A DNA stretch of 64,000 nt, from assembly GCF_016862515.1 (NCBI RefSeq), contig NZ_BONC01000028.1:1-64000 (forward strand). The letters are read 5' to 3'. Both the position numbers and the translations under genes were made by a program. Below the pieces are notes generated by a model. That model saw only the letters and a program-made list of their open reading frames with translations. It made no database searches and was not told the origin of the DNA. This DNA is from Asanoa iriomotensis. Its GTDB lineage: Bacteria > Actinomycetota > Actinomycetes > Mycobacteriales > Micromonosporaceae. Positions 1 through 64,000 of this stretch are shown here, one piece after another. Each line of letters opens with the position of its first letter. Within the stretch, counting starts at the first letter, position 1.

Positions 1-20
1 CCATGACCTCGACACAGACC

Positions 21-962
<942 letters not shown>

Positions 963-969
963 GGCATCG

Positions 970-975
970 ACGCTA
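970..975 (-). promoter_or_regulatory. -10 hexamer of aldo/keto reductase (leaderless)
   Basis: TAGCGT on the minus strand, 7 bases before the ATG at 962. It lies where the -35 region of the divergent regulator would be, so the two promoters face each other and overlap. Confidence 0.5.
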
Positions 976-994
976 ATGACGATCGGTCAGGCCG

Positions 995-1000
995 TACGCT
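995..1000 (+). promoter_or_regulatory. -10 hexamer of MocR-type regulator (leaderless)
   Basis: TACGCT, 8 bases before the GTG at 1009. The same hexamer and nearly the same spacing recur before the GntR gene at 59012, supporting a leaderless GTG start. Confidence 0.5.
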
Positions 1001-1008
1001 CCAATCTT

Positions 1009-2394
1009 GTGGTGAATTCCCAGACCAATCTGGCGTGGGCGACGCTGCTCGACCTGACCGGGTCGGGTCCGGCGCACCAGCGCCTGGCCCGGGCGTTGCG
1101 GGCCGCGATCCGCTCCGGCCGGCTGCCGACCGCCGCGGCCGTCCCGCCGAGCCGGGCCCTCGCGGAGGAGCTCGGCTGCTCGCGCTGGGTGGTCACCGAG
1201 GCCTACGGGCAGCTCGTCACGGAGGGCTACCTCGCCGCCCGCGTCGGCTCGGCGACCCGGGTGGCCTGGGCGCCGGACGACCACTCGCGCCCCGCCCGGC
1301 CGCCGCGCCCGCGGGCGCCCACACCCCGCTACGACCTCGCACCCGGACTCCCCGACGTGCGCGCGTTCCCCCGAAGGCGCTGGGCGGAGAGCGTCGCCGC
1401 CGTCACCCGGACGATCTCGGTCGACGACCTCGGCCTGCCGGACCCGCGCGGCCACCCGGTCGCCCGGCGCACCATCGCCGACTACCTCCGCCGCTCCCGC
1501 GGCGCGGTGGCCACGCCCGACACGGTCACCGTCTGCGCCGGCATCACCGACAGCGTGGCCCGCGTCGCCCGAGCCTTGCGCCGGCTGGGCGTCACCAGCG
1601 TCGGTGTCGAGGAGCCGGGCTGGCCCCGGCTGAGCGCCGCGGTCGCGGGCGCGGGCCTCACAGTGCGGCCGGTGCCGGTCGACCGCGACGGCCTGCGGGT
1701 CGACGCCCTCGACGGCGTCCGCGCGGTCGTGGTCGGCGCCGCACACCAGTTCCCCAGCGGTGCCGTCCTCGCGCCGTCGCGCCGGGCGGCCCTGCTGCGC
1801 TGGGCCCGCGCGGTCGACGGCTTCGTGGTGGAGGACGACTATGACGCGGAGTTCCGCTACGACCGCCGCCCGATCGCCGCGATGCAGGGCCTCGACCCGG
1901 GCCGGGTGGCGCTGCTGGGCTCGGTGAGCAAGACCCTCTCCCCCGCTCTCGGGCTGGGCTGGCTGCTCGCGCCCGGGGTGCTGACCGCGGCCGCCGACCC
2001 GGTCGCCGCCGCGCCGCCGGTGCTCGACCAGCTCGCGCTGGCCACCTTCGTGGACCGCGGCTGGTACGACGCCCACCTGCGGGCCGCCCGCCGCCGCTTC
2101 CGGACCCGCCGCGACCTCCTGCTGGCGGCGCTGCGCGAGGCGATCCCGGAGGCCACCGTCGACGGCACCGCCGCGGGCCTGCACGTGCTGCTCCGGCTGC
2201 CGGACGGCACCGACACCGCCGCCGTGGTCCGCGCCGCCGGCCGGGCAGGACTGAGCCTGATGGCCCTGGACGCGTACCGGTCCGTGCCCACCGTCCCACC
2301 CGACCCGGTGCTGGTCCTCGGCTACGGCAACCTCGCCGACAGCGAGATCGCCCCGGCGGTCGCCGTGCTCCGGACCACCCTCGACCGGGTGTAG
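1009..2394 (+). CDS. MocR/PdxR-type GntR regulator with aminotransferase domain
   Basis: Transcription factor of 461 residues. An N-terminal GntR winged helix (about residues 10-80, HQRLARALRAAI to GYLAAR) is fused to a fold-type I aminotransferase domain that binds PLP as effector. The PLP lysine lies in LGSVSKTLSP, and the acidic pair before it (VVEDDYDAEFRYDRRP) is typical. An ATG at 961 is in frame but overlaps the divergent gene's start and the promoter; GTG 1009 fits the helix boundary and the TACGCT hexamer. Members often control vitamin B6 genes or a divergent neighbour, here the aldo/keto reductase; that target is inferred. Confidence 0.88.
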   Translation: MVNSQTNLAWATLLDLTGSGPAHQRLARALRAAIRSGRLPTAAAVPPSRALAEELGCSRWVVTEAYGQLVTEGYLAARVGSATRVAWAPDDHSRPARPPRPRAPTPRYDLAPGLPDVRAFPRRRWAESVAAVTRTISVDDLGLPDPRGHPVARRTIADYLRRSRGAVATPDTVTVCAGITDSVARVARALRRLGVTSVGVEEPGWPRLSAAVAGAGLTVRPVPVDRDGLRVDALDGVRAVVVGAAHQFPSGAVLAPSRRAALLRWARAVDGFVVEDDYDAEFRYDRRPIAAMQGLDPGRVALLGSVSKTLSPALGLGWLLAPGVLTAAADPVAAAPPVLDQLALATFVDRGWYDAHLRAARRRFRTRRDLLLAALREAIPEATVDGTAAGLHVLLRLPDGTDTAAVVRAAGRAGLSLMALDAYRSVPTVPPDPVLVLGYGNLADSEIAPAVAVLRTTLDRV

Positions 2395-2420
2395 GAACCG
2401 GCCCGTCTGGCATGCTTGAA

Positions 2421-2497
2421 GCGAGCGCGACTGGCGGCAACGAGGATGGCAACGACCATCGGGGAGCCCGCCCGTGGGCATCGACCGCCTGGGTGCC
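2421..2497 (+). ncRNA. ZTP (pfl) riboswitch upstream of folD
   Basis: The region carries the conserved blocks of the ZTP/ZMP-sensing pfl motif in order: GACTGGCGG, a small TGG/ACCA hairpin, CGGGGAGCC, a GCCC/GGGC hairpin and CGACCGCCTGGG. TGGCGG can pair with CCGCC to form the pseudoknot. This RNA is known upstream of folD, purH and glyA and senses the purine intermediate Z nucleotide, which accumulates when 10-formyl-THF is short. Its place 56 bases before the folD ATG agrees. Confidence 0.9.
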
Positions 2498-2546
2498 CAC
2501 GGGAGTAGGCGTGGGCATTGGCATCCGGTGCCCACGACGAGGGGGG
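2474..2546 (+). promoter_or_regulatory. Expression platform of the ZTP riboswitch
   Basis: Four alternating complementary heptamers: GTGGGCA at 2474 and 2511, TGCCCAC at 2494 and 2529. Each can pair with either neighbour, so folding the aptamer (which uses the first) should decide which downstream hairpin forms near the GAGGGGGG ribosome-binding site at 2538-2545. No T tract follows, which favours translational rather than intrinsic-terminator control. Confidence 0.55.
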
Positions 2547-2552
2547 ATCACT

Positions 2553-3413
2553 ATGTCCGCGCGTCTTCTGCCCGGCGGCCCGGTCGCCGAGAGCATCCTG
2601 GCCGACGTCTCCGACCGCGTCCGCGTGCTCAAGGACAAGGGCGTGACGCCCGCGCTCGCGACCATCCTGGTGGGTGACGACGACGCGAGCGCCGGCTACA
2701 TCCGCATCAAGCAGCGCCAGGCGGCCGACCTCGGCTTCGTGTCGCCGCACGCGCACCTGCCGGCCAGCACCACGCAGGCCGAGCTGGAGCGGACGATCGC
2801 CGACTTCAGCACCGACCCGGCCGTGCACGGCCTGCTCGCGCAGCACCCGGTGCCGGGCCACCTGGACTACGACAAGGCCCTGGCCGTGATGGACCCCGAC
2901 AAGGACGTCGACGGCATGCACCCGGTCAACATGGGTCGGCTCGCCCTGGGCCTGCCGGGCCCGCTGCCCTGCACCCCCGCGGGCATCGAGGCACTGCTGG
3001 CCTTCTACGACATCCCGGTAGCCGGCCGCGAGGTCGTCATCCTGGGCCGCGGCGCCACCCTGGGCCGCCCTTTGGCGATGCTCCTGGCCCAGAAACGCCC
3101 GACGGCGAACGCGGCGGTCACGGTGGTACACACGGGCGTCAAGGACTGGCCGCGCTACACGCAGCGAGCCGAGATCCTGGTCGCGGCGGCCGGCGTCCCC
3201 GGCATCATCCAGCCGGAACACGTCCGTCCAGGTTCGACGGTGATCGGCGGAGGCGTCCGCTACGAGGGCCGCCGCCTCCTGCCGGACGTCGACGAGTCCT
3301 GCGCGGAGGTAGCCGGCGCGATCACGCCGCGCCTCGGCGGCGTAGGCCCGACGACGGTCGCGATGCTCTTCCGCAACGCGATCACCGCCGCGGAACGCGC
3401 CACGGAGGCATAA
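2553..3413 (+). CDS. folD: Methylene-THF dehydrogenase/methenyl-THF cyclohydrolase (diverged FolD)
   Basis: Bifunctional one-carbon enzyme (286 residues) interconverting 5,10-methylene-THF, 5,10-methenyl-THF and 10-formyl-THF. Y49 and K53 in GYIRIKQ match the catalytic Tyr/Lys, QHPVPGHLD is the cyclohydrolase loop, and KDVDGMHPVN and PCTPAG are family motifs. The NADP loop is unusual: GRGATLGRP instead of the common GRSxxVGxP, and the C-terminal GDVD block reads LLPDVD. It belongs to a diverged actinobacterial FolD group, so a second standard folD elsewhere is possible. The start is set by the strong GAGGGGGG site and ends the riboswitch leader. Confidence 0.9.
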   Translation: MSARLLPGGPVAESILADVSDRVRVLKDKGVTPALATILVGDDDASAGYIRIKQRQAADLGFVSPHAHLPASTTQAELERTIADFSTDPAVHGLLAQHPVPGHLDYDKALAVMDPDKDVDGMHPVNMGRLALGLPGPLPCTPAGIEALLAFYDIPVAGREVVILGRGATLGRPLAMLLAQKRPTANAAVTVVHTGVKDWPRYTQRAEILVAAAGVPGIIQPEHVRPGSTVIGGGVRYEGRRLLPDVDESCAEVAGAITPRLGGVGPTTVAMLFRNAITAAERATEA

Positions 3414-3463
3414 CACCCGCCTGGCGCAACTGCCCACAACAAAGCGAATTTTGGCTCGGGTCC

Positions 3464-3483
3464 GCGGCGGTCACGACCGCCGC
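3464..3483. terminator. Hairpin between convergent genes
   Basis: GCGGCGGTC and GACCGCCGC form a perfect 9-bp stem around a 2-base loop between the ends of folD and the DUF2142-like gene. No T tract on either side; a bidirectional terminator is the simplest reading. Confidence 0.4.
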
Positions 3484-3564
3484 TCCCGCCAGACACCGCT
3501 TCGCTGCCAGGCCCGCGCTGCCACGACCCTCACAGCACGCGCGCGCTGGCACTGGCCACTGCGG

Positions 3565-5208
3565 CTAGACCGGGACCCGGGCCGGTTCGGTGGGGGCCGT
3601 TGGTTGGGTTGGGGTCGGTGTGGGAGTGGGTGGGGTGTCGTTGTCGGTGGAGGACGGGCGCGACGCTAGGCGGATCGTCGCCGTCAGGGTTGCCGCGAGG
3701 GCCGCCACCAGCGTTGCCAGCAGGAGGATCAGGACAACCGGGGGTAGGGCGTACCAGGTGGCGATCGCGCCCGGGACCGCCGTGCGGTTGCCGTTCGCGG
3801 GCGTCCAGAACAGGTCCAGCGTGTATCCGATGTAGACCATCTGGATCAGGATCGCGAAACCCAGCAGCGCCAGCGGGACCCACCGGCGCCAGCGGTCGTG
3901 CATGCGGGCCGTCGCCGCCAGAGCCACGACCGCCACGCCGACCAGGCCGCCGTAGAGATAGCGGCCCTGCATCGCGGCGTAGGTGTGGCTTGCGGCGAAC
4001 TGTTCGTAGGAGCCCTTGGCAACGATCGCCAGCAGGGCCACCGTCGGGAAGAGCAGCACCACGATCGTGGCGTGCGGGAGTGTGCGCAGCATCGGCGTCG
4101 CCACGACCGCCACCACCACCAGCACGCCCGCCAGCAGCGCCAGCCTCCACGGCCAGTGGTGCAGACCGGCGCCCGTCTGGTCGTGCACGAAGAACAGCGT
4201 GTTCATCCGTTCCAGGAAGCGCAGCAGCCAGAACACGCCGCCGTCCGCGAACGAGAAGTGGGCCGTGAGGTCCGGCATCGAGGTGAATCGGCCGTGTGGC
4301 TGCAGCGACCCGTACACGATGCGGTTGTGGACCCACCAGGCCAGGCCCGGTAGGCAGGCCAGCCACGCCACGCCCAGTGACCACCCCGCCGCACGCCAGC
4401 GGTCCCGTTGGCGGAGCGCCGCGACGGCGTACACCATCAAGATCCAAGCCGGCACCAGCAGCGCGAAGCCCTTCGTCAGCAGGGCCAGCGACCCCACCCC
4501 GCCGATCGCCAGCGCGGTTCGCCGCGAGAGGTCCCCGGTCAGCACCCGCGCCACGAGCAGGGTCAGCACCGCGAACAGCGGCACGAGCAGGTTGTCGTTG
4601 TTGACCGCCGACTCCGTGTGGGTCAACTCCGGTATCGCCAGCGGCACCAGCGCCGCCGCGATCGGCAGCGGCTCCGGCAGGCGCAGCCGCCTCGCCACCG
4701 CCCACAGCAGCAGCGGCAACGCCGCCGCGAACAGCACGTTCCACCAGCGCAGGACCAGGTAGGTGAGGTCGAACGGAATCCGGTCCCAACCCGGCACGAG
4801 CGCGAGGGCGGCGGCGCCCAGGGCGTAGTACAACGGCGGGTGCTGGATGAGTTGGTTGGCCGGCACCCTGTCCGCGGGCGCGGAGCCGCCGGCATCGGCG
4901 AACGACGCGCGGTCGGCGCGCGGCGGGACCGGCAGGTCGGCCAGGTGCAGCGGCCCGCCGATCCGGTTGGACCGGGTGAAACCGCCCGCGCCGCTGCCCT
5001 CCGTGACCGCGAGCGTGCCCGGATCCGGCCACGGCCACGCCCGACCCTGCGCGACCGCGACGATCAGGTCGACGTGCTGGCGCTCGTCGGGTGACCGGAA
5101 GTTGGGAAAGATCGCCGTCTGCGCGAGGACCACGGCGAGATGCAGGACAACGATCAACCACACCAAACCGGGAACAGCGCGCAAAGCCGGACGTATCGCA
5201 CGGACCAC
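3565..5208 (-). CDS. DUF2142-like polytopic membrane protein (GT-C-like)
   Basis: Integral membrane protein of 547 residues with about ten hydrophobic helices. After the first helix comes an extracytoplasmic loop starting PDERQHV, which resembles the PDE.H signature of DUF2142, a family grouped with lipid-linked sugar transferases of GT-C fold. TESAVNNDNLL and LLTKGFAL are further conserved-looking loops. The C-terminus is a Pro/Thr-rich tail (about 25 residues). A role in transferring sugars to cell-envelope glycans is inferred from the fold only; no glycan genes are nearby. Start GTG 5208 lies 6 bases after a TAGCCT hexamer. An overlapping frame on the same strand is a shadow. Confidence 0.7.
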   Translation of the reverse strand: MVRAIRPALRAVPGLVWLIVVLHLAVVLAQTAIFPNFRSPDERQHVDLIVAVAQGRAWPWPDPGTLAVTEGSGAGGFTRSNRIGGPLHLADLPVPPRADRASFADAGGSAPADRVPANQLIQHPPLYYALGAAALALVPGWDRIPFDLTYLVLRWWNVLFAAALPLLLWAVARRLRLPEPLPIAAALVPLAIPELTHTESAVNNDNLLVPLFAVLTLLVARVLTGDLSRRTALAIGGVGSLALLTKGFALLVPAWILMVYAVAALRQRDRWRAAGWSLGVAWLACLPGLAWWVHNRIVYGSLQPHGRFTSMPDLTAHFSFADGGVFWLLRFLERMNTLFFVHDQTGAGLHHWPWRLALLAGVLVVVAVVATPMLRTLPHATIVVLLFPTVALLAIVAKGSYEQFAASHTYAAMQGRYLYGGLVGVAVVALAATARMHDRWRRWVPLALLGFAILIQMVYIGYTLDLFWTPANGNRTAVPGAIATWYALPPVVLILLLATLVAALAATLTATIRLASRPSSTDNDTPPTPTPTPTQPTAPTEPARVPV

Positions 5209-5214
5209 CGGGTG

Positions 5215-5220
5215 AGGCTA
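5215..5220 (-). promoter_or_regulatory. -10 hexamer of DUF2142-like gene (leaderless)
   Basis: TAGCCT on the minus strand, 6 bases before the GTG at 5208; there is no ribosome-binding site in the gap. Confidence 0.45.
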
Positions 5221-5298
5221 GCGGACCGTCCGGCGCCGGGGCGGCAGCGCGCGGCACGGGTCCTAGGCTTGCACCCGACCGAGTTAAGTGAGGGGAAC

Positions 5299-5742
5299 AT
5301 GAGCCAAGATCCGGATTACGAGGTCCTCGAGGACGACGGGGTGCTCGACGCGTCCGACACGCTCGACGACGACCGCGTCGCCGACCCGCTGGACGTGGGC
5401 ATCGCGCCCGCCGACCGCTGGAGCGGGGCCAACCGGTTCGGCACCACCGCCGCCGAGGAGCGCCAGGGCGAGTCGCTCGAACAGCTCCTGGCCGAAGAGG
5501 AACCCGACATCGACCCGTACGCCGACCCGGCGGACGACGAGGACGAGATCAGCCGCCGCGGCTACGAGGAGGACCCCCGGGCCGGCCGGCTGGTCGAGGA
5601 CGACCAGGGATTCGGCGAGGACGTCGAGGCCGACTCGGTAGCGTGGGACGCCGGGATCGACGCCGGTGGTGCCAGCGCCGAGGAAGCCGCGATCCACGTG
5701 GTCGACGGTCCCGACGACGAAGGTGACGGACCTCTCCGTTAA
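5299..5742 (+). CDS. DUF5709 acidic protein
   Basis: A 147-residue, strongly acidic soluble protein. The central block RWSGANRFGTTAAEERQGESLEQLLAEEEPD is characteristic of the actinobacterial DUF5709 family, of unknown function; the flanks are Asp/Glu-rich and probably disordered. ATG 5299 is preceded by GTGAGGGGAAC, a good ribosome-binding site, and the reading frame upstream lacks family similarity. A TAGGCT hexamer about 35 bases upstream could be its -10. It is transcribed alone, divergent from the membrane protein. Confidence 0.85.
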   Translation: MSQDPDYEVLEDDGVLDASDTLDDDRVADPLDVGIAPADRWSGANRFGTTAAEERQGESLEQLLAEEEPDIDPYADPADDEDEISRRGYEEDPRAGRLVEDDQGFGEDVEADSVAWDAGIDAGGASAEEAAIHVVDGPDDEGDGPLR

Positions 5743-5806
5743 GCTCCGCGGAATAGTTGCGGCGTCAAATAAGTTGACGGTGGCTGACGAAACGAGGTGT
5801 TTTGAG

Positions 5807-6916
5807 ATGCAGTTCGGGATCTTCACCGTCGGCGACGTGACGCCGGACCCGACCAACGGCACGACCCCCAGCGAGGGCGACCGGATCAAGGCCATGGTCA
5901 CCATCGCGCTCAAGGCCGAGGAGGTCGGCCTGGACGTCTTCGCGACCGGCGAGCACCACAACCCGCCGTTCGTGCCGTCCTCGCCGACCACCATGCTGGG
6001 CTACATCGCGGCACGCACGGAGAGGCTCCTGCTCTCCACCGCCACCACGCTGATCACCACCAACGACCCGGTGAAGATCGCCGAGGACTACGCGATGCTG
6101 CAGCACCTGGCCGGCGGCCGGGTCGACCTGATGATGGGCCGTGGCAACACCGGGCCGGTCTACCCCTGGTTCGGGCAGGACATCCGCAACGGCATCCCCC
6201 TCGCCATCGAGAACTACTCGCTGCTGCACAAGCTGTGGCGCGACGAGGTGGTCGACTGGAAGGGCCGCTTCCGCACGCCGTTGCAGTCGTTCACGTCGAC
6301 ACCGCGCCCGCTGGACGGCGTGCCTCCGTTCGTCTGGCACGGCTCCATCCGCAGCCCGGAGATCGCCGAGCAGGCCGCCTACTACGGTGACGGCTTCTTC
6401 GCGAACCACATCTTCTGGCCCAAGGAGCACACCCAGCGCATGGTCGGCCTTTACCGCGAGCGGTTCGGGCACTACCACGGCTCCCCCGACCAGGCCATCG
6501 TCGGCCTCGGCGGTCAGGTCTTCATGCGCAGGAACAGCCAGGACGCGGTGCGCGAGTTCCGGCCCTACTTCGACAACGCGCCGGTGTACGGGCACGGCCC
6601 GTCGCTGGAGGACTTCACCCGCGAGACGCCGTTGACCGTCGGCAGCCCGCAGGAGGTCATCGACCGCACGCTCGGGTTCCGCGACTACGTCGGCGACTAC
6701 CAGCGCCAGCTGTTCCTGATTGACCACGCCGGCCTGCCGCTCAAGGTGGTCCTGGAGCAGCTCGACCTGCTCGGCGAGGAGGTCGTGCCGGTGCTGCGCA
6801 AGGAGTTCGCCAAGAACCGCCCGGCGGACGTGCCGGACGCGCCGACCCATGAGTCGCTGGTGGCGGCCGCCGCCGCTGCCGCCGCAGCCGCCGCTTCGGC
6901 AGAGGTCGTGGCATGA
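5807..6916 (+). CDS. CE1758-family FMN-dependent luciferase-like monooxygenase
   Basis: Class C flavin monooxygenase of the bacterial luciferase superfamily (369 residues, TIM barrel). MQFGIFTVGD, TGEHHNPPFVPSSP, GRVDLMMGRGNTGPVYPWF and VGSPQEVIDRTL follow the CE1758 subfamily closely. It would oxidise an unknown substrate using O2 and FMNH2 supplied by the next gene, with which it overlaps by 4 bases (ATGA). That pairing (CE1758 + CE1759) is conserved in actinobacteria and supports a two-component system. The C-terminus ends in an unusual run of about ten alanines. Start at ATG 5807; upstream in-frame codons lack similarity. Confidence 0.9.
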   Translation: MQFGIFTVGDVTPDPTNGTTPSEGDRIKAMVTIALKAEEVGLDVFATGEHHNPPFVPSSPTTMLGYIAARTERLLLSTATTLITTNDPVKIAEDYAMLQHLAGGRVDLMMGRGNTGPVYPWFGQDIRNGIPLAIENYSLLHKLWRDEVVDWKGRFRTPLQSFTSTPRPLDGVPPFVWHGSIRSPEIAEQAAYYGDGFFANHIFWPKEHTQRMVGLYRERFGHYHGSPDQAIVGLGGQVFMRRNSQDAVREFRPYFDNAPVYGHGPSLEDFTRETPLTVGSPQEVIDRTLGFRDYVGDYQRQLFLIDHAGLPLKVVLEQLDLLGEEVVPVLRKEFAKNRPADVPDAPTHESLVAAAAAAAAAAASAEVVA

Positions 6917-7527
6917 CGCAGCGCACCATCGCCGTGGTCTCCGGCGGGTTGCGGCAACCCTCGTCGTCGCGGCTGCTGGCCGACAGGCTGGCGGCCGCGA
7001 CCGGCGAGGAGCTGACCCGGCTCGGCGTCACCCCGAAGATCGAGGTCATCGAGCTGCGGGACCACGCGCACGAGATCGTCGACAACCTGTTGACCGGCTT
7101 CCCGGGCAGCGCGTTCGCGAAGGTGGTGGAGACCGTGGCCGCCGCCGACGGGCTGGTCGCGGTCTCGCCGGTCTTCACCGCGTCGTACAGCGGCCTGTTC
7201 AAGTCCTTCGTGGACCTGCTGCCGGACGGCTCGCTGGCCGGCAAGCCGATCCTGATCGGCGCGACCGGCGGCACCGCGCGGCACTCGCTGGCGCTGGACC
7301 ACGCCATGCGCCCGCTGTTCGCGTACACCCGCTCGATCGTGGTGCCGACCGGCGTGTTCGCCGCGGCCGAGGACTGGGCGGGCGAGGAGGCGGTGGAACG
7401 GCTCGACAAGCGGTCCCGGCGCGCCGCGGCCGAACTGGCCGCCGAGGTGGCCCGCCGCGAGCCGACCGAGATCGAGGACCCGTTCGCACTGCGCACATCG
7501 TTCGAGGACCTGCTCGCCGGCGAGTGA
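6913..7527 (+). CDS. CE1759-family NAD(P)H-dependent FMN reductase
   Basis: Flavodoxin-like reductase (204 residues) that makes FMNH2 for the upstream monooxygenase. The N-terminal VVSGGLRQPSSSRLLADRL is the FMN phosphate-binding loop, and VSPVFTASYSGLFKSFVDLL is the substrate-facing motif of the SsuE/MsuE-like fold. Translation is coupled to the monooxygenase by the ATGA overlap. The stop overlaps an in-frame-shifted ATG of the next gene (TGATG), so all three genes from 5807 may be one transcript. Confidence 0.9.
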   Translation: MTQRTIAVVSGGLRQPSSSRLLADRLAAATGEELTRLGVTPKIEVIELRDHAHEIVDNLLTGFPGSAFAKVVETVAAADGLVAVSPVFTASYSGLFKSFVDLLPDGSLAGKPILIGATGGTARHSLALDHAMRPLFAYTRSIVVPTGVFAAAEDWAGEEAVERLDKRSRRAAAELAAEVARREPTEIEDPFALRTSFEDLLAGE

Positions 7528-7544
7528 TGCGCGAGGATGAGGGT

Positions 7545-8063
7545 ATGTACCTCATCCGCGAGAAGATCTTCGACATCGGCGACGACTTCGACATCACCGA
7601 CGACTCGGGCAACAAGGTGTTCCACGTCGACGGCAAGGTGCTCAGCCTGCGCGACAAGCTGGTCATCGAGGACCCGTCGGGCCGCGAGGTGGCGGCGGTG
7701 CACCGCAAGCTGATCGCGCTGCGGCCGACGTACGCGATCAGCATCGGCGGGCAGGAAGCGGCCGAGATGCGCAAGAAGCTGTTCACGCCGTTCCGCGACA
7801 AGTACACGATCGACGTGCCGGGCCCCGACGACCTGGAGATGAAGGGCGACCTGCTCGACCACGAGTACGAGGTCGAGCTGGGCGGGTCGCGCGTCGCCCA
7901 GGTCTCCAAGAAGTGGTTCACGATCCGCGACACGTACGCGGTCGACGTCGCGCCCGGCCAGAACGACCTGCTCATCCTGGCCGGCGTGCTGGCCCTCGAC
8001 CTGGCCGAGTCGCGCGCCGAGCGCAAGCGGGCCGAGGACGCGGCCCGCGACCAGGACCGTTAG
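7545..8063 (+). CDS. LURP-one-related (tubby-like) protein
   Basis: 172 residues, beta-rich, of the LURP-one/YxjI family with a tubby-like fold. MYLIREKIFDIGDDFDITDDSGNKVF and repeated FxxRDKYxIDV-type strands (residues 85-150) are typical. Function is unknown; some members bind lipids or nucleic acids. ATG 7545 is preferred because GAGGATGAGGG precedes it and homologues start at MYLI; an ATG at 7527 overlapping the previous stop would add six residues. The C-terminus is a charged helix (ESRAERKRAEDAARDQDR). Confidence 0.8.
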   Translation: MYLIREKIFDIGDDFDITDDSGNKVFHVDGKVLSLRDKLVIEDPSGREVAAVHRKLIALRPTYAISIGGQEAAEMRKKLFTPFRDKYTIDVPGPDDLEMKGDLLDHEYEVELGGSRVAQVSKKWFTIRDTYAVDVAPGQNDLLILAGVLALDLAESRAERKRAEDAARDQDR

Positions 8064-8209
8064 CAACCGGGCCCGGATCTGAACCGATCCAGACCACCTG
8101 TACGGGTGAACCACCGACGGAATCCACTGTGGATTTGCGTGCCCCCTACCGCGGGGGTTGAGGCACTAAGGTCCCTCGGGACATTCACAGCAAACCATGG
8201 GGGTTCACG

Positions 8210-8680
8210 GTGACATTCACCAGATTGTTGGCCAAGGTCGCGGCGGCGGTCGTCGTCGCGGCCGGCGTGCTCGTGGCGCCGCAGGCGGCCCACGCGGCGT
8301 TCCCGGGGATCCACGAGCCTGACCAGTCGTTCTATCACGGCGGCAGCAGCGCTGGCACCAAGGTCCTCGCGCTGCACGGCGCTCTGCTCATCGTGCCGGA
8401 GGACACGGCCGTCCGCATGTCGGGGAATCTGGACGTCAGGTCCAAGGAGTGCGGTGCGGTCTACGTGAAGGGCTACGTCGACATCGGCAACGGCGTCTGG
8501 CGGAACGTTTCGACCCGCAGTTCGAGCCCGCGCTGCTCCACCGGGTCCGGCTGGGCCAGCTACAAGATTCTCGTGGAGGCTCCGGGCCGGGGCATCCGGA
8601 AGGCCGAAGTGCTGCTGGCGGACACGACGCACGGCACGCACAACCTCGCGTGCTTCGACAGGTGCGTGTACTACTTCTGA
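8210..8680 (+). CDS. Small secreted protein of unknown function
   Basis: 156 residues. Residues 1-29 form a clear Sec signal peptide (RLLAKV, an Ala/Val-rich core, then cleavage after AAHA). The mature part is about 127 residues with four Cys (KECG, SPRCS, NLACFDRC), so likely two disulphides. It is compact and secreted; I do not recognise a family. GTG 8210 is preferred; ATGGGGGTT just before it acts as ribosome-binding site (that ATG is out of frame). A TAAGGT hexamer at 8168-8173 is a possible -10. A very strong terminator follows. Confidence 0.65.
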   Translation: MTFTRLLAKVAAAVVVAAGVLVAPQAAHAAFPGIHEPDQSFYHGGSSAGTKVLALHGALLIVPEDTAVRMSGNLDVRSKECGAVYVKGYVDIGNGVWRNVSTRSSSPRCSTGSGWASYKILVEAPGRGIRKAEVLLADTTHGTHNLACFDRCVYYF

Positions 8681-8690
8681 TCCCCGTCGC

Positions 8691-8730
8691 GACGCCCCGC
8701 CCGCCCCATCGCGGGGGCGGGCGGGGCGTC
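8691..8730. terminator. Strong 17-bp hairpin terminator
   Basis: GACGCCCCGCCCGCCCC (8691-8707) pairs perfectly with 8714-8730 around a 6-base loop, 11 bases after the secreted-protein stop. There is no T tract. It can serve both converging transcripts. Confidence 0.65.
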
Positions 8731-8765
8731 TGCGATCACCGCTTCACGGTAGGAGCGGATGCCCG

Positions 8766-8975
8766 TCAGGCGGTCGCGGTGGTGCAGGGTCGGGCGCGCC
8801 GGGGCTCGACGCGGTCGGCCAGGCGGCGCAGCAGCGTCGCGGTGCCGCGGCGCAGCGGATCGCCGCGACCGTGGCCGCGTGAGCGCACCCGGGACGCCGG
8901 CGCCGACGGCCGGGCGGAGTTGACGTGGTGTGTGGTGTCGTTCATGGCCTGGACCATGGCTGACGCTTCGAACAT
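8766..8975 (-). CDS. Possible small basic protein downstream of lacI
   Basis: 69 codons beginning MFEASAMVQAMNDTTHHV, then a basic Arg-rich half. It begins 12 bases after the LacI stop and has a good ribosome-binding site (TAGGAGCAGGTC before ATG 8975), so translation as the second gene of the lacI operon is plausible. No family is recognised, and the Arg-rich C-terminal half could be chance coding in GC-rich DNA; the first 25 residues look the most protein-like. Confidence 0.4.
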   Translation of the reverse strand: MFEASAMVQAMNDTTHHVNSARPSAPASRVRSRGHGRGDPLRRGTATLLRRLADRVEPRRARPCTTATA

Positions 8976-8987
8976 GACCTGCTCCTA

Positions 8988-10055
8988 TCAGGATGGTGCC
9001 GGGCCGCTGGTCGCGCGGACGACGAGCGTCGTCGGCAGCACGACCGAACGGTCGGCGGGATCGGTGGGCGGATCGAGCAGCAGCAGGCCCGAGCGCCGCC
9101 CGCGCTCGGCCGCCGGCTGGTGGACCGTGGTCAGGCCCTCCGTGGTGGCATCCGGGATGTCGTCGAAGCCGACGACCGAGACGTCGTGCCCCGGCCGCAG
9201 GCCGCGGGCCCGCACGGCGTCCAGCACGCCGAGCGCCAGGATGTCGCTCAGCGCCGCGATCGCGGTGGGCCGCGGTGCGCGGTCGAGCAGGTACGCGGCC
9301 GCGGCGGCGCCCTCGGCCCGGCCGTTGCGGGCCACGTTGACGGTGGCGACCGACGACCACGGCACGCCGCCCTCGGCGAGCGCCTCCTGGTAGCCGCGCA
9401 GCCGCTCGCGGTCGGTGTAGTAGGCGACGTCGCCCGGTGACTTGATCGTCACCGGACCGGTCGACTGCGCGACGGTGAAGTATTCGCCCACCACCGCGAG
9501 GCGCCGGTGTCCGAGCGCGACCAGGTGCTCCCCGGCCGCGCGGGTGGCCGCCGCCTCGTCGATGCCGACGAACGACGCCTGCGAGCCCGGCCGCTTCTGG
9601 CCCGCCACCACCGGCAGCCCGCGCGCTTCCAGGGCCGCCAGCGCCGGGTGCCAGTCCGGCAGGCAGTAGACGCAGAACCCGTCGACCACCGCGTCGTTGA
9701 CCGGTGCGACCGCGGCCTCCTCGTCGTCCATGGACAGCGGCAGCAGCAACAGGCCCGTGCGTCCCTGCTCGGCGCTGCTGGCCAGGCCGCGCAGGAACTG
9801 CACCGCGTAGGGGTCGGTGAAGGCGTAGGACAGCTTGGCGGTGAACAGCACCCCGATCGCGCCGGCCCGGCGGCGGCGCAGCGACCGGGCCGTCGGGTCG
9901 GGCCCGGCGTAGCCCAGGCCGGCCGCGGCCGTCAGGATCCGGTCGCGCAGGTCGGCGGAGAGCTGGTCGGGCCGGCTGTAGGCGTTGGAGACCGTGCTGC
10001 GGGACACCCCGACGGCGTCCGCGACGGTCTGCAGTGTGGGTCGCACCGCACCCAC
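8988..10055 (-). CDS. LacI-family transcriptional regulator
   Basis: 355 residues. The helix-turn-helix (TLQTVADAVGVSRSTVSNAYSRPDQLS, residues 7-33) is followed by a periplasmic-binding-protein-like effector domain (GAIGVLF to VVGFDDIPDA). It lies downstream of, and on the same strand as, the alpha-L-rhamnosidase gene, so rhamnoside or rhamnose sensing is the likely role. A perfect 17-bp inverted repeat immediately upstream of its start is the probable auto-operator. The rhamnosidase promoter carries a different LacI-type palindrome (TGAAACGTTTCA), so direct control of that gene by this protein is uncertain. Confidence 0.88.
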   Translation of the reverse strand: MGAVRPTLQTVADAVGVSRSTVSNAYSRPDQLSADLRDRILTAAAGLGYAGPDPTARSLRRRRAGAIGVLFTAKLSYAFTDPYAVQFLRGLASSAEQGRTGLLLLPLSMDDEEAAVAPVNDAVVDGFCVYCLPDWHPALAALEARGLPVVAGQKRPGSQASFVGIDEAAATRAAGEHLVALGHRRLAVVGEYFTVAQSTGPVTIKSPGDVAYYTDRERLRGYQEALAEGGVPWSSVATVNVARNGRAEGAAAAAYLLDRAPRPTAIAALSDILALGVLDAVRARGLRPGHDVSVVGFDDIPDATTEGLTTVHQPAAERGRRSGLLLLDPPTDPADRSVVLPTTLVVRATSGPAPS

Positions 10056-10060
10056 CTCCC

Positions 10061-10099
10061 GTACTGTATCGATCCAGTGCCTCTGGATCGATACAGTAC
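10061..10099. promoter_or_regulatory. Paired LacI-type operator upstream of lacI
   Basis: GTACTGTATCGATCCAG (10061-10077) and its exact reverse complement (10083-10099) flank TGCCT. Each arm contains a LacI-like 12-mer (TGTATCGATCCA at 10065, TGGATCGATACA at 10084) with centres about 19 bp apart, so two dimers could bind. It ends 6 bases before the lacI start; as RNA it is also a hairpin that could end the rhamnosidase transcript. Confidence 0.7.
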
Positions 10100-10123
10100 G
10101 CCGTTCCCGCTGAAACGCAAGTG

Positions 10124-13100
10124 CTATGCGGTGAAGGTGTAAGCCCCCGCGGCCACCTGGAAGACCGCCGCGCCGGACGCGTACCCCATCAGCACCGCCT
10201 GGGGTGGCGCGGTGACCGCGGCGGCCGACGGCGCCGGCACGCGGACGGTGGCCGTGCTGTTCGCCGGGACCTCGACCCGCAGGGTCAGCGTGCCGCCGGC
10301 GACGGACCAGTCCGACAGCGCCCGCCCGTACGGGGTCTGTAGGTCCGCCCGGCCCGAGGTGAGCCCGCCGCCGGGCCGCGGAGCGATCACCAGCCGGCGG
10401 TAGCCCGGGTCCCGCGGGTCCGGACCGACCCCGCCGACCGAGCGGTAGAGGAAATCGCCGACCGAGCCGAGTCCATAGTGGTTGAACGAGTTCATCCCCG
10501 GGTCCTGGAACGACCCGTCAGTGCGGATGCCGTCCCAGCGCTCCCAGATCGTCGTGCCGCCGCGGGCGCTCATGTAGCCCCAGCCGGGATAGTCCGGCTG
10601 CAGCAGCACCTGATAGGCGGTCGCGAGGTGCCCGTTGTCCGCGAGCACCGGCAGCAGGTTCTCCACGCCGAGGAAGCCGACCGACAGGTGGCCCGAGCGT
10701 GAGGCGACCTTGGCCGCCAGCTTGTCCGCGACCGCCTGCACGCGGGCCGCCGGCACGAGACCGAACGAAAGCGCCAACACGTAGCCCGTCTGCGTGTTGC
10801 CCGAGACCGTCCCGTCGGCCGCGACGAAGCGGTTCGTGAAGGCCGTCGCCACCTGGTCGGCGAGGGCGCCGTAGGAGGCGGCCTCCGCGGTCCGCCCGGT
10901 GGCCGCGGCCATCCGGGACACCAGGCGCGCCGTGTAACCGAAGTAGGCGGTCGAGATCAGGTCGTTGGCCGTGTTGTCGCCGACGTTGAGCCAGTCGCCG
11001 TAGGTCCACTGGTTGCGGATCAGGTCAGCGCCCGACGTGGACCGCGAATAGTCGACCCACCGCCGCATCGCCTCGAAGTTCTCGTCGACGATCCGCACGT
11101 CGCCGTACCGCTGCCAGACGGTGTACGGCACGATCACGCCCGCGTCGCCCCAGCCGGCGGTGCCCGCGCCGCAGCAGACCGCCGGCGCCACGTCGGTGAA
11201 CGCGCCGTCGGCGCGCTGCGCGTCGGTCAGGTCGTCGGTGAACTTGTCCAGCAGCCCGTGCACGTTCATGTTGAAGGTCGACGTGCCCACGAACGCCGCG
11301 ATGTCGCCGGTCCAGCCCAACCGTTCGTCCCGCTGCGGGCAGTCGGTGGGAATGGTCAGCATGTTCGACCGTTGTCCCCAGATGATGTTTCGCTGAATCT
11401 GGTTGACCAACGCGTTCGAGGTCGTGAACGACCCGCTCGCCGCGCCGTTGGTCCAGGCCGCGAGCCCGGTCACGGTCGACAGCGACGGCGTGCCGGGGAA
11501 GCCGGTGAGCTCGACGTAGCGGTAGCCGTGCACGGTGAACCTCGGCTCGTAGACCTCGTCCGCGCCGGTCCCGGCCAGCGTGAACCGGTCCGTGGCCCGG
11601 GCCGCCCGCAGGTTCGCCGTGTAGACGGTGCCGTCCGGGTTGAGCACCTCGGCGTGCCGCATCGTCACCGTCGTGCCCGCCGGCCCGCGCACCCGCAAAC
11701 GGTTCCACCCGGCGAAGTTCTGCCCGAGGTCGACCACCCAGACACCCGGCTGCGGCTGGGTCACCGCCATCGCCGGCACGGTCGCCTGCACCGCCACCCC
11801 CGGGTCCACGGCGGCGACCAGGTTCGGCTTCGCACCACTTCGGACGGTCGCCGCCGCCCAGCCGGAGTCGTCGAAGCCGGGCTGGTCCCAGCCGGCCCGC
11901 GCACCCCGGGCGTCGTACTCCTCACCGTGGTAGATGTCGTCGAACCGGATCGGGCTCGGCGAGGTCCTCCAGGACCCGTCGGTGCGCACGGTCGTCGTCG
12001 TGCCGTCGGTGTGCCGCACGACCAGGTCGGCCGAGTACCACGGCTGTGTCCCGTACCGCTGGTTGCCGCCCATCCCCAACGACCCGGAGTACCAGCCGTT
12101 GCCGAGGTAGGCACCGATCGCGTTGTCGCCCTGCCGCACCTGGGCGGTCACGTCGAGCATCCGGTACTGCACCCGCCGGTTGTAGTCCGTCCACCCTGGA
12201 GCGAGCGCCTCACCGCCGACCTTGGCGCCGTTGATCCGCGTCTCGTGCAAACCCAGTGCCGTGACCATCAACCGCGCGCTCGCCACCGGTTTGGTGAGAG
12301 CGAAACCTTTCCGCAGGTACGGCGCACCGCGCACGACCGACACCTGGCTCCCCCACGGCCCGGCACCGTAGCCGGCGATCGCTCGCGCGGCCGGCCAGGC
12401 ACCGTCGGCGAACCCGGGGTTCTGCCACCCCGCGGGCGCGGTCTGGCTCGCCTTCCACGCGGCGTCGGTGACGACCCGGGTGGTCCCTGCCGCGCCGACC
12501 ACCTCGAGCGCCGCGATCATGCCGGCCGGCGACACCGTCGTGTTCTCGGTCGACACGGCGATCGTGTTGCTGCCGGCCTGCACGCGCCCGGTCACATCGA
12601 CGACGGCCGCCGTCTTCCACGACTCGTACACCCGCGGCGACGTGCTCACCTGCGTGCCGTTGACCCAGACGTCGGCGGTGTCGTCACCGGTGACGGTCAG
12701 CGTCGCCCGGCTGACCGCACCCGCCGGCAGGGTGAACGTCCGCCGCAGGTAGCGGGTGGCGATCGGCGCGCTCGCGCCGGGATCGCCCTCCGGGTACCAG
12801 ATCCAGGTCGCGCCGGCCAGCGCCGGCACCGCCGCGCTGGACCCGACGAAGGCCGCCTGCCAGTTGGTGGCCGGGTTGTACTGCCCGGTCTCGAACCAAC
12901 TCACCGGACCCCACGCACCCCGCCGGCCCTGGGTGTCCCAGACCCGCGCGCGCCACCAGTAGCGGGTCCGCGACGCCAGCGCCGCCCCGCCGTAGGCGGC
13001 GTCGACCGAGCGTCCGGAGACCACCCGGCCGCTGTCCCAGACGTCACCGGTGCCGCCCTGCGCGCCGGCCTCGGTGGTCGAAACGATCAATTGGTAAGCG

Positions 13101-13837
13101 CTTTGCATCAGTTCGCTGTTCGCCGGACCGCCGGCTTTCCAGCCGAACCGGGGCCGGGCGGCGTCGATGCCGATCGGCGTGACCCGGCGCTCGGTGGTCG
13201 GCGCGGTGACCGCCAGCGGCGAGACCGCCGCGACGTCGGGCCCGGTGACACCGCTGCCCCACGGCCCGGTGCCGTAGCCGGCCGCGACCTGGGCGGCCGG
13301 CCAGGCCGCGTCGCTGGTCGCGGGCTCGGTCCAGTCCGGGCCGACGTTGTTCGCGGCCTTCCAGGCGCCGTCCGTGACCAACTCGACGGTGCCGCCGGCG
13401 GTGACGACCCGCAGCCGGCCGAGGACACCGGCCGGCCCGGCGGCGGTGTTGCGCGCGGCGACGGCCAGGGTGTTGGCCGCACCGGGTCGCAGCGCGCCGG
13501 CGAGGTCCACGTAGAGCGCCTGCCGCCACGAGTCGACGACGTTGGCGGAGCTGGCCAGCGGTACGCCGTTGAGCCAGACGTCGACGCTGTCGTCGCCGGT
13601 GACGACGAGCTGGGCCTCACTGACCACACCGGACGGTGCGGTGAACGTGCGGCGCAGGTAGCGGGTCGCGGCCGGCACGCTCACGGTCGCGTTGCCCTCC
13701 GGGTACCAGATCCAGTTGGCGCCGGCCAGGTTGACCGGCGCGGCGTGGGCGGGCGCGCCGCCGCCGACCAGGAGGGCGGCGACGCAGGCGAGTGTGGTGG
13801 CCGCGCCGGCGAGACGGCGCGAGGTGGTGGCTGGCAT
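10124..13837 (-). CDS. Secreted alpha-L-rhamnosidase (GH78) with duplicated N-terminal domain
   Basis: 1237-residue extracellular inverting glycosidase that releases L-rhamnose from glycans or flavonoid glycosides. Signal peptide 1-32 (cleavage after AHA). Residues about 40-200 and 340-500 are two copies of a lectin-like module, each starting WIWYPEG and ending AGYGxGPWGS. Between them is the Fn3-like rhamnosidase N domain (RVTPIGIDAARPRFGW), and a second beta domain follows the repeat. The (alpha/alpha)6 catalytic domain has the proposed acid E838 in DERLGWTGD and base E1099 in WERWDG; a C-terminal beta domain closes it. The ribosome-binding site is GGAGG before ATG 13837. Confidence 0.92.
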   Translation of the reverse strand: MPATTSRRLAGAATTLACVAALLVGGGAPAHAAPVNLAGANWIWYPEGNATVSVPAATRYLRRTFTAPSGVVSEAQLVVTGDDSVDVWLNGVPLASSANVVDSWRQALYVDLAGALRPGAANTLAVAARNTAAGPAGVLGRLRVVTAGGTVELVTDGAWKAANNVGPDWTEPATSDAAWPAAQVAAGYGTGPWGSGVTGPDVAAVSPLAVTAPTTERRVTPIGIDAARPRFGWKAGGPANSELMQSAYQLIVSTTEAGAQGGTGDVWDSGRVVSGRSVDAAYGGAALASRTRYWWRARVWDTQGRRGAWGPVSWFETGQYNPATNWQAAFVGSSAAVPALAGATWIWYPEGDPGASAPIATRYLRRTFTLPAGAVSRATLTVTGDDTADVWVNGTQVSTSPRVYESWKTAAVVDVTGRVQAGSNTIAVSTENTTVSPAGMIAALEVVGAAGTTRVVTDAAWKASQTAPAGWQNPGFADGAWPAARAIAGYGAGPWGSQVSVVRGAPYLRKGFALTKPVASARLMVTALGLHETRINGAKVGGEALAPGWTDYNRRVQYRMLDVTAQVRQGDNAIGAYLGNGWYSGSLGMGGNQRYGTQPWYSADLVVRHTDGTTTTVRTDGSWRTSPSPIRFDDIYHGEEYDARGARAGWDQPGFDDSGWAAATVRSGAKPNLVAAVDPGVAVQATVPAMAVTQPQPGVWVVDLGQNFAGWNRLRVRGPAGTTVTMRHAEVLNPDGTVYTANLRAARATDRFTLAGTGADEVYEPRFTVHGYRYVELTGFPGTPSLSTVTGLAAWTNGAASGSFTTSNALVNQIQRNIIWGQRSNMLTIPTDCPQRDERLGWTGDIAAFVGTSTFNMNVHGLLDKFTDDLTDAQRADGAFTDVAPAVCCGAGTAGWGDAGVIVPYTVWQRYGDVRIVDENFEAMRRWVDYSRSTSGADLIRNQWTYGDWLNVGDNTANDLISTAYFGYTARLVSRMAAATGRTAEAASYGALADQVATAFTNRFVAADGTVSGNTQTGYVLALSFGLVPAARVQAVADKLAAKVASRSGHLSVGFLGVENLLPVLADNGHLATAYQVLLQPDYPGWGYMSARGGTTIWERWDGIRTDGSFQDPGMNSFNHYGLGSVGDFLYRSVGGVGPDPRDPGYRRLVIAPRPGGGLTSGRADLQTPYGRALSDWSVAGGTLTLRVEVPANSTATVRVPAPSAAAVTAPPQAVLMGYASGAAVFQVAAGAYTFTA

Positions 13838-13883
13838 GGGTTCGCCTCCAAGCGATCCGGGGACGGGCGGATCGGCGCGGCAG

Positions 13884-13895
13884 TGAAACGTTTCA
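13884..13895. promoter_or_regulatory. LacI-type operator of the rhamnosidase
   Basis: Perfect palindrome TGAAACGTTTCA, 47 bases upstream of the rhamnosidase start. This is a common operator form for actinobacterial LacI proteins and differs from the palindrome at the downstream lacI gene. Confidence 0.6.
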
Positions 13896-14059
13896 TCGCC
13901 ACCGCAACCGCCATGCTACGCCACGCAGAGATGCTTATCCATATGTCGGGTGGAGTCGGGATCCGGTCAACGCGCTGTCACCAGGAGCACGAAATGCGTT
14001 ACGGTCCGCCAACTCAGCCCGGCCGCACGGGTCGGGCAGACACGGGGGAAGGACACGAA

Positions 14060-15136
14060 TTGAGGGCTAAGCGAGTTCTTGCGGCACTGGCGGTCGCCGC
14101 GCTGGCGTCCACGTTGGTCGCCGCACCGGCGCACGCGGGCGGTCAGGGCGAGCCACTGCTCGGCGACGTCAACGGCGACGGCCGCACCGACCGCGCCACC
14201 CTGGTCGAGCTGCCGAGCCAGGAGTGCGGCGTCGACGTCGAACTGGGCCAGGCCGGCGGCGGCTTCGGCTCCGCGACCCGCTACACCTGGCCGAACCCGG
14301 CCGAGGTCAACTACTGCCCCGACATGGGCGTGATCCTCGACCTCGGCGGTGACGGCACGTCGGAGCTGCTGCTCGCGTACTTCTGGGGCCGGCCGCCCGG
14401 CGTCGACACCGACCTGATCGTGCTCGAGGACTTCACACCTGCCGGCGGCTTCGACGCGATCTTCCAGCCGAGCTTCATCGGCCTGGAGAACTTCAACACC
14501 GACAACCTGGTCGACGTGTACGAGTGGACCGACCAGGGCAGCGGCCTGCTCACGTGGCTGAACACGCCATCCGGGCAGCTCGTCCCAGGCCCGGTGCACC
14601 AGCAGGCGCTCGACTTCGGCTTCGAGTTCGCCGACTTCGACCGTAACGGCGCCGCCGACCTGGTCATCGGCTACACCGGTGCCTACCCGCAGACGCCGGA
14701 CACCGCCGCTGTCGTCATCCTCGACGACGGCGAGCGGGTCACGCTGCGCGACGACGGAAGCTACTACGACGTCGACGCGCTCGACGCCAACGGCGACGGC
14801 AAGCTCGACGTGCGACTGGACAACCTCGACACGGGCGAGGTCGTCCACTTCATCGGCAACGGCCGCGGCGCGTTCACCGAGGCGCCCAAGGCGGTCGACG
14901 ACACCGTCCAGGTGCGACACCTCGAACAGAAGACCATCAGCGTGCTCGTCAACGACGCCGCCACCACGGCGGCCACGCTGCAGATCGTCACGCCACCCAC
15001 GTACGGCACGATCGTGCGCACCACCAGCAAGGGCTTCGTCTACCGGAACACCACGAAGCACCACGACAGCTTCGTCTACCGGCTGACCGTCGACGGCAAG
15101 ACCGACACCGCGACCGCCACTCTGCGGGTCGTCTAG
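14060..15136 (+). CDS. Secreted FG-GAP/VCBS-type protein with C-terminal Ig-like domain
   Basis: 358 residues. Signal peptide 1-26 (RAKRVLAALAVAALA, cleavage after AHA). Three Ca-binding-like repeats typical of FG-GAP/VCBS propellers are seen: DVNGDGRTD, DFDRNGAADL, DANGDGKLD. The last 90 residues (AVDDTVQVRHLEQKTISVLVNDA, ending TATLRVV) are a bacterial Ig-like (Big_9-type) domain. Probably a surface or extracellular adhesion or binding module; no catalytic motif. TTG 14060 follows GGGGGAAGGA and gives a normal signal peptide; an in-frame ATG at 13994 with AGGAG would add 22 residues before it. The stop interlocks with the convergent MFS stop (CTAG). Confidence 0.72.
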   Translation: MRAKRVLAALAVAALASTLVAAPAHAGGQGEPLLGDVNGDGRTDRATLVELPSQECGVDVELGQAGGGFGSATRYTWPNPAEVNYCPDMGVILDLGGDGTSELLLAYFWGRPPGVDTDLIVLEDFTPAGGFDAIFQPSFIGLENFNTDNLVDVYEWTDQGSGLLTWLNTPSGQLVPGPVHQQALDFGFEFADFDRNGAADLVIGYTGAYPQTPDTAAVVILDDGERVTLRDDGSYYDVDALDANGDGKLDVRLDNLDTGEVVHFIGNGRGAFTEAPKAVDDTVQVRHLEQKTISVLVNDAATTAATLQIVTPPTYGTIVRTTSKGFVYRNTTKHHDSFVYRLTVDGKTDTATATLRVV

Positions 15137-16599
15137 TCCCTTGCGGCCGCGCCCATGCGGTCGGCGTTGCGCAGCGCCGACCGCTGGGCGCGGTGCGAGG
15201 TCGTGACCAGGCCGATGACCAGGTTGGCCAGGCCGATCGCGCCGATCACCGCCCAGCTGACGTGGTACGCCGACATGAACGCCGGTGTCTGCGCCACCTC
15301 GGTCACGTACGCCGCGATGATCGATCCGATGATCGCGACGCCGAGCGTCTGGCCGAGCTGGCGCATCGTGGAGGTGATGCCGGCGGCCACGCCGGCCTGC
15401 CGGTTCGGCATGCCGGAGACGGCCGTGTTGGTGATCGCCGCGTTGATCCAGCCGAGGCCGAAGCCGATCAGGCTGTAGACGACGAACAGCCGCGAGTACG
15501 GCGGGTCGTCGTGCGGGATCACGGTGATCAGCCCGGCCAGCAGCACCGAGAGACCACCCATGGTCAGCGAGGGCCGGGGACCGTAGCGGCCCACGACCCG
15601 GCCGGATATCGGGCCGACCACCGCCATCAGCGCCGCCATCGGCAGGATGGCCAGGCCCGCCTCCAGCGGCGAGAAGTCCAGTGCGTCCTGCAGGTACAGC
15701 GTGTTGAGCAGCAGGAATCCGCCCTGCGCGGTGAACGCCAGCAGCGCGATCGCCGCCGCGCCGCTGAACGGCGGCGACCGGAAGAACCGCAGGTCGATCA
15801 GCGGGTCCCGGTGGTGGAACTCCCACCACACCAACCCCACCAGCGCACCGACCGCGATCGCGAAACAGGACATGATCTCGGTCGAGCCCCAGCCGCGCAT
15901 CGGCGCCTCGATGATCCCGAACGTCAACGAACCCACGCCGGTGATCAGCAGGACCTGCCCGAGCGGGTCGAAGCGCCGGCGCCCGGCGGCCATCGACTCG
16001 CGGATGTAGCGGCCGGCGAGCACCAGCGCGGCGGCGGCGATGGGCACGTTGATGAAGAAGATCGCCCGCCAGCTGAACGCCTGCACCAGCAGCCCGCCCA
16101 GCACCGGTCCGGCGGCGATGCTGACGCCGACCACACCACCCCAGACGCCGATCGCCCGCGCCCGTGCGCGCGGCTCGGTGAACGTGTTGCTGATGATGGA
16201 CAGCGCGACCGGGTTGAGCATGCTGCCGCCCACCGCCTGCAGCACCCGGAACGCGATCAGCCAACCCAGCGACGGCGCGAGACCGCACAGCAGCGACCCG
16301 GTGCCGAAGATGGCCAACCCCACCTGGAACACGCGTCTTCGGCCGATCCGGTCCGCGGTGGACGCGGACAGGATCAGGAACGAGGCCAGCACCAGGGTGT
16401 ACGCGTCGATCGTCCACTGGGCGCCCTGGATCGACGCGTGCAGGTCGCGCTGGATGGACGGCAGCGCCACGTTGAGCGCGCTGGTGTCCAGGCCGACGAT
16501 GAAGATGCTGCAGCAGCAGATCAGCAGCACCAGCAGCGAGCGACCGCGCAACCGCGCCACACCGCCCACCGTGCTCTGCTGCTGTGTCGCCGCACCCAT
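15133..16599 (-). CDS. DHA2-family MFS drug efflux transporter
   Basis: 488 residues with 14 predicted membrane helices, the DHA2 (EmrB/QacA) proton antiporter type. STADRIGRRRVF is the loop 2-3 motif A, WGGVVGVSIAAGPVLGGLL is the antiporter motif C in helix 5, and WRAIFFINVP is highly typical. It probably exports toxic organic compounds; substrate unknown. Start ATG 16599 places a short cytoplasmic N-terminus before helix 1. It is divergent from a membrane-bound STAND protein with 109 bases between; no regulator of TetR/MarR type is adjacent. Confidence 0.9.
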   Translation of the reverse strand: MGAATQQQSTVGGVARLRGRSLLVLLICCCSIFIVGLDTSALNVALPSIQRDLHASIQGAQWTIDAYTLVLASFLILSASTADRIGRRRVFQVGLAIFGTGSLLCGLAPSLGWLIAFRVLQAVGGSMLNPVALSIISNTFTEPRARARAIGVWGGVVGVSIAAGPVLGGLLVQAFSWRAIFFINVPIAAAALVLAGRYIRESMAAGRRRFDPLGQVLLITGVGSLTFGIIEAPMRGWGSTEIMSCFAIAVGALVGLVWWEFHHRDPLIDLRFFRSPPFSGAAAIALLAFTAQGGFLLLNTLYLQDALDFSPLEAGLAILPMAALMAVVGPISGRVVGRYGPRPSLTMGGLSVLLAGLITVIPHDDPPYSRLFVVYSLIGFGLGWINAAITNTAVSGMPNRQAGVAAGITSTMRQLGQTLGVAIIGSIIAAYVTEVAQTPAFMSAYHVSWAVIGAIGLANLVIGLVTTSHRAQRSALRNADRMGAAARD

Positions 16600-16708
16600 G
16601 CCGTAAGGCGTGCCCCTCGGAGATCGACGTCCTACCTCGCGTGTACCCACCCTGGCGCGAGCGACGCGCGCGCGGCCATACTGCCCCTGGTCGATCTCGG
16701 GGGTGCAG

Positions 16709-19024
16709 ATGCGAAGCCGCCGCGCGCTGCTGTCGGCGGCGCTCGCCTCGACGCTGCTGTCCGTGCTGCTCGCGCTCGCGGTCAACGTGGCCACCGGTGG
16801 CACGCTGCCCGGCCCGCTGGCACCACTGGCGCCGTACGCCTGGCTCGTCGTGGCCGCCGCGGCGGCGGTGACCGTGCTCGTCGCGGTCCGGGACGCCCGC
16901 GCCGCGGACGAGCCGACGCGGCCGGCCGCCACCCCGGCCGAGCTGCGCTCCGCCGGCGGTTACACCGGTCGCGCCGACGACCTCGCCCGCCTGCGCCGGG
17001 CGGTCGACGATGGACACCCGGTCGTGGTGGTGACCGGCCCGCCCGGTGTCGGCAAGTCCGCCCTCGCCGCGCACGCCGCCCACGCACTGCGCGGCAGCTA
17101 TCCCGACGGCCAGCTGTTCGCGCCCCTCGGCGGCGGCAGCGGGCTGATCGCCGACCCCACGACCGTGCTCGCCGGCCTGCTCGACGCGCTCGACGCCCCG
17201 GTGTCCGGGCCGACCGACCTCGACCGGCTCGCCGCCCGCTACCGCAGCACCCTCGCGGGCAGGCGGGTGCTGGTGCTGCTCGACGACGCGCGCGACGCGG
17301 CACAGGTGCGCCCGCTGCTGCCCGGCGCGCCGGGCTGTCTCGTGCTGGTCACCAGCCGGTCGCCGCTCGCCGACCTCGACGGCGCGGCCGGCATCGAGCT
17401 GGCGATGCTCGGCGACGACGACGCGCTCGCCCTGTTGCGGTCCGCCGGCGCCGGCGACCGGGTCACCGCGGAGCCGGCCGCCGCCCGCGAGGTGGTCGCC
17501 GCGTGCGGTGCGCTGCCGCTCGCGCTCCAGGTCGCCGGCGGCCGGTTGCGGGCCCGGCCGGCCTGGTCGCTGGCCGACCTCGCGGCCCGGCTGCGCGACG
17601 AGCGGGCGCGGCTGGACGAGCTGAGCGTCGGCGACCTGGGGGTACGGGCGAGCTTCGCGACCGCCTACCGTGACCTCGACGGCGAGCAGCGCACCGCGTT
17701 CCGCGCGCTCGGCGCGTACCCCGGTCGCGACCTGGCCACCGGCGCCGCGGGCGCACTGGCCGGCAATGAGTCCATCGTGGAGGCTCTGGTCGACGCCCGC
17801 CTGCTGGAGGCGGCCGGCGGCGGCCGCTACCGCCTGCACGACCTGATGCGGCTGTTCGCCCGCGAGCGGCTGGCCGAGACTCCGGAGGAGGCCGCGCCGG
17901 CGCTGCACCGGCTGGTCGACTGGTACGCCGCGATGCTGGCCGGCGCCGACCTGCCGGCCGCCGAGGCGGAGGCCGAGAACGTCGCCCTCACGGTCGGCCA
18001 CCTGGTCGACCACGGCGCGCCCGCCGAGGCGGCGCGGCTGGCGCTGGCCGCCGACGAGAGCCTGCTGCACCGGGTCGAGCAGTCGCACTTCCTGACCATC
18101 AGCCGGGACCGGCTGCGCGCGGAGGAGGCGGTCGGCGACCGGGTCGCGGCCGCCAAGGCCCGCACCCGGCTCGGCCAGGTGGAGACCGCGTTCGGTTACG
18201 TGGGCACCGGCGTCGCGCTGCTGACCGACGCGCTGGCCGAGTGGTCGGCGATCGGCGACCCGGACTGGATCGCGTTCACCCGCCAGGGGCTGGGCACCGC
18301 GCTGCGGGACGCCGGGCGGCACGGCGAGGCGGTCACCGCGCTCACCGCGGCCCAGGAGCACTTCCGGGCGGTCGGCGACGAGCGCCGCGAGGTGCAGGTG
18401 CTCGGCGACCTCGGGTCCCTGATGCTCAGCCGGCACGACGCGGCCGCGGCGGTGACCCTCCTGGAGCGTGCCCGCGACCTCGCCGCCACCGCGCCGCTGC
18501 AGGTGCACGAGCGGGGCTGGGTGCTGCTCATGCTGGGCACGGCGTACGCGCTGGTCGGCCGCGCGGCCGAGGCGGTGCCGCTGGTCGAGCGGGCCCGGGC
18601 CGAGTTCCGCGGGCCGGCGAACTGGAGCGGCGAGGGCTACGCGCTGATCGAACTCGGCAACCTGGCCGACGCGGCCGGCGACCTCGACACGGCCGCGCGC
18701 CGGCACGCCGAGGCGATGGCGGCGTTCGCGCGCGTCGACCACCGCCCGGGCATGGCCGCGGCGACCGAGGCGGCCGCACACACCAAGGCGCACAGCGGCG
18801 ACCCACACGGTGCGGAGGCGATGTACGCCCAGGCCGCCGACCTGTTCGGCGCGCTCGGCAACCGCGCCAACCAGGGACTCAACCTGCTCTGGCGGGCCGA
18901 ACAGCTACGCGCGCTCGGCCGGCAGGCCGACTCCGACGCCCTGGTCGCACACGCCGACACGCTGCTCGACGGCAGCGACCTGCCCCAGGCAGACCTGGTG
19001 CGCGCCCGGCTGGTCAGCGAGTGA
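16709..19024 (+). CDS. Membrane-anchored STAND NTPase with TPR repeats
   Basis: 771 residues. Two N-terminal transmembrane helices (about 5-27 and 36-57), then an NB-ARC-type NTPase: Walker A GPPGVGKSAL, Walker B RRVLVLLDDAR, sensor LVTSR and the GLPL-like ACGALPLALQV. Winged-helix and TPR repeats (from about residue 470, e.g. GVALLTDALAEWSAIGD, HGEAVTALTAAQEHF) fill the C-terminal half. Unlike AfsR-type regulators there is no DNA-binding or BTAD domain, so it is more likely a signalling or defence-type switch at the membrane. ATG 16709 follows CGGGGGTGCAG. The end overlaps the convergent dehydrogenase by 11 bases. Confidence 0.82.
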   Translation: MRSRRALLSAALASTLLSVLLALAVNVATGGTLPGPLAPLAPYAWLVVAAAAAVTVLVAVRDARAADEPTRPAATPAELRSAGGYTGRADDLARLRRAVDDGHPVVVVTGPPGVGKSALAAHAAHALRGSYPDGQLFAPLGGGSGLIADPTTVLAGLLDALDAPVSGPTDLDRLAARYRSTLAGRRVLVLLDDARDAAQVRPLLPGAPGCLVLVTSRSPLADLDGAAGIELAMLGDDDALALLRSAGAGDRVTAEPAAAREVVAACGALPLALQVAGGRLRARPAWSLADLAARLRDERARLDELSVGDLGVRASFATAYRDLDGEQRTAFRALGAYPGRDLATGAAGALAGNESIVEALVDARLLEAAGGGRYRLHDLMRLFARERLAETPEEAAPALHRLVDWYAAMLAGADLPAAEAEAENVALTVGHLVDHGAPAEAARLALAADESLLHRVEQSHFLTISRDRLRAEEAVGDRVAAAKARTRLGQVETAFGYVGTGVALLTDALAEWSAIGDPDWIAFTRQGLGTALRDAGRHGEAVTALTAAQEHFRAVGDERREVQVLGDLGSLMLSRHDAAAAVTLLERARDLAATAPLQVHERGWVLLMLGTAYALVGRAAEAVPLVERARAEFRGPANWSGEGYALIELGNLADAAGDLDTAARRHAEAMAAFARVDHRPGMAAATEAAAHTKAHSGDPHGAEAMYAQAADLFGALGNRANQGLNLLWRAEQLRALGRQADSDALVAHADTLLDGSDLPQADLVRARLVSE

Positions 19025-20345
19025 GCCGCTCCGGCAGGTTCTGGAAGGCGACCGTGCGCAGGAATCGTTCGACGGCCCCTGTGCCGACCGAAGTGAACGC
19101 GCCGGAGGCTGCCGGCCACGGGCCGCCGTGCTGCATCGCGTCGACGACCGCGACGCCGGTCGGCACGCCGTTGTAGATGACCCGGCCCGCCCGGTCGACC
19201 AGCGCCGGCAGCAGCGCGCGGACCGCGTCGTCGTCGCCCTCCCCCGCCAGCACGGTCGCGGTCAGGCTGCCGTCGAGGCGGGCGGCCAGGTCGCCGTAAC
19301 CGTCCACAGCCGACTGTGCGATCACGACGGTCGGGCCGAAGTGCTCGTCGAGGAGCTCGCCGCTCAGCGCCGCACCGTCGACCCGGACCGCGAACGGTGT
19401 CGCACCGCCCTCCGGTGCGGTGGCCGCGCCCTCGGTCGCCGGGGCCCGGTCGCGCCAGGCGGCGTGGGCGGCGGCCATCGCGGGCGTCAGCAGCCGGTCG
19501 AACGCGGGCGTGGCGGCCACCTCGGCGGCCAGCCGGTCCGCGAACGCGGCGCCGGCGTCACCCGCGGGCACCACCACGAGGCCGGGCTTGGTGCACAGCT
19601 GCCCGGCCGAGCCCGTGACGGCGGCCGCGAGGGTCCCGGGCCAGCGCTCGTCGGCCAGCGCCGACGGGAACACGAAGACCGGGTTCAGCGCGCCCATCTC
19701 GGCGTACACCGGGATCGGGTCGGGGCGGGCCGCCGCCGTGTCCATCAGCGCGCGGCCGCCCGCCGCGGAGCCGGTGAAGCCGACCGCGCGGATCTGCGGG
19801 GCCCGCACCAGCGCGAGCGACACCTCGACGCCGCCGTGCACGACGGCGAACGTGCCCGCGGGACCGCCCAGCGCCGGCGTGACCGCCTCGGCGATCAGCC
19901 GAGCCGTCTCCGGCTGCGCCGGGTGCGCCTTGGCGACGACGGGGCAGCCGGCGGCCAGCGCCGACGCGGTGTCGCCGCCCAGCACACCGAAAGCCAGGGG
20001 GAAGTTGGAGGCCGCGAAGACCGCGACGGGCCCGATCGGCACCCGCATCGCGACGATGTCGCCACCGCCCGGCGCGGCCCCGTCGGACCGGACGACCGGC
20101 CGGTCACGGCCGGCGGCGACGAACTCGCCGAGCAGGCGGAGCTGGCCGGTCGTGCGGGCCAGCTCGCCCTCGAGCCGTTGCCTGGTCAGTCCCGTCTCGG
20201 CGATCGCCGCGTCGACGATCGGCCCGGCGGCTGCTTCGAGCGCCTCGGCGGCGGCGTGCAGGGCGTCCCGGCGCCGCTGCCCGGACCAGGTGGCCAGCTC
20301 GCGCGCGGCGGCCGCGGCCTGGGCGGTGATGCTCTCCAGCGACAT
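19014..20345 (-). CDS. Aldehyde dehydrogenase, 2,5-dioxovalerate (ketoglutarate semialdehyde) type
   Basis: 443-residue NAD(P)-dependent aldehyde dehydrogenase. VAVFAASNFPLAFGVLGGDT, YAEMGALNPVFVFP (general-base Glu) and GSAGQLCTKPGLV (catalytic Cys) are the markers of the NADP-dependent alpha-ketoglutaric semialdehyde dehydrogenase subgroup, the last step of non-phosphorylating pentose and sugar-acid catabolism. Fits loosely with the KDG kinase/aldolase pair at 26-28 kb, but there is no dehydratase nearby. GGAGG precedes ATG 20345. Its start is only 23 bases from the divergent deaminase-like gene, so its promoter must lie inside that gene. Confidence 0.85.
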   Translation of the reverse strand: MSLESITAQAAAAARELATWSGQRRRDALHAAAEALEAAAGPIVDAAIAETGLTRQRLEGELARTTGQLRLLGEFVAAGRDRPVVRSDGAAPGGGDIVAMRVPIGPVAVFAASNFPLAFGVLGGDTASALAAGCPVVAKAHPAQPETARLIAEAVTPALGGPAGTFAVVHGGVEVSLALVRAPQIRAVGFTGSAAGGRALMDTAAARPDPIPVYAEMGALNPVFVFPSALADERWPGTLAAAVTGSAGQLCTKPGLVVVPAGDAGAAFADRLAAEVAATPAFDRLLTPAMAAAHAAWRDRAPATEGAATAPEGGATPFAVRVDGAALSGELLDEHFGPTVVIAQSAVDGYGDLAARLDGSLTATVLAGEGDDDAVRALLPALVDRAGRVIYNGVPTGVAVVDAMQHGGPWPAASGAFTSVGTGAVERFLRTVAFQNLPERLTR

Positions 20346-20355
20346 GACGCCTCCG

Positions 20356-20361
20356 TACTCT
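20356..20361 (+). promoter_or_regulatory. -10 hexamer of adenosine-deaminase-like gene (leaderless)
   Basis: TACTCT, 7 bases before the GTG at 20369; it also overlaps the leader of the divergent dehydrogenase. Confidence 0.45.
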
Positions 20362-20368
20362 TCCCGGG

Positions 20369-21313
20369 GTGACTGCCGCGACGCTACCCAAGACCAACCT
20401 GCACCTGCATCTCACGGGTGCGATGCGCCCGGCCACCCTGGCCGAGCTGGCCGCGCGCGACGGCCTGCGCCTGCCGCCGGCGTTCGCCGCCGGCACCGTG
20501 CACGAGTGGCCGGCCTTCCAGGAGCGCTACGACCTGGCCCGCGCCGCGATCCGCGGCCCGGCCGACATCGCGCGCGTGGTGGTCGAGGCCGCGACCGACG
20601 ACGCGGCCTGCGGCGCGGGCTGGATCGAACTGCAGATCGACCCGACGTCGTACGCGCCGGTGGCGGGCGGCCTGGCCGGCGCGGTCGAGGCGGCGCTCGC
20701 CGGTGCCGCCCGGGCGCCGATCCCGATGGGCCTGGTCGTCGCGGCGAGCTGGGCGGCGGATCCCGCGCACGCCCTGCGCCTGGCGACGCTCGCGGCCGCG
20801 TACGCCGGCAAGGGTGTGGTGGGTTTCGGTCTGTCCAACGACGAGCGCCTGGGCACGGTCGAGTCGATGGTGCCGGCGTGCCGGGTCGCCGCCGACGCGG
20901 GTCTGCGGATCGTGCCGCACGCGGGCTTCTACACGCCGCCGGCGCACGTCGCGGACTGCGTCCGGCTGCTCGGCGCGCACCGCATCGGGCACGGTCTGGC
21001 CGCGATGCGCGACCCCGCCACCCAGGAGCTGCTCGCGGCCAGGGGCGTCGCGCTGGAGGTCTGCCCGACCTCCTACCCACCGCTGGGCGTGGCCACGATC
21101 GGCGACCTGCCGATCGCGGCGCTGCGCGCGGCGGGCGTGCCGGTCGCCCTCGGCACCGACGACCCGCTGCTCTTCGGCGCGGACCTGACCACCCAGTACG
21201 AGCTGGTCACCACGGATCCGGCCGCACAGGCCGACCTGGCCCGCTGCGCGATCGACGCGAGCGCCGCCCCCGCGCCACTCAAGGCCACGCTGCTCGCCGG
21301 CGTCACGGGCTGA
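20369..21313 (+). CDS. Adenosine deaminase-family protein with altered catalytic motif
   Basis: 314-residue amidohydrolase-superfamily TIM barrel. KTNLHLHLTGAMR supplies the first two metal-binding His, VVGFGLSNDERLG and RIGHG are ADA-family motifs, and LGTDDPLLFG holds the metal-binding Asp. The key HAGE motif, whose Glu donates the proton in adenosine deaminase, reads HAGF here (H184-F187). Metal binding looks intact but ordinary adenosine deamination may be lost or changed. It could act on another amino-purine or another bond; the substrate cannot be assigned. Leaderless GTG start. Confidence 0.8.
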   Translation: MTAATLPKTNLHLHLTGAMRPATLAELAARDGLRLPPAFAAGTVHEWPAFQERYDLARAAIRGPADIARVVVEAATDDAACGAGWIELQIDPTSYAPVAGGLAGAVEAALAGAARAPIPMGLVVAASWAADPAHALRLATLAAAYAGKGVVGFGLSNDERLGTVESMVPACRVAADAGLRIVPHAGFYTPPAHVADCVRLLGAHRIGHGLAAMRDPATQELLAARGVALEVCPTSYPPLGVATIGDLPIAALRAAGVPVALGTDDPLLFGADLTTQYELVTTDPAAQADLARCAIDASAAPAPLKATLLAGVTG

Positions 21314-21373
21314 ACTGTGGCACCGGCCACTTAAGGCTTGCGTTACGAACGGCCTCACGTTCCGATTGCGCGC

Positions 21374-22555
21374 ATGCCGCCATCGACCGCCGCCATCGAC
21401 CGTGACGTGCTGCGCGCCCGGACGGCGGTGGCGTTCGTGTTCGGGCTCAACGGCGTCGCGCTGGCGTCGTGGTTCGCCCGGGTGCCGGTCGCCCGCGACG
21501 CGCTGGGCCTGAGCGCCGGCCAGCTCGGCGCGCTGTTGCTCGCGCTCTCCGGTGGTGCCGTGCTCGCCCTCCCGGTGGCCGGCATGACCGTGCACCGGCT
21601 CGGGTCCGCGAAGACCGTGGCCGCCGCGACCACGCTCGCCTCCGCGGGACTGGCGTTGACCGGGATCGGCGCGGGCGTGTTCGGTTCGACGACCATCGCC
21701 GCCGTGGGCCTGTTCGCGCTCGGCTACGGCAGCGGCACCTGCGAGGTCGCCATGAACGTCGAAGGAGCCGTGGTCGAGCGGCGGCTCGCCCGCACGATCA
21801 TGCCGCGCTTCCACGCGGCCTGGAGCCTCGGCACGGTCAGCGGAGCGCTCGCCGGCGCCGCCTGCGCGCGGGTCGGCGTGCCGATCGCCGTGCACCTGTC
21901 CGTCGCCGCCGTCGTCATGGTCACGGGCACCGTGCTCGCCACCGCCGCGTTCCTGCCCGACACCGCCGAGGGCGACCAGCCGCGGTCGGCCCGCCCGCGG
22001 GTGCTCGCCGCCTGGCGCGAGCCGCGCACGCTGCTCGTCGGCCTGCTGGTGCTGGTCATGGGGTTCACCGAGGGCACCGCCAACGACTGGCTCGCCGTCG
22101 CGTTCGTCGACGGGCACGAGGTCGGTGCGGCCGCGGGTGCGGCGGCGTTCGGCGTGTTCGTCGTCGCGATGACCGTCGGCCGCACCGTCGGCACCGCCGC
22201 CCTCGACGCCTGGGGACGCGGGCCGGTCCTGTTCGGGACCATGCTGGCGGCCGCCGCCGGTGCGCTGCTCGCGGTGCTCGCCGGCTCCGTGACGCTGGCG
22301 CTGTGCGGCGTCGCCCTGTGGGGGCTCGGCGCCTCGCTCGGCTTCCCGGTCGGGATGAGCGCCGCCGCCGACGACGAGCACCTGGCGCCGGCCCGGGTCA
22401 GCGTGGTCGCGGTCATCGGCTACACCGCGTTCCTGGCCGGGCCGCCGCTCGTCGGGTTCCTCGGCGACCACGTCGGCGTGCTGCGGGCGCTGCTGGTGGT
22501 GCCGCTGGTGCTCGTACCCGCGCTCGCGCTGATCCCCGCCGTGCGGAAGCCCTGA
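21374..22555 (+). CDS. MFS transporter, YbjJ type
   Basis: 393 residues with about 12 membrane helices. FGLNGVALASWFARVPVARDALGLSAGQLG, LALSGGAVLALPVAG and NVEGAVVERR with MPRFHAAWSLGTVSGALAG are characteristic of the YbjJ-like MFS group, which is of unproven substrate (nucleoside or sugar-like export has been suggested for MFS relatives). ATG 21374 is chosen because it lies just before helix 1; an in-frame TTG at 21338 would add 12 residues without similarity. It lies 60 bases downstream of the deaminase-like gene and may be cotranscribed. Confidence 0.82.
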   Translation: MPPSTAAIDRDVLRARTAVAFVFGLNGVALASWFARVPVARDALGLSAGQLGALLLALSGGAVLALPVAGMTVHRLGSAKTVAAATTLASAGLALTGIGAGVFGSTTIAAVGLFALGYGSGTCEVAMNVEGAVVERRLARTIMPRFHAAWSLGTVSGALAGAACARVGVPIAVHLSVAAVVMVTGTVLATAAFLPDTAEGDQPRSARPRVLAAWREPRTLLVGLLVLVMGFTEGTANDWLAVAFVDGHEVGAAAGAAAFGVFVVAMTVGRTVGTAALDAWGRGPVLFGTMLAAAAGALLAVLAGSVTLALCGVALWGLGASLGFPVGMSAAADDEHLAPARVSVVAVIGYTAFLAGPPLVGFLGDHVGVLRALLVVPLVLVPALALIPAVRKP

Positions 22556-22613
22556 CGTTTCGGTCGCCCGGCTCGTCGGACCCGGCAGCAACCCACACGG
22601 AGGGAAACCTGTC

Positions 22614-23089
22614 ATGTCCACCAATGAGATCCGCTCCCGGATGGCCGACCCCATGGAGCTCTTTCCGGAGATCGGTCCGGTCGCCGGCGGCATGAACAAG
22701 CTGGTGCTCAACGGGACGGTGCCGCGGACCACCATCCACCTGGTGCAGCTGCGCGCCGGGCAGCTCGTCGGCAGCACCTACCACACCGTCCGGCAGACCG
22801 GTGAGCTGCGCGACGCGGGCGAGACCGAGGACCGGATCACCGCCGTCGCGTCGTGGCGGGACGCCCCCTATTTCAGCGACGCCGAGCGGGTGGCGCTGGA
22901 GCTGGTCGAGGCCGTCCTGACGCCGAACCCGTCCGGTGAGCGGGTGCCGGACGAGCTGCACGCCCGGGCGGCCGCGCACTACGACGAGAAAGCACTGTGG
23001 ACGCTCACGCTGGTGATCGCCCAGATGTGCTTCTTCGTACCGGTCGCGCTGATCGCCAAGCCGATCCCGGGTGCGCCGCTCGGCAAGAA

Positions 23090-23105
<16 letters not shown>
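22614..23105 (+). CDS. Carboxymuconolactone decarboxylase/AhpD-family protein lacking the CxxC centre
   Basis: 163 residues, all-helical AhpD-like fold. The stretch LRAGQLVGSTYHTVRQTGELRDAGETEDRI aligns with the family's LRASxxNGCxxCxxxHTxxARxxGExxxR, but the two Cys and the His of the thiol redox centre are S54, H57 and Q61. WRDAPYFSDAERVALELVEAV is well preserved. Peroxidase/disulphide activity like AhpD is therefore unlikely; a binding or different catalytic role is possible. ATG 22614 follows CGGAGGGAAACC. It overlaps the convergent ABC-F gene by 16 bases. Confidence 0.82.
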
Positions 23106-24679
<1,574 letters not shown>

Positions 24680-24779
24680 GACGGCACCACCGGGAAGAAA
24701 ATGGGAGCTTTCGCCCGCCGGGCAGTGCCTCGGTCGCGGGCGCGGGTGGTGTCAGCGGCTCACATCGCCGACCACTATA
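24680..24779 (-). promoter_or_regulatory. Promoter and structured leader of the ABC-F gene
   Basis: On the minus strand TATAGT (24779-24774) is a near-consensus -10 overlapping the amidase stop, giving a leader of about 85 bases. The leader contains an ATGTGA start-stop, a GCCC/GGGC hairpin, and a CACCACC (24751-24745) able to pair with GGTGGTG (24691-24685) just before the ATG, which could mask the start. Attenuation or translational induction is inferred. Confidence 0.45.
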
Positions 24780-25977
24780 GCGGGCCGGCGACGACTTTCG
24801 CGATCATCGCGGCCCAGGCGAGCAGGCGCTCGTCGGCGCCGCGGTGGCCGGCGAGCTGTAGACCCAGCGGCAGTCCACCGGCGCGACCGGCCGGGACGCT
24901 CACTGCCGGGGCACCGGCCACGCTGAACGGGATCGACATCGCCGCGTCGCCGGTGTGGTCGAGGCCGCGGGGTGCCGTGCCAGGTGCGGCCGGCGTGACC
25001 CAGACGTCGACGTCCGTGTCGTCGTACGCCGCGACGAAGTCGTCGCGCCACCTCAGGGCTTTGGCGTAGTCGTCAGGCGTGAGCGCGAGCCCTTCCCGGA
25101 CGGCTTCGGCGGTCTGGGGGCGGTAGCGGTCGGCGTGGTCGGTGAACCAGCCTTCGTGGCTGCGGGCGAGCTCGTATCGGTTGATCACCCGCATCGCGGC
25201 TACGTCCATATGAGACAGAAACTCTGTGGTACGCACTGCGTAGCCGGCGTCCCGGAGAGCGGCGAGCTGTCCCTCGAAGGCCCGCCGGGCCACCGCGTCG
25301 GCTTGTCTCAGATATTCGGGCGCGGGCACACCCAGCACGGGTTCCGGCCCCGGGTCGGCGTCTGTCCATCCTGGACACGCGATGGCGGCCACGTGCGCGG
25401 CGCCCGCCACGTCGGCGGTGAACCAGCCCACCGTGTCCAGCGACGGCGAGTGCGGCAGCATCCCGTCCGCCGGCACCCGGCCGTGGGTCGGGCGGAAGCC
25501 GACGACGCCGCAGAACGCCGCCGGGCGGACCACCGAGCCGAGCGTCTGCGAGCCCAGCGCGACCGGCACCATCCCGGCGGCGACCGCGGCCGCCGAGCCA
25601 CTGCTGGAGCCGCCCGGCGTGTGCGCGAGGTCGTGCGGGTTGCGGGTCGGCCCGGGTGCGCTGCTGGCGAACTCGGCGGTCACGGTCTTGCCCGCCACCA
25701 CATAGCCGGCCGCGCGCAGGCGGGTCACCAGCGACGCCTCCTGACCCTCGAACAGCTCGGGCGGCAGTTTTGACCCGGCCCGCGTGGGCAGGCCGTCGAC
25801 CCGGTAGATGTCTTTGACGCCGAGTGGCACCCCGGCCGTGGCCGCCGCCACCCGCGCACGCCGGCCCGGCTCCGGCAGGAAGGCGTGCAGCACGGGGTCG
25901 ACCGCGTCGATCCGGTCGAGGTAGTCGGCGAGCGGCACCCGCTCGGCCAGCGACCGCGGCCTCACCAGACCATCCAT
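24775..25977 (-). CDS. Amidase (amidase signature family)
   Basis: 400-residue Ser-cisSer-Lys hydrolase that cleaves C-N amide bonds. The Lys lies in VPLGVKDIYRVDG, the cis-Ser in TPGGSSSGSAAAVAAG and the nucleophile in LGSQTLGSVVRPA. The C-terminal substrate region is shorter than in GatA, so a broad amidase (not Glu-tRNA amidotransferase) is more likely. ATG 25977 is chosen since TAGTTT lies 8 bases upstream and it starts the conserved region; the frame stays open upstream without similarity. The ABC-F promoter overlaps its stop codon. Confidence 0.85.
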   Translation of the reverse strand: MDGLVRPRSLAERVPLADYLDRIDAVDPVLHAFLPEPGRRARVAAATAGVPLGVKDIYRVDGLPTRAGSKLPPELFEGQEASLVTRLRAAGYVVAGKTVTAEFASSAPGPTRNPHDLAHTPGGSSSGSAAAVAAGMVPVALGSQTLGSVVRPAAFCGVVGFRPTHGRVPADGMLPHSPSLDTVGWFTADVAGAAHVAAIACPGWTDADPGPEPVLGVPAPEYLRQADAVARRAFEGQLAALRDAGYAVRTTEFLSHMDVAAMRVINRYELARSHEGWFTDHADRYRPQTAEAVREGLALTPDDYAKALRWRDDFVAAYDDTDVDVWVTPAAPGTAPRGLDHTGDAAMSIPFSVAGAPAVSVPAGRAGGLPLGLQLAGHRGADERLLAWAAMIAKVVAGPL

Positions 25978-25985
25978 CGGGCACC

Positions 25986-25991
25986 AAACTA
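25986..25991 (-). promoter_or_regulatory. -10 hexamer of amidase (leaderless)
   Basis: TAGTTT on the minus strand, 8 bases before ATG 25977. Confidence 0.4.
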
Positions 25992-26024
25992 CGCGAGCGG
26001 CGCGGTCCCGGGCCGATCCGGGGG

Positions 26025-26030
26025 TACGTT
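26025..26030 (+). promoter_or_regulatory. -10 hexamer of small membrane protein (leaderless)
   Basis: TACGTT, 6 bases before ATG 26037. With the amidase hexamer it makes a compact divergent promoter region of 59 bases. Confidence 0.4.
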
Positions 26031-26036
26031 CGGGGC

Positions 26037-26315
26037 ATGGCCGACGAAACCGCACCCAGGCCCAGCCAGGCAGCCGCACTCCGCGAGTTCTGGGCGGGGC
26101 TCGGCACGTTCCGCCGCGCCGGTGTGGTCACCCTCGCGGCCGTCGAGGTGGTCTGCACGACCGCCGCCGCTCTCGACCTGCTCCAGCGCCCGCAGCACCT
26201 GGTCCGCGGGCCCAAGGCGCTCTGGTGGCCGGCGATCTTCGTGCAGCCGGTGGGTTCGATCGCCTACCTGACCTGGGGCCGCCGGCTGCGCAGCAGCACC
26301 GACGTCACGCCCTGA
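26037..26315 (+). CDS. Small membrane protein with PLDc_N-like segment
   Basis: 92 residues. Two hydrophobic segments (about 27-48 VVTLAAVEVVCTTAAALDLL and 61-78), the second ending VQPVGSIAYLTWGRR, which resembles the VGPLLYLLFGRR end of the phospholipase D-nuclease N-terminal (PLDc_N) membrane domain. No catalytic domain is attached. Function unknown. It overlaps the convergent aldolase by 11 bases at the 3' ends. Confidence 0.7.
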   Translation: MADETAPRPSQAAALREFWAGLGTFRRAGVVTLAAVEVVCTTAAALDLLQRPQHLVRGPKALWWPAIFVQPVGSIAYLTWGRRLRSSTDVTP

Positions 26316-26901
26316 GCACCGCGAGCAGCTCGTCCAGCCCGCCTTCGCGGGTCACGGCACCACCGACACCCAGCGCCTGCGCGCCCGCGGCGAGGAAGTC
26401 CTGGGCGTTGTGCGGGCCGATGCCGCCGGTCGCGACGAACCGCACGTCGGGGAACGGCCCGCGCACCTCGCGCAGCCAGTTGGCGCCCAGCGAGCCGGCG
26501 GGGAACGCCTTGAGCCAGGTGCAGCCGGCCTTGACCGCATGGTGGACCTCAGAGGGGGTGGCCACGCCGGGCAGGTGCGGCAGGCCGGCGGCCGCGCTGG
26601 CGGCGACCACGTCGAGGTCGAGCCCTGGCGCGACGGTGAACACCGCGCCGGCCTCTTTGGCCAGCTTGACCTGGTCGACCGTCACCACCGTGCCGGCGCC
26701 GACCACCGCGCCGTGCGCCGCCGCGGCGGACGCGACCGCGCGCAGGCACTCGACGGCCTCGGGGGTCTGGATCGGCACCTCGACGGCGCCGAGGCCGCTC
26801 GCCCACACGGTCTCGGCGAGCGCCACCGCCCGCTCGACCGGCACGTTGCGGAGGATGGCCATCAGGGGTTTGCCGCGCAGCAGCGTCGCGAAGTCGGTCA
26901 T
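26305..26901 (-). CDS. eda: 2-dehydro-3-deoxyphosphogluconate (KDPG) aldolase
   Basis: 198-residue class I aldolase that splits 2-keto-3-deoxy-6-phosphogluconate into pyruvate and glyceraldehyde 3-phosphate. AVEVPIQTP carries the catalytic Glu, GAGTV the phosphate/pyruvate loop, and WLKAFPAGSLG the Schiff-base Lys. It is divergent, with 44 bases between, from a KDG kinase that would make its substrate, so the pair forms the lower branch of hexuronate/KDG degradation. No dehydratase or regulator is adjacent. Confidence 0.9.
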   Translation of the reverse strand: MTDFATLLRGKPLMAILRNVPVERAVALAETVWASGLGAVEVPIQTPEAVECLRAVASAAAAHGAVVGAGTVVTVDQVKLAKEAGAVFTVAPGLDLDVVAASAAAGLPHLPGVATPSEVHHAVKAGCTWLKAFPAGSLGANWLREVRGPFPDVRFVATGGIGPHNAQDFLAAGAQALGVGGAVTREGGLDELLAVLRA

Positions 26902-26945
26902 CTCACTCTTGGTCTCGCGGTACGGGAGATGGCAAGGTAACCCGC

Positions 26946-27902
26946 ATGCCCCACCCGGTCAACCTCGCCCCCGCCGCTGTCGACATCGTGGGACTGGGCG
27001 AGGCGATGGTGCTGTTCCAGCCGCTCGGCGGCACGCTCCTCGACACCTGCCCGACGGCATCCGTGCACGTCGCGGGAGCTGAGCTCAACCTGTTGGTCGC
27101 CGCGGCGCGGGCCGGTGCGGTGGCGGCGTTCTGCAGCAGGGTGGGCGCGGACCCGTTCGGCCGCCGCGTTCTGGCCGCCGCGGCCGCACTCGGCGTCGGC
27201 ACCGATCTCGTGGTCACCGACGACGCGTACCCGACGGGTGTGTTCTTCAAGGACGTGCGGCCCGACGGTGCCCGCCGGGTGCACTACTACCGGGCCGGCT
27301 CGGCGGCGTCCACGATGGACGAAGCCGACGCCTCGCGCGCGCTGGCGTCGGCGCCGAAGCTGGTCGCCGTCTCAGGGCTGACCGCGGCGCTGGGTCCCGG
27401 TCCGGAACGCGCGGTGGTGCGGTTGGCGCGGGAGGCGCACGCGCGCGGCATCGCGGTGGCGCTCGACCCCAACCTGCGCCCCGGGCTGCGGCCGGTCGGC
27501 GAGACGCTGGTGGGGCTGCTGCCGTACACGCGATATCTGGTCCTGGGTCAGGACGAGGCGCCGACGCTGTTCGGCACCGACGAGCCGGCTGAGGTGTTCG
27601 CGCGGGCCCGCGCGGCCGGCGTCGGCGAGGTGGTGCTGAAGGCGGGCGCCGACGGCTGCTACTACGCCACGCCCGACGGCCCGGTGCATCTGCCCACCGC
27701 GGCGGTCGAGGTGGTCGACCCGGTCGGGGCGGGTGACGCGTTCGCGGGCGCCTACCTGGCAGCCCGGCTGGCCGGCATCGACACCCGCGGCGCGGCCTGG
27801 CTGGGCAGCCAGTTCGCCGCCGGCGTCGTGGCCGCCCCGGGCGACACCGAGGGCCTGCCGACACCCGACCGCGCGCGCGAACTGGTGGCCTCAGCCGTAT
27901 AG
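26946..27902 (+). CDS. kdgK: 2-keto-3-deoxygluconate kinase (PfkB family)
   Basis: 318-residue ribokinase-fold sugar kinase that phosphorylates KDG with ATP for the divergent KDPG aldolase. IVGLGEAMVLFQPL and VAGAELNLLVAAARAG form the sugar site, YYRAGSAAS is typical of KDG kinases, and DPVGAGDAFAGAYLAARL holds the catalytic Asp and anion hole. The context (aldolase 44 bases away) supports KDG over fructose or ribose as substrate. The start ATG 26946 has only AAGG upstream. Confidence 0.88.
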   Translation: MPHPVNLAPAAVDIVGLGEAMVLFQPLGGTLLDTCPTASVHVAGAELNLLVAAARAGAVAAFCSRVGADPFGRRVLAAAAALGVGTDLVVTDDAYPTGVFFKDVRPDGARRVHYYRAGSAASTMDEADASRALASAPKLVAVSGLTAALGPGPERAVVRLAREAHARGIAVALDPNLRPGLRPVGETLVGLLPYTRYLVLGQDEAPTLFGTDEPAEVFARARAAGVGEVVLKAGADGCYYATPDGPVHLPTAAVEVVDPVGAGDAFAGAYLAARLAGIDTRGAAWLGSQFAAGVVAAPGDTEGLPTPDRARELVASAV

Positions 27903-27914
27903 CTGGGCGTTGAC

Positions 27915-27960
27915 AACGGGCCGTTCCTCTACGGAAAGCGTTAAGAACGGACCGTTCCTT
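27915..27960. repeat. Repeated AACGGnCCGTTCCT palindromes between convergent genes
   Basis: AACGGGCCGTTCCT at 27915 and AACGGACCGTTCCT at 27947, 32 bases apart, each with a palindromic core. The second lies inside the end of the ArsR-like gene. Either a terminator pair or two binding sites; no T tract. Confidence 0.4.
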
Positions 27961-28945
27961 GACTCGCGCCCGTGAGGAGGTCGCCCAGCGGGGTGCGGTG
28001 GTAGAGGACCGAGCGGCCGGTGCGGGCCGCGTCGAGCAGGCCCGCGCGGCGCAGCGCGCGCAGGTGATCGCCGGCCGAACCGACCGGGAGCGCCAGCGCG
28101 TGGGCGAGTTGCGTCGTGCTGGCCGGCTCGCGCAGCGCGACCAGGATCCGGGCCCGCGTGCGGCCGATCAGCTCCGCGAGCGCGGCCGACGGCGGCGCGG
28201 CCGGCGCGCCCCACCAGTCGCCGACGCCGCGCGCCGGGTAGATGATCGCGCGCTCCCACGGGTCGTCGGAGTGCGCGGCGATGCTGGGCCAGATGAACAC
28301 CGAGGGGATGAACGTCATGCCCCGGCCGCCGACCACGACCTCGCGGTCGGCGATCCGGGTCACCTCGATGCCGCCGGCGCGCCAGCGCACCCGGGGATGC
28401 AGCCCGTCGAGCGCCGCCGCCCAGCCGTGCCGGGCCAGCAGGCCCGAGCGGTAGACGATGTCGCGTTCGCAGATCGCCCGCAGTTGGAGCCAGTCGGCGG
28501 CGAGCAGGGCGTCCCAGGCGCGGCGCAGGCCGTCGGCGAGCAGGGTCGTGACGTCCGGGGAGGCGAGGATCTCCCGGGCGTCCGGGTCCTTCGCCGGCCG
28601 GGCGGCCAGGCACGCGGCGATCTCGCTGCGGGCCACGTGCAAGGGCACCGACCGCACCACCTCGAGGTCGTCGTCGATGGTCTGCAGCCCCGCCCGGGTC
28701 GGCGGTGGCGCGACGAAGTCGGCGCCGCCGTGGGGGTGGTGCAGGGCGAGCAAGGCCCGCATGGCCGGGTCGGTGCGGCGCAGGTGCTCGAACGCGGGGC
28801 GCAGCCGGGCGGAGGGGCCGGGCGTGCGGGGGCCGTGCCGGTCCGTGCCGTCGAACCAGCGGAGCAGGTTCTCCAGCTCGAAGCTCGGCGACAGCGCGAA
28901 CCGGCTGTGCAGCAGGTCCGATGGCTCGACGAGGTAGCGGAGCAT
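27941..28945 (-). CDS. DUF5937/ArsR-family transcriptional regulator
   Basis: 334 residues. The C-terminal 75 residues are a winged helix of ArsR type (IGRTRARILVALREPASTTQLAHALALPVGSAGDHLRALRRAGLL), while the N-terminal 240 match the DUF5937 effector-like domain found fused to it. It is divergent from an MFS pump across 66 bases that contain a perfect 9-bp inverted repeat overlapping its own -10, so it very probably represses both itself and the pump. No cysteine metal site is visible, so the effector may be a small organic molecule. Confidence 0.85.
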   Translation of the reverse strand: MLRYLVEPSDLLHSRFALSPSFELENLLRWFDGTDRHGPRTPGPSARLRPAFEHLRRTDPAMRALLALHHPHGGADFVAPPPTRAGLQTIDDDLEVVRSVPLHVARSEIAACLAARPAKDPDAREILASPDVTTLLADGLRRAWDALLAADWLQLRAICERDIVYRSGLLARHGWAAALDGLHPRVRWRAGGIEVTRIADREVVVGGRGMTFIPSVFIWPSIAAHSDDPWERAIIYPARGVGDWWGAPAAPPSAALAELIGRTRARILVALREPASTTQLAHALALPVGSAGDHLRALRRAGLLDAARTGRSVLYHRTPLGDLLTGASQGTVRS

Positions 28946-28951
28946 CCCTCG

Positions 28952-28975
28952 ACGTTACGGCGGTGTCCGTAACGT
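28952..28975. promoter_or_regulatory. Operator between ArsR-type regulator and MFS pump
   Basis: ACGTTACGG and CCGTAACGT form perfect arms around CGGTGT. The left arm contains the regulator's own minus-strand -10 (TAACGT, 6 bases before ATG 28945), so binding would block it. Confidence 0.7.
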
Positions 28976-29011
28976 TGGCCAGCCGGCCGGCGGGCGGCGC
29001 AGCATACGGCC

Positions 29012-30355
29012 GTGAGTGACACACAGCAGGCCACCTACCGCGAGGTGTTCGCGGTGCCGGCGTTCCGCGTCCTGTTCGCCAGCCGGTCGATCGCGATCGC
29101 CGCCGACGCGCTGCGGATCGCGGCGCTCTCGGTGCTCGTCTACACGGCCACCGGCTCGGCGTGGCTGTCGGCGGTCACGTTCGGCATCGGCTTCCTGCCG
29201 CAGGTGCTCGGCGGCGCGCTGTTCGGCTCGCTGGCCGACCGGTTGCGGCCGCGCCCACTGATCGCGGCCGGCTACGCCGCCGAGTGCCTGGCGGCGCTGG
29301 CCCTCGCGCTGCTGCCGCTGCCGACCTGGGCGCGGCTCGTGCTGGTGGCCGTCATCGCGATCTTCACGCCCGTGTTCAACGGCGCGTCCGGCCGCCTGGT
29401 CGCCGACGTGCTGACGGGCGACGCGTACGTGCTGGGCCGCTCGGTGACCAGCATGGCGTCGGGTGGTGCGCAGCTGCTCGGGCTCGCCGCCGGCGGTGTG
29501 GCGATCGGCGTGCTCGGTGCCCAGCGGGCGCTGCTGCTCACCGCGGCCTGCCACCTGCTGGCCGCGCTGATCGTGCGGTTCGGGCTCGCCGACCTGCCGG
29601 CCGTGCCGGGCGCCGGCAGCGGCGGCGCCGTGCGGCAGAGCTGGTCGACCAATCAGACCCTGCTCGCGGACCCGTGGGTGCGGCGGTTGCTGCTGCTGCA
29701 GTGGCTGCCGTCGGCGTTCGTGGTCGGTGCAGAGGCGCTGATGGTCGCGTACGCGTCGGCCCGCGGTTTTCCGACCGCCGCGATCGGGCTGCTGATGGCC
29801 GGGTCGCCGCTCGGCATGCTGCTGGGGCAGCTCGTGATCGGCCGGCTCGTGCCACCCGACACCCGGACCCGGCTGGTCGCGCCTTTGGTGCTGCTGCTCG
29901 GGCTGCCACCGGTCGGCTTCGCGTTCGACCCGCCGCTGGCGGTGTGCGCGGTGCTGATGGTGGCCAGCGGCGTCGGGTTCGCGTACTCGCTGGGCCTGCA
30001 GCGGGCGTTCGTTGACGCGGTGCCCGAACTGGCCCGCGGCCAGGCGTTCGGGCTGCTCTCCACCGGCCTGATGACGCTGCAGGGCGTCGGCCCGGCGGTG
30101 TTCGGCGCCCTCGCCTCGCTGACCGCGCCGCGCTGGGCGGTGGCGCTGGCCGGCGTGACGACGATCACGACCGTGCTTCTCGTGCCGCCCAGCCGATTCC
30201 TTCTCGACACCGGTGCGGTCAACACCGGTAGGAACCGAGAGAAGGAGGCCCATGATGGCCAGCACGCAGTCGCGCGCCGTGGAGCGTATGTACCGGACGT
30301 GGACGCACGAACGCCGCAACCCGCCGGCGGAGCCGGAGCCGCGGGAGACCAATGA
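29012..30355 (+). CDS. MFS transporter
   Basis: 447 codons, about 12 membrane helices: YREVFAVPAFRVLFASRSIAIAADALRIAALSVLVY starts helix 1, and FGSLADRLRPRPLI is motif A. Resembles enterobactin-exporter-like (EntS/MFS_3) pumps. Export of a compound sensed by the divergent ArsR-type regulator is likely. Its last 35 codons after the final helix overlap the next gene by 104 bases in another frame, an unusually long overlap; the true end may be shorter if there is a sequencing frameshift. Start GTG 29012. Confidence 0.8.
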   Translation: MSDTQQATYREVFAVPAFRVLFASRSIAIAADALRIAALSVLVYTATGSAWLSAVTFGIGFLPQVLGGALFGSLADRLRPRPLIAAGYAAECLAALALALLPLPTWARLVLVAVIAIFTPVFNGASGRLVADVLTGDAYVLGRSVTSMASGGAQLLGLAAGGVAIGVLGAQRALLLTAACHLLAALIVRFGLADLPAVPGAGSGGAVRQSWSTNQTLLADPWVRRLLLLQWLPSAFVVGAEALMVAYASARGFPTAAIGLLMAGSPLGMLLGQLVIGRLVPPDTRTRLVAPLVLLLGLPPVGFAFDPPLAVCAVLMVASGVGFAYSLGLQRAFVDAVPELARGQAFGLLSTGLMTLQGVGPAVFGALASLTAPRWAVALAGVTTITTVLLVPPSRFLLDTGAVNTGRNREKEAHDGQHAVARRGAYVPDVDARTPQPAGGAGAAGDQ

Positions 30356-31142
30356 CCACTGGGGTGACCTGACCGCCGAGCCGCGCGGTGTCGACTACAT
30401 CGAGGTGCCCGACGGGCTCTGGCTGGCGCCGAAGGGCGCGGCCGCCGGCGGGCGGGTCGCGCTGCTCTGCCTGCACGGCGGCGGGTTCGTCAGCGGGTCG
30501 GTGTTCACCCATCGCAAGCTGTACGCGCACCTCGCCAAGGCGGTCGGGGTGCCGGCGTTGATCGCGCACCAGCGGTACACCCCGGAACACCCGTACCCGG
30601 CGCAGCAGGAGGACGCGCTCGCCGCGTACGCCCGGCTGGTCTCCGACGGTTTCGACCGGATCGTGCTGGTCGGCGACTCGGCCGGCGGCGGTCTCGCGGT
30701 CACGACGACGGTGGCCGCTCGCGGACGGAGTCTGCCCGCGCCGGTCGCGCTGCTGTTGATCTCGCCGTGGGTGGACATGACGGTGAGCGGGGACAGTTTC
30801 GACACCAACGCCGACCGGGACGGGTTCTTCTACCGCGACGTGGTGACCGGCCTGGCGGCGATGTATCTCGCGGGGCATGATTCGCGCGATCCATTGGTCA
30901 GTCCCTTATTCGCGGATCTCACCGGCCTGCCGCCGATGTTCATCCAGGTGGGTGGCGACGAGACGCTGCTCGACGAGAGCCGGATGCTGGAGAAGCGGGC
31001 CCGGGACTTCGGTGTCGAGGTGCGGCGGGACGTGTTCGAGGAGCAGCAGCACACGTTCCAGATGGCCGCCGGGCGCGCGCCGGAGGCGGATGACGCGATC
31101 GGGCGGTTCGCCGACTGGGTACGACCGAAACTGGAGCTGTGA
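30252..31142 (+). CDS. Alpha/beta hydrolase, HSL (Abhydrolase_3) family
   Basis: 296-residue esterase/lipase. The oxyanion motif HGGGFVSGS, nucleophile Ser in GDSAGGG and the His in QQHTFQM are the markers of the hormone-sensitive-lipase family acting on short-chain esters. ATG 30252 is preceded by GAAGGAGG with ideal spacing, which fixes the start despite the 104-base overlap with the MFS frame. It overlaps the sigma-factor start (GTGA), so the two are translationally coupled. Confidence 0.87.
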   Translation: MMASTQSRAVERMYRTWTHERRNPPAEPEPRETNDHWGDLTAEPRGVDYIEVPDGLWLAPKGAAAGGRVALLCLHGGGFVSGSVFTHRKLYAHLAKAVGVPALIAHQRYTPEHPYPAQQEDALAAYARLVSDGFDRIVLVGDSAGGGLAVTTTVAARGRSLPAPVALLLISPWVDMTVSGDSFDTNADRDGFFYRDVVTGLAAMYLAGHDSRDPLVSPLFADLTGLPPMFIQVGGDETLLDESRMLEKRARDFGVEVRRDVFEEQQHTFQMAAGRAPEADDAIGRFADWVRPKLEL

Positions 31143-32071
31143 GGATGGACGCGGGAGAGTTCGCGGCGGCGGCCGAGCCGTTCCGCCGCGAGCTGACCGC
31201 GCACTGCTACCGGATGCTCGGCTCGGCCGAGGAGGCGCAGGACGTGGTCCAGGAGACCTACCTGCGGGCCTGGCGGGGCTTTTCCGCCTACGAGGGGCGC
31301 GCGTCCGTGCGGGTGTGGCTCTACCGGATCGCCACCAACGCCTGCCTGACCGCGCTCGGGCAGCGGGCCCGCCGCCCGCTGCCCGCGGGTCTCGGCGCGC
31401 CGGCCGACGATCCGGCCACGCCCGGCACGGTCGACCTCGACGTGCCGTGGCTCCAGCCGCTGCCCGACGACCCGGCCGACACGGTGGTCCGGCGGGAGAC
31501 GCTGCGGCTGGCCCTGGTCGCGAGCCTGCAACTGCTGCCGCCGCGGCAGCGGGCGGTGCTGCTGATGCGGGAGGTGCTGGAGTTCCCGGCCGCCGAGGTG
31601 GCGTCCATGTTGGACATTTCCGTGCCGGCGGTGAAGAGCAGCCTCCAGCGGGCCAGGGCCCGGCTGGACGCGGCCCGCGGCGAGCCACTGTCCGATCCGG
31701 ACTCGCCGGAGGCGCGGGCGCAGCTCGACGCCTACATGTCGGCGTTCGTCAACAGCGACCTGACGGCGCTGGAGGAGGCGCTGCGCAAGGACGCGACGCT
31801 GGAGGTCGTGCCGTCCCGCACCTGGTTCGCCGGCAAGGCGACCTGCGTGCCCTATCTGGCGTCGGTGCTGGGCACGCCGGGCGAGTGGGCGATGTTCCCG
31901 CTCACCGCCAACGACCAGCCGGCGGTGGTGGTCTACCGCCACAGCGCGGCGTTCGGCGTGGTCCTGCTCTCCCCGACCCCGACGGGCCTGGCCGGCATCG
32001 TGTTGTTCACGGGCGCGGACCAGGTGGACCGCTTCGGCTACCCACCACGCCTACGCCCGACGGCGGCTTAG
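31139..32071 (+). CDS. ECF sigma factor with C-terminal SnoaL-like domain
   Basis: 310 residues. Region 2 (ELTAHCYRMLGSAEEAQDVVQETYLRAWRGF) and region 4 (LLPPRQRAVLLMREVLEFPAAEVASMLDISVPAVKSSLQRARARL) are clear, followed by about 110 residues of NTF2/SnoaL-like fold (AQLDAYMSAFVNSDLTALEEAL), as in the SigG/SigJ-type ECF groups. These groups use the fused domain instead of an anti-sigma factor. It is cotranscribed with the hydrolase upstream. GTG 31139 overlaps the hydrolase stop; an ATG at 31145 two codons on is an equally good start. Confidence 0.88.
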   Translation: MRMDAGEFAAAAEPFRRELTAHCYRMLGSAEEAQDVVQETYLRAWRGFSAYEGRASVRVWLYRIATNACLTALGQRARRPLPAGLGAPADDPATPGTVDLDVPWLQPLPDDPADTVVRRETLRLALVASLQLLPPRQRAVLLMREVLEFPAAEVASMLDISVPAVKSSLQRARARLDAARGEPLSDPDSPEARAQLDAYMSAFVNSDLTALEEALRKDATLEVVPSRTWFAGKATCVPYLASVLGTPGEWAMFPLTANDQPAVVVYRHSAAFGVVLLSPTPTGLAGIVLFTGADQVDRFGYPPRLRPTAA

Positions 32072-32143
32072 GCCGTGCTTCGTATCCAGTGTCGAGGCGA
32101 GACGGAGGCCGGTCGCAGCCCGGCCCTGGATACGAAGCACGGC
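32072..32143. repeat. Long inverted repeat directly after the sigma gene
   Basis: GCCGTGCTTCGTATCCAG (32072-32089) and its perfect complement (32126-32143) enclose 36 bases that hold a GGCCGG/CCGGCC hairpin. The repeat begins right after the sigma-factor stop. Too long and too perfect for an ordinary terminator; a REP or MITE-like element is possible. Confidence 0.6.
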
Positions 32144-32242
32144 TTGGGTCGTGTCCCGCGGACCTGGCAAGCGGAGCGGTCCCTCGCGGGAGGAGCGGTC
32201 CGGACCACCGCGGACCCGAGCAGGGAACCGGTTTGTGATTCT
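32144..32242. repeat. Repeat-rich spacer between convergent genes
   Basis: Contains CCGCGGACC twice, GCGGTCC twice, the 10-bp palindrome GGTCCGGACC and a CCTC/GAGG hairpin. No gene. With the preceding inverted repeat it makes about 170 bases of structured non-coding DNA. Confidence 0.5.
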
Positions 32243-32800
32243 CTAAGACGTGCGGAGGCCGGCGCGGTAGAGGTCGCGGAGGACGCCGATCTCGCCGCCG
32301 TGGTGCATGGTTTCGCGGTTGACGTGGACGATCAGCGCGGCCATCGGGTCCTTCGCGAAGTAGGCGCCGCGGGGCCCGAGTGGGCGGCTCAGCGCCTCGG
32401 CGTCGAGCCCGGAGATCGCGGTGTGCCAGCGCTGGTAGGCGCGGTCGAGGAACGCGAGCGCGTCGGCGGCCGTGCCGGGCAGGTCGGCGGGGATGTGCCG
32501 GGGGTCGAACATGTCGCCGGTGCCGGTGTCCGCGAAGAACGTGCTCCACCGCGTGTGGAAGTTGACCGCGATGTGCGCCATGCGCCACGCGATCGTGGTC
32601 ACCGGGGGCGGAGTGCCCTCTTCGGGCCAGGGGCCGTCGGCGCGGTGGAGGCCGTCCGCGCCGCGGCGGACGGTCCAGCAGCCGGGCACCAGCTCCCACG
32701 CGTACTCGTCGTCGGTCAGGCCGTCGAGCCGTGGGCGCAGGTGCGTGTCCCAGTAGAACGCGAGCTGCCCGACGATCAACCGTCCCCAGTCGACGGTCAC
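32243..32800 (-). CDS. DinB-family protein
   Basis: 185 residues, four-helix DinB/YfiT-like bundle. Conserved His positions are in WRMAHIAVNFHTRW and NRETMHHGGEIGVLRDLY, fitting the metal site of thiol-transferase-like DinB proteins, which often act with low-molecular-weight thiols (mycothiol in actinobacteria; inferred here). GTG 32800 overlaps the Nudix stop (GTGA), giving translational coupling. Confidence 0.83.
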   Translation of the reverse strand: MTVDWGRLIVGQLAFYWDTHLRPRLDGLTDDEYAWELVPGCWTVRRGADGLHRADGPWPEEGTPPPVTTIAWRMAHIAVNFHTRWSTFFADTGTGDMFDPRHIPADLPGTAADALAFLDRAYQRWHTAISGLDAEALSRPLGPRGAYFAKDPMAALIVHVNRETMHHGGEIGVLRDLYRAGLRTS

Positions 32801-33345
32801 GGTCTGGCCGCCCAGACGCGCACCTTGTCGCGGAACTCCAGGTCGACCTCGTCTGGTGGGAGCCAGGCGATGCCGTGCACCTCGTCGGCCTGGACCCGGG
32901 TGAGCGGGTCCGTGACCGTGGTGAAGCGGTAGCGGACGTCGAAGTGGTGATGCGCGTCCTCGGCCTTGGCCGGGTTGGGAGCGATCGCGTGCACGCCGAT
33001 GTCGCACGGCACGTCGTCGACCAGGCTGAGGATGGCGGCCGGGATGCCGGTCTCCTCCTCGACCTCGCGGACTGCGGCGCCGAGCAATGTGGAGTCGCCG
33101 GGTTCGAGATGGCCGCCGGGTTGGAGCCACTTCCGGAAGACGTTGTGTCTGATGTGGAGCATCCGGCCGGCCGGGTCGAGCACCACCGCCGACGCGGTCA
33201 CGTGGCCGGGCACGAAGGTGTTTCGCGAGACGATGTCGCCTCCGGCGGCCAGCGCCGCCTCGAGCGGGAGCAGGCGGTCGGTCTCGGCCGGGTGGCGCGC
33301 CAGGTAACTCGCGACCACCTCGGCGACGTGCGCGCGGGAAATCAC
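32797..33345 (-). CDS. Nudix hydrolase
   Basis: 182 residues. The Nudix box is GGHLEPGDSTLLGAAVREVEEETGI, with Asp in place of the first Glu and one extra residue, otherwise with the REVEEETG metal-binding core intact. N-terminal 45 residues are helical. It hydrolyses a nucleoside-diphosphate-linked compound, substrate unknown. GTG 33345 lies 6 bases after TAGGAT, so leaderless; the downstream DinB gene is in the same transcript. Confidence 0.87.
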   Translation of the reverse strand: MISRAHVAEVVASYLARHPAETDRLLPLEAALAAGGDIVSRNTFVPGHVTASAVVLDPAGRMLHIRHNVFRKWLQPGGHLEPGDSTLLGAAVREVEEETGIPAAILSLVDDVPCDIGVHAIAPNPAKAEDAHHHFDVRYRFTTVTDPLTRVQADEVHGIAWLPPDEVDLEFRDKVRVWAARP

Positions 33346-33351
33346 CCCGGG

Positions 33352-33357
33352 ATCCTA
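33352..33357 (-). promoter_or_regulatory. -10 hexamer of Nudix gene (leaderless)
   Basis: TAGGAT on the minus strand, 6 bases before GTG 33345. Confidence 0.4.
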
Positions 33358-33470
33358 CGGCTGCGGGATCCCGCAACCCGCGTTGACCTCGTCACTGTCG
33401 GCGACGACCCTCGTGGGAGAGAAACGGGGGTGCTCGGGCGTCGGTCATCCGGCGTCCGGGCTCAATGTGT

Positions 33471-34502
33471 CTACGCCGGTGTGTCGCCTCGGTGTGCGGC
33501 GAGGAGGAGGGCGCGCAGCCAGTCGCGGTCGAGCGGGCGCGGGTTGGGTGGCGGCGCGGCCAGGACCGCGTCGATCACGTCGTCGGCCGCGCCGGCCGGC
33601 CAGCCCAGCGCGGCCAGCGAGGTCGGTGCGCCGTTGTCGTGCGCCAGGTCCCAGATCGCCGCGGCCACGTCACGGCGGCCCATCGCCTGCCCGGCCCGGG
33701 CCATCGCGTCGGGTGCCGCCGGTGCGTTGGCGGCGATCACGTGCGGGAGCAGGACGGCGTGGGTGTCGGCGTGGGGCAGGCGATAGGTGCCGCCGAGTAC
33801 GTGCGCGAGCTTGTGGTGGACGCCCATCGTGGTGGCGCCGAGCACCAGGCCCGCATCGAGGCCGCCGACGAGCAGGTCCAGCAGCCGGGCGCCCGGGCGG
33901 GACAGGCCGCCGGTCAGCAGGCTGATCCCGTCGGTGGCCCAGCGGTTGGTCCGCTCGGTGGCGTCCGGTGCGTAGAGACCCTCGACACAGTGGGCGAGGG
34001 CGTTGAGGGCCGAGGTCACCGCCAGCTCGCGCGGGAGCGTGCGGAACAGGTCGGGGTCGTAGACGACCGTGACCGGGCGTACCCGTGGATCACGGCCCGT
34101 GGTCTTGCGTCCGCCCTGGGTCAGGCCCCAGACCGGGGTGGCCTCGCTGCCCGAGAAGGTCGTCGGGACGGCCAGGACGCGCAGCCCGGTCTCCCGGGCG
34201 ACCGCCTTGCCGAGCCCGGTCGCGGAGCCGCCGCCGATCGTGACCACGAGGTCGGCGCGGACCTCGCGGGCCAGGCGCACCGCACGGTCCGCGAGATCCA
34301 CCGGCACGTGCTGGGCGACCTCGGTCAGGCGGCCGGCGAGCCGGTCGCCGAGGAGGCCGGCGACGGTGTCGCCGTGGGCCGCCGCCGATCCGCCGGCCAC
34401 CAGCAGGATCCGGTGGGCGCCGAGCCGGTCGGCCTCGTCGGGCACGGCGCGCAGCGCGCCGGGGCGCAGCACCACCCGAAGCCCGTCGAGGTCGGCGTCC
34501 AT
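33471..34502 (-). CDS. Maleylacetate reductase (iron-type alcohol dehydrogenase family)
   Basis: 343 residues. GGGSATGLGKAVARETG (cofactor), PTTFSGSEATPVWG, and MGVHHKLAHVLGGTYRLPHADTHAVLLPH (metal-site region) are those of maleylacetate reductases, which reduce maleylacetate to 3-oxoadipate in hydroxyquinol and chloro-aromatic degradation. The usual partner, hydroxyquinol 1,2-dioxygenase, is not in the window, so its pathway here is unproven. ATG 34502 has TACCGT 7 bases upstream. Confidence 0.87.
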   Translation of the reverse strand: MDADLDGLRVVLRPGALRAVPDEADRLGAHRILLVAGGSAAAHGDTVAGLLGDRLAGRLTEVAQHVPVDLADRAVRLAREVRADLVVTIGGGSATGLGKAVARETGLRVLAVPTTFSGSEATPVWGLTQGGRKTTGRDPRVRPVTVVYDPDLFRTLPRELAVTSALNALAHCVEGLYAPDATERTNRWATDGISLLTGGLSRPGARLLDLLVGGLDAGLVLGATTMGVHHKLAHVLGGTYRLPHADTHAVLLPHVIAANAPAAPDAMARAGQAMGRRDVAAAIWDLAHDNGAPTSLAALGWPAGAADDVIDAVLAAPPPNPRPLDRDWLRALLLAAHRGDTPA

Positions 34503-34509
34503 GGTTTGA

Positions 34510-34515
34510 ACGGTA
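34510..34515 (-). promoter_or_regulatory. -10 hexamer of maleylacetate reductase (leaderless)
   Basis: TACCGT on the minus strand, 7 bases before ATG 34502. Confidence 0.4.
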
Positions 34516-34625
34516 CGCGCGTGTGGGTGTCATTACGGGCTCGTGACATCGCGCGGACATGGGGTTGGGATCGTCGTCGGTGACCCGACTCCCCGGGTCG
34601 CGGCCTCGACCGATGGAGCGACTCC

Positions 34626-35270
34626 GTGATCCTGATCTCCGATCCGCGTGTGGCGGCTGTGCCGCTCGGCGACAACGGCGAGCCTCTGGTCGACCTGCGG
34701 ACCGTGCCGGAGCTGTCGGTGGACGCCCGGTTGGCCGACTCTCGCGGCGCCTTCGCCCGCATTCGTGAGGGCGCTCTCGACCGGCTGCTGGCCGCGCAGC
34801 GGTCGCTCCCGTCGGGGTTGCGGCTGCTGGTGGTGGAGGCGTACCGGCCGTTGCGGCTGCAGCGCACCTACTTCGACGACTACCGCGCCGAACTGCGGTC
34901 CTTGTATCCGGCGTGGGACGAGTCGCGGGTTTATCTCGAGGCCAGCAAGTACGTGTCGCCGCCCGAGGTCGCGCCGCACAGCACCGGTGGCACGGTCGAC
35001 CTGACGCTGGCGGGCTCGGACGGCCTGGAGCTGGACATGGGCACGGCGGTCAACGACAGCCCGGTGGCCAGCGGCAACGCCTGCTTCACGGCGGCGGCTC
35101 ACATCCCGGTGGCCGCGCGCCGCAATCGCTTCGTCCTGGGCTCGGCGCTGCGGTCGGCGGGGTTCGTGAACTATCCGACGGAGTGGTGGCACTGGTCGTT
35201 CGGGGACCGCTACTGGGCGCTGGCGAGCGGCGCGCCCCGCACCCGCTACGGCCCGGTCGACGTGGGCTGA
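34626..35270 (+). CDS. D-alanyl-D-alanine dipeptidase (VanX-like, M15)
   Basis: 214-residue zinc peptidase. EAYRPLRLQ, the zinc ligands in PHSTGGTVDLTL (His, Asp) and the C-terminal EWWHWSFGDRYW (catalytic Glu and zinc His) are the M15D signature. Cleaves D-Ala-D-Ala, either for peptidoglycan recycling or glycopeptide resistance; there is no vanHA or vanRS beside it, so a resistance role is not supported. No signal peptide, so cytosolic. GTG 34626 follows TGGAGCGACTCC. Confidence 0.88.
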   Translation: MILISDPRVAAVPLGDNGEPLVDLRTVPELSVDARLADSRGAFARIREGALDRLLAAQRSLPSGLRLLVVEAYRPLRLQRTYFDDYRAELRSLYPAWDESRVYLEASKYVSPPEVAPHSTGGTVDLTLAGSDGLELDMGTAVNDSPVASGNACFTAAAHIPVAARRNRFVLGSALRSAGFVNYPTEWWHWSFGDRYWALASGAPRTRYGPVDVG

Positions 35271-35587
35271 TCAACCGCGCACCATGCGTCGCGTGCGGCT
35301 GATCACCAGAGATGCGTCCGGCGAGTGGTCGACATGGCGGGTCGGCCAGCGGCGCCCGCCGTTGACCTTGCACCTGGTCAACAAGGGAGTCGAGTTCGGC
35401 GTCGCGCGCCGCGACCTGCCGTTGGCCGGTCGTCGCCTACCCGACGCGTCTGGAGGGCAAGAGCTGCCGCAGCGCCGTGCACGGCCGCGCCGCACCCGAC
35501 GCCCTGCCCCGACGGTGGAGAACACGCTGGTTGCGTCGAGGACGTTACCGAGGTCTCGCTGTCGCCGTGGTGCGAGGGATGCGGTCG
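35271..35587. other. Intergenic stretch without a recognisable gene
   Basis: 317 bases between the dipeptidase and a converging gene. A short open frame starts at 35284 (RRVRLITRDASGEWSTWRV) but lacks a ribosome-binding site and dissolves into Arg/Pro-rich codons. No hairpin terminator or mobile-element end seen. It may be a decayed gene. Confidence 0.4.
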
Positions 35588-36595
35588 TTACGGTTTCGGG
35601 ACGGCTGGGAACTCCATTTTGATGCCGAGGAGGCGGCCCATCATCGTGCGGGCGCGTTCGTGCAGCGCGGTGGGTTGTTGGAGGATCCAGGTTTCGGCCG
35701 GCCATGGTGGTGAGATGCCCGCAGTGTTGATTTCTCCGTGGTGTACGTGGAAGCCGCCGCGGGTCAGGAGTTGGCCGTCCTGTAGCAGCCAGGCGTCCGG
35801 GAGGCCGACTGATCCGTCGGGGTTCGCCGCTGGGCGCCAGTCCGCGTCCGGGTCCTGGATCGGGATCGGCTCGGTGGGTGGGACGCCGGTGAAGATCAGG
35901 TCGGCGCAGCCGTCGAAGAGCCACGCCGGTTGGCCCGGGCCCACCTCGTGCCGGGACTTGAACAGGCTGCGGCGTTCGACCACCGGGTACCAGGTGGCGT
36001 TCGGGTCGATGCCGCGGGCGTCCGCCTGGGCCAGGAACCACCGTGCCGCGGCGGCGCCGTCCCAAGGTTCGCTAGGCCGGACCTGCTCGGTTGCCTGGCG
36101 GATCTCCGGCACCCAGTCGGCGACGCCGCCGGTGGCCGGGGATCGGATCATCGCGAGGTGGCCGAGTAGCTGGTCGCAGCGGATCCGGCGGTCGATGAGG
36201 TCCCTCGTCGCCGCCAGGCGGGCGACGATGTCGCGGTAGGACTGGATCGCCTGTTCACGCCTGCCGTTGCGGCGCGCGGCGACGCAGTGGGTGCAGGACA
36301 TCCGGTCGCCGAGTACGGCGTGCACGCCGCACTTGGGTTCGCCGCAGTCGCGGCACGTGCCGACCGCGAACAGGCCGCAGCCGCACGAGAGCGGGGGCAG
36401 CGCGTCCGTCGCTTCCTGATAGCGGTGGCCGCACACCCGTCCGGGCGAGACCACGACGGTGGCGGTCATCGTCGCGGCCGGGGCGTAACCGGGTCCGTAG
36501 GTCGTGCATTCCCAGAACCCGGGAGCCAGCAGGAGCCGCTGTGTACCGCCGCACTGGGGACATCCAGGCGAAAGGGGCACAGCCCATCGTGACAC
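35588..36595 (-). CDS. Hypothetical protein with N-terminal zinc ribbons
   Basis: 335 residues, unrecognised family. The first 115 residues carry three zinc-ribbon-like Cys clusters: CPQCGG with a later CTTYG..C, then CGCGLFAVGTCRDCGEPKCGVH, then CTHC. Next comes an Arg-rich helical region (NGRREQAIQSYRDIVARLAATRDLIDRRIRCDQLL) and a C-terminal half with many Trp/Pro that looks globular. A nucleic-acid or protein-binding role is suggested by the ribbons only. GTG 36595 starts the first ribbon. The SnoaL-like gene lies 25 bases upstream on the same strand. Confidence 0.7.
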   Translation of the reverse strand: MSRWAVPLSPGCPQCGGTQRLLLAPGFWECTTYGPGYAPAATMTATVVVSPGRVCGHRYQEATDALPPLSCGCGLFAVGTCRDCGEPKCGVHAVLGDRMSCTHCVAARRNGRREQAIQSYRDIVARLAATRDLIDRRIRCDQLLGHLAMIRSPATGGVADWVPEIRQATEQVRPSEPWDGAAAARWFLAQADARGIDPNATWYPVVERRSLFKSRHEVGPGQPAWLFDGCADLIFTGVPPTEPIPIQDPDADWRPAANPDGSVGLPDAWLLQDGQLLTRGGFHVHHGEINTAGISPPWPAETWILQQPTALHERARTMMGRLLGIKMEFPAVPKP

Positions 36596-36620
36596 GACAG
36601 CTCGGGGCGAGGTGCATATG

Positions 36621-37013
36621 TCACCCGCGCGGGTGGGCCTCCGGCTCCCCCGCGAAGGTCGGCCAGTCGAGCTCGTCGGCGTACTGGTACTCCCGCCACC
36701 GGCGGATACGCCCGTCCCGCACCGCGACGTAGGCGATGCCGTGATACTGCCGCCGGCCCCGAAAGGTGTACTCGACGAACCCGGCTTGCCGCTCCGCGTT
36801 GAAGGCGAGGTGGTGCAAGGTCATCGCCATCGGCGGCGGATCGTCCCCACCGGACAGTTCGTAGATCTCCGCGCGCCCGACGTAACGCTGCCGGTCCGGC
36901 GGCTCGACATAGACGATGTCGTCGGCGAAGCAGTCGGCGGCCTCGACCGCCCGCCCCGCGCTCCAGGCGCCGGCCAACCTCGACATCAGCGAGAAGAACT
37001 CGTCTTCCGTCAC
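36621..37013 (-). CDS. SnoaL-like/NTF2-fold protein
   Basis: 130 residues with the cone-shaped NTF2 fold pattern: an N-terminal helix pair (EDEFFSLMSRLAGAWSAGRAVEAADCFADDIVYVEP) and a C-terminal sheet (AFVEYTFRGRRQYHGIAYVAVRDGRIRRWREYQ). Such small proteins bind or isomerise small molecules; function unknown. GTG 37013 with GCGGAG just upstream begins the conserved part; the longer frame above is Arg-rich and without similarity. Possibly cotranscribed with the zinc-ribbon gene. Confidence 0.75.
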   Translation of the reverse strand: MTEDEFFSLMSRLAGAWSAGRAVEAADCFADDIVYVEPPDRQRYVGRAEIYELSGGDDPPPMAMTLHHLAFNAERQAGFVEYTFRGRRQYHGIAYVAVRDGRIRRWREYQYADELDWPTFAGEPEAHPRG

Positions 37014-37305
37014 CTCCGCGAGGCTACGACACGCACGCGACCGCCGCGGCCCGCGGCCAAGGCAGGCGCGGAGGAAGCCGCGCCGCCGCGACCGCCTGCG
37101 GCGCGAGTGCCAACGGCAACCACCACAGACGGTGCTACCGCTACCACCAACGGCCAGACCGAGCAAAGTCGCCTGACCGCGGCCACGACGGCAGCCCCTG
37201 CCACCCGTCCAATAACTCTCCGGGCAGCCGCCGCGACCGACACAGTCTGCCTCCAAGACGGCCCACGTCACGGAATCCAGGTGGGTCGTCACGCGTCGGA
37301 GTCGT

Positions 37306-40302
37306 TCAGGACACGAAGACCGCCACCGTTCGGGCTGGGACCGTGAAGGTGCCGCCTCCGGTGTGGCGGGCGGTCTTCACCACCGCGTCGCTGCCCGATG
37401 CCTGGATCGGGTGTAGCGAATAGGTGCGGCCGGCCGTGCCCGGGAGAGTTTGCGTGGTCGCGGTCGGGGTCGCGTTGAAGACGACCACGATGCGTTCCCA
37501 GCGCCGGTCCAGGTCCTTGCCCGTCGTGTCGTCCAGGGTCATCACGATGACACCCGGCGTCTGGGACGGGCCGCCGATCGGGAACGCCACCCGCCGCTGG
37601 ATCTCCGTCGCCGACGGCAGCGCGAACAGCGGCGACGAGCCCGCGATCCGCACGAACGACGCCGCGCCCGCTGCCGCCGACGCCATGTCGGCGGGGCCTG
37701 GCTTCAGCGCCGGATCGGCCAGCAACGGCCGCATGTAGGACCACTTCGACTCGTTGTCTCCCCTGGGCGGCAGGCCCGAGCCCCACGTCGACGACTGGCC
37801 CGACCAGTCGACGCGGTTGAACCAGTCGCCCGAGTCGTACGAGTTGCGGTCCAGCGACTTCGAGCGCAGCAGGTCCGTGCCCGCGTGCCAGAAGCCGACT
37901 CCCTGTGACAGTGCCGTCGTGGCCAGTGACAGCGTGTTCATCCGGACCCGGTCGGTCATCGGCAGCGACTGCGGCAGCTTGTACTGCAGGTTGTCGAAGA
38001 GCGTCTCGTTGTCGTGGGCGTCCACATAGGTCACCGTCTCCGCGGGGGACGCCGCATAGCCCGCCGGCTGGCCGTTGTAGTCCACCTCCGCACCACTGAC
38101 CACCGCGCCCGTGCGGGACTGGAAGCGGTAGTCGCGGAGGTTGCCGGCCAGGCCCACCTTGATCTGGTCCTGTTGCAGCAACAACCGTGCCTGTTGCTCG
38201 GACGGCGAGCCATTGACCGGGTCGCCGTTCGGGTCCGTGAACAGGCCCGAGCCGAAGCCCTGCAGGTGCGGGTTGGCGTCGAACGGGCCGCCGCCGCGCA
38301 CCGCGTCGCGCAGGCGGTCCGAGAACGTGGCGATGCCCGTGCCGGCCATGTTGGCCTGGGTCGCCTGGACGAACCGGGCGTCGTTGGCCACCTCGCCGAA
38401 GTTCCAGCCCTCGCCGTACAACAGGATCGACTTGCCGTCGACGCCGTCGCGGGCCGGCGTGAGCGCGTCCAGGGCCTTGCGCACCGCCAGCATGTTGGCC
38501 TTCGAGTGGTGGCCCATCAGGTCGAAGCGGAAGCCGTCGACCTTGTAGTCCCGCGCCCAGGTGACCACCGAGTCGACCATCAGCTTTTCCATCATCCGGT
38601 GCTCGGTCGCCGTGTTGGCGCAGCACGTCGACGTCTCGACCTGCCCGGTGAGCGTCAACCGGTGGTAGTAGCCCGGCACGATCCGGTCCAGCACCGACTT
38701 CGGCGCCTGACCGGACGCCGTCGTGTGGTTGTAGACCACGTCCATCACGACCCGCAGCCCCGCGTCGTTGATCCCGGCCACCATCGACCGGAACTCGCGG
38801 GTCCGCGCCCCACCGTCCGGCGAGATCGCGTACGAGCCCTCCGGCGTCGTGTAGTGCCACGGGTCGTAGCCCCAGTTGAACCCGTCCGTCGCCCGCACCG
38901 GCTCGACGCACGCCTGCTGCTCCTCCGAGGCCGGCGGCAGCGAAGCCAGATCGCAGCCCGGCACAGCCTGGTCGGCCCGCCGCTCGGGCACCGTCGCGAA
39001 GTCGAACACCGGCAGCAGGTGCAGGTGCGACACCCCGGCCGAGGCCAGCGACCGCAGGTGCCGCATGCCGTCGCTCGACCGGTCGGTGAACGCCGCATAG
39101 GTCCCCCGGTGCGCGGCCGGCACAGTCGGGTCGCCGACGGAGAAGTCCCGCACCTGCAACTCGTAGACGTGCGCGGCCGTGAACGCGGGCGCGCCGGGCT
39201 TGCGCAGACGGGACCACCCGGCCGGCGCCAGAGCCGGGTCCGACAAGGACACCAGAACCGACCGCGAAGAGTCCGCCGTCAACGCCACCGAGTACGGGTC
39301 GGTCACCGTGTTGGTCTCCACCCGCCCGGTGGTCGGCGCGAACACCCGCACCGAGTACACATAGGACGCCCCACGCCACGAAGCCGACCCCGCGGCCGTC
39401 CACACCCCGTCACGATCCCGCCGCATCGCAACAGACCCGACCCCGTCGACCTCGAGCGACACCGACTGCGCGGTCGGCGCCCACAACGCGAACGACGGCA
39501 CACCACGACCAGACCAGGAAACTCCGAGGGAGCGCCGGGAAGCCCCCGCATAGAGGTCGTCGAGCACCCCCGGAATCTGCACCCCGGTCGCGTCGACCAG
39601 CGCACCGGACGCGTCGAACCCGGCAACGGCCACCTGCCCGGTCAACACCTCCGCGACCGGCAACGACGACGGCACCGTCAGCGCCCGGAACCCGGCCAGG
39701 TGCGGGAACGACGACAGCACGGAAGACGGCAACCCCGCGCCGCGTACGCCCAACGGATGAGCGGAACCACCGACCACCGTGCCGTCGACCACGGACATCC
39801 CGCCCGACGGCGCGGTGTAGAGCGCGAACCGCACGGCGGAAGCCGGTGGCTGCCACGCGATCAGCCCCCGCGACACCCAGTGCGCCGCCGACTCGGCACC
39901 CAACGCCCGGGGTGCGTCGTCGACGATCCGGTGCGTCGCGTGGTCATAGGTGAACGTCAACACCCCACCGGGCGCGGCCAGCGGAATATTGGCCCCACCG
40001 GGCGCCCCACCGGCGCCGTAGTTTTCGTCCCAGGACCCGTTGAGCGCCACCTTGTATTCCCACGCGCCCGCCGGCACCGCGAACGAGGCGCGGAACAGCC
40101 CCGGCGACCCGGCGACGGGCGCGAGCGCGGTGGCACCGCACTCAGGCTGCCAGTCGCCGGGGCACCCCAGCTCTGACTGCAACGACCCGACCAGCGTCAC
40201 CTGGGAGGGCAACGGCGTGTGGTCGGCAAAGGCGGGCGCCGCCACCAACGACGACAACAGCCCGAGAACAGCGACGACAGCAACCCGCCGGCGTGGACGC
40301 AT
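37306..40302 (-). CDS. Secreted pullulanase-type alpha-1,6-glucosidase (GH13)
   Basis: 998-residue exported debranching enzyme that cleaves alpha-1,6 links in pullulan, glycogen or starch dextrins. Signal peptide 1-27 (cleavage after AFA). An X25-like N-terminal domain (TLVGSLQSELGCPGDWQPEC, ending YKVALNGSWDENYG), a second beta domain and a CBM48-like domain (FALWAPTAQSVSLEV) precede the GH13 barrel. The four conserved regions are DVVYNHT, GFRFDLMGHH (nucleophile D594), LLYGEGWNF (acid/base E631) and YVDAHDNET. No maltodextrin transporter is adjacent. A nested inverted repeat in its promoter is a likely control site. Confidence 0.92.
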   Translation of the reverse strand: MRPRRRVAVVAVLGLLSSLVAAPAFADHTPLPSQVTLVGSLQSELGCPGDWQPECGATALAPVAGSPGLFRASFAVPAGAWEYKVALNGSWDENYGAGGAPGGANIPLAAPGGVLTFTYDHATHRIVDDAPRALGAESAAHWVSRGLIAWQPPASAVRFALYTAPSGGMSVVDGTVVGGSAHPLGVRGAGLPSSVLSSFPHLAGFRALTVPSSLPVAEVLTGQVAVAGFDASGALVDATGVQIPGVLDDLYAGASRRSLGVSWSGRGVPSFALWAPTAQSVSLEVDGVGSVAMRRDRDGVWTAAGSASWRGASYVYSVRVFAPTTGRVETNTVTDPYSVALTADSSRSVLVSLSDPALAPAGWSRLRKPGAPAFTAAHVYELQVRDFSVGDPTVPAAHRGTYAAFTDRSSDGMRHLRSLASAGVSHLHLLPVFDFATVPERRADQAVPGCDLASLPPASEEQQACVEPVRATDGFNWGYDPWHYTTPEGSYAISPDGGARTREFRSMVAGINDAGLRVVMDVVYNHTTASGQAPKSVLDRIVPGYYHRLTLTGQVETSTCCANTATEHRMMEKLMVDSVVTWARDYKVDGFRFDLMGHHSKANMLAVRKALDALTPARDGVDGKSILLYGEGWNFGEVANDARFVQATQANMAGTGIATFSDRLRDAVRGGGPFDANPHLQGFGSGLFTDPNGDPVNGSPSEQQARLLLQQDQIKVGLAGNLRDYRFQSRTGAVVSGAEVDYNGQPAGYAASPAETVTYVDAHDNETLFDNLQYKLPQSLPMTDRVRMNTLSLATTALSQGVGFWHAGTDLLRSKSLDRNSYDSGDWFNRVDWSGQSSTWGSGLPPRGDNESKWSYMRPLLADPALKPGPADMASAAAGAASFVRIAGSSPLFALPSATEIQRRVAFPIGGPSQTPGVIVMTLDDTTGKDLDRRWERIVVVFNATPTATTQTLPGTAGRTYSLHPIQASGSDAVVKTARHTGGGTFTVPARTVAVFVS

Positions 40303-40329
40303 CGGGACCCCCAATGGAGAGCGACGACA

Positions 40330-40372
40330 TTGACGCTCCTCGCATTGGAGTCGCCCGGCGACTCTGCGTCAA
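40330..40372. promoter_or_regulatory. Nested inverted repeat upstream of pullulanase
   Basis: Outer arms TTGACGC/GCGTCAA (40330-40336, 40366-40372) and inner arms GAGTCGCC/GGCGACTC around one base (40348-40364). It lies between lpdA and pullulanase, both on the minus strand, so it may terminate the first or regulate the second. Confidence 0.5.
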
Positions 40373-40395
40373 CCCACCACCGGCGAGTCGCGCAC

Positions 40396-41784
40396 TCACA
40401 TATTGATCATGTGCCCGGCGAGACCGTGGATCGCCTCCTTGACCGCCTCGCTCAGCGTCGGGTGGGAATGCACGTTGCGCCCTACTTCGTGCACCGTCAG
40501 ATCCCACTGCTGCGCCAGCGTCAGCTCCGGCAGCAGCTCGGTCACCTCGGGCCCGATCAGGTGCGCACCCAGCAGCTCCCCATAGCGACCGTCAGACAAG
40601 ATCTTGACGAACCCGACCGTGTCACCCAGCCCGTTCGACTTCCCGTTGGCGGTGAAGGGGAACTTCGCGACACGCACGTCGTACCCCTGCTCAAGCGCCT
40701 GCGACTCCGTGTAGCCGAAGCTCGCCACCTGCGGCTGGCAGAACGTCGCCCGCGGGATCATCACGAAGTCGAGCTCCATGGTCTCCGCACCGGTGATCGT
40801 CTCGGCGGCGATGATCCCCATGCTCTCGGCGGCATGCGCGAGCATCAGCTTCGCGGTCACGTCACCGATCGCGTACAGGCCGGACACGTTGGTGCGCCCC
40901 CGCCCGTCGACCTCGATCGCGCCGCGAGCAGTCAACGCGACACCGGTGTTCTCCAGCCCGTACCCGGTGACATTGGGTTGGAAGCCGATCGCCTGCAACA
41001 GCTTGTCGGCCTCGAGCACCCGGGTCTGCCCCTCGGTGCTGGACACGGTCACCTGGACCCCGCTCGCGGACTCGGACACCGACTCGACGCGCGTGGAGAC
41101 CAGCACCTCGATCCCGAGCCGCTTGTAGCGCTTGAGCAGCTCGGCCGAGACCTCCTCGTCCTCCAGCGGCAGCATCCGGTCGAGGAACTCGACGATCGTC
41201 ACCTTGACGCCGTAGTTGTGCAGCACATAGGCGAACTCGACCCCGATCGCCCCCGCACCGGCGATCACGATCGACGACGGAAGCGAGGAGCTGAGAATCT
41301 GCTCCTCGTACGTGACGACGCGGTCCGACAGCGAGGTGCCCGGGATCAGCCGGGTCGAGGCGCCGGTCGCGATGATGCAGTTGTCGAACGTCACGGTCCG
41401 GTCGCCCACCGCCAGGGTGTGCGCGTCGACGAACGTACCCCGTCCGTCGATCTCCGTGATGTTGTTCTTCTTCATCAGGTAGTGCACGCCGCGCACCCGC
41501 CCGTCGGCGACCTTCCGGCTGCGGGTGTAGGCCGCGCCGTAGTCGAAGGTCACCTCGCCGGTGACGTTGATGCCGAAGGTCTTGGCCTCTTTGCTGAAGA
41601 TGTGGTTGAGCTCCGCGTTGCGCAGCAGGGCCTTCGAGGGGATGCAGCCCACGTTGAGACACACGCCGCCCCAGTAGCGCTCCTCGACGACCGCGGTCCG
41701 CAGGCCGAGTTGGGCGCCACGGACCGCGGCGGTGTAGCCGCCCGGGCCCGCGCCGAGAACGACGAGATCGAAATGGTCAGTCAT
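40396..41784 (-). CDS. lpdA: Dihydrolipoyl dehydrogenase
   Basis: 462-residue FAD enzyme (E3) that reoxidises dihydrolipoamide with NAD+ in 2-oxoacid dehydrogenase and glycine cleavage complexes. FAD site [10 protein letters not shown], redox disulphide in [19 protein letters not shown] site [13 protein letters not shown], second FAD motif GLYAIGDV and the His-Glu pair in [16 protein letters not shown] are all intact. ATG 41784 has TAGGCT 7 bases upstream. E1 and E2 genes are not in the window, as is common for actinobacterial lpd. Confidence 0.95.
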
Positions 41785-41791
41785 GCCTAGA

Positions 41792-41797
41792 AGCCTA
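41792..41797 (-). promoter_or_regulatory. -10 hexamer of lpdA (leaderless)
   Basis: TAGGCT on the minus strand, 7 bases before ATG 41784. Confidence 0.45.
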
Positions 41798-41812
41798 GGC
41801 CGCGCGGCGGGT

Positions 41813-41818
41813 TAACAT
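41813..41818 (+). promoter_or_regulatory. -10 hexamer of Gfo/Idh gene (leaderless)
   Basis: TAACAT, 6 bases before ATG 41825. The lpdA and Gfo/Idh promoters lie back to back within 40 bases. Confidence 0.45.
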
Positions 41819-41824
41819 CCGGCC

Positions 41825-42886
41825 ATGCGGATCGGGGTCGTGGGGTGCGGGAAGATCAGTGGGATTTACTTCAAGAACCTGAACAATCTTCCCAATACGC
41901 AGGTTGTACGCTGCGCGGACCTCGATGTCGAGCGGGCCAAGGCGGTCGCGGCCGAGCACGGCGTTCCCGCCGCCGGGACGGTCGAGGAGTTGCTGGCCGA
42001 CGACACCGTCGAGCTTGTGGTCAACCTCACGATCCCGGTCGCCCATGTCGAGGTCGGGCTGGCCGCCGTCCGCGCCGGGAAGCACGTCTATGCCGAGAAG
42101 CCGCTGGCCCTGACCGCCGCCGACGGCCGCCTCTTGATTGAAGAAGCGGCGCAGGCAGGTGTACGCGTCGGCAGCGCGCCCGACACGTTCCTCGGCGCCG
42201 GTGTCCAGACCGTCCGCGCCCTGCTGGACGAGGGCGCGATCGGCACACCGCTGTCCGGGGCGGTGTTCATGCTCTCCCCCGGCCACGAGCGCTGGCATCC
42301 GGCGCCGGACTTCTACTACCAGCCGGGCGGCGGCCCGCTGTTCGACATGGGGCCGTACTACCTGACCGCTCTGGTCAACCTGCTCGGCCCGGTGGCGGCC
42401 GTGAGCGCGGTGGCCGGCAGCGGTTTCCCGACCCGGCGCACACCGGCGGGCCGCGAGATCCCGGTATCGGTGCCCACGCACGTGAACGCGGTGCTGGAGT
42501 TCGCCGGCGGCGCCACGGTGACGGCGGTGTTCAGCTTCGACGTGCCGGCATCGACGATCCCGCACGGCATCGAGCTGTACGGCAGCACCGGGACGGTCGT
42601 GCTGGACGACCCGAACCACTTCGGCGGGCCTGTTCTGCTGCGCGGTCGGGACGACGCCGGTTGGCGCGAGGAGCCGCTGCGCACGCCGTGGTCGGCCGAC
42701 TCGCGCGGGCTCGGCGTGGCGGAGATGGTCGCGGCGATCTCGTCGGGTCGGGATCACCGGGCGTCCGGAGCGCTGGCGTTCCACGTACTCGATGTCATGG
42801 AGACCATCCATGTCGCGGCCGAGCGCGGCGTCCGGCTGCCCGTGGGCTCGACGGCTTCGCGGCCGGCGCCGTTCGCGGCGCTCTAG
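41825..42886 (+). CDS. Gfo/Idh/MocA family oxidoreductase
   Basis: 353 residues. The N-terminal Rossmann domain starts RIGVVGCGKISGIYFKNL; YAEKPLALTAADG carries the catalytic-region Lys of the EKP motif; the C-terminal beta sheet domain is recognised by HGIELYGSTGTVVLDDP. NAD(P)-dependent oxidation of a sugar or inositol-like polyol; substrate cannot be told. It is monocistronic or continues into the lipoprotein gene 40 bases downstream. Confidence 0.88.
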   Translation: MRIGVVGCGKISGIYFKNLNNLPNTQVVRCADLDVERAKAVAAEHGVPAAGTVEELLADDTVELVVNLTIPVAHVEVGLAAVRAGKHVYAEKPLALTAADGRLLIEEAAQAGVRVGSAPDTFLGAGVQTVRALLDEGAIGTPLSGAVFMLSPGHERWHPAPDFYYQPGGGPLFDMGPYYLTALVNLLGPVAAVSAVAGSGFPTRRTPAGREIPVSVPTHVNAVLEFAGGATVTAVFSFDVPASTIPHGIELYGSTGTVVLDDPNHFGGPVLLRGRDDAGWREEPLRTPWSADSRGLGVAEMVAAISSGRDHRASGALAFHVLDVMETIHVAAERGVRLPVGSTASRPAPFAAL

Positions 42887-42926
42887 CACTCGGAACCGAC
42901 TCGCTGTCGGGGCCGTCACATGTCGT

Positions 42927-43775
42927 ATGACCCGACGCGTGCTCGCGGTGTTCGCCTCTCTCGCGCTGCTGACCGCTTGCGCCCAGCCCAGCCCGCTCGT
43001 CGGCGACGGCTCGGCCTTTGCGCCGGCCGCTCCCGGCGCGGTCAGCACGGACTGGGCCGCGTTCCCCGTCGACCAGGTGCCACGCCCGATCATCGTCGCT
43101 TCGGACGGCATGGTCGACCTCACCGGATTCCACAGTGGTGAGGGCAAGCTGGCGTTCCTGGGCGGCGCGATCTCGCTGACCGCCCCGCTGCCCGAGGCCC
43201 CGGCGACCGTCGCCGTCGACCTGCCGGAGGGGCGTTTCACGTTCCCGGCCCTGCCGCCGGACGACGCGTTCGCGTCGCTGCGCGCCCAGGGCTCGCCCGG
43301 CAACGTCTCCGGCGCGACCCCGGCGCCGCTTCGCGTCACGAGCGTCACCCTTGGCGCCGCGGAGTTCAACACCGACCGCGGCCGGGTCCGCCTGCCGGCC
43401 TGGCTGTTCGGCGGCCCCGACATCATGGGGACCATCGCCTGGCCGGCGGTGGGCAAAGAGGCATTCTGGCGGTACGGCGAGCCGAACGACGCCGCGACCG
43501 TCGCTCCCGCACAGCTGTCGCAGGAGGGCAGGCGGATCAGGTGGTCGGTGCCGGGCCAGGACAACTGCCCGAGCTCACCGGTCATGCGCTACCGGGTCGA
43601 GGTCACCGAGACACCGACCACCGTCCTTCTCACCACGATCGGTGAGGTGGTGTCGACGCCGGGCCCGGAGGACAAGGACCGCGCGTGTCTGGCGATCGGC
43701 ATCGCGCCGGAACCGTACGACGTGGACCTCACGACCCCACTCGGCAACCGCGTGGTCCTCGCCGACAGCATTTAG
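42927..43775 (+). CDS. Putative lipoprotein of unknown function
   Basis: 282 residues. MTRRVLAVFASLALLTACAQPS is a lipoprotein signal with lipobox LTAC (Cys 18), so it should sit on the outer face of the membrane. The mature part is beta-rich (PVDQVPRPIIVASDGMVDLTGF, ending DVDLTTPLGNRVVLADSI) with a Cys pair (DNCPSS, DRACLA) that may form a disulphide. No family recognised. Its stop interlocks with that of the convergent DUF6348-like gene (TTAG). Confidence 0.75.
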   Translation: MTRRVLAVFASLALLTACAQPSPLVGDGSAFAPAAPGAVSTDWAAFPVDQVPRPIIVASDGMVDLTGFHSGEGKLAFLGGAISLTAPLPEAPATVAVDLPEGRFTFPALPPDDAFASLRAQGSPGNVSGATPAPLRVTSVTLGAAEFNTDRGRVRLPAWLFGGPDIMGTIAWPAVGKEAFWRYGEPNDAATVAPAQLSQEGRRIRWSVPGQDNCPSSPVMRYRVEVTETPTTVLLTTIGEVVSTPGPEDKDRACLAIGIAPEPYDVDLTTPLGNRVVLADSI

Positions 43776-44458
43776 TGATCGTCGGGACCGACCAGGAGCA
43801 CGAAGGTCCGCGCGAGCCCGAACTTCTCGGTGCGTGGCCAGTCGAGGGCGGCGAGCGCGGCCGTGGACGGCTCGTGGCGGCGGCCGTTGATCCGCACCTC
43901 GCACTCGACGAAGTCACCGCCCTGGCCGACCAGCATGCGCAGACCGTTGAGATAGGGCCGATCGAGCCCGGTGCTGATGACCGGTGCCAACGTGGACCAC
44001 GGCATCGCGTCGGCGAACCACTGCTGCTTGCCGGTCGACCCGTCGAGCGACCACCCGGTAGCACCGCCGACGATGGCGTGCCAGCCGGCGAACCCACCGT
44101 CCGCACCGGACGCGAAGTGGTTCGCGAGCTCACCACGCTGCTGCACCATCTCCAGCGCGGTGACCGCACAGGTGTCGACCCACGCCCGAACCGCCTGGCG
44201 GGCGGCCGCCTCAGGCTCGGCCGCGATCCCCATCGTGCAGTCGGCGATGGCCGGGACGTCGGGCCGGTCCGCGTTGAGCAGGATCTCCAAGTCGATGTGC
44301 CGGTAGTCGTCGACGTCCGTCGGCAGCACCCGCACACCCAGCGACCCGGACCGCAACATGGGCCCGTCCGCCATGACCCACTCCCCACCCACCTCGCCCA
44401 GCATCCCGGCGGCGATCTCCAACACCCGCTCGGCGGACAGCGCCTGAGATTCGATCAT
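43772..44458 (-). CDS. DUF6348-like protein
   Basis: 228 residues, soluble, acidic. Similar in length and in the GWHAIVGGATGW, LRMLVGQGGDFVECEVRINGR and RTEKFGLARTFVLL segments to the DUF6348 proteins, but I hold that match at moderate certainty. Function unknown; such proteins sit in varied actinobacterial contexts, some near immunity genes. ATG 44458 has TACGCT 8 bases upstream. Confidence 0.65.
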   Translation of the reverse strand: MIESQALSAERVLEIAAGMLGEVGGEWVMADGPMLRSGSLGVRVLPTDVDDYRHIDLEILLNADRPDVPAIADCTMGIAAEPEAAARQAVRAWVDTCAVTALEMVQQRGELANHFASGADGGFAGWHAIVGGATGWSLDGSTGKQQWFADAMPWSTLAPVISTGLDRPYLNGLRMLVGQGGDFVECEVRINGRRHEPSTAALAALDWPRTEKFGLARTFVLLVGPDDH

Positions 44459-44466
44459 GGCGCCCG

Positions 44467-44472
44467 AGCGTA
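44467..44472 (-). promoter_or_regulatory. -10 hexamer of DUF6348-like gene (leaderless)
   Basis: TACGCT on the minus strand, 8 bases before ATG 44458. Confidence 0.4.
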
Positions 44473-44550
44473 CGCGCTCGCCGTCACCCTCGGGCGCCCC
44501 GCTCGAGGAAGGAGCCCATCGATATGCGCGCTGTGTCCGGAGATCGGCCG

Positions 44551-44556
44551 TAGCCT
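44551..44556 (+). promoter_or_regulatory. -10 hexamer of GH3 lipoprotein gene (leaderless)
   Basis: TAGCCT, 7 bases before GTG 44564. Confidence 0.45.
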
Positions 44557-44563
44557 GGACCGG

Positions 44564-45745
44564 GTGAAGAATGCATCCGTGACCCGCCGGCGGCTGCTCA
44601 CGGGCGTCGGCTCGGCCGTGGTGGCAGGTCTCGCGGGCTGCGGCGCCACCGCCACCGAAACGCCACCGCGGCAGCCGACGGGTTCGCCGCGCCCCACCGC
44701 CTCACCCAGCATCTCCGACGAGGCCGCCCTGCGACGCAAGATCGCCAGCCTGCTCGTCGTCGGGTTTCGCGGCGAGACCGTCAACAGCAACGACTGGATC
44801 GTGAAGGCGATCCAGAACGGCCTCGGCGGTGTCATCCTCTTCGACAAGGAACTGGCCACGAACGGCCCGCGCAACATCAGCTCGCCGGCTCAGGTCACCG
44901 CGCTCGTGAAGAGCCTGAAACAGGCCTCGCCCGGGCGGCTCATCGTGTCGATCGACCAGGAAGGCGGCCAGGTCGCCCGCCTCAACCCGAGCAACGGCTT
45001 CCCCGCGACGCAGTCCGAGGCCGAGATCGGGGCCCAGAACTCCCCCGCCACGACCCGGGCCTGGGCTCAGGAGATCGTCAACAGCCTCACGTCGATCGGC
45101 GCCAACCTCAACTACGCGCCGGTCGTCGACCTGAACCTGAACCCCGACAACCCCGCGATCGGACAGCTCGGCCGCAGCTTCTCCAGCAACGTCGGCGTCG
45201 TCGTCACGAACGCGACCGAGGAGATCCAGGTCCATCGGGCCGGCAAGGTCAAGACGTCGCTCAAGCACTTCCCCGGCCTCGGCACCGCGACCGCCAACAC
45301 GGACTTCGACGTCGTCGACGTCACCAACACCTGGCGGCGCGAGGAACTCCAACCGTTCCAACAGCTGATCGCCAACGGCAGCGCGGACTCGGTGCTGGTC
45401 GCCCACCTGCTCAACAGACAACTCGACCCGAGCCGCCCGGCCTCGCTGTCCCGAGCGGTCGTCACGGACCTGCTCCGCGGCCAACTGGGTTGGCAGGGCC
45501 CGATCGTCAGCGACGACATGCAGGCGGCCGCGATCACCAGACAGTACGGCCGGGACCAGTCGGTCGCGCTCGGCCTCGAGGCCGGCCTCGACCTGCTGGT
45601 TTTCGCCAACCAGCAGGTGTACGACCCGAACATCGTCGACGAGACCCTCGACAACGTCGTCAACCTGGTCCGCGACGGCCGCCTGACGGAGGCCCAGATC
45701 GACCAGGCGGTGGCCCGCGTCGACACCCTCCGCCCGCCACGCTGA
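44564..45745 (+). CDS. GH3-family lipoprotein with altered catalytic loop
   Basis: 393 residues. TRRRLLTGVGSAVVAGLAGCG combines a twin-arginine-like motif with a lipobox, so it is exported and lipid-anchored. The TIM barrel follows NagZ-type N-acetylglucosaminidases (LLVVGFRGE, VSIDQEGGQVARL, SLKHFPG, IVSDDMQAAAI with nucleophile Asp). In NagZ the acid/base is a His in FPGHG..D-S-H; here the loop reads FPGLGTATANTDFD, lacking that His. Activity may differ or use another residue, or it may be a binding protein. GTG 44564 is leaderless; GTG 44579 is an alternative. Confidence 0.82.
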   Translation: MKNASVTRRRLLTGVGSAVVAGLAGCGATATETPPRQPTGSPRPTASPSISDEAALRRKIASLLVVGFRGETVNSNDWIVKAIQNGLGGVILFDKELATNGPRNISSPAQVTALVKSLKQASPGRLIVSIDQEGGQVARLNPSNGFPATQSEAEIGAQNSPATTRAWAQEIVNSLTSIGANLNYAPVVDLNLNPDNPAIGQLGRSFSSNVGVVVTNATEEIQVHRAGKVKTSLKHFPGLGTATANTDFDVVDVTNTWRREELQPFQQLIANGSADSVLVAHLLNRQLDPSRPASLSRAVVTDLLRGQLGWQGPIVSDDMQAAAITRQYGRDQSVALGLEAGLDLLVFANQQVYDPNIVDETLDNVVNLVRDGRLTEAQIDQAVARVDTLRPPR

Positions 45746-45778
45746 CCCCGCCTCGCCCCGAAACCCGGGAGGCTCGGG

Positions 45779-47110
45779 TCAGGGGCGGGAGCGCACCGTG
45801 TTCCGCCGTCGCAGGGCGACGATGGCGAGCGCCACGATCAACAGCGCGTAGAGGAAGGGCAGCAGCGTCGGCAGCCACGGCCAGCCGGCGCCGGTGAGGT
45901 CCGGGTCGGAGAGCGGATACTCCAGGGTCTTGGCTCGCCAACGGGCCGTCGGCACGTCGATCGTGCGGGCCATGTCCCGCAGGGCCAGGTCGAACGCGAA
46001 GCCCGGCTGCGCGTGCGGGTACTCCGCGTCGAGCCCTTGCAGGCGGTGGGCGGCGGCGCCGGGGACAAGCAGACGGTCGACCGACACGGCGAAGGCGTCG
46101 CCACGGGGCACGAACACCAAGCCGTGCCGGGTGCGCACCGGCGCGGTCGATCCGGCGCCGAGCGTAACCGTGCGGGCGGCGTACGCGGCCTCGGTGTAGG
46201 TGGCGAAGATCGAGGCGAGCTCGATCTCACCGATGCCGTCGGTCACCACCACGCCGATGGTCGGGCGGGGGCGAAACGTCAGGTTGACGCCCGCGATCGT
46301 GTCTCGCGGGCCGAACGAGGAACGCGGGAGCGGCGCCGGCGTGCCCGGCGAATAGTGCGTCCAGCCGACCGCGTTCGCGGCGCCGGTCGCCGCCGCGGTG
46401 CCCAGGCGACGCTCGATGACCCGCAGCGCACCGTCGATGCCCGACAGCACGCCGCCGGTGGTGATCACGTCACCGTCGTCGACGTACCGCGTCGCCCGGA
46501 GCCAGCGGACCTCGGGATAGCGCTGCTCCAGCTTGCCGAGCCGGAACCAGTGCGAGGTCGCGTCGCGGCCGGCGAGCAACCCGGCCGAGGCCACCACCTC
46601 CGCACCGATGCAGACGCCGAGCACCAGGGCACCGTTGCCCGCCTGCCGCACCAGCCATGCGTTGAGGCGCTCGCGTGCGGCGGGCGCGGCGTCCGGGAGC
46701 TGCGGCACGGCGACGACCTGCGGTGCCGCACCGGCGAGGCGCGCGTCGAGCTCGGCGAAGCTGAAGTCGGGCACCAGGTCGAGCCCGCCGAGGAGCGTCA
46801 CCAGCTTCCGTTCCGGCGCGACCGTGTAGACGTTGAAAGCGCCTGTCGCGGCGAACGTCTCATGTGGACCGAGCACGTCACCGACGTGCGCGCCCTCGTT
46901 GCCCAGCAGAACGACCACGGTCGGCTTGGCGGGATCGTACGGCGGCGCCGTCACGGGTGCCGTCGTGTCCCGGGGCGGCTCGTAAAGGCTGCTCAGATAG
47001 GCCTTCGCGCGCGTGACGCCGACGACGGTCGGCGGCACCGCGACCGCCGCGACGGCCAGACCGACTGCCACCAGCGTCCGCGGCCAGCGCCGTCCGGCGG
47101 GCTCGGTCAT
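45779..47110 (-). CDS. Membrane protein with tandem DJ-1/PfpI (GATase1-like) domains
   Basis: 443 residues. N-terminal membrane helix (12-31), first DJ-1/PfpI domain (about 60-230) with the nucleophile elbow VLGVCIGAEVVASAG, a second related domain (about 265-380, GVVVTDGIGEIELASIF, HGLVFVPRGD) that lacks the Cys, then a C-terminal membrane helix (LLPFLYALLIVALAIVALRR). It resembles the amidase-like half of AraC/GATase1 regulators but has no DNA-binding domain; both domains should lie outside the membrane. Substrate unknown. ATG 47110 follows GAGGTGACG. Divergent from the SARP regulator. Confidence 0.78.
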   Translation of the reverse strand: MTEPAGRRWPRTLVAVGLAVAAVAVPPTVVGVTRAKAYLSSLYEPPRDTTAPVTAPPYDPAKPTVVVLLGNEGAHVGDVLGPHETFAATGAFNVYTVAPERKLVTLLGGLDLVPDFSFAELDARLAGAAPQVVAVPQLPDAAPAARERLNAWLVRQAGNGALVLGVCIGAEVVASAGLLAGRDATSHWFRLGKLEQRYPEVRWLRATRYVDDGDVITTGGVLSGIDGALRVIERRLGTAAATGAANAVGWTHYSPGTPAPLPRSSFGPRDTIAGVNLTFRPRPTIGVVVTDGIGEIELASIFATYTEAAYAARTVTLGAGSTAPVRTRHGLVFVPRGDAFAVSVDRLLVPGAAAHRLQGLDAEYPHAQPGFAFDLALRDMARTIDVPTARWRAKTLEYPLSDPDLTGAGWPWLPTLLPFLYALLIVALAIVALRRRNTVRSRP

Positions 47111-47269
47111 CGTCACCTCTTCGGGGTTGGCAGGCGGACCGCGACCGACGGTAGTGAGCGCCGCCTTCACGACGGTTTCAGCTACCGAAACCCCGGAATT
47201 CCGACCGCCTTCCCATGGATCCGGACATCCGCGCCGGCCGAGATTGTGGGCACCGGCACTCCGGGCGCA

Positions 47270-47322
47270 TGGTCATCTCAGCTTCCGACTCCTACTTCGG
47301 TGACCGCGGACTCAGATGACCA
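47270..47322. promoter_or_regulatory. Inverted repeat spanning the SARP start codon
   Basis: TGGTCATCT (47270-47278) and AGATGACCA (47314-47322) are perfect arms 35 bases apart; the second contains the ATG at 47316. As RNA it would sequester the start; as DNA it could be an autoregulatory operator. A weaker GGTTTC/GAAACC pair lies at 47174-47192. Confidence 0.45.
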
Positions 47323-49133
47323 AACATGTCCACTTTGGATTACTCGGGCCCTTCGAACTTCGGGTGTCCGGGCGGCCGGTGCTGCTCCGGTCGGCGAGGA
47401 CGCGCATTCTCCTCGCGGGTTTGCTCCTGCGGCGGGGGCACGTCGTCTCCTCCGCGGAACTGATCGAGGCCATCTGGGGCCTCCGCCAACCGGACAACCC
47501 ACGCCGTGCGCTGCACGTGTGCGTTGTCCGGGCGCGAGCGAGCCTGGCCGGAGCGGGCGCCGAGGGGGCGATCGTCTCGGGCGCGGACGGCTACCGGATC
47601 GACGTGCCGCCGGACGCGCTCGACGTCGCGGTCTTCCGGCACTGGATGGAGCGGGCGGACGCGGCCGCGAACCACGACGACGTGGATGGTGAACGGAAGG
47701 CGCTGGCCGAGGCCCTGAGCCTCTGGCGCGGTGACGCGCTCGCGGACGTGCCGTCGGACTACCTGCACGGCGCGCACGGCGTCCGGCTCGCCGAGCAGCG
47801 CCTGCAGGCGGCCGAACGCCGAGTCGACCGGAGCCTCCAGGCGGGACTGCACGCGCAGGTCATCGGTGACCTGGCCGAGCTGACCGCGAGGCACCCGCTC
47901 CGCGAGCGGCTGTGGGCGCAGCTCATGACCGCGTTGCACCAGGCCGGCCGGCGGTCGGAGGCGATCAGCGCTTATCACGCCGCACACGGGCGCCTGGTCG
48001 AGGAGCTCGGCGTCGAACCCGGCGCGGAGCTGCGACGCCTGCATGCCACGATCCTGGCCGGGAACGGAGCCGGCGGTGCGCCGGCGCACATCGCGCCGCG
48101 GCAGCTCCCGTCCGAGGTCGCCGGGTTCGCCGGTCGGACCGCCGAGCTGGCACGGATGCACGAAATGCTCGACGCGCACGAGAACGGTGTCGTGAATGGA
48201 TCGACCGTGCTCGTCGTCAGCGGCATGGCGGGGATAGGCAAGACCGCCCTGGTTGCGTACTGGGCCCGCCGGGTCGCGGACCGGTTCCCCGACGGTCAGC
48301 TGTGGCTGGATCTACGCGGCTACGACAGACGGGCGCCGGCGACGGCGCAGCAGTCGATCGCGTCGATCCTCGGCGCGCTGGGCGTACCCGTGGCCGATCT
48401 GCCGCCCGGGCTGGACGAGCAGGTCGGGCTCTACCGATCGGTGCTGGACGGCCGGCGGGTGCTGCTCGTCCTCGACAACGCGTACCGCGTCGAACAGGTC
48501 CTGCACCTGCTCCCCGGCGAGGCGCGCGCGTTCGTGCTCGTCACGAGCCGCGGCGACCTGGCGCCGCTGGTCGCGATCGAGGGCGCGCACGCCATCCAGC
48601 TCGGCCCGCTCCCACCCGACGACGCGCGGCGGATGCTGGAGCCCAGGCTGGGTCGGGAGCGGACGCGCGCCGAACCCGACGCGGTCGACCGCATCATCGG
48701 CAACTGCTACGGGCTGCCGCTGGCGTTGGCGATCGTCGCGGCGCGGGCGGTGGCGCGTCCGCACTTCCCTCTGGCGGCGATCGACCGCCAGCTCACCAGC
48801 ATCGAAAACCCGCTCGACCGGTTCGCCGATCCCAGCGCCGCGGTGGACGTGCGGGCCGCGCTCTCGTGGTCCTATCGGTCCTTGAGCCCCGCCGCCGCGC
48901 GCCTGTTGCGCTTCCTGGCGCTGCATCCGACCGGCGACGTGTCGGTGGCGGCCGCGTCGAGCGTCGTCGGGTTGCCGCAGACCCGGTTGCTGCTCGACGA
49001 GCTCGCCGCCGCTCACCTGATCAGCGAGCCGACACCCGACCGGTTCGTCATGCACGACCTGCTCCGGGCGTATGCCGTCGAACGTGTCGCGACGCAGGAC
49101 CCGGCCGAGGAGCAGACGGCATCGCGGCCTTGA
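47316..49133 (+). CDS. AfsR/SARP-family regulator (BTAD + NB-ARC)
   Basis: 605 residues. OmpR-like winged helix (residues 5-95, FGLLGPFELRVSGRPVLLRSARTRILLAGLLL), bacterial transcriptional activation domain (about 100-250, DVAVFRHWMERADAA, ending YHAAHGRLVEELGVEPGAELRRLHATIL), then NB-ARC ATPase: Walker A GMAGIGKTAL, Walker B GRRVLLVLDNA, LVTSR, CYGLPLALAI, and winged helix ending MHDLLRAYAVERV. It stops there, without the TPR sensor of full AfsR. SARPs usually activate nearby secondary-metabolite genes; none is present, so the convergent DUF5317/microprotein operon is a candidate target or signal source (inference). Confidence 0.92.
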   Translation: MTKHVHFGLLGPFELRVSGRPVLLRSARTRILLAGLLLRRGHVVSSAELIEAIWGLRQPDNPRRALHVCVVRARASLAGAGAEGAIVSGADGYRIDVPPDALDVAVFRHWMERADAAANHDDVDGERKALAEALSLWRGDALADVPSDYLHGAHGVRLAEQRLQAAERRVDRSLQAGLHAQVIGDLAELTARHPLRERLWAQLMTALHQAGRRSEAISAYHAAHGRLVEELGVEPGAELRRLHATILAGNGAGGAPAHIAPRQLPSEVAGFAGRTAELARMHEMLDAHENGVVNGSTVLVVSGMAGIGKTALVAYWARRVADRFPDGQLWLDLRGYDRRAPATAQQSIASILGALGVPVADLPPGLDEQVGLYRSVLDGRRVLLVLDNAYRVEQVLHLLPGEARAFVLVTSRGDLAPLVAIEGAHAIQLGPLPPDDARRMLEPRLGRERTRAEPDAVDRIIGNCYGLPLALAIVAARAVARPHFPLAAIDRQLTSIENPLDRFADPSAAVDVRAALSWSYRSLSPAAARLLRFLALHPTGDVSVAAASSVVGLPQTRLLLDELAAAHLISEPTPDRFVMHDLLRAYAVERVATQDPAEEQTASRP

Positions 49134-49157
49134 TGACGGCCGGACGTAATCTTCGAC

Positions 49158-49204
49158 GGACCCGGGCACGGATCCGGATCTCTCCGGAACCGTGCCCGAG
49201 GTCC
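49158..49204. terminator. Long hairpin between SARP gene and microprotein operon
   Basis: A GGACC-GGGCACGG arm pairs with CCGTGCCC-AGGTCC (one bulge), with an inner CCGGA/TCCGG. It lies between convergent stops at 49133 and 49211, so it should terminate both transcripts. Confidence 0.65.
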
Positions 49205-49210
49205 GAGCGA

Positions 49211-49381
49211 TCAGCCGCCGTTGCTGACTGGTGCGCCGATCGTGTAGAGAAGCAGGGCCAGGGCCGTCACGGTCAGCAGCATCCGGGCGCCCGTGGTGAT
49301 CACGGTCGGTGCGTGGTGAGATCGTCCACCGTGGAGCAGGGCCGCCGGTGCGGCGACAGTGAGCCAGAGACGTGCTCGCAT
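49211..49381 (-). CDS. 56-residue single-span microprotein A (LLYTIGAP)
   Basis: MRARLWLTVAAPAALL opens a weakly hydrophobic N-terminus, then a His-containing linker, then a membrane-spanning helix from about residue 34 to 46 ending LLLYTIGAPVSNGG. GGAGGATGACC precedes ATG 49381 with ideal spacing. Its last third is clearly homologous to microprotein B 35 bases upstream (LLYTIGAP in both, with synonymous codon differences at the flanks), which argues that both are translated genes. Third gene of an operon with DUF5317. Function unknown; a membrane peptide, signal peptide or pheromone precursor are possibilities. Confidence 0.7.
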   Translation of the reverse strand: MRARLWLTVAAPAALLHGGRSHHAPTVITTGARMLLTVTALALLLYTIGAPVSNGG

Positions 49382-49415
49382 GGTCATCCTCCGTGGTTTG
49401 CGGGAGCGTCGAATG

Positions 49416-49520
49416 TCAGTGGGAGTCCCAGGGAGCGCCGATCGTGTAGAGCAGCGTGGCGAGGGCGGCGACGGCGCAGATCGCGTACGCGATGCGCCGC
49501 CACGGGTTGGCTCGGGTCAA
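49416..49520 (-). CDS. 34-residue single-span microprotein B (LLYTIGAP)
   Basis: Starts at TTG 49520 after AAAGGAGTAAACCA, overlapping the DUF5317 stop by 4 bases, so coupled to it. The sequence is a basic start (TRANPWRRI), one hydrophobic helix (residues 10-24) and the tail LLYTIGAPWDSH. The tail matches microprotein A over eight residues and both place Arg just before the helix. Too short for usual gene finders. Function unknown; see findings. Confidence 0.7.
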   Translation of the reverse strand: MTRANPWRRIAYAICAVAALATLLYTIGAPWDSH

Positions 49521-50161
49521 TGGTTTACTCCTTTCGGTTCCAGGCGACGGCGCATGGCGAGCACCACGAACGCGCACGCGCCGGCGCTGATCAGGACGTC
49601 GCCGGGACTGGCCACCTTGCGCAGGCCCGGGATCGGAATGGTGTCGCCGAGCCAGGCGAGTCGAGTGCCGGCGCCGGCCGGCTCGTTCTTGGCGGTCTGC
49701 GAGCCGGGTTGCCCGCCCGCCTTCGCGACGGCCGCCGGGTCGTACGGCATCCGGCCGTTCGCGGCGATCACGACACCGTTGAGGACCGCGCCGAGCACGA
49801 TCGCGAGCCCGGTCAAGCGGATCGCGGCGGGCCACCGCGGCAGGTTGACGGCCAACCAGCCGAGCACGGTCGCGAAGACCACCGCGAGCATCGGCACACC
49901 CACCACGTTTTCGACGAAATGCCGCACGCCTCCCAACGAGTACTGCGCGAACTGCACCGCGGCGGCCACCCAGACGAGCCAGAGCGCCCGGATCCGTAGG
50001 CTGCGGAGTCCCGCGAGCCGTCCGCCGAGCAGATAGCCGAGGCCGACCCCGAGCAGCGGAGGCGCGATGGTCAGCAGGAAGAAGCGGAATGACACGGGAC
50101 CGATCCATCTCCCTCCCCTGTCGAGTGTCCTGAGAGGGAAATTAACAACGCCGACCTTCAT
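49517..50161 (-). CDS. DUF5317 membrane protein
   Basis: 214 residues, about five membrane helices. GYLLGGRLAGLRSLRIRALWLVWVAAAVQFAQ, LNGVVIAANGRMPYDPAAV and TRLAWLGDTIPIPGLRKVASPGDVLISAGA are hallmarks of DUF5317, a family of unknown function. ATG 50161 has AAGG nearby, but family members begin close to VSFRFFLLTIAPPLLG, i.e. GTG 50095, which follows a GGGGAGGGAG stretch; the start is uncertain. First gene of an operon with two microproteins that overlap or closely follow it, and 27 bases downstream of the GH3 gene. Confidence 0.8.
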   Translation of the reverse strand: MKVGVVNFPLRTLDRGGRWIGPVSFRFFLLTIAPPLLGVGLGYLLGGRLAGLRSLRIRALWLVWVAAAVQFAQYSLGGVRHFVENVVGVPMLAVVFATVLGWLAVNLPRWPAAIRLTGLAIVLGAVLNGVVIAANGRMPYDPAAVAKAGGQPGSQTAKNEPAGAGTRLAWLGDTIPIPGLRKVASPGDVLISAGACAFVVLAMRRRLEPKGVNH

Positions 50162-50188
50162 CCAGCCTTCACCGCGACGCCGGCCCTG

Positions 50189-52540
50189 CTAGGCGCGGTA
50201 GCCCTGGGTGAAGCGCGATGAGTCGAGATCGAGCAGTTCTTCGTCGGGCACGAGGGGCGCGAGTCCAGGATCGTCGGGGAGCGCGATGCTCGTGCGCAGG
50301 CGGATGTCGCGGGACGACGCGCCCACCTCGATGACGAACTCGCCGCCCTCCCGGCGCCAGGCGCCGTATCGGCCGTTGCCGGTGTCGGCCGCGATGTCCC
50401 AGTACGCGAAGTCGCGACTTTCGAGGTCGAAGGTGACACGCGCGCTCTCGTCGTGTTCGAGGGTGATCTTCTCGAAGCCGCGCAGTTCGCGCACGGGTCG
50501 GCGGACTGCGGCGTCGGGGTCGCCGACATAAAGCTGTACGACCTCGCGGCCGGCGCGGGCGCCGGTGTTCGTGACGGTGCACGAGACGCGAACAACGCCG
50601 GCGTCGGCGTCGGTGACCTGGACGTCGAGGTTCGTATACCTGAACGTGGTGTACGACAGGCCGTGGCCGAAGGGGTAGCGCACCGCGCGGCGTAGTGCGT
50701 CGTACCAGCGGTATCCGATGAACACCCCTTCCCCGTAGAGCACCGTGCCGCGCTCCCCCGTCCACGTGACGTAACCGGGAGTGTCCTCCAGCGACAGTGG
50801 GAACGTCTCGGCCACCTTTCCGGAGGGATTCACCCGGCCCAGCAGGACGTCGACGACGGCGCCGGCGCCCGCCTGCCCGGGCAGCCACGCCTCGACGATC
50901 GCGTCCACGCGGTCGTGCCACGGGTCCATGGTCACGGCCGCCCCGTTGGACAGCACCACGACGAGCGCGGCGCCGGTCCGTTCGCGCAGATCCGCCAGCC
51001 GCTCGATGAGCGCGACCTGGTCGGCGGGCAGCGCGAGGGTCGTGCGGTCGTCGGCCTCCTGTTCGAACGCCAGGGGCAGGCCGGCGAACGCGACGATCAC
51101 GTCGGCATGCTCGGCGACGGCGACGGCCTCGTCGATGAGCCGGACCGCCTGTGCCGAGAGAGGACCGGCGGCGACGCGTTCGGCGGCCGCCGCCAGGCGA
51201 AGCGCTTCCGCGAGTGCGGCCGACCGGCGTGCCGGGCCGGCGCCGTCGTCGACGAAAGTGGCGTCGTGCGCGGCCAGATAGGCGCGGATGTCGTCCTGGT
51301 AGGCGTTCTTGGGCACGTGAACGTAGCCGGGCGCGTACCCGAGCCGGTTGCCGAAGATGTGGTTCAACAGGTCGAGTGCGTTGTCGACGCGGGTCGGGTC
51401 GACCCCTGACGAGCCGCCGCCCTGGATGCGGGCATGCTCGGCGAACGCGCCGATGACGGCGACCCGTTCAGTGCCGCCGGCATCGAGCGGCAGCACCGGG
51501 GCGCCGGCGCCTGGACGGGTCTCGTTGCACAGCAGCGTCACGCAACCGGCGGCCGCCTCGCGGGCGAGCTCGTGGTGCTCGTCGGCGCGCAGGAGTCCGA
51601 GCTGCTCGCGGGACAGCCGCTGGCCCGGTGTCACACCCAGGTCGACGACGGGCCCGTTCATCAGGTCCGGACCGGGGTACGCCCGCGCGACAAGCTGGAG
51701 CACCCGGCGGGCCGCCGCATCGACGACGCGTTCGTCGAGTTCACCCGACCGCACGGCGGATGCGATCTCCTTGTCCGTCACACCGCCGGTGCCGGGCATC
51801 TCGAGGTCGAGCCCGGCCGCCAGGGCGCGTACGCGGTGGTGGACCGCGTTCCAGTCGGAGACGACCAGCCCGTCGTATCCCCAGTCGTCCCGCAGCACCT
51901 CGGTGAGCAGCCACCGGTTCTCCGAGGCGTGCACCCCGTGCAAGCGGTTGTACGAGCACATGACCGTCCAGGGCCGGGCGGTGGTCACCACTTTCTCGAA
52001 CGCGGCGAGGTAGGTCTCGCGCAGCGTTCGCTCGTCGGCCTCGACCGAGATGCGGGTTCGCTCGATTTCCTGGTTGTTGGCGGCGAAGTGCTTGAGCGAG
52101 GCTCCGACACCGACGGACTGCACTCCCTCGACGTACGCGGCGCCAAGCTCGCCGGACAGCAGCGGGTCCTCGGCGAAATACTCGAAGTTCCGCCCGCACA
52201 GCGGTGACCGCTTCATGTTCACGCCCGGCCCGAGCACGACCTGGACGCCCTGCGCCCGGGCTTCCTCCCCGATCGCCGTCGCCACCCGCCGCACGAGGTC
52301 CCGGTCCCAGGAGGCGCCCATCGCGGAGGCCGTCGGAAAGGCGGTCGCGGGCACCCACACCATGTCGATGCCGGTCTCCTTGCGCAGCCCGTGCGGGCCG
52401 TCGCCCACCTCGATGGCGGGCACGTGAAGCCGGTCGATCGTCTCGGTGTACCAGTCGTCGTGGCCCGACAGCAGGGACGCCTTCTCCTCCAAGGTCAGGG
52501 CGGCCAGCACGGCGTCGACGTCGAACGGGGCAGTGGTCAT
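50189..52540 (-). CDS. GH3 beta-glucosidase-type glycosidase
   Basis: 783 residues, no signal peptide, so acts on imported sugars. N-terminal barrel (GDGPHGLR, LGPGVNMKRSPLCGRNFEYFAEDPLLSG, SLKHFAANNQE, nucleophile Asp in LVVSDWNAVH), alpha/beta sandwich with the acid/base Glu region, then a C-terminal Fn3-like domain (VQVTDADAGVVRVSCTVTNTGARAGREVVQLYVGD). Retaining exo-beta-glycosidase. It is the last enzyme of the ABC sugar operon; whether it prefers glucose or glucosamine residues is not decided by sequence. ATG 52540 follows CAAGGAAACCCG. Confidence 0.9.
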   Translation of the reverse strand: MTTAPFDVDAVLAALTLEEKASLLSGHDDWYTETIDRLHVPAIEVGDGPHGLRKETGIDMVWVPATAFPTASAMGASWDRDLVRRVATAIGEEARAQGVQVVLGPGVNMKRSPLCGRNFEYFAEDPLLSGELGAAYVEGVQSVGVGASLKHFAANNQEIERTRISVEADERTLRETYLAAFEKVVTTARPWTVMCSYNRLHGVHASENRWLLTEVLRDDWGYDGLVVSDWNAVHHRVRALAAGLDLEMPGTGGVTDKEIASAVRSGELDERVVDAAARRVLQLVARAYPGPDLMNGPVVDLGVTPGQRLSREQLGLLRADEHHELAREAAAGCVTLLCNETRPGAGAPVLPLDAGGTERVAVIGAFAEHARIQGGGSSGVDPTRVDNALDLLNHIFGNRLGYAPGYVHVPKNAYQDDIRAYLAAHDATFVDDGAGPARRSAALAEALRLAAAAERVAAGPLSAQAVRLIDEAVAVAEHADVIVAFAGLPLAFEQEADDRTTLALPADQVALIERLADLRERTGAALVVVLSNGAAVTMDPWHDRVDAIVEAWLPGQAGAGAVVDVLLGRVNPSGKVAETFPLSLEDTPGYVTWTGERGTVLYGEGVFIGYRWYDALRRAVRYPFGHGLSYTTFRYTNLDVQVTDADAGVVRVSCTVTNTGARAGREVVQLYVGDPDAAVRRPVRELRGFEKITLEHDESARVTFDLESRDFAYWDIAADTGNGRYGAWRREGGEFVIEVGASSRDIRLRTSIALPDDPGLAPLVPDEELLDLDSSRFTQGYRA

Positions 52541-52562
52541 CGGGTTTCCTTGGTAAGCGAGG

Positions 52563-53564
52563 TCAGGTCATGAGGAAGTCGTGCGGGTGTGCGTCGCGCA
52601 CGCGGGTGAGCAGGTCCGGGCCGATGACGATGCCGCCTTCGGCCAGCGCGTCGAGCACGACGCCGCTCAGCGGCGACGCGTCGGCGACGACGACCGCTGC
52701 GGCGGGCGCGACCCGACTCAGCTCGCCGGTGAGCGCGTCGCGCATCGCCGGGTGCTCCGACGTGGCGACCGACCCGTTCAGCAGCACCGGCAGCTCGCCG
52801 GAGGCGAGGTCGACGCCGACGCGCCGGGCGCACCACTGCGCGTACCGGACGAACGCCTCCGCCTGGGCGGTGACGATGTCCCGGGCGACCGTGTCGCCGG
52901 CGTCGGCAGCGGCGAGCACGACCCGCGAGGCCTGCCACAGGTCGGTCGCGGGCCGCGCGCCGAACCTCCGGGTGAAGTCATGGCGCAGGTGCCAGGCGTC
53001 CGGGACGCCGTACAGCGTGCAGAGCGCCTCGACCAGGGCCGTTTCGGGACCGATTCCCATCCAGGCCTGACACACCGCCTTGAGGGCGGCGTTGCCGAGC
53101 CCGCTGCCACCGAGGTGGTCGAACACGAAGAAGCCGGAGCATTCCTCGCGCCCGTCCTTCGCCCGGGCGGCGACGGCGGGACCGGTGCCGACGGCGATCG
53201 ACACGGCGACGCCCGATCCGTCGACCAGGCGCAGCGACGCGAACGCGTCGTTCTTGACGCTCCAGCGGCCCATGTCGCCCAGCCGTGCGCGGACCTGCTC
53301 GTCCCAGAACTCCGCGTCCTCGGGATAGTCGACGCCGGCGATCCGGAAGGCCGCCGAGACGACCTCGCCGGATGCGATTCCGGCGCTGGTCAGGGCGACC
53401 TCGACGGCGCCGAACACGGCCTCGATCGCGTCGGGAACGCTCGGGGCCCCGTAGATGTCGCCGTTCCCGCCCCGGCCGCGGCCCAGGACGGTGCCCTCGG
53501 CGTCGGTGACGAGGGCGACCGTCTTGGAGTTTCCGGCGTCCACCGCCAGGTAGGCGCGCTTCAC
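52563..53564 (-). CDS. BadF/BcrA-type sugar kinase (GlcNAc or glucosamine kinase)
   Basis: 333 residues, ASKHA (actin-like ATPase) fold: YLAVDAGNSKTVALVTDAEG is the phosphate-1 loop, VSIAVGTGPAVAARAKDG and FDHLGGSGLGNAALKAV follow GlcNAc-kinase-like members, and VLLNGSVAT the adenosine motif. With the NagB-like deaminase two genes upstream, phosphorylation of glucosamine or GlcNAc at O6 is the likely role. GTG 53564 overlaps the GH4 stop (GTGA), giving coupling. Confidence 0.82.
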   Translation of the reverse strand: MKRAYLAVDAGNSKTVALVTDAEGTVLGRGRGGNGDIYGAPSVPDAIEAVFGAVEVALTSAGIASGEVVSAAFRIAGVDYPEDAEFWDEQVRARLGDMGRWSVKNDAFASLRLVDGSGVAVSIAVGTGPAVAARAKDGREECSGFFVFDHLGGSGLGNAALKAVCQAWMGIGPETALVEALCTLYGVPDAWHLRHDFTRRFGARPATDLWQASRVVLAAADAGDTVARDIVTAQAEAFVRYAQWCARRVGVDLASGELPVLLNGSVATSEHPAMRDALTGELSRVAPAAAVVVADASPLSGVVLDALAEGGIVIGPDLLTRVRDAHPHDFLMT

Positions 53565-54862
53565 TTGAGCAGACGCTCGGGAAGGTAGGCGCGGTGCGCG
53601 TACGCCATCTCGTCGTACAGCTCCTCGGCGACGGCGAGCGTGGGCACCATCGGGTTGGCGGCCAGCGCGCGGATCCCGTCGGCCCGGGTGCCCTTCCACG
53701 CGGCCTCGGCGGCGAGGTACTGGAACTCGGCGAGCTGCTGTACGAGACCGCGGACCGCGTGCGGGAGGGGCTTCTGCGGCAGCGGGCGGACGCCCCGCCC
53801 GTCGACGGTGCACCACATCTCGACGACGACGTCCTCGTCGAACCCGGGCAGCGCGCCGCCGACGTTCGGCAGGTTGACCGGCAGGCGGGCGCTCTTGTCG
53901 TTGTAGTAGGCGCTCATCACGTCGATCGCCAGCTCGAGCTCGTGGATGCCGCCCCGGGAGCGGGCCGGATCCAGCTCGGGGACGTCGACGCGCATCTGCT
54001 CCTCGTAGTGCTGCCAGTACCCGGGCAGCGCGGCGAGCAGGTCCTCGGCGCGGGTGGTGCGGGCACCCTGGAGCTCCCGGAGCACCTCCTCGCGGAAGTA
54101 GTAGTACTGGAAGTAGTCGCTGGGCACCGACCGCATGGTTGTCGCCAGACGCAGCATCCGCTTGGCGTGGACGGACAGCGACGGGTCGTCCTTGCGTGCC
54201 TCCCACGCGTCGTCGAGCAACGGCATCAGATCCTGGCCCTCGTACGTGTGCTCGTAGGACCAGCAGTTGTGGTTGACGCCGGCCATGACCACGTCGGCCT
54301 TCTCGGGGTCGAGGCCGGCCGCCGTCAGCACGGTCTTCGGGAACACGATCGGGCCCTCGCACATCGACCAGATCGTGCGGTCGGTGAACCGGGTGACCGC
54401 CTGGGAGACGATGTTCACCGGATTCGTGTAGTTGAAGATCACCGCGTTCGGCGCGACCGCGTCCAGGTCGCGGATGATGTCCTCGTAGATGTGGATCGAG
54501 CGCAGGGACATGAAGAACCCGCCCGGTCCCTGCGTCTCCTGGCCGATGACACCGTGCTTGAGCGGGATGCGCTCGTCGAGTGCGCGCGCGGCGAAGTCGC
54601 CCGGACGGAAGCTGGCGAGGACCGCGTCGGCGTCGGTCAGCGCGGCGCGCCGGTCGGTGGTCGACGTGATGGTGATGTCGAGGCCCTGCGCCCGTGCGAT
54701 TTTCCGGGCGATCGTCTCCACGGCGTGCAGCCGGTCCGGGTTCACGTCCTGGATGACGATCTCGGAGCCGTCGAACTCCTTGCCGTGCGACAGGATGGAC
54801 GCCATGGTCCCCGCGCCGCGGGACGACCCGCCGCCGATGTAGACGAGCTTGATGGCTGCCAT
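53561..54862 (-). CDS. GH4-family glycosidase
   Basis: 433 residues. NAD+/Mn2+-dependent glycosidase acting by oxidation-elimination: Rossmann start IKLVYIGGGSSRGAGTMASIL, GQETQGPGGFFMSLR, NYTNPVNIVSQAVTRF and metal ligands C168 (MCEGP) and H198 (GVNHNCW). The Cys motif is CEGP, not the usual CNxP of 6-phospho-glucosidases or CHxx of alpha-galactosidases/glucuronidases, so the substrate may differ. It would cleave an imported, possibly phosphorylated, glycoside ahead of the kinase and deaminase. AAGGAAC precedes ATG 54862. Confidence 0.88.
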   Translation of the reverse strand: MAAIKLVYIGGGSSRGAGTMASILSHGKEFDGSEIVIQDVNPDRLHAVETIARKIARAQGLDITITSTTDRRAALTDADAVLASFRPGDFAARALDERIPLKHGVIGQETQGPGGFFMSLRSIHIYEDIIRDLDAVAPNAVIFNYTNPVNIVSQAVTRFTDRTIWSMCEGPIVFPKTVLTAAGLDPEKADVVMAGVNHNCWSYEHTYEGQDLMPLLDDAWEARKDDPSLSVHAKRMLRLATTMRSVPSDYFQYYYFREEVLRELQGARTTRAEDLLAALPGYWQHYEEQMRVDVPELDPARSRGGIHELELAIDVMSAYYNDKSARLPVNLPNVGGALPGFDEDVVVEMWCTVDGRGVRPLPQKPLPHAVRGLVQQLAEFQYLAAEAAWKGTRADGIRALAANPMVPTLAVAEELYDEMAYAHRAYLPERLLK

Positions 54863-54886
54863 GTGATCAGTTCCTTCGGTCGTGGT

Positions 54887-55669
54887 TCAGCGGCCGGCGG
54901 CGGCGCGGTCGGCGATGAGCGTGGGGTTCTTGCACTCGATGACGACCGTGGCCGGCCAGTCCGGCTCGTAGGCCTCGGCGGCGGTGATGCGCGCGTACGC
55001 GTCGCGCTTGTGCTCACCGCACACGATCATGACCACCTCCCGGGAGCACGCGGCGATGGTGTCGACGCCGACGGTCACACCGTGCGTGGGCACCATGTCG
55101 AGGCGCGTGAACTCGGGGAAGGTCCCCATGTTGTCGCGCCTGGTCGCCTCGCCGAGCGGCGTGACGTGTGTGCGGGCGTTGCGCGCGGTGCCGGGCTGGT
55201 TGAACGCGATGTGCCCGTCCCCGGCGCCGGTGGCCAGCAGGAACAGGTCGATCCCGCCGGCCACGTCGATGGCCTGGTCGTAGCTCGCCGGGTCGGCCGG
55301 GTCCGGCATCCAGATCTCGGTCGGCGCCACCGTGCCGGCCTCGGCACAGGCCTGCGCGATCGGGCCGAGGATCTGACGCCGCGCGAACCCGAGGCACGAG
55401 TACGACAGGTCGGGGTCGACACGACGGAACGTGCCGTCCTCGCCGGCCACGACGTAGTCGTCCATCATCACGATGATCAGCCGCGACAGGTCGGCGCCGC
55501 GCGCGGCGTGGCGGGCGAGGGCCCGGTAGGTCGGCATCGCGGTGCGCCCGCTGGGGCAGCCGAGCAGGAATCGGCGATCACCGGTCGCGGCCAAGCGGTC
55601 GAGGATCGTCGCGGCGACCTCCTCGCCGACGGCGTCGGCGTCGGGCAGGACGATGGGGTGAACAGACAC
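54887..55669 (-). CDS. NagB-like glucosamine-6-phosphate deaminase
   Basis: 260 residues, NagB/6PGL fold. LGCPSGRTAMPTYRALA is the phosphate loop, MMDDYV holds the catalytic Asp, and LLATGAGDGHIAFNQPGTARNARTH the catalytic His region; AACSREVVMIVCGEHKRDAYARI is the C-terminal lid. It converts glucosamine 6-phosphate to fructose 6-phosphate and ammonia, linking the operon to glycolysis. GTG 55669 follows AAAGGTATGCC; an ATG five bases earlier is in another frame. No NagA deacetylase is in the operon. Confidence 0.85.
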   Translation of the reverse strand: MSVHPIVLPDADAVGEEVAATILDRLAATGDRRFLLGCPSGRTAMPTYRALARHAARGADLSRLIIVMMDDYVVAGEDGTFRRVDPDLSYSCLGFARRQILGPIAQACAEAGTVAPTEIWMPDPADPASYDQAIDVAGGIDLFLLATGAGDGHIAFNQPGTARNARTHVTPLGEATRRDNMGTFPEFTRLDMVPTHGVTVGVDTIAACSREVVMIVCGEHKRDAYARITAAEAYEPDWPATVVIECKNPTLIADRAAAGR

Positions 55670-55719
55670 GGCATACCTTTGGTTCTTCTCGGTGTGGTGG
55701 GACAGGCAGGCGGGCGGGT

Positions 55720-56532
55720 TCACTCCTTGATCGCGCCCGCGAGCATTCCGGAAATGAACTTGCGCTGGAAGACGACGTAGAGGACCAGCACCGGCGCGGC
55801 GACGATGAGGCCGCCCGCGGCCATCAGGTTGATCTGGGTGACGTAACGGCCCTGGAACACCCCGAGCGCGACGGTCGCCGTCTGGTTCGAGCCGTGCAGG
55901 AACACCAGCGACAGGAAGTAGTCGTTCCAGGTCCACATGAAGCTGAGCAGGATCAGCGTGTAGACGGCGGGCTTGGCCATGGGCGCGGCCATCGACCGCA
56001 GCATGCGCACCGGACCGGCGCCGTCCATCTCGGCCGACTCGAACGCCGAGCGCGGCAGCGCACGGAACGCGGCGCGCATCCAGAAGATGCCGAACGGCAC
56101 GCCCATGCCGAGATGGATGAGGATGATGCCCGGCAGGGTGTTGGTCAGTCCGAACGTACGGAACTGGTAGTAGAGCGGGACGATGATCGCCTCGAGGGAG
56201 ATCATCATGCCGAGCAGGACGATCGGGAACAGCACCTTGTCGCCCACGACGCCCAGCACGCCGAACGCGTAGCCGCCGAGCAGCGCGAGCAGCACCTGGC
56301 CCGCCACGACGCACACGGCGATGACGATGGAGATCGTGATCGCCCGCGCGAAGCCGGCGTCGTGCCATGCGGTGGCGAAGTTGCCCCACTGGAACTCGGA
56401 GACCTTGACCGGCCTGCCGGAGCGGTCGGGGCTGAGGGCGGCGACGACGAACGTCCCGACCGGGAAGAGCACGAGCAGCGCCATGACCGTCAGCACGACG
56501 TAGTTCACGATGCGTTCCGTCTTCGAGACCAC
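55720..56532 (-). CDS. Sugar ABC transporter permease (MalG type)
   Basis: 270 residues, six membrane helices, CUT1 family. The cytoplasmic EAA loop reads ESAEMDGAGPVRMLRSMAAPMAKPA and contacts the ATPase, which (as usual for CUT1 systems in actinobacteria) is not encoded here and is probably a shared MsiK-like protein. GTG 56532 lies 2 bases after the partner permease stop and follows GAGAGGGAC. Confidence 0.9.
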   Translation of the reverse strand: MVSKTERIVNYVVLTVMALLVLFPVGTFVVAALSPDRSGRPVKVSEFQWGNFATAWHDAGFARAITISIVIAVCVVAGQVLLALLGGYAFGVLGVVGDKVLFPIVLLGMMISLEAIIVPLYYQFRTFGLTNTLPGIILIHLGMGVPFGIFWMRAAFRALPRSAFESAEMDGAGPVRMLRSMAAPMAKPAVYTLILLSFMWTWNDYFLSLVFLHGSNQTATVALGVFQGRYVTQINLMAAGGLIVAAPVLVLYVVFQRKFISGMLAGAIKE

Positions 56533-56534
56533 GG

Positions 56535-57503
56535 TCAGTCCCTCTCCGAGACGCGGGTGATGACGACCGCGATGACGAGGCACAGGGCCGCCATCACCAC
56601 GCCGATCGCCGCCGCGAGTCCCACTTGCGGGTTCTGGAACGCGGCCTTGTAGAGCGCGACCGCGGGAGTGAGGGTCGACGTACCCGGACCACCGTGCGTC
56701 GTGATCCAGACGAGGTCGAACGTGCGCAGGGCGGCGGTGATCGTCAGCGTCAGCGCGACGGCCAGCTGGCCGCGCAGGCCCGGCAGCGTGACCGCGAAGA
56801 ACTCACGGACCGGGCCGGCGCCGTCGGTGCGCGCCGCGTCGTACAGCTCCGGCGAGATGGCCGACGTGCCGGAGATGAACAGCACCATGCAGAAGCCGAA
56901 GGTCACCCACGTGCCGATGAGGCCGAGCGCCGGCAACGCCCACGTGAAGTCGCCGAGCCAGGTCCGCGCGAGCGAGTCGAGCCCTACGGCGCGCAGCGCC
57001 GTGTTGAGCGGCCCGTCCGGCGCGTAGATCCGCTTGAAGACCAGCGCGATGACCACGGTCGTCATGACCTGCGGCAGGAAGAAGATCCAGCGGTAGACGG
57101 CCATGCCCGGCTGCTTCGTCCGCGTCAGCAGGGCCGCGGACAGCAGGCCGAGGACGATGGGCAGCAGCGCGAAGAAGCAGATCAGCACCAGCACGTGCCC
57201 GAGGGTCGAGCGCAGGACCGGGTCGGTGACGAACGACCGGTAGTTGTCGAACCCCGCCCAGGACGGCGTGCTCACCCCGTCCCACGTGTAGAAGGAGTAC
57301 TGAACCGACTGGCCCAGCGGAACGAGCACGACGAGCGCGTACACCGCGAGTGGGAGCGCGGCGAAGGCGAGGCCGACCCACCGCGTCCTGCGCCGCCTGG
57401 AGCGGCGCCGGACGGCGGTGGACGTGGCCGGGCGCGCGCCGTCGGTCGCGACCGGCGCACCGGTCGCGGAGCCGACGGAGGTCGAGCGCGCGGAGGTGGA
57501 CAC
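56535..57503 (-). CDS. Sugar ABC transporter permease (MalF type)
   Basis: 322 residues. A 40-residue Ser/Arg-rich cytoplasmic N-terminus precedes six helices (WVGLAFAALPLAVYALVVLVPLG first). The EAA loop is DAARTDGAGPVREFFAVTLPGLRGQL. Forms the channel with the next gene. GTG 57503 is 2 bases after the binding-protein stop, with GAGGCTGACC as ribosome-binding site, so the three transport genes are tightly coupled. Confidence 0.9.
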   Translation of the reverse strand: MSTSARSTSVGSATGAPVATDGARPATSTAVRRRSRRRRTRWVGLAFAALPLAVYALVVLVPLGQSVQYSFYTWDGVSTPSWAGFDNYRSFVTDPVLRSTLGHVLVLICFFALLPIVLGLLSAALLTRTKQPGMAVYRWIFFLPQVMTTVVIALVFKRIYAPDGPLNTALRAVGLDSLARTWLGDFTWALPALGLIGTWVTFGFCMVLFISGTSAISPELYDAARTDGAGPVREFFAVTLPGLRGQLAVALTLTITAALRTFDLVWITTHGGPGTSTLTPAVALYKAAFQNPQVGLAAAIGVVMAALCLVIAVVITRVSERD

Positions 57504-57505
57504 GG

Positions 57506-58852
57506 TCAGCCTCGCCCGGCCAGGAAGGCGTCCCGGTCCTTGTCGACGGCCGCGGTGAACTTGTCGGCCGTCAGCTTGCCGGCCAACACGAGCTGGAGGT
57601 TCTGGCCGAGGGTGTCGAGCATCGTCGGGCTGGACCAGTCGAAGTACGGCACGTAGCCGTCGTCCGAGTCGAGGGTCGCCGCGGCCGCCGACTCGTCGGT
57701 CAGGCTGAGCGACTGGGCCGGAACCTTGACGTCCGGGGACATCGCGGGGACGAGGCCGTGGTCGGCGGCCGCCTGGCCGGCTTCCGGCGACATGAGGTAG
57801 TCGAGGAACGCCGCGGCGACATCCGGGTGCTTGCTCTTGGCCGAGATCACCATCGCGCCCGGTGCGGCGCCCACGCCGACCGTCCCGCTGCCGGACTGCT
57901 GCGGAAGCTGCACGTAGCCGAAGTGACCCTGCTGCTGCGCGCTCAGGCCCAGCGAGCCCGTGTACTCCCAGCGGAACACGCCCTTGCCGCCGACGTAGTT
58001 GGCGACCGCCGTCTGGTAGTCGATGCCTTCGAAATGAGGCGGGAAGTACCCGGCATCGGCCCATTTCTTGGTGAGCGCGATGGCGTCGGTCATGGCGACA
58101 TCGGTGGCTTTCACCGACGGGTCACCATAGATGTAGTCGTTGACCTTCTTCTTGTCGGCGAGAAGTGCCTGCACCCCCAGGAGCACCGTCGTCGAGCTGT
58201 CGAGGCTGCCGTACTCGAACGGCACCTCACCCGCGGCCTTGGCCTTCGCGGCGGCGGCCTCGAGGTCGGCGAGGGTGCGGGGCGGGTCGATGCCGAGGGA
58301 CTTGAGCTTGTCGGCGTTGTAGTAGAGACCGATCAGCGACGTACGCGCCATCGGCGTCGAGAACCACGAACCCGAGCCCATCGTCGTGAAGTCGGTGGTG
58401 AACCTGTTCTGCCGCGCGATCGTGGTCGGGACCTCCGTGTCCCAGCCGTACGCCTTCGCGTACGCGTCGAGGTTGAGCACCAGACCGCCCTTGGCCAGGG
58501 TGCCGAGCGACTGCCAGCCGTTGTTCGCGGTCGCGATGTCGGGGCCGCCGTCGTCCTGCAGTTGGAGATTGAGGGTGGAGTTGAGCTGCCCCCAGTCCTC
58601 TGTCGTGGCCTGGATCTTGACGTTCGGGTACTTCTTCTCGAAGTTGCCGACCACCTGCTTGATCCACTCGCCCTCGGCACCGCCCCAGAAGTTCGTGAGC
58701 TTGAGGGTCACGTCGCCGGCCGCGGCGACGTCGGTGGAGACGGTTGCCGGGGTGTCGTTCTTGTCCGCGCTGCCGCCACCCGGTGCGCACGCACCCAGAC
58801 TCAGCGCGACCGCCGCGGCGACCGCGGCGGCGGTTCTCCTATGAACGCTCAT
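57506..58852 (-). CDS. Sugar ABC transporter substrate-binding lipoprotein
   Basis: 448 residues. Lipoprotein signal MSVHRRTAAAVAAAVALSLGAC with lipobox LGAC, then a family 1 solute-binding fold (VTLKLTNFWGGAEGEWIKQVVGNFEKKYPNVKIQ; WSSPTMLDTLGQNLQLVLAGKLT at the end). Captures an oligosaccharide outside the membrane for the two permeases. ATG 58852 follows CGGAGTGAAG. It is the first gene of the operon, and its promoter region is packed with GntR-type half-sites. Confidence 0.9.
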   Translation of the reverse strand: MSVHRRTAAAVAAAVALSLGACAPGGGSADKNDTPATVSTDVAAAGDVTLKLTNFWGGAEGEWIKQVVGNFEKKYPNVKIQATTEDWGQLNSTLNLQLQDDGGPDIATANNGWQSLGTLAKGGLVLNLDAYAKAYGWDTEVPTTIARQNRFTTDFTTMGSGSWFSTPMARTSLIGLYYNADKLKSLGIDPPRTLADLEAAAAKAKAAGEVPFEYGSLDSSTTVLLGVQALLADKKKVNDYIYGDPSVKATDVAMTDAIALTKKWADAGYFPPHFEGIDYQTAVANYVGGKGVFRWEYTGSLGLSAQQQGHFGYVQLPQQSGSGTVGVGAAPGAMVISAKSKHPDVAAAFLDYLMSPEAGQAAADHGLVPAMSPDVKVPAQSLSLTDESAAAATLDSDDGYVPYFDWSSPTMLDTLGQNLQLVLAGKLTADKFTAAVDKDRDAFLAGRG

Positions 58853-58938
58853 CTTCACTCCGTTGGCTCCCTGGGCCGCATCCGGGAAGCGGACGTACAT
58901 CCCCTCATGGCCCGTGCTCCGGACCCTAAACGGTGAAA

Positions 58939-59000
58939 TACCAGTTAGTCCAGTGTTAGACCAGAGTTCCACTCTGGTCTGTCCGGCGCAGCAACTGGTA
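58939..59000. promoter_or_regulatory. Cluster of ACCAG/CTGGT operator half-sites
   Basis: Perfect inverted repeat AGACCAGAGT-TCC-ACTCTGGTCT at 58958-58980, flanked by CCAG copies at 58941 and 58950 and by the outer pair TACCAGTT (58939) / AACTGGTA (58993). The half TGGTCTA equals the half-site of DasR-type (HutC/GntR) operators. It covers both divergent promoters, so the GntR protein at 59012 should bind here. Confidence 0.7.
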
Positions 59001-59004
59001 CGCT
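58999..59004 (+). promoter_or_regulatory. -10 hexamer of GntR gene (leaderless)
   Basis: TACGCT, 7 bases before GTG 59012, and overlapping the last operator half-site, which predicts autoregulation. Confidence 0.5.
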
Positions 59005-59011
59005 CCTCGGC

Positions 59012-59731
59012 GTGACGACTGTGACCGCTTCGACACAGGCCTACGCACAGCTGGCCGGCGATCTCACCGTCGGCCGCTACGCTCCCGGCTCCCGGCTGCC
59101 CGGCGAGCGCGACCTCGCAGCTGCGCTCGGCGTCAGCCGGGCGACGCTACGCCTGGCGCTCAGCCGTCTCGAATCGGAGGGCGCCCTGCAGCGCTCCGCG
59201 CAGCGCGGCTGGTTCGTCCCGACCCAGCTGCTCGGCGAGCCCCCCAGCACCCTGCAGTCCTTCACCGAGATGGCCCGATCCAGGGGCCTGCGCCCCACAG
59301 CGCGCGTCATTCGCCAGGAGGTCCGGCCCGCCGGCATGGACGAGGCCGCCAAGCTGCGCATCGCGCCGGCCGCGCCGGTCATCGAGATCGACCGCCTCCG
59401 CGGCATGGACGGCACCCCGGTCTGTTACGACGTCGTGATCCTTCCCGAGAGCCGCGCCGCCGCCCTGGCCACCGCCGACCTCACCGACGCGTCGCTCTAC
59501 GACGAGTTGCGCCGGCGCTGCGGAGTCGAGGTCCACCGCAGCGCGTACACCCTCATGGCCGAAAGCGCCGACGCCGAGTTGGCCCGGCTCCTGGGGATAT
59601 CCGCCGGAGCACCCGTCCTGGTCGGCGACGAAGTCGCCTACACGTCCGACGGCACACCCGTTCTCATCGGCCACAACAAGTACCGCGGCGACGCGTACCG
59701 CTTCGAGGCGGACCTGTTCCGCCGCGTCTGA
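59012..59731 (+). CDS. GntR/HutC-family regulator with UTRA domain
   Basis: 239 residues. N-terminal winged helix (PGSRLPGERDLAAALGVSRATLRLALSRLESEGAL) and C-terminal UTRA effector domain (from about residue 85; IEIDRLRGMDGTPVCYDVVILP, ending TPVLIGHNKYRGDAYRFEADLF). This subfamily includes DasR/NagR, which bind amino-sugar phosphates. Divergent from the sugar operon and facing an operator cluster, it most likely represses both until a sugar phosphate accumulates. Confidence 0.9.
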   Translation: MTTVTASTQAYAQLAGDLTVGRYAPGSRLPGERDLAAALGVSRATLRLALSRLESEGALQRSAQRGWFVPTQLLGEPPSTLQSFTEMARSRGLRPTARVIRQEVRPAGMDEAAKLRIAPAAPVIEIDRLRGMDGTPVCYDVVILPESRAAALATADLTDASLYDELRRRCGVEVHRSAYTLMAESADAELARLLGISAGAPVLVGDEVAYTSDGTPVLIGHNKYRGDAYRFEADLFRRV

Positions 59732-59756
59732 AGGTGTCTCGCGATGTTCCCGCCAC

Positions 59757-59808
59757 GACCGCGATCGCCCTGAGTCGACCCGAGCAGGTCGATCAGGGCG
59801 TCGCGGTC
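59757..59808. terminator. Long hairpin between GntR and protease genes
   Basis: GACCGCGA-CGCCCTGA-TCGACC on the left (with two single-base bulges) pairs with GGTCGATCAGGGCGTCGCGGTC on the right, about 22 bp. Lies between convergent stops, so probably bidirectional. Confidence 0.65.
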
Positions 59809-59829
59809 CCGGCGCGCGCCGGGCGTCGA

Positions 59830-61116
59830 TCAGTAGTAGGGGTAGGTCCGCAGCGTCGCGCCGAAGTGGTTCAGAGCGAACTTGAGACCCTTGAAATGCA
59901 CCTTGTGGTAGCCGTCGTTCGCCCCGAACGGGCCCGCTTCGCAGGTGTCGACGGAGCTCTGGCCGGCGGAGATGATGCCGTACCCGAAGGCCGCGCCGGT
60001 CGACTGCGAGATCACCGGGCCGCCGCTGTCGCCGTGCGCGACCGCGCATGCCCCGTTCTTGGTCCGCTCGGCCTTGACCGTGACGTCCGACGGGCTCACG
60101 TAGTAGACCTTGACCGCGCAGTGTTCACCGCTGGTCGCACCGTTGACGCAGACGTAGTTTCCCACATAGTTGGTCTTCGCCGAGTTGATCGACCGGCCGT
60201 AGCTGGAGTTCCACGGCCCGGTGTACACGCGGCCCTGCACGTCGGAGTAGATCCAGATCAGCGCGATGTCCTGGTAGTCCCAGTCCCACCACACCTGGCC
60301 GATGGGGTTCTGCGGACCCGAGCTGGTGGTGATCTGCTCCCCCGGCGTGCCGCAGTGTCCGGCGGTGAGCATCCCGGGGTAGCCCTCGTTGTCGGTCACG
60401 GCGAAACCGGTCGTGCAGACCCAGCCGCCGGGCCGGCGGAACTGCGCGCCGCCCCAGTAGGGCGACGTGTCCTGCTGCCGGTAGAACGTCGAGGCGGTCG
60501 CCGACTCACCCTCGAGCGGCACCACCGGGCCCTCGCCGTATTTCATCGAGTACGTGGTGCGGGCGCCGCCCGGCAGCTGCGGCGCGCCGGCCGAGGCAGG
60601 ACCGGCCACCTCCACCGTGACCCCGCTGCCGTCGGCCTCGGGGTAGGCGTCGGAGACCAGCCCGGACGCGATCCAGCGCGCGGCCTCGGCGCGTAGCTCC
60701 TCGTCGGTGTAGTCGGCTTGATAGACGCGGACCGGCGCCGTCGCGCGACCGGTGTCGACCGCTCGGGCCACGGCGTCCGGGAGGGCGCCCTTCCAGTAGA
60801 GCCGCACGTCGTGCAGGGTCGGGTCGACGATCAGTCCGGCATACCCGGCGCCACCGGCGGCGATGATTCGGTCGGCGATGTCGTTGAGCCGGTTCTGCTC
60901 GTCGAACATCGCCTCCCAGGACGCGAACCCCGCCGGTAGGTCCTCTTTGGACACGGCCCCCGCGGCCGGCGGCTTGTCCGGCACCGGCCCCGGCGTGGCG
61001 ATGGGCGGCCGCTGAGGCCGGGGGTCGGGATCGTCTGCGGCCGCAGCGGGCGTGGCCCCGGCGACGATGGCCAGCGCCGCCGCCACGGTGAGGGCCAGTG
61101 GTGCTCTCATGCGCAT
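59830..61116 (-). CDS. Secreted S1-family (chymotrypsin-like) serine protease
   Basis: 428 residues. Signal peptide 1-27 (cleavage after AAA), a Pro-rich linker, a propeptide-like region (about 60-190, FASWEAMFDEQNRLNDIADRII) and a trypsin-fold domain: His in LTAGHCG, Asp in DIALIWI, Ser in AHGDSGGPV. Several Cys pairs (VCTTG/GHCG, VCVN/EHCAV, GACAV/DTCEAG) fit disulphides of exported proteases. GGAGGAGAACGAG precedes ATG 61116. Divergent from an XRE-STAND regulator that may control it. Confidence 0.88.
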   Translation of the reverse strand: MRMRAPLALTVAAALAIVAGATPAAAADDPDPRPQRPPIATPGPVPDKPPAAGAVSKEDLPAGFASWEAMFDEQNRLNDIADRIIAAGGAGYAGLIVDPTLHDVRLYWKGALPDAVARAVDTGRATAPVRVYQADYTDEELRAEAARWIASGLVSDAYPEADGSGVTVEVAGPASAGAPQLPGGARTTYSMKYGEGPVVPLEGESATASTFYRQQDTSPYWGGAQFRRPGGWVCTTGFAVTDNEGYPGMLTAGHCGTPGEQITTSSGPQNPIGQVWWDWDYQDIALIWIYSDVQGRVYTGPWNSSYGRSINSAKTNYVGNYVCVNGATSGEHCAVKVYYVSPSDVTVKAERTKNGACAVAHGDSGGPVISQSTGAAFGYGIISAGQSSVDTCEAGPFGANDGYHKVHFKGLKFALNHFGATLRTYPYY

Positions 61117-61141
61117 CTCGTTCTCCTCCGAAGGTGTGGTC

Positions 61142-61153
61142 GGTGGATCCACC
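61142..61153. promoter_or_regulatory. Palindrome upstream of the protease
   Basis: GGTGGATCCACC, a perfect 12-bp palindrome 26 bases before the protease start; a possible repressor site. Confidence 0.4.
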
Positions 61154-61196
61154 GTGGGACCCGACCGGGTCGCGGCGGGCCGACGGAGGGCGGAGT

Positions 61197-61215
61197 TGCC
61201 GGTGAACTGCCGGTG
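61197..61215 (+). promoter_or_regulatory. Direct repeat TGCCGGTG
   Basis: TGCCGGTG at 61197 and 61208, one helical turn (11 bp) apart, in the divergent region between the protease and XRE-STAND genes. Spacing suits binding on one face of DNA by a dimer or by two monomers. Confidence 0.4.
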
Positions 61216-61274
61216 CGGTGTCGGGTAGCCGAAACTGCGCAGGCATCGACGGCCGGCGCTGCGAGGATGGCCCG

Positions 61275-63743
61275 ATGCTGTCCGTGGCGCCCGTGGGTCG
61301 CTTCGCCGAGCTGCTGCGGCGGCACCGCGCCGGTTCGGGTCTCGGCCAACGCGAGCTGGCCCGCCGCAGCGGGCTGAGCGAGCGCGCCATCCGCGACCTC
61401 GAGCGGGGCGTCCGCGCGCCCCGCACGCATTCGGCGCGGCTGGTCGCCGGCGCGCTCGAGCTCGCCGGCGACGACCTGAGCGCGTTCCTCGCCGCCGCGG
61501 TGCCGGGCGCGTCCGTTCCGGACGCCACACCCCGTCCGCCGATCAGCCCGCCGGACCGCCTGGTCGGTCGCGACACCGAGCTGCGGTCCCTGCTCGACCT
61601 GGTCACCGGCGCCCGCCACCGCCTGGTGACCGTGACCGGCCCGGGCGGCATCGGCAAGTCGCGGCTGGTGGCCGAGCTGGCGGTCGCGCTGGCCGGCCGG
61701 ACCGACCTCGCCGTCTGCGCGCTCGACCTGTCCACGGTGCGCGAGCCGGAACTGGTCGGAGAGCTGGTCGCCGACGCCCTCGGGTGCGGACCGTCGCGCC
61801 TCGCGCCGGTCGACCGGATCGCCGCGCAGCTCGGCGAGCGGCGCGTCGTGCTGATCCTCGACCGGTTCGAGCAGCTCGTCGCGGCCGCGTCCGAGATCGC
61901 CGCGCTGGTGCGCCGCTGTTCCGGCCTCACGGTGGTGGTCACCAGCCAGCGCGCGCTGCGCGTACGCGGGGAACGCCTTTTCGGTCTTGACCCGTTGCCC
62001 GCGGAGGCCGCGGTGGCCCTGTTCGCCTCGCGTGCGGCGGCCGCGCGGCCCGGTTTCGCGCTCGACGCCGGCACTCGTCCGGCGGTCGCGCGCATCTGCC
62101 GCCGGGTCGGCCATCTGCCGTTGGCCGTCGAGCTCGCCGCTGCGCGGGTCCGGCTGCTGCACCCGGCGGAGCTGGCCGAGCGCCTCGACCGTCAGCTGGC
62201 CGTCCTGGCCGACGGCGCCCGCGACCTGCCGGCCCGGCACCGGTCGTTGCGGGCGACGATCGAAGCGAGCCTCGACGTGGTCTCCGCCGACGCGCGGATC
62301 CTGTTCCGGTGGCTGGGCGGGTTCGCCGGCGGCGCCCGGCTCGGCGATGTGGAGGCGGTCGCCGACGCGCTGGGCCGCGACCCGATCTGGGTGCTGGCCA
62401 CGCTCACCGAGCTGGTCGACATCGCTCTGGTCCGGGTCGCGGCGCAGGCGGCCACCTCGCGCTACCTGCTCGCCGACCCCATGGCCGAGCTGGCCGGCGA
62501 GCACCTGCGCGGCGACGACGACCACGTGCGGGTCGAACGTGCGGTGGCCGCGCGGATGATGCGGTGCGTGCTGCACGGCCCGGCCGTCGACGACCGCGAC
62601 GCCGCCAACGTCCGTGCGGCGGTCAGCTGGGCGACTCTTCATGATCCGGCCCTGGTCGACGATGCGACGGCGGCGGCGCTCGGCCGCTTCTACGAGTCCA
62701 CCGGCCGCCTGCGCGAGGGGCAGAACCTCCTGAGCCGCCTCGCCGTCCGCGGTCCCAAGATGGCCTGGGTGCGCGCCGGGCACCTGGCCTCGCTGCGCGG
62801 TGATCTCACCGCGGCGATCGCGCTCGCCGGGCACGCGCTGGAGAAATCCGATCATCTGGTACGCGCGGCGGCGCTCAACCTGCTCGCCCAGGCCACTGTG
62901 GAGGGTGGCGACCCCACCGGCGGCCGGACGCAGCTGCGGGCGGCGCTCGTGGCGGCGCGCCGGGCCGGCGACGTCACGATGATCGGTCGCGTGTTCAACA
63001 ACCTGTCCGCGGTCTCCATCGAACTCGGCCGGCCGCGCGACGCCGAGCGCCAGCAGCGGGCGGCGCTCGCGGCCAAACGCCGCAGCGGCGCCGCTCCGAT
63101 GGAGCTGGGCCGCAGCCTGTTCAACCTGGCGGAGATCACGCTCGAGCTCGGCGAGTGCGCCACCGCCGCCGCCCGGGCCGCGGACGCCGTGCCGCTCCTC
63201 CGGGAAGGCGGCTACCTGCGACTGGCCGCCCTGGCCGAGACCACCGCCGCGCTGGCCGAGATCCGCCGCGGCGACGCCGTGGCGGCGCTGGCCGCCGTCG
63301 AGCGGGCCGAGGCACTGTTGGCCGGCGAAAGCGGCGACGACCGCCGGATGACCGCGATCGTCGGTCTACGCGTCAGCGTGGTGCGGCACGCGACCGGCGA
63401 CCGCTCCGGCGCGGCGCGGGCGCTGCGGGCAGCGCTGCCGCCGGCACTCGAGCACAACACCCGCGACCGCGACGAGGCCGCCGACGCGCTCCACGCCCAC
63501 GCCCGCCACCTCGTCGACCGCGATCCGGCCACGGCCGCCACCCTGCTCGGCGCCGGCGATGGCCTGCGGCGCCGCACGCCGACCGCGACGATCCGAGCGC
63601 AGCGCGACGAAGCCGCCGCGGCCGCGCGCGACGCTCTGGGCGACACGGACTTCGCGGCGCGCCACCGCCAGGGTGCCATCTTGGATCTCAGCGGTCTGCT
63701 TGACCTCTGCGCCGACGTTGCCTGGCGAGCAGATGGAGTCTGA
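61275..63743 (+). CDS. XRE-STAND-TPR regulator
   Basis: 822 residues. XRE helix-turn-helix (residues 8-60, FAELLRRHRAGSGLGQRELARRSGLSERAIRDLERGVRAPR), then a STAND ATPase: Walker A GPGGIGKSRL, Walker B RRVVLILDRFE, VVTSQRALR, GHLPLAVELAAARV, winged helix, and TPR-like repeats to the end (GRTQLRAALVAARRAGD, ATAARAADAVPLLREGG). A ligand-activated transcription regulator, related to those often called transcriptional activator or BTAD-lacking AfsR-like. ATG 61275 follows GAGGATGGCCC. A divergent protease is the most obvious target. Confidence 0.87.
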   Translation: MLSVAPVGRFAELLRRHRAGSGLGQRELARRSGLSERAIRDLERGVRAPRTHSARLVAGALELAGDDLSAFLAAAVPGASVPDATPRPPISPPDRLVGRDTELRSLLDLVTGARHRLVTVTGPGGIGKSRLVAELAVALAGRTDLAVCALDLSTVREPELVGELVADALGCGPSRLAPVDRIAAQLGERRVVLILDRFEQLVAAASEIAALVRRCSGLTVVVTSQRALRVRGERLFGLDPLPAEAAVALFASRAAAARPGFALDAGTRPAVARICRRVGHLPLAVELAAARVRLLHPAELAERLDRQLAVLADGARDLPARHRSLRATIEASLDVVSADARILFRWLGGFAGGARLGDVEAVADALGRDPIWVLATLTELVDIALVRVAAQAATSRYLLADPMAELAGEHLRGDDDHVRVERAVAARMMRCVLHGPAVDDRDAANVRAAVSWATLHDPALVDDATAAALGRFYESTGRLREGQNLLSRLAVRGPKMAWVRAGHLASLRGDLTAAIALAGHALEKSDHLVRAAALNLLAQATVEGGDPTGGRTQLRAALVAARRAGDVTMIGRVFNNLSAVSIELGRPRDAERQQRAALAAKRRSGAAPMELGRSLFNLAEITLELGECATAAARAADAVPLLREGGYLRLAALAETTAALAEIRRGDAVAALAAVERAEALLAGESGDDRRMTAIVGLRVSVVRHATGDRSGAARALRAALPPALEHNTRDRDEAADALHAHARHLVDRDPATAATLLGAGDGLRRRTPTATIRAQRDEAAAAARDALGDTDFAARHRQGAILDLSGLLDLCADVAWRADGV

Positions 63744-63872
63744 TCCCGCCGACGGGGCTGTGCGGCGCGGCAGATGAGCGCACTCGCTGGGCGTAGTTCG
63801 CGATCGATCCCCAGATCTCGTCGCTGAGTTGCCCGGCTCGCGGGCGCTCTTCTCCTGACCGCGGTCGCCGTC

Positions 63873-64000
63873 GTGGTGCCGGCGGGGCTGACCCTGAATC
63901 CGGCCGATCCGGCCGCCTCGTTGACGGCCGTGCACGAGCACGTCGGGCTGCATCTGACCGAACTCGCGTTCGACGTACTCGGCTGGCTGGCGTTGACCGC
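63873..64000 (+). CDS. Start of a membrane protein (cut by window edge)
   Basis: An open frame from a stop near 63825 runs off the end, reading LLLTAVAVVVPAGLTLNP, then AVHEHVGLHLTELAFDVLGWLALT. The first part looks like a membrane helix. GTG 63873 is one possible start but would cut into that helix; no ribosome-binding site is clear. Family not identifiable from this fragment. Confidence 0.35.
   Translation, partial: MVPAGLTLNPADPAASLTAVHEHVGLHLTELAFDVLGWLALT

Follow-up and report, generated by a model that had tools for sequence, protein, structure and literature searches.

Tail-Variable Single-Helix Microproteins Adjoining DUF5317 in Micromonosporaceae: an Undescribed Gene Family

Introduction

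Type I toxin peptides such as Fst and Ldr are single helices of about 30 aa that sometimes occur in tandem, and several non-identical Phr paralogs can be encoded by one genome. Phr signals are penta- or hexapeptides derived from precursors of about 40 aa, and PhrF binds the TPR domain of RapF (PMC3601957). More generally, RRNPP propeptides are described as 10–100 aa in length, with a basic N-terminus, a hydrophobic region, and a mature signal usually formed by the last 4–10 residues; their receptors are recognized as adjacent (-60 to 400 bp) TPR proteins of 250–500 aa (PMC10075063). The same account contrasts the small-molecule signals of Actinomycetota with the peptides of Bacillota (PMC10075063). 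Among membrane-active peptides, those of the leaderless bacteriocin aureocin A70 are given as 30–31 aa with charges of +4 to +5 and GRAVY values of 0.53–0.71 (PMC6131525).

Here we analyzed a locus of Asanoa iriomotensis in which two microproteins lie beside a membrane protein of the DUF5317 family. The locus is part of a 64,000-nt stretch of contig NZ_BONC01000028.1 (the window), and a sequence-only reading had proposed that it encodes a peptide-plus-membrane-protein module, possibly read out by an adjacent SARP regulator. We know of no function assigned to PF17248 (DUF5317). Across 5.39 million open-licence papers, neither DUF5317, PF17248 nor any of five peptide motifs was found to be named.

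Results

The Asanoa iriomotensis Locus

The DUF5317 gene of the window lies on the reverse strand (49517–50161), and its product matched the PF17248 profile at 68.1 bits against a curated cut-off of 25. Translation from ATG 50161 gives 214 aa; GTG 50095 is the likely start, as relatives align from MSFRFF onward. The gene is followed on the same strand by a 34-aa microprotein with the tail WDSH (micro1; 49416–49520; profile match 65 bits), which starts with TTG behind an AAAGGAG site and shares the bases TTGA with the DUF5317 stop, just as the sequence-only reading had described this 34-codon frame and its 4-base overlap. A second microprotein with the tail VSNGG (micro2; 49211–49381, reverse strand; 45 bits) has an unusually long N-terminus. 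The ORF list began it at ATG 49387, giving 58 aa, but GGAGG would abut that ATG; from ATG 49381 the spacing to GGAGG is 6 and the product has 56 aa, which agrees with the 56 codons read earlier. When aligned, micro1 and micro2 are 53% identical, and both end in LLYTIGAP plus the short tail, a feature that had also been read correctly from the letters. Because the same genome carries a second DUF5317 followed by a third microprotein relative, MTKPVKNAVLTLAALATLLLTVGAPLIINSN, and because the family profile found no copy at ≥18 bits in 80 control loci (1.3 Mb, one region of which, L174, overlaps a microprotein-less DUF5317 place), the likeness of the two frames goes beyond chance.

The earlier statement that neither frame belongs to a recognized family also stood, with no match over cut-off in Pfam, NCBIfam or PADLOC. 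For the two window microproteins, the sole Pfam match was a sub-threshold hit of micro1 to DUF883_C (16.5 vs. 27 bits); NCBIfam gave no match for five microproteins and PADLOC none for three. An Rfam scan of 49000–50700 returned a single match far under threshold. Directly upstream of DUF5317 and on the same strand, a GH3 glycosidase recognized by Pfam is found together with further frames that by eye resemble sugar catabolism genes (GH4-like and sugar-kinase-like; 50189–54862, reverse strand). The GH3 gene cluster was present in none of the other neighborhoods of the 40-locus array set described below.

Downstream, the SARP-type BTAD/NB-ARC regulator (47316–49133, forward strand; BTAD 137.7 bits, NB-ARC 44.8 bits) has 605 aa and no TPR match below E 0.07. 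It does face the operon, as had been noted, in that the genes are convergent and its 3′ end points toward that of micro2; we do not judge it to be part of the module. The inverted repeat said to contain its start codon can be seen as a palindrome at 47297–47316, but this comprises just 13 nt at 77%. Between the convergent ends of micro2 and the SARP gene lies a strong hairpin (49157–49205, no strand assigned; -45.6 kcal/mol and z -5.2 for 49140–49215), which is probably a terminator or a transcription barrier. Given this hairpin, the convergent orientation and the lack of SARP conservation beside DUF5317 in 40 array neighborhoods, the SARP was rejected as module partner, and the suggestion that it reads out the peptides was not upheld.

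Distribution and Coupling to DUF5317

Both window frames are members of a previously undescribed microprotein family, predicted to be single-helix, that adjoins DUF5317 in Micromonosporaceae and, sporadically, in other actinobacteria. A profile built from ten peptides matched 35 of 354 Micromonosporaceae genomes at E ≤ 0.01, of which 30 were counted as genuine; the five set aside (G057, G166, G267, G292, and G362) had matches of only about 20 bits inside frames of 195–4616 aa. DUF5317 exceeded the curated PF17248 cut-off at 39 places in 30 of the 354 genomes. Both elements occurred in 29, so that the similar short frames expected beside DUF5317 in other genomes are indeed present. One genome (G241) has the microprotein only, and another (G340) has DUF5317 without a profile-detected microprotein; there, the frame MSRVRMVWTAVVSMATAAGAVYVAVAPYTQGL, which begins 38 nt behind DUF5317, is probably a diverged copy. 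A microprotein lay on the same strand at 35 of the 39 DUF5317 places, the two profile matches being separated by -25 to 145 bp. The exceptions were G146:C13, G146:C66, the frame-broken G367:C478 and, by profile, G340. This co-occurrence and tight same-strand adjacency bear out the putative peptide-plus-membrane-protein module of the sequence-only reading. At G367:C478, DUF5317 is split over two frames and a microprotein is not recognizable; the two may decay as a pair.

A search by DUF5317 alignment alone returned 19 loci, 18 of them with a microprotein; 15 were already in the sample, and three of the four new ones had a microprotein. The organisms were Paractinoplanes/Actinoplanes/Amorphoplanes, Dactylosporangium, Micromonospora, Catellatospora, a Streptosporangiales MAG, Actinomadura, Streptomyces sp. 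CBMA152, and a Bacillota MAG, whose DUF5317 (30% identity) had no microprotein beside it. In Nonomuraea gerenzanensis, a microprotein with the WDSH tail of the window adjoins DUF5317. Outside Micromonosporaceae the microprotein was rare in our samples, with 2 of 394 genomes of the class, including that of A. iriomotensis, and 1 of 386 genomes of the phylum, which was again that of A. iriomotensis. With regard to a mobile-element origin, a single pattern-based search for DUF5317 in viral contigs gave no hit, and the plasmid collection yielded one record, a chromosome-sized Nonomuraea replicon of 11.85 Mb. A plasmid search with a single peptide returned nothing and missed even this record, so it was insensitive.

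Anatomy of the Microproteins and Their Arrays

The family plan is as follows: a basic N-terminus, a hydrophobic core, the motif YT[IV]GAP, and a tail of usually 4–6 residues. Arrays, which had not been part of the earlier reading, contain 1–15 copies in a row (15 in L073) and are found behind DUF5317 in some loci and ahead of it in others. The copies are mostly 2–40 nt apart, often have their own ribosome-binding sites, and are co-directional with DUF5317. For the analyses below we used 103 copies, a set that omits one L077 copy for which no start was found and later copies in L138, L139, and L141; copies below 19 bits were dropped (below 20 for five added loci), as was any copy from the 40 array loci in which the match was followed by more than 40 residues. 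Lengths were 27–44 aa in 102 of the 103 copies, the exception of 23 aa being the script's call of window micro2, for which the better start gives 56 aa. Tails had five residues in 88 copies, four in 8, six in 5, and eight or nine in 2. Within YT[IV]GAP, the Y was found in 99 copies, the T in 96 and the G in 100; since copies were anchored on [GA]AP, the A and P are invariant by construction.

Charged residues were distributed asymmetrically, with 186 K/R and 10 D/E before the core and 6 K/R and 71 D/E in the tails, from which an N-in/C-out topology is predicted. The mean net charge was +1.4, with 53 of 103 copies at +1 and 4 at +4 or more, and the mean GRAVY was 0.82. One reading of the terminal GG of many tails, that it only provides the ribosome-binding site for the following gene, was rejected since the GG is present even where a copy is the last or the only one (28 of 40), its codons then being mostly GGCGGC (17 of 28). 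Among internal copies ending in GG, the codons were GGAGGC in 17 of 28, and in array loci L046–L085 this sequence may double as the ribosome-binding site of the next copy. Four loci of two genomes of one genus (L066, L067, L071, and L072; G309 and G321) show a conserved open stretch ahead of the start codon, T[TA]ESVxVxQ..., which may extend the N-terminus or represent a conserved leader. In two genomes of one genus (L062 and L069), two arrays stand about 3 kb apart, and the stretch between them encodes an ABC-type ATPase, a protein of 120 aa and a putative membrane protein.

Tail Variation and Selection

In 30 within-genome pairs with ≥85% body identity, the bodies showed 51 nonsynonymous and 142 synonymous codon differences over 800 codons, and the tails 62 and 7, respectively, over 150 codons. 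Using each copy once and choosing closest pairs at ≥80% body identity, we obtained a pN/pS of 0.19 for the body and 1.17 for the tail in 22 within-genome pairs, vs. 0.22 and 0.44 in 23 between-genome pairs, whose synonymous divergence was slightly larger. None of the former and six of the latter had a common tail (Fisher 0.022). At ≥70%, the values were 0.24, 1.34 and no common tail within genomes (26 pairs) and 0.36, 0.65 and six common tails between genomes (35 pairs). Because choosing on body identity favors a conserved body and lowers the body ratio, pairs were alternatively chosen by synonymous closeness alone, with body pS up to 0.2, 0.3, and 0.4. Within genomes, body pN/pS was then 0.27, 0.47, and 0.50, tail pN/pS was 1.08, 1.00, and 1.00, and common tails numbered 0/15, 0/25, and 0/35. 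Between genomes, tail pN/pS was 0.29, 0.42, and 0.68, and common tails were found in 7/19, 8/31, and 8/43 pairs (Fisher 0.011, 0.006, and 0.007); the high body ratios of these pairs (0.91, 0.79, and 0.74) indicate that this choice admits unrelated pairs. Pairs whose tails differed in length were excluded from the ≥85% set and from the closest-pair sets; in the pS sets they were counted as pairs and kept out of the rates. The constraint on within-genome bodies by either choice of pairs supports the earlier view of an old duplication kept by selection; that the tails of paralogs are unlike had escaped that reading.

When all pairs with ≥80% body identity were considered, which are not independent, none of the 42 within-genome pairs had a common tail, compared with 38 of the 137 between-genome pairs. 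Inside one genome, identical tails occurred in only 1 of 239 pairs (HEHGG, at two different loci in G250), where permutation gave a mean of 9.7 (P 0.0007). Permuting within four genera, which hold 86 of the 103 copies, gave a mean of 10.0, and 0 of 20,000 permutations were as low. These permutations ignore orthology, and part of the excess comes from old paralogs inherited together, so the non-redundancy is partly due to such parallel inheritance. One genome (G120) has 17 copies with 17 different tails. HEHGG was found in 14 copies across 13 genomes. The words HLSIG, HISTG, MTEGS, HEHGG, and WDSH recur on distant bodies with different synonymous codons, e.g., CAC CTA AGT ATT GGC vs. CAC CTC AGC ATC GGC for HLSIG. 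The tail alphabet is restricted, with mostly H/Y/M/F at P+1 and mostly G at P+4 and P+5. Paralog tails change at about the neutral rate (pN/pS 1.0–1.2), not clearly above 1, and relaxed constraint could produce such values; it is disfavored by the tails common to different genomes and by the restricted alphabet. Neither plainly unconstrained nor a set motif, the tail seems to act like a label that is distinct within a cell and drawn from a common vocabulary.

The DUF5317 Protein

The AF2 model of DUF5317 (mean pLDDT 88, pTM 0.81) shows five long helices, and residues 114–163 make up a conserved domain of loops and strands. Mean K+R vs. D+E was 3.4/0.1 in the loop 23–37, 1.1/0 in 86–92, and 2.9/1.0 at the C-terminus, compared with 1.4/1.1 in 54–68 and 5.0/4.1 in the domain 114–163. 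By the positive-inside rule, these loop charges imply that domain 114–163 should share a face with the microprotein tails. A fold comparison with solved structures gave nothing better than E 3, a comparison by sequence gave none at E ≤ 1, and PADLOC had no match for four proteins.

In a midpoint-rooted tree of 51 DUF5317s, one group comprised 41 proteins with a microprotein (G340 counted) and two without; its support (92/93) lies just below the star threshold of the program. All eight DUF5317s outside this group had no microprotein. In total, ten sampled DUF5317 loci had no recognizable microprotein, including loci of other actinobacterial families and of the Bacillota MAG. In Amorphoplanes nipponensis (L099:3001–3795), the DUF5317 frame continues through the first microprotein, which is in another frame, into the second, which is in frame, so that on the DNA DUF5317 and microprotein form a single natural frame. 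A model of this read-through, meant to reveal docking, was uninformative, with a pLDDT of about 40 in the microprotein part. At G146:C13 (L135), a 913-aa open frame has DUF5317 near its C-terminus; it was discarded as a fusion clue since it held no Pfam domain besides DUF5317.

Neighboring Genes

Clustering of the genes in 40 array neighborhoods placed DUF5317 in 31 of 40 by gene caller and in 34 by profile (one partial), DUF5317 being absent from the fetched stretch in 6 arrays. Every other cluster was limited to ≤10 loci, the largest being one that holds ABC-ATPase-like proteins (10 loci) and one of HTH or SARP plus NB-ARC and/or TPR regulators (9 loci), and no conserved receptor or protease was found beside the unit in the 40 neighborhoods. 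In a leave-one-locus-out search, the HTH/SARP NB-ARC-TPR class was present within ~6 kb at 11 of 40 array loci vs. 5 of 80 controls (E < 1e-8, Fisher 0.003), a class that was picked post hoc and searched with query proteins drawn from array loci. The first 40 controls gave 1/40, and 40 more were then added. At other cut-offs, the controls numbered 7/80 (E < 1e-5, Fisher 0.013) and 3/80 (1e-25, 0.0003). The regulators lay 0.08–5.6 kb from the arrays in mixed orientation, 29 of the 40 loci had none, and seven NB-ARC/TPR regulators that were scanned had 718–1006 aa. Being weak and post hoc, this enrichment is a lead and not a finding, and the arrays may merely occupy accessory regions. Four of the six arrays without DUF5317 (L050, L067, L079, and L085) have a regulator of this class within 1–5.6 kb, which is likewise a post hoc lead toward a receptor.

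Discussion

Comparative sequence analysis establishes a microprotein family, its coupling to DUF5317, a constrained body, and tails that are unlike between paralogs yet recur across species. The most likely reading, though at less than an even chance, is that each microprotein is a propeptide or a displayed peptide with its tail as the active word, and that DUF5317 is the common partner in export, processing, or scaffolding. The two-part module would consist of DUF5317, with its roughly five long helices, and one to fifteen small peptides, each inserted N-in/C-out through one hydrophobic helix. Past the fixed YT[IV]GAP boundary, a tail of usually 4–6 residues would be shown on the outer face. 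It would be the information-bearing part, a non-redundant word for a receptor separate from DUF5317, and DUF5317 would serve the body/GAP part. We infer this topology, from the charge distribution, and an action of DUF5317 on the conserved body/GAP part; by analogy with RRNPP propeptides, the tails, displayed or cut off, may be words for another receptor. DUF5317 itself should be no word-specific reader, because one DUF5317 accompanies up to 15 tails. Against the word model, DUF5317 is absent near 6 of 40 arrays, the neighborhoods are without a conserved receptor or protease, and some words occur in many species (HEHGG in 13 genomes), unlike fast-diverging pherotypes. It is conceivable but doubtful that these arrays amount to an actinobacterial ribosomal peptide vocabulary, in which the words are distinct per cell and common across species, DUF5317 matures or displays them, and receptors read them.

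The microproteins could instead serve as small, mutually replaceable subunits in a membrane complex with DUF5317, such as a transporter or sensor, in which the outer tail tunes binding and nothing is released. Such a role, which we consider somewhat unlikely, would fit the tight same-strand adjacency, the clustering of microprotein-associated DUF5317s apart from other sampled members of the family, and the predicted location of the tail and the conserved DUF5317 domain on the same face; it does not need fifteen copies per DUF5317 or non-repeating tails, and leaves the six arrays without a nearby DUF5317 unaccounted for. Variation that is concentrated in the tail, outside the helix, also speaks against a multi-peptide membrane-active antimicrobial of the leaderless-bacteriocin kind with DUF5317 as immunity or export protein. 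Size, tandem multi-peptide layout, membrane immunity protein, and hydropathy do resemble the description of aureocin A70, but the mean charge is +1.4 here vs. +4 to +5 there (PMC6131525), and the cluster containing ABC ATPases (g1) is limited to 10 of 40 loci; this explanation is unlikely.

If the tail were largely unconstrained after duplication, its variety would be neutral drift, as a paralog tail pN/pS of about 1 allows (1.17, or 1.00–1.08 by synonymous closeness). We give this little credence, given that tails are more constrained between genomes (0.44, or 0.29–0.68), that the alphabet is restricted and the same word recurs with different codons, and that closely related paralogs never had a common tail (0/42) while between-genome pairs did (38/137). 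Equally improbable is that the neighboring SARP, or NB-ARC/TPR regulators in the vicinity, act as readers of the peptides. RRNPP receptors are described as binding peptides through TPRs (PMC3601957, PMC10075063), the regulator class is enriched (11/40 vs. 5/80), and four of its 11 occurrences fall among the six DUF5317-less arrays; yet 29 of 40 loci have no such gene, the distances of 0.08–5.6 kb and orientations vary, the class was defined post hoc, and in the window a hairpin parts the convergent genes. Patchy spread (30 of 354 Micromonosporaceae genomes) and varied tails might also suggest membrane-level phage exclusion, with tails diversified against phage injection proteins. This is very improbable, as PADLOC had no match for the four proteins and the words cross genera and are more conserved between genomes, which is not arms-race-like.

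We rate the gene family and the behavior of its tails as categorically new; the underlying mechanism may yet be recognized as a variant of something known. If the tails are words, then actinomycetes, the main antibiotic producers, would have their own genetically encoded peptide code, and if the vocabulary reading is true, linear-peptide signaling or recognition would exist in a phylum usually credited with small-molecule signals. In either case, DUF5317 gains a genetic partner, and tail function is directly testable.

Among known systems, type I toxins share the ~30-aa single-helix size and tandem copies with the microproteins, which differ in being 2–40 nt apart and co-directional with DUF5317, leaving little room for separate antisense antitoxins. 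Leaderless bacteriocins, as aureocin A70 and garvicin KS are described, also combine tandem hydrophobic peptides of ~30 aa with a membrane protein (PMC6131525). Compared by description, the microproteins differ in being weakly rather than strongly cationic (mean +1.4; 4 of 103 at ≥+4) and in having, behind a conserved GAP boundary, a variable tail that is predicted to be external. With respect to PF17248, the window protein is a member, and in our sample the microprotein is limited to one actinobacterial group of this family. The RRNPP systems of Bacillota (Phr and SHP) resemble the microproteins in predicted layout, with a short precursor, a basic N-terminus, a hydrophobic stretch, and variable C-terminal residues; the propeptide layout outlined in PMC10075063 is found here, the tail corresponding to the mature peptide by analogy. 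Only DUF5317 stands regularly beside the arrays, and since an adjacent TPR receptor as outlined in that account is missing, the microproteins fall outside RRNPP. In contrast to Phr and SHP, their constant partner is a membrane protein, one per whole array, and their host is an actinobacterium.
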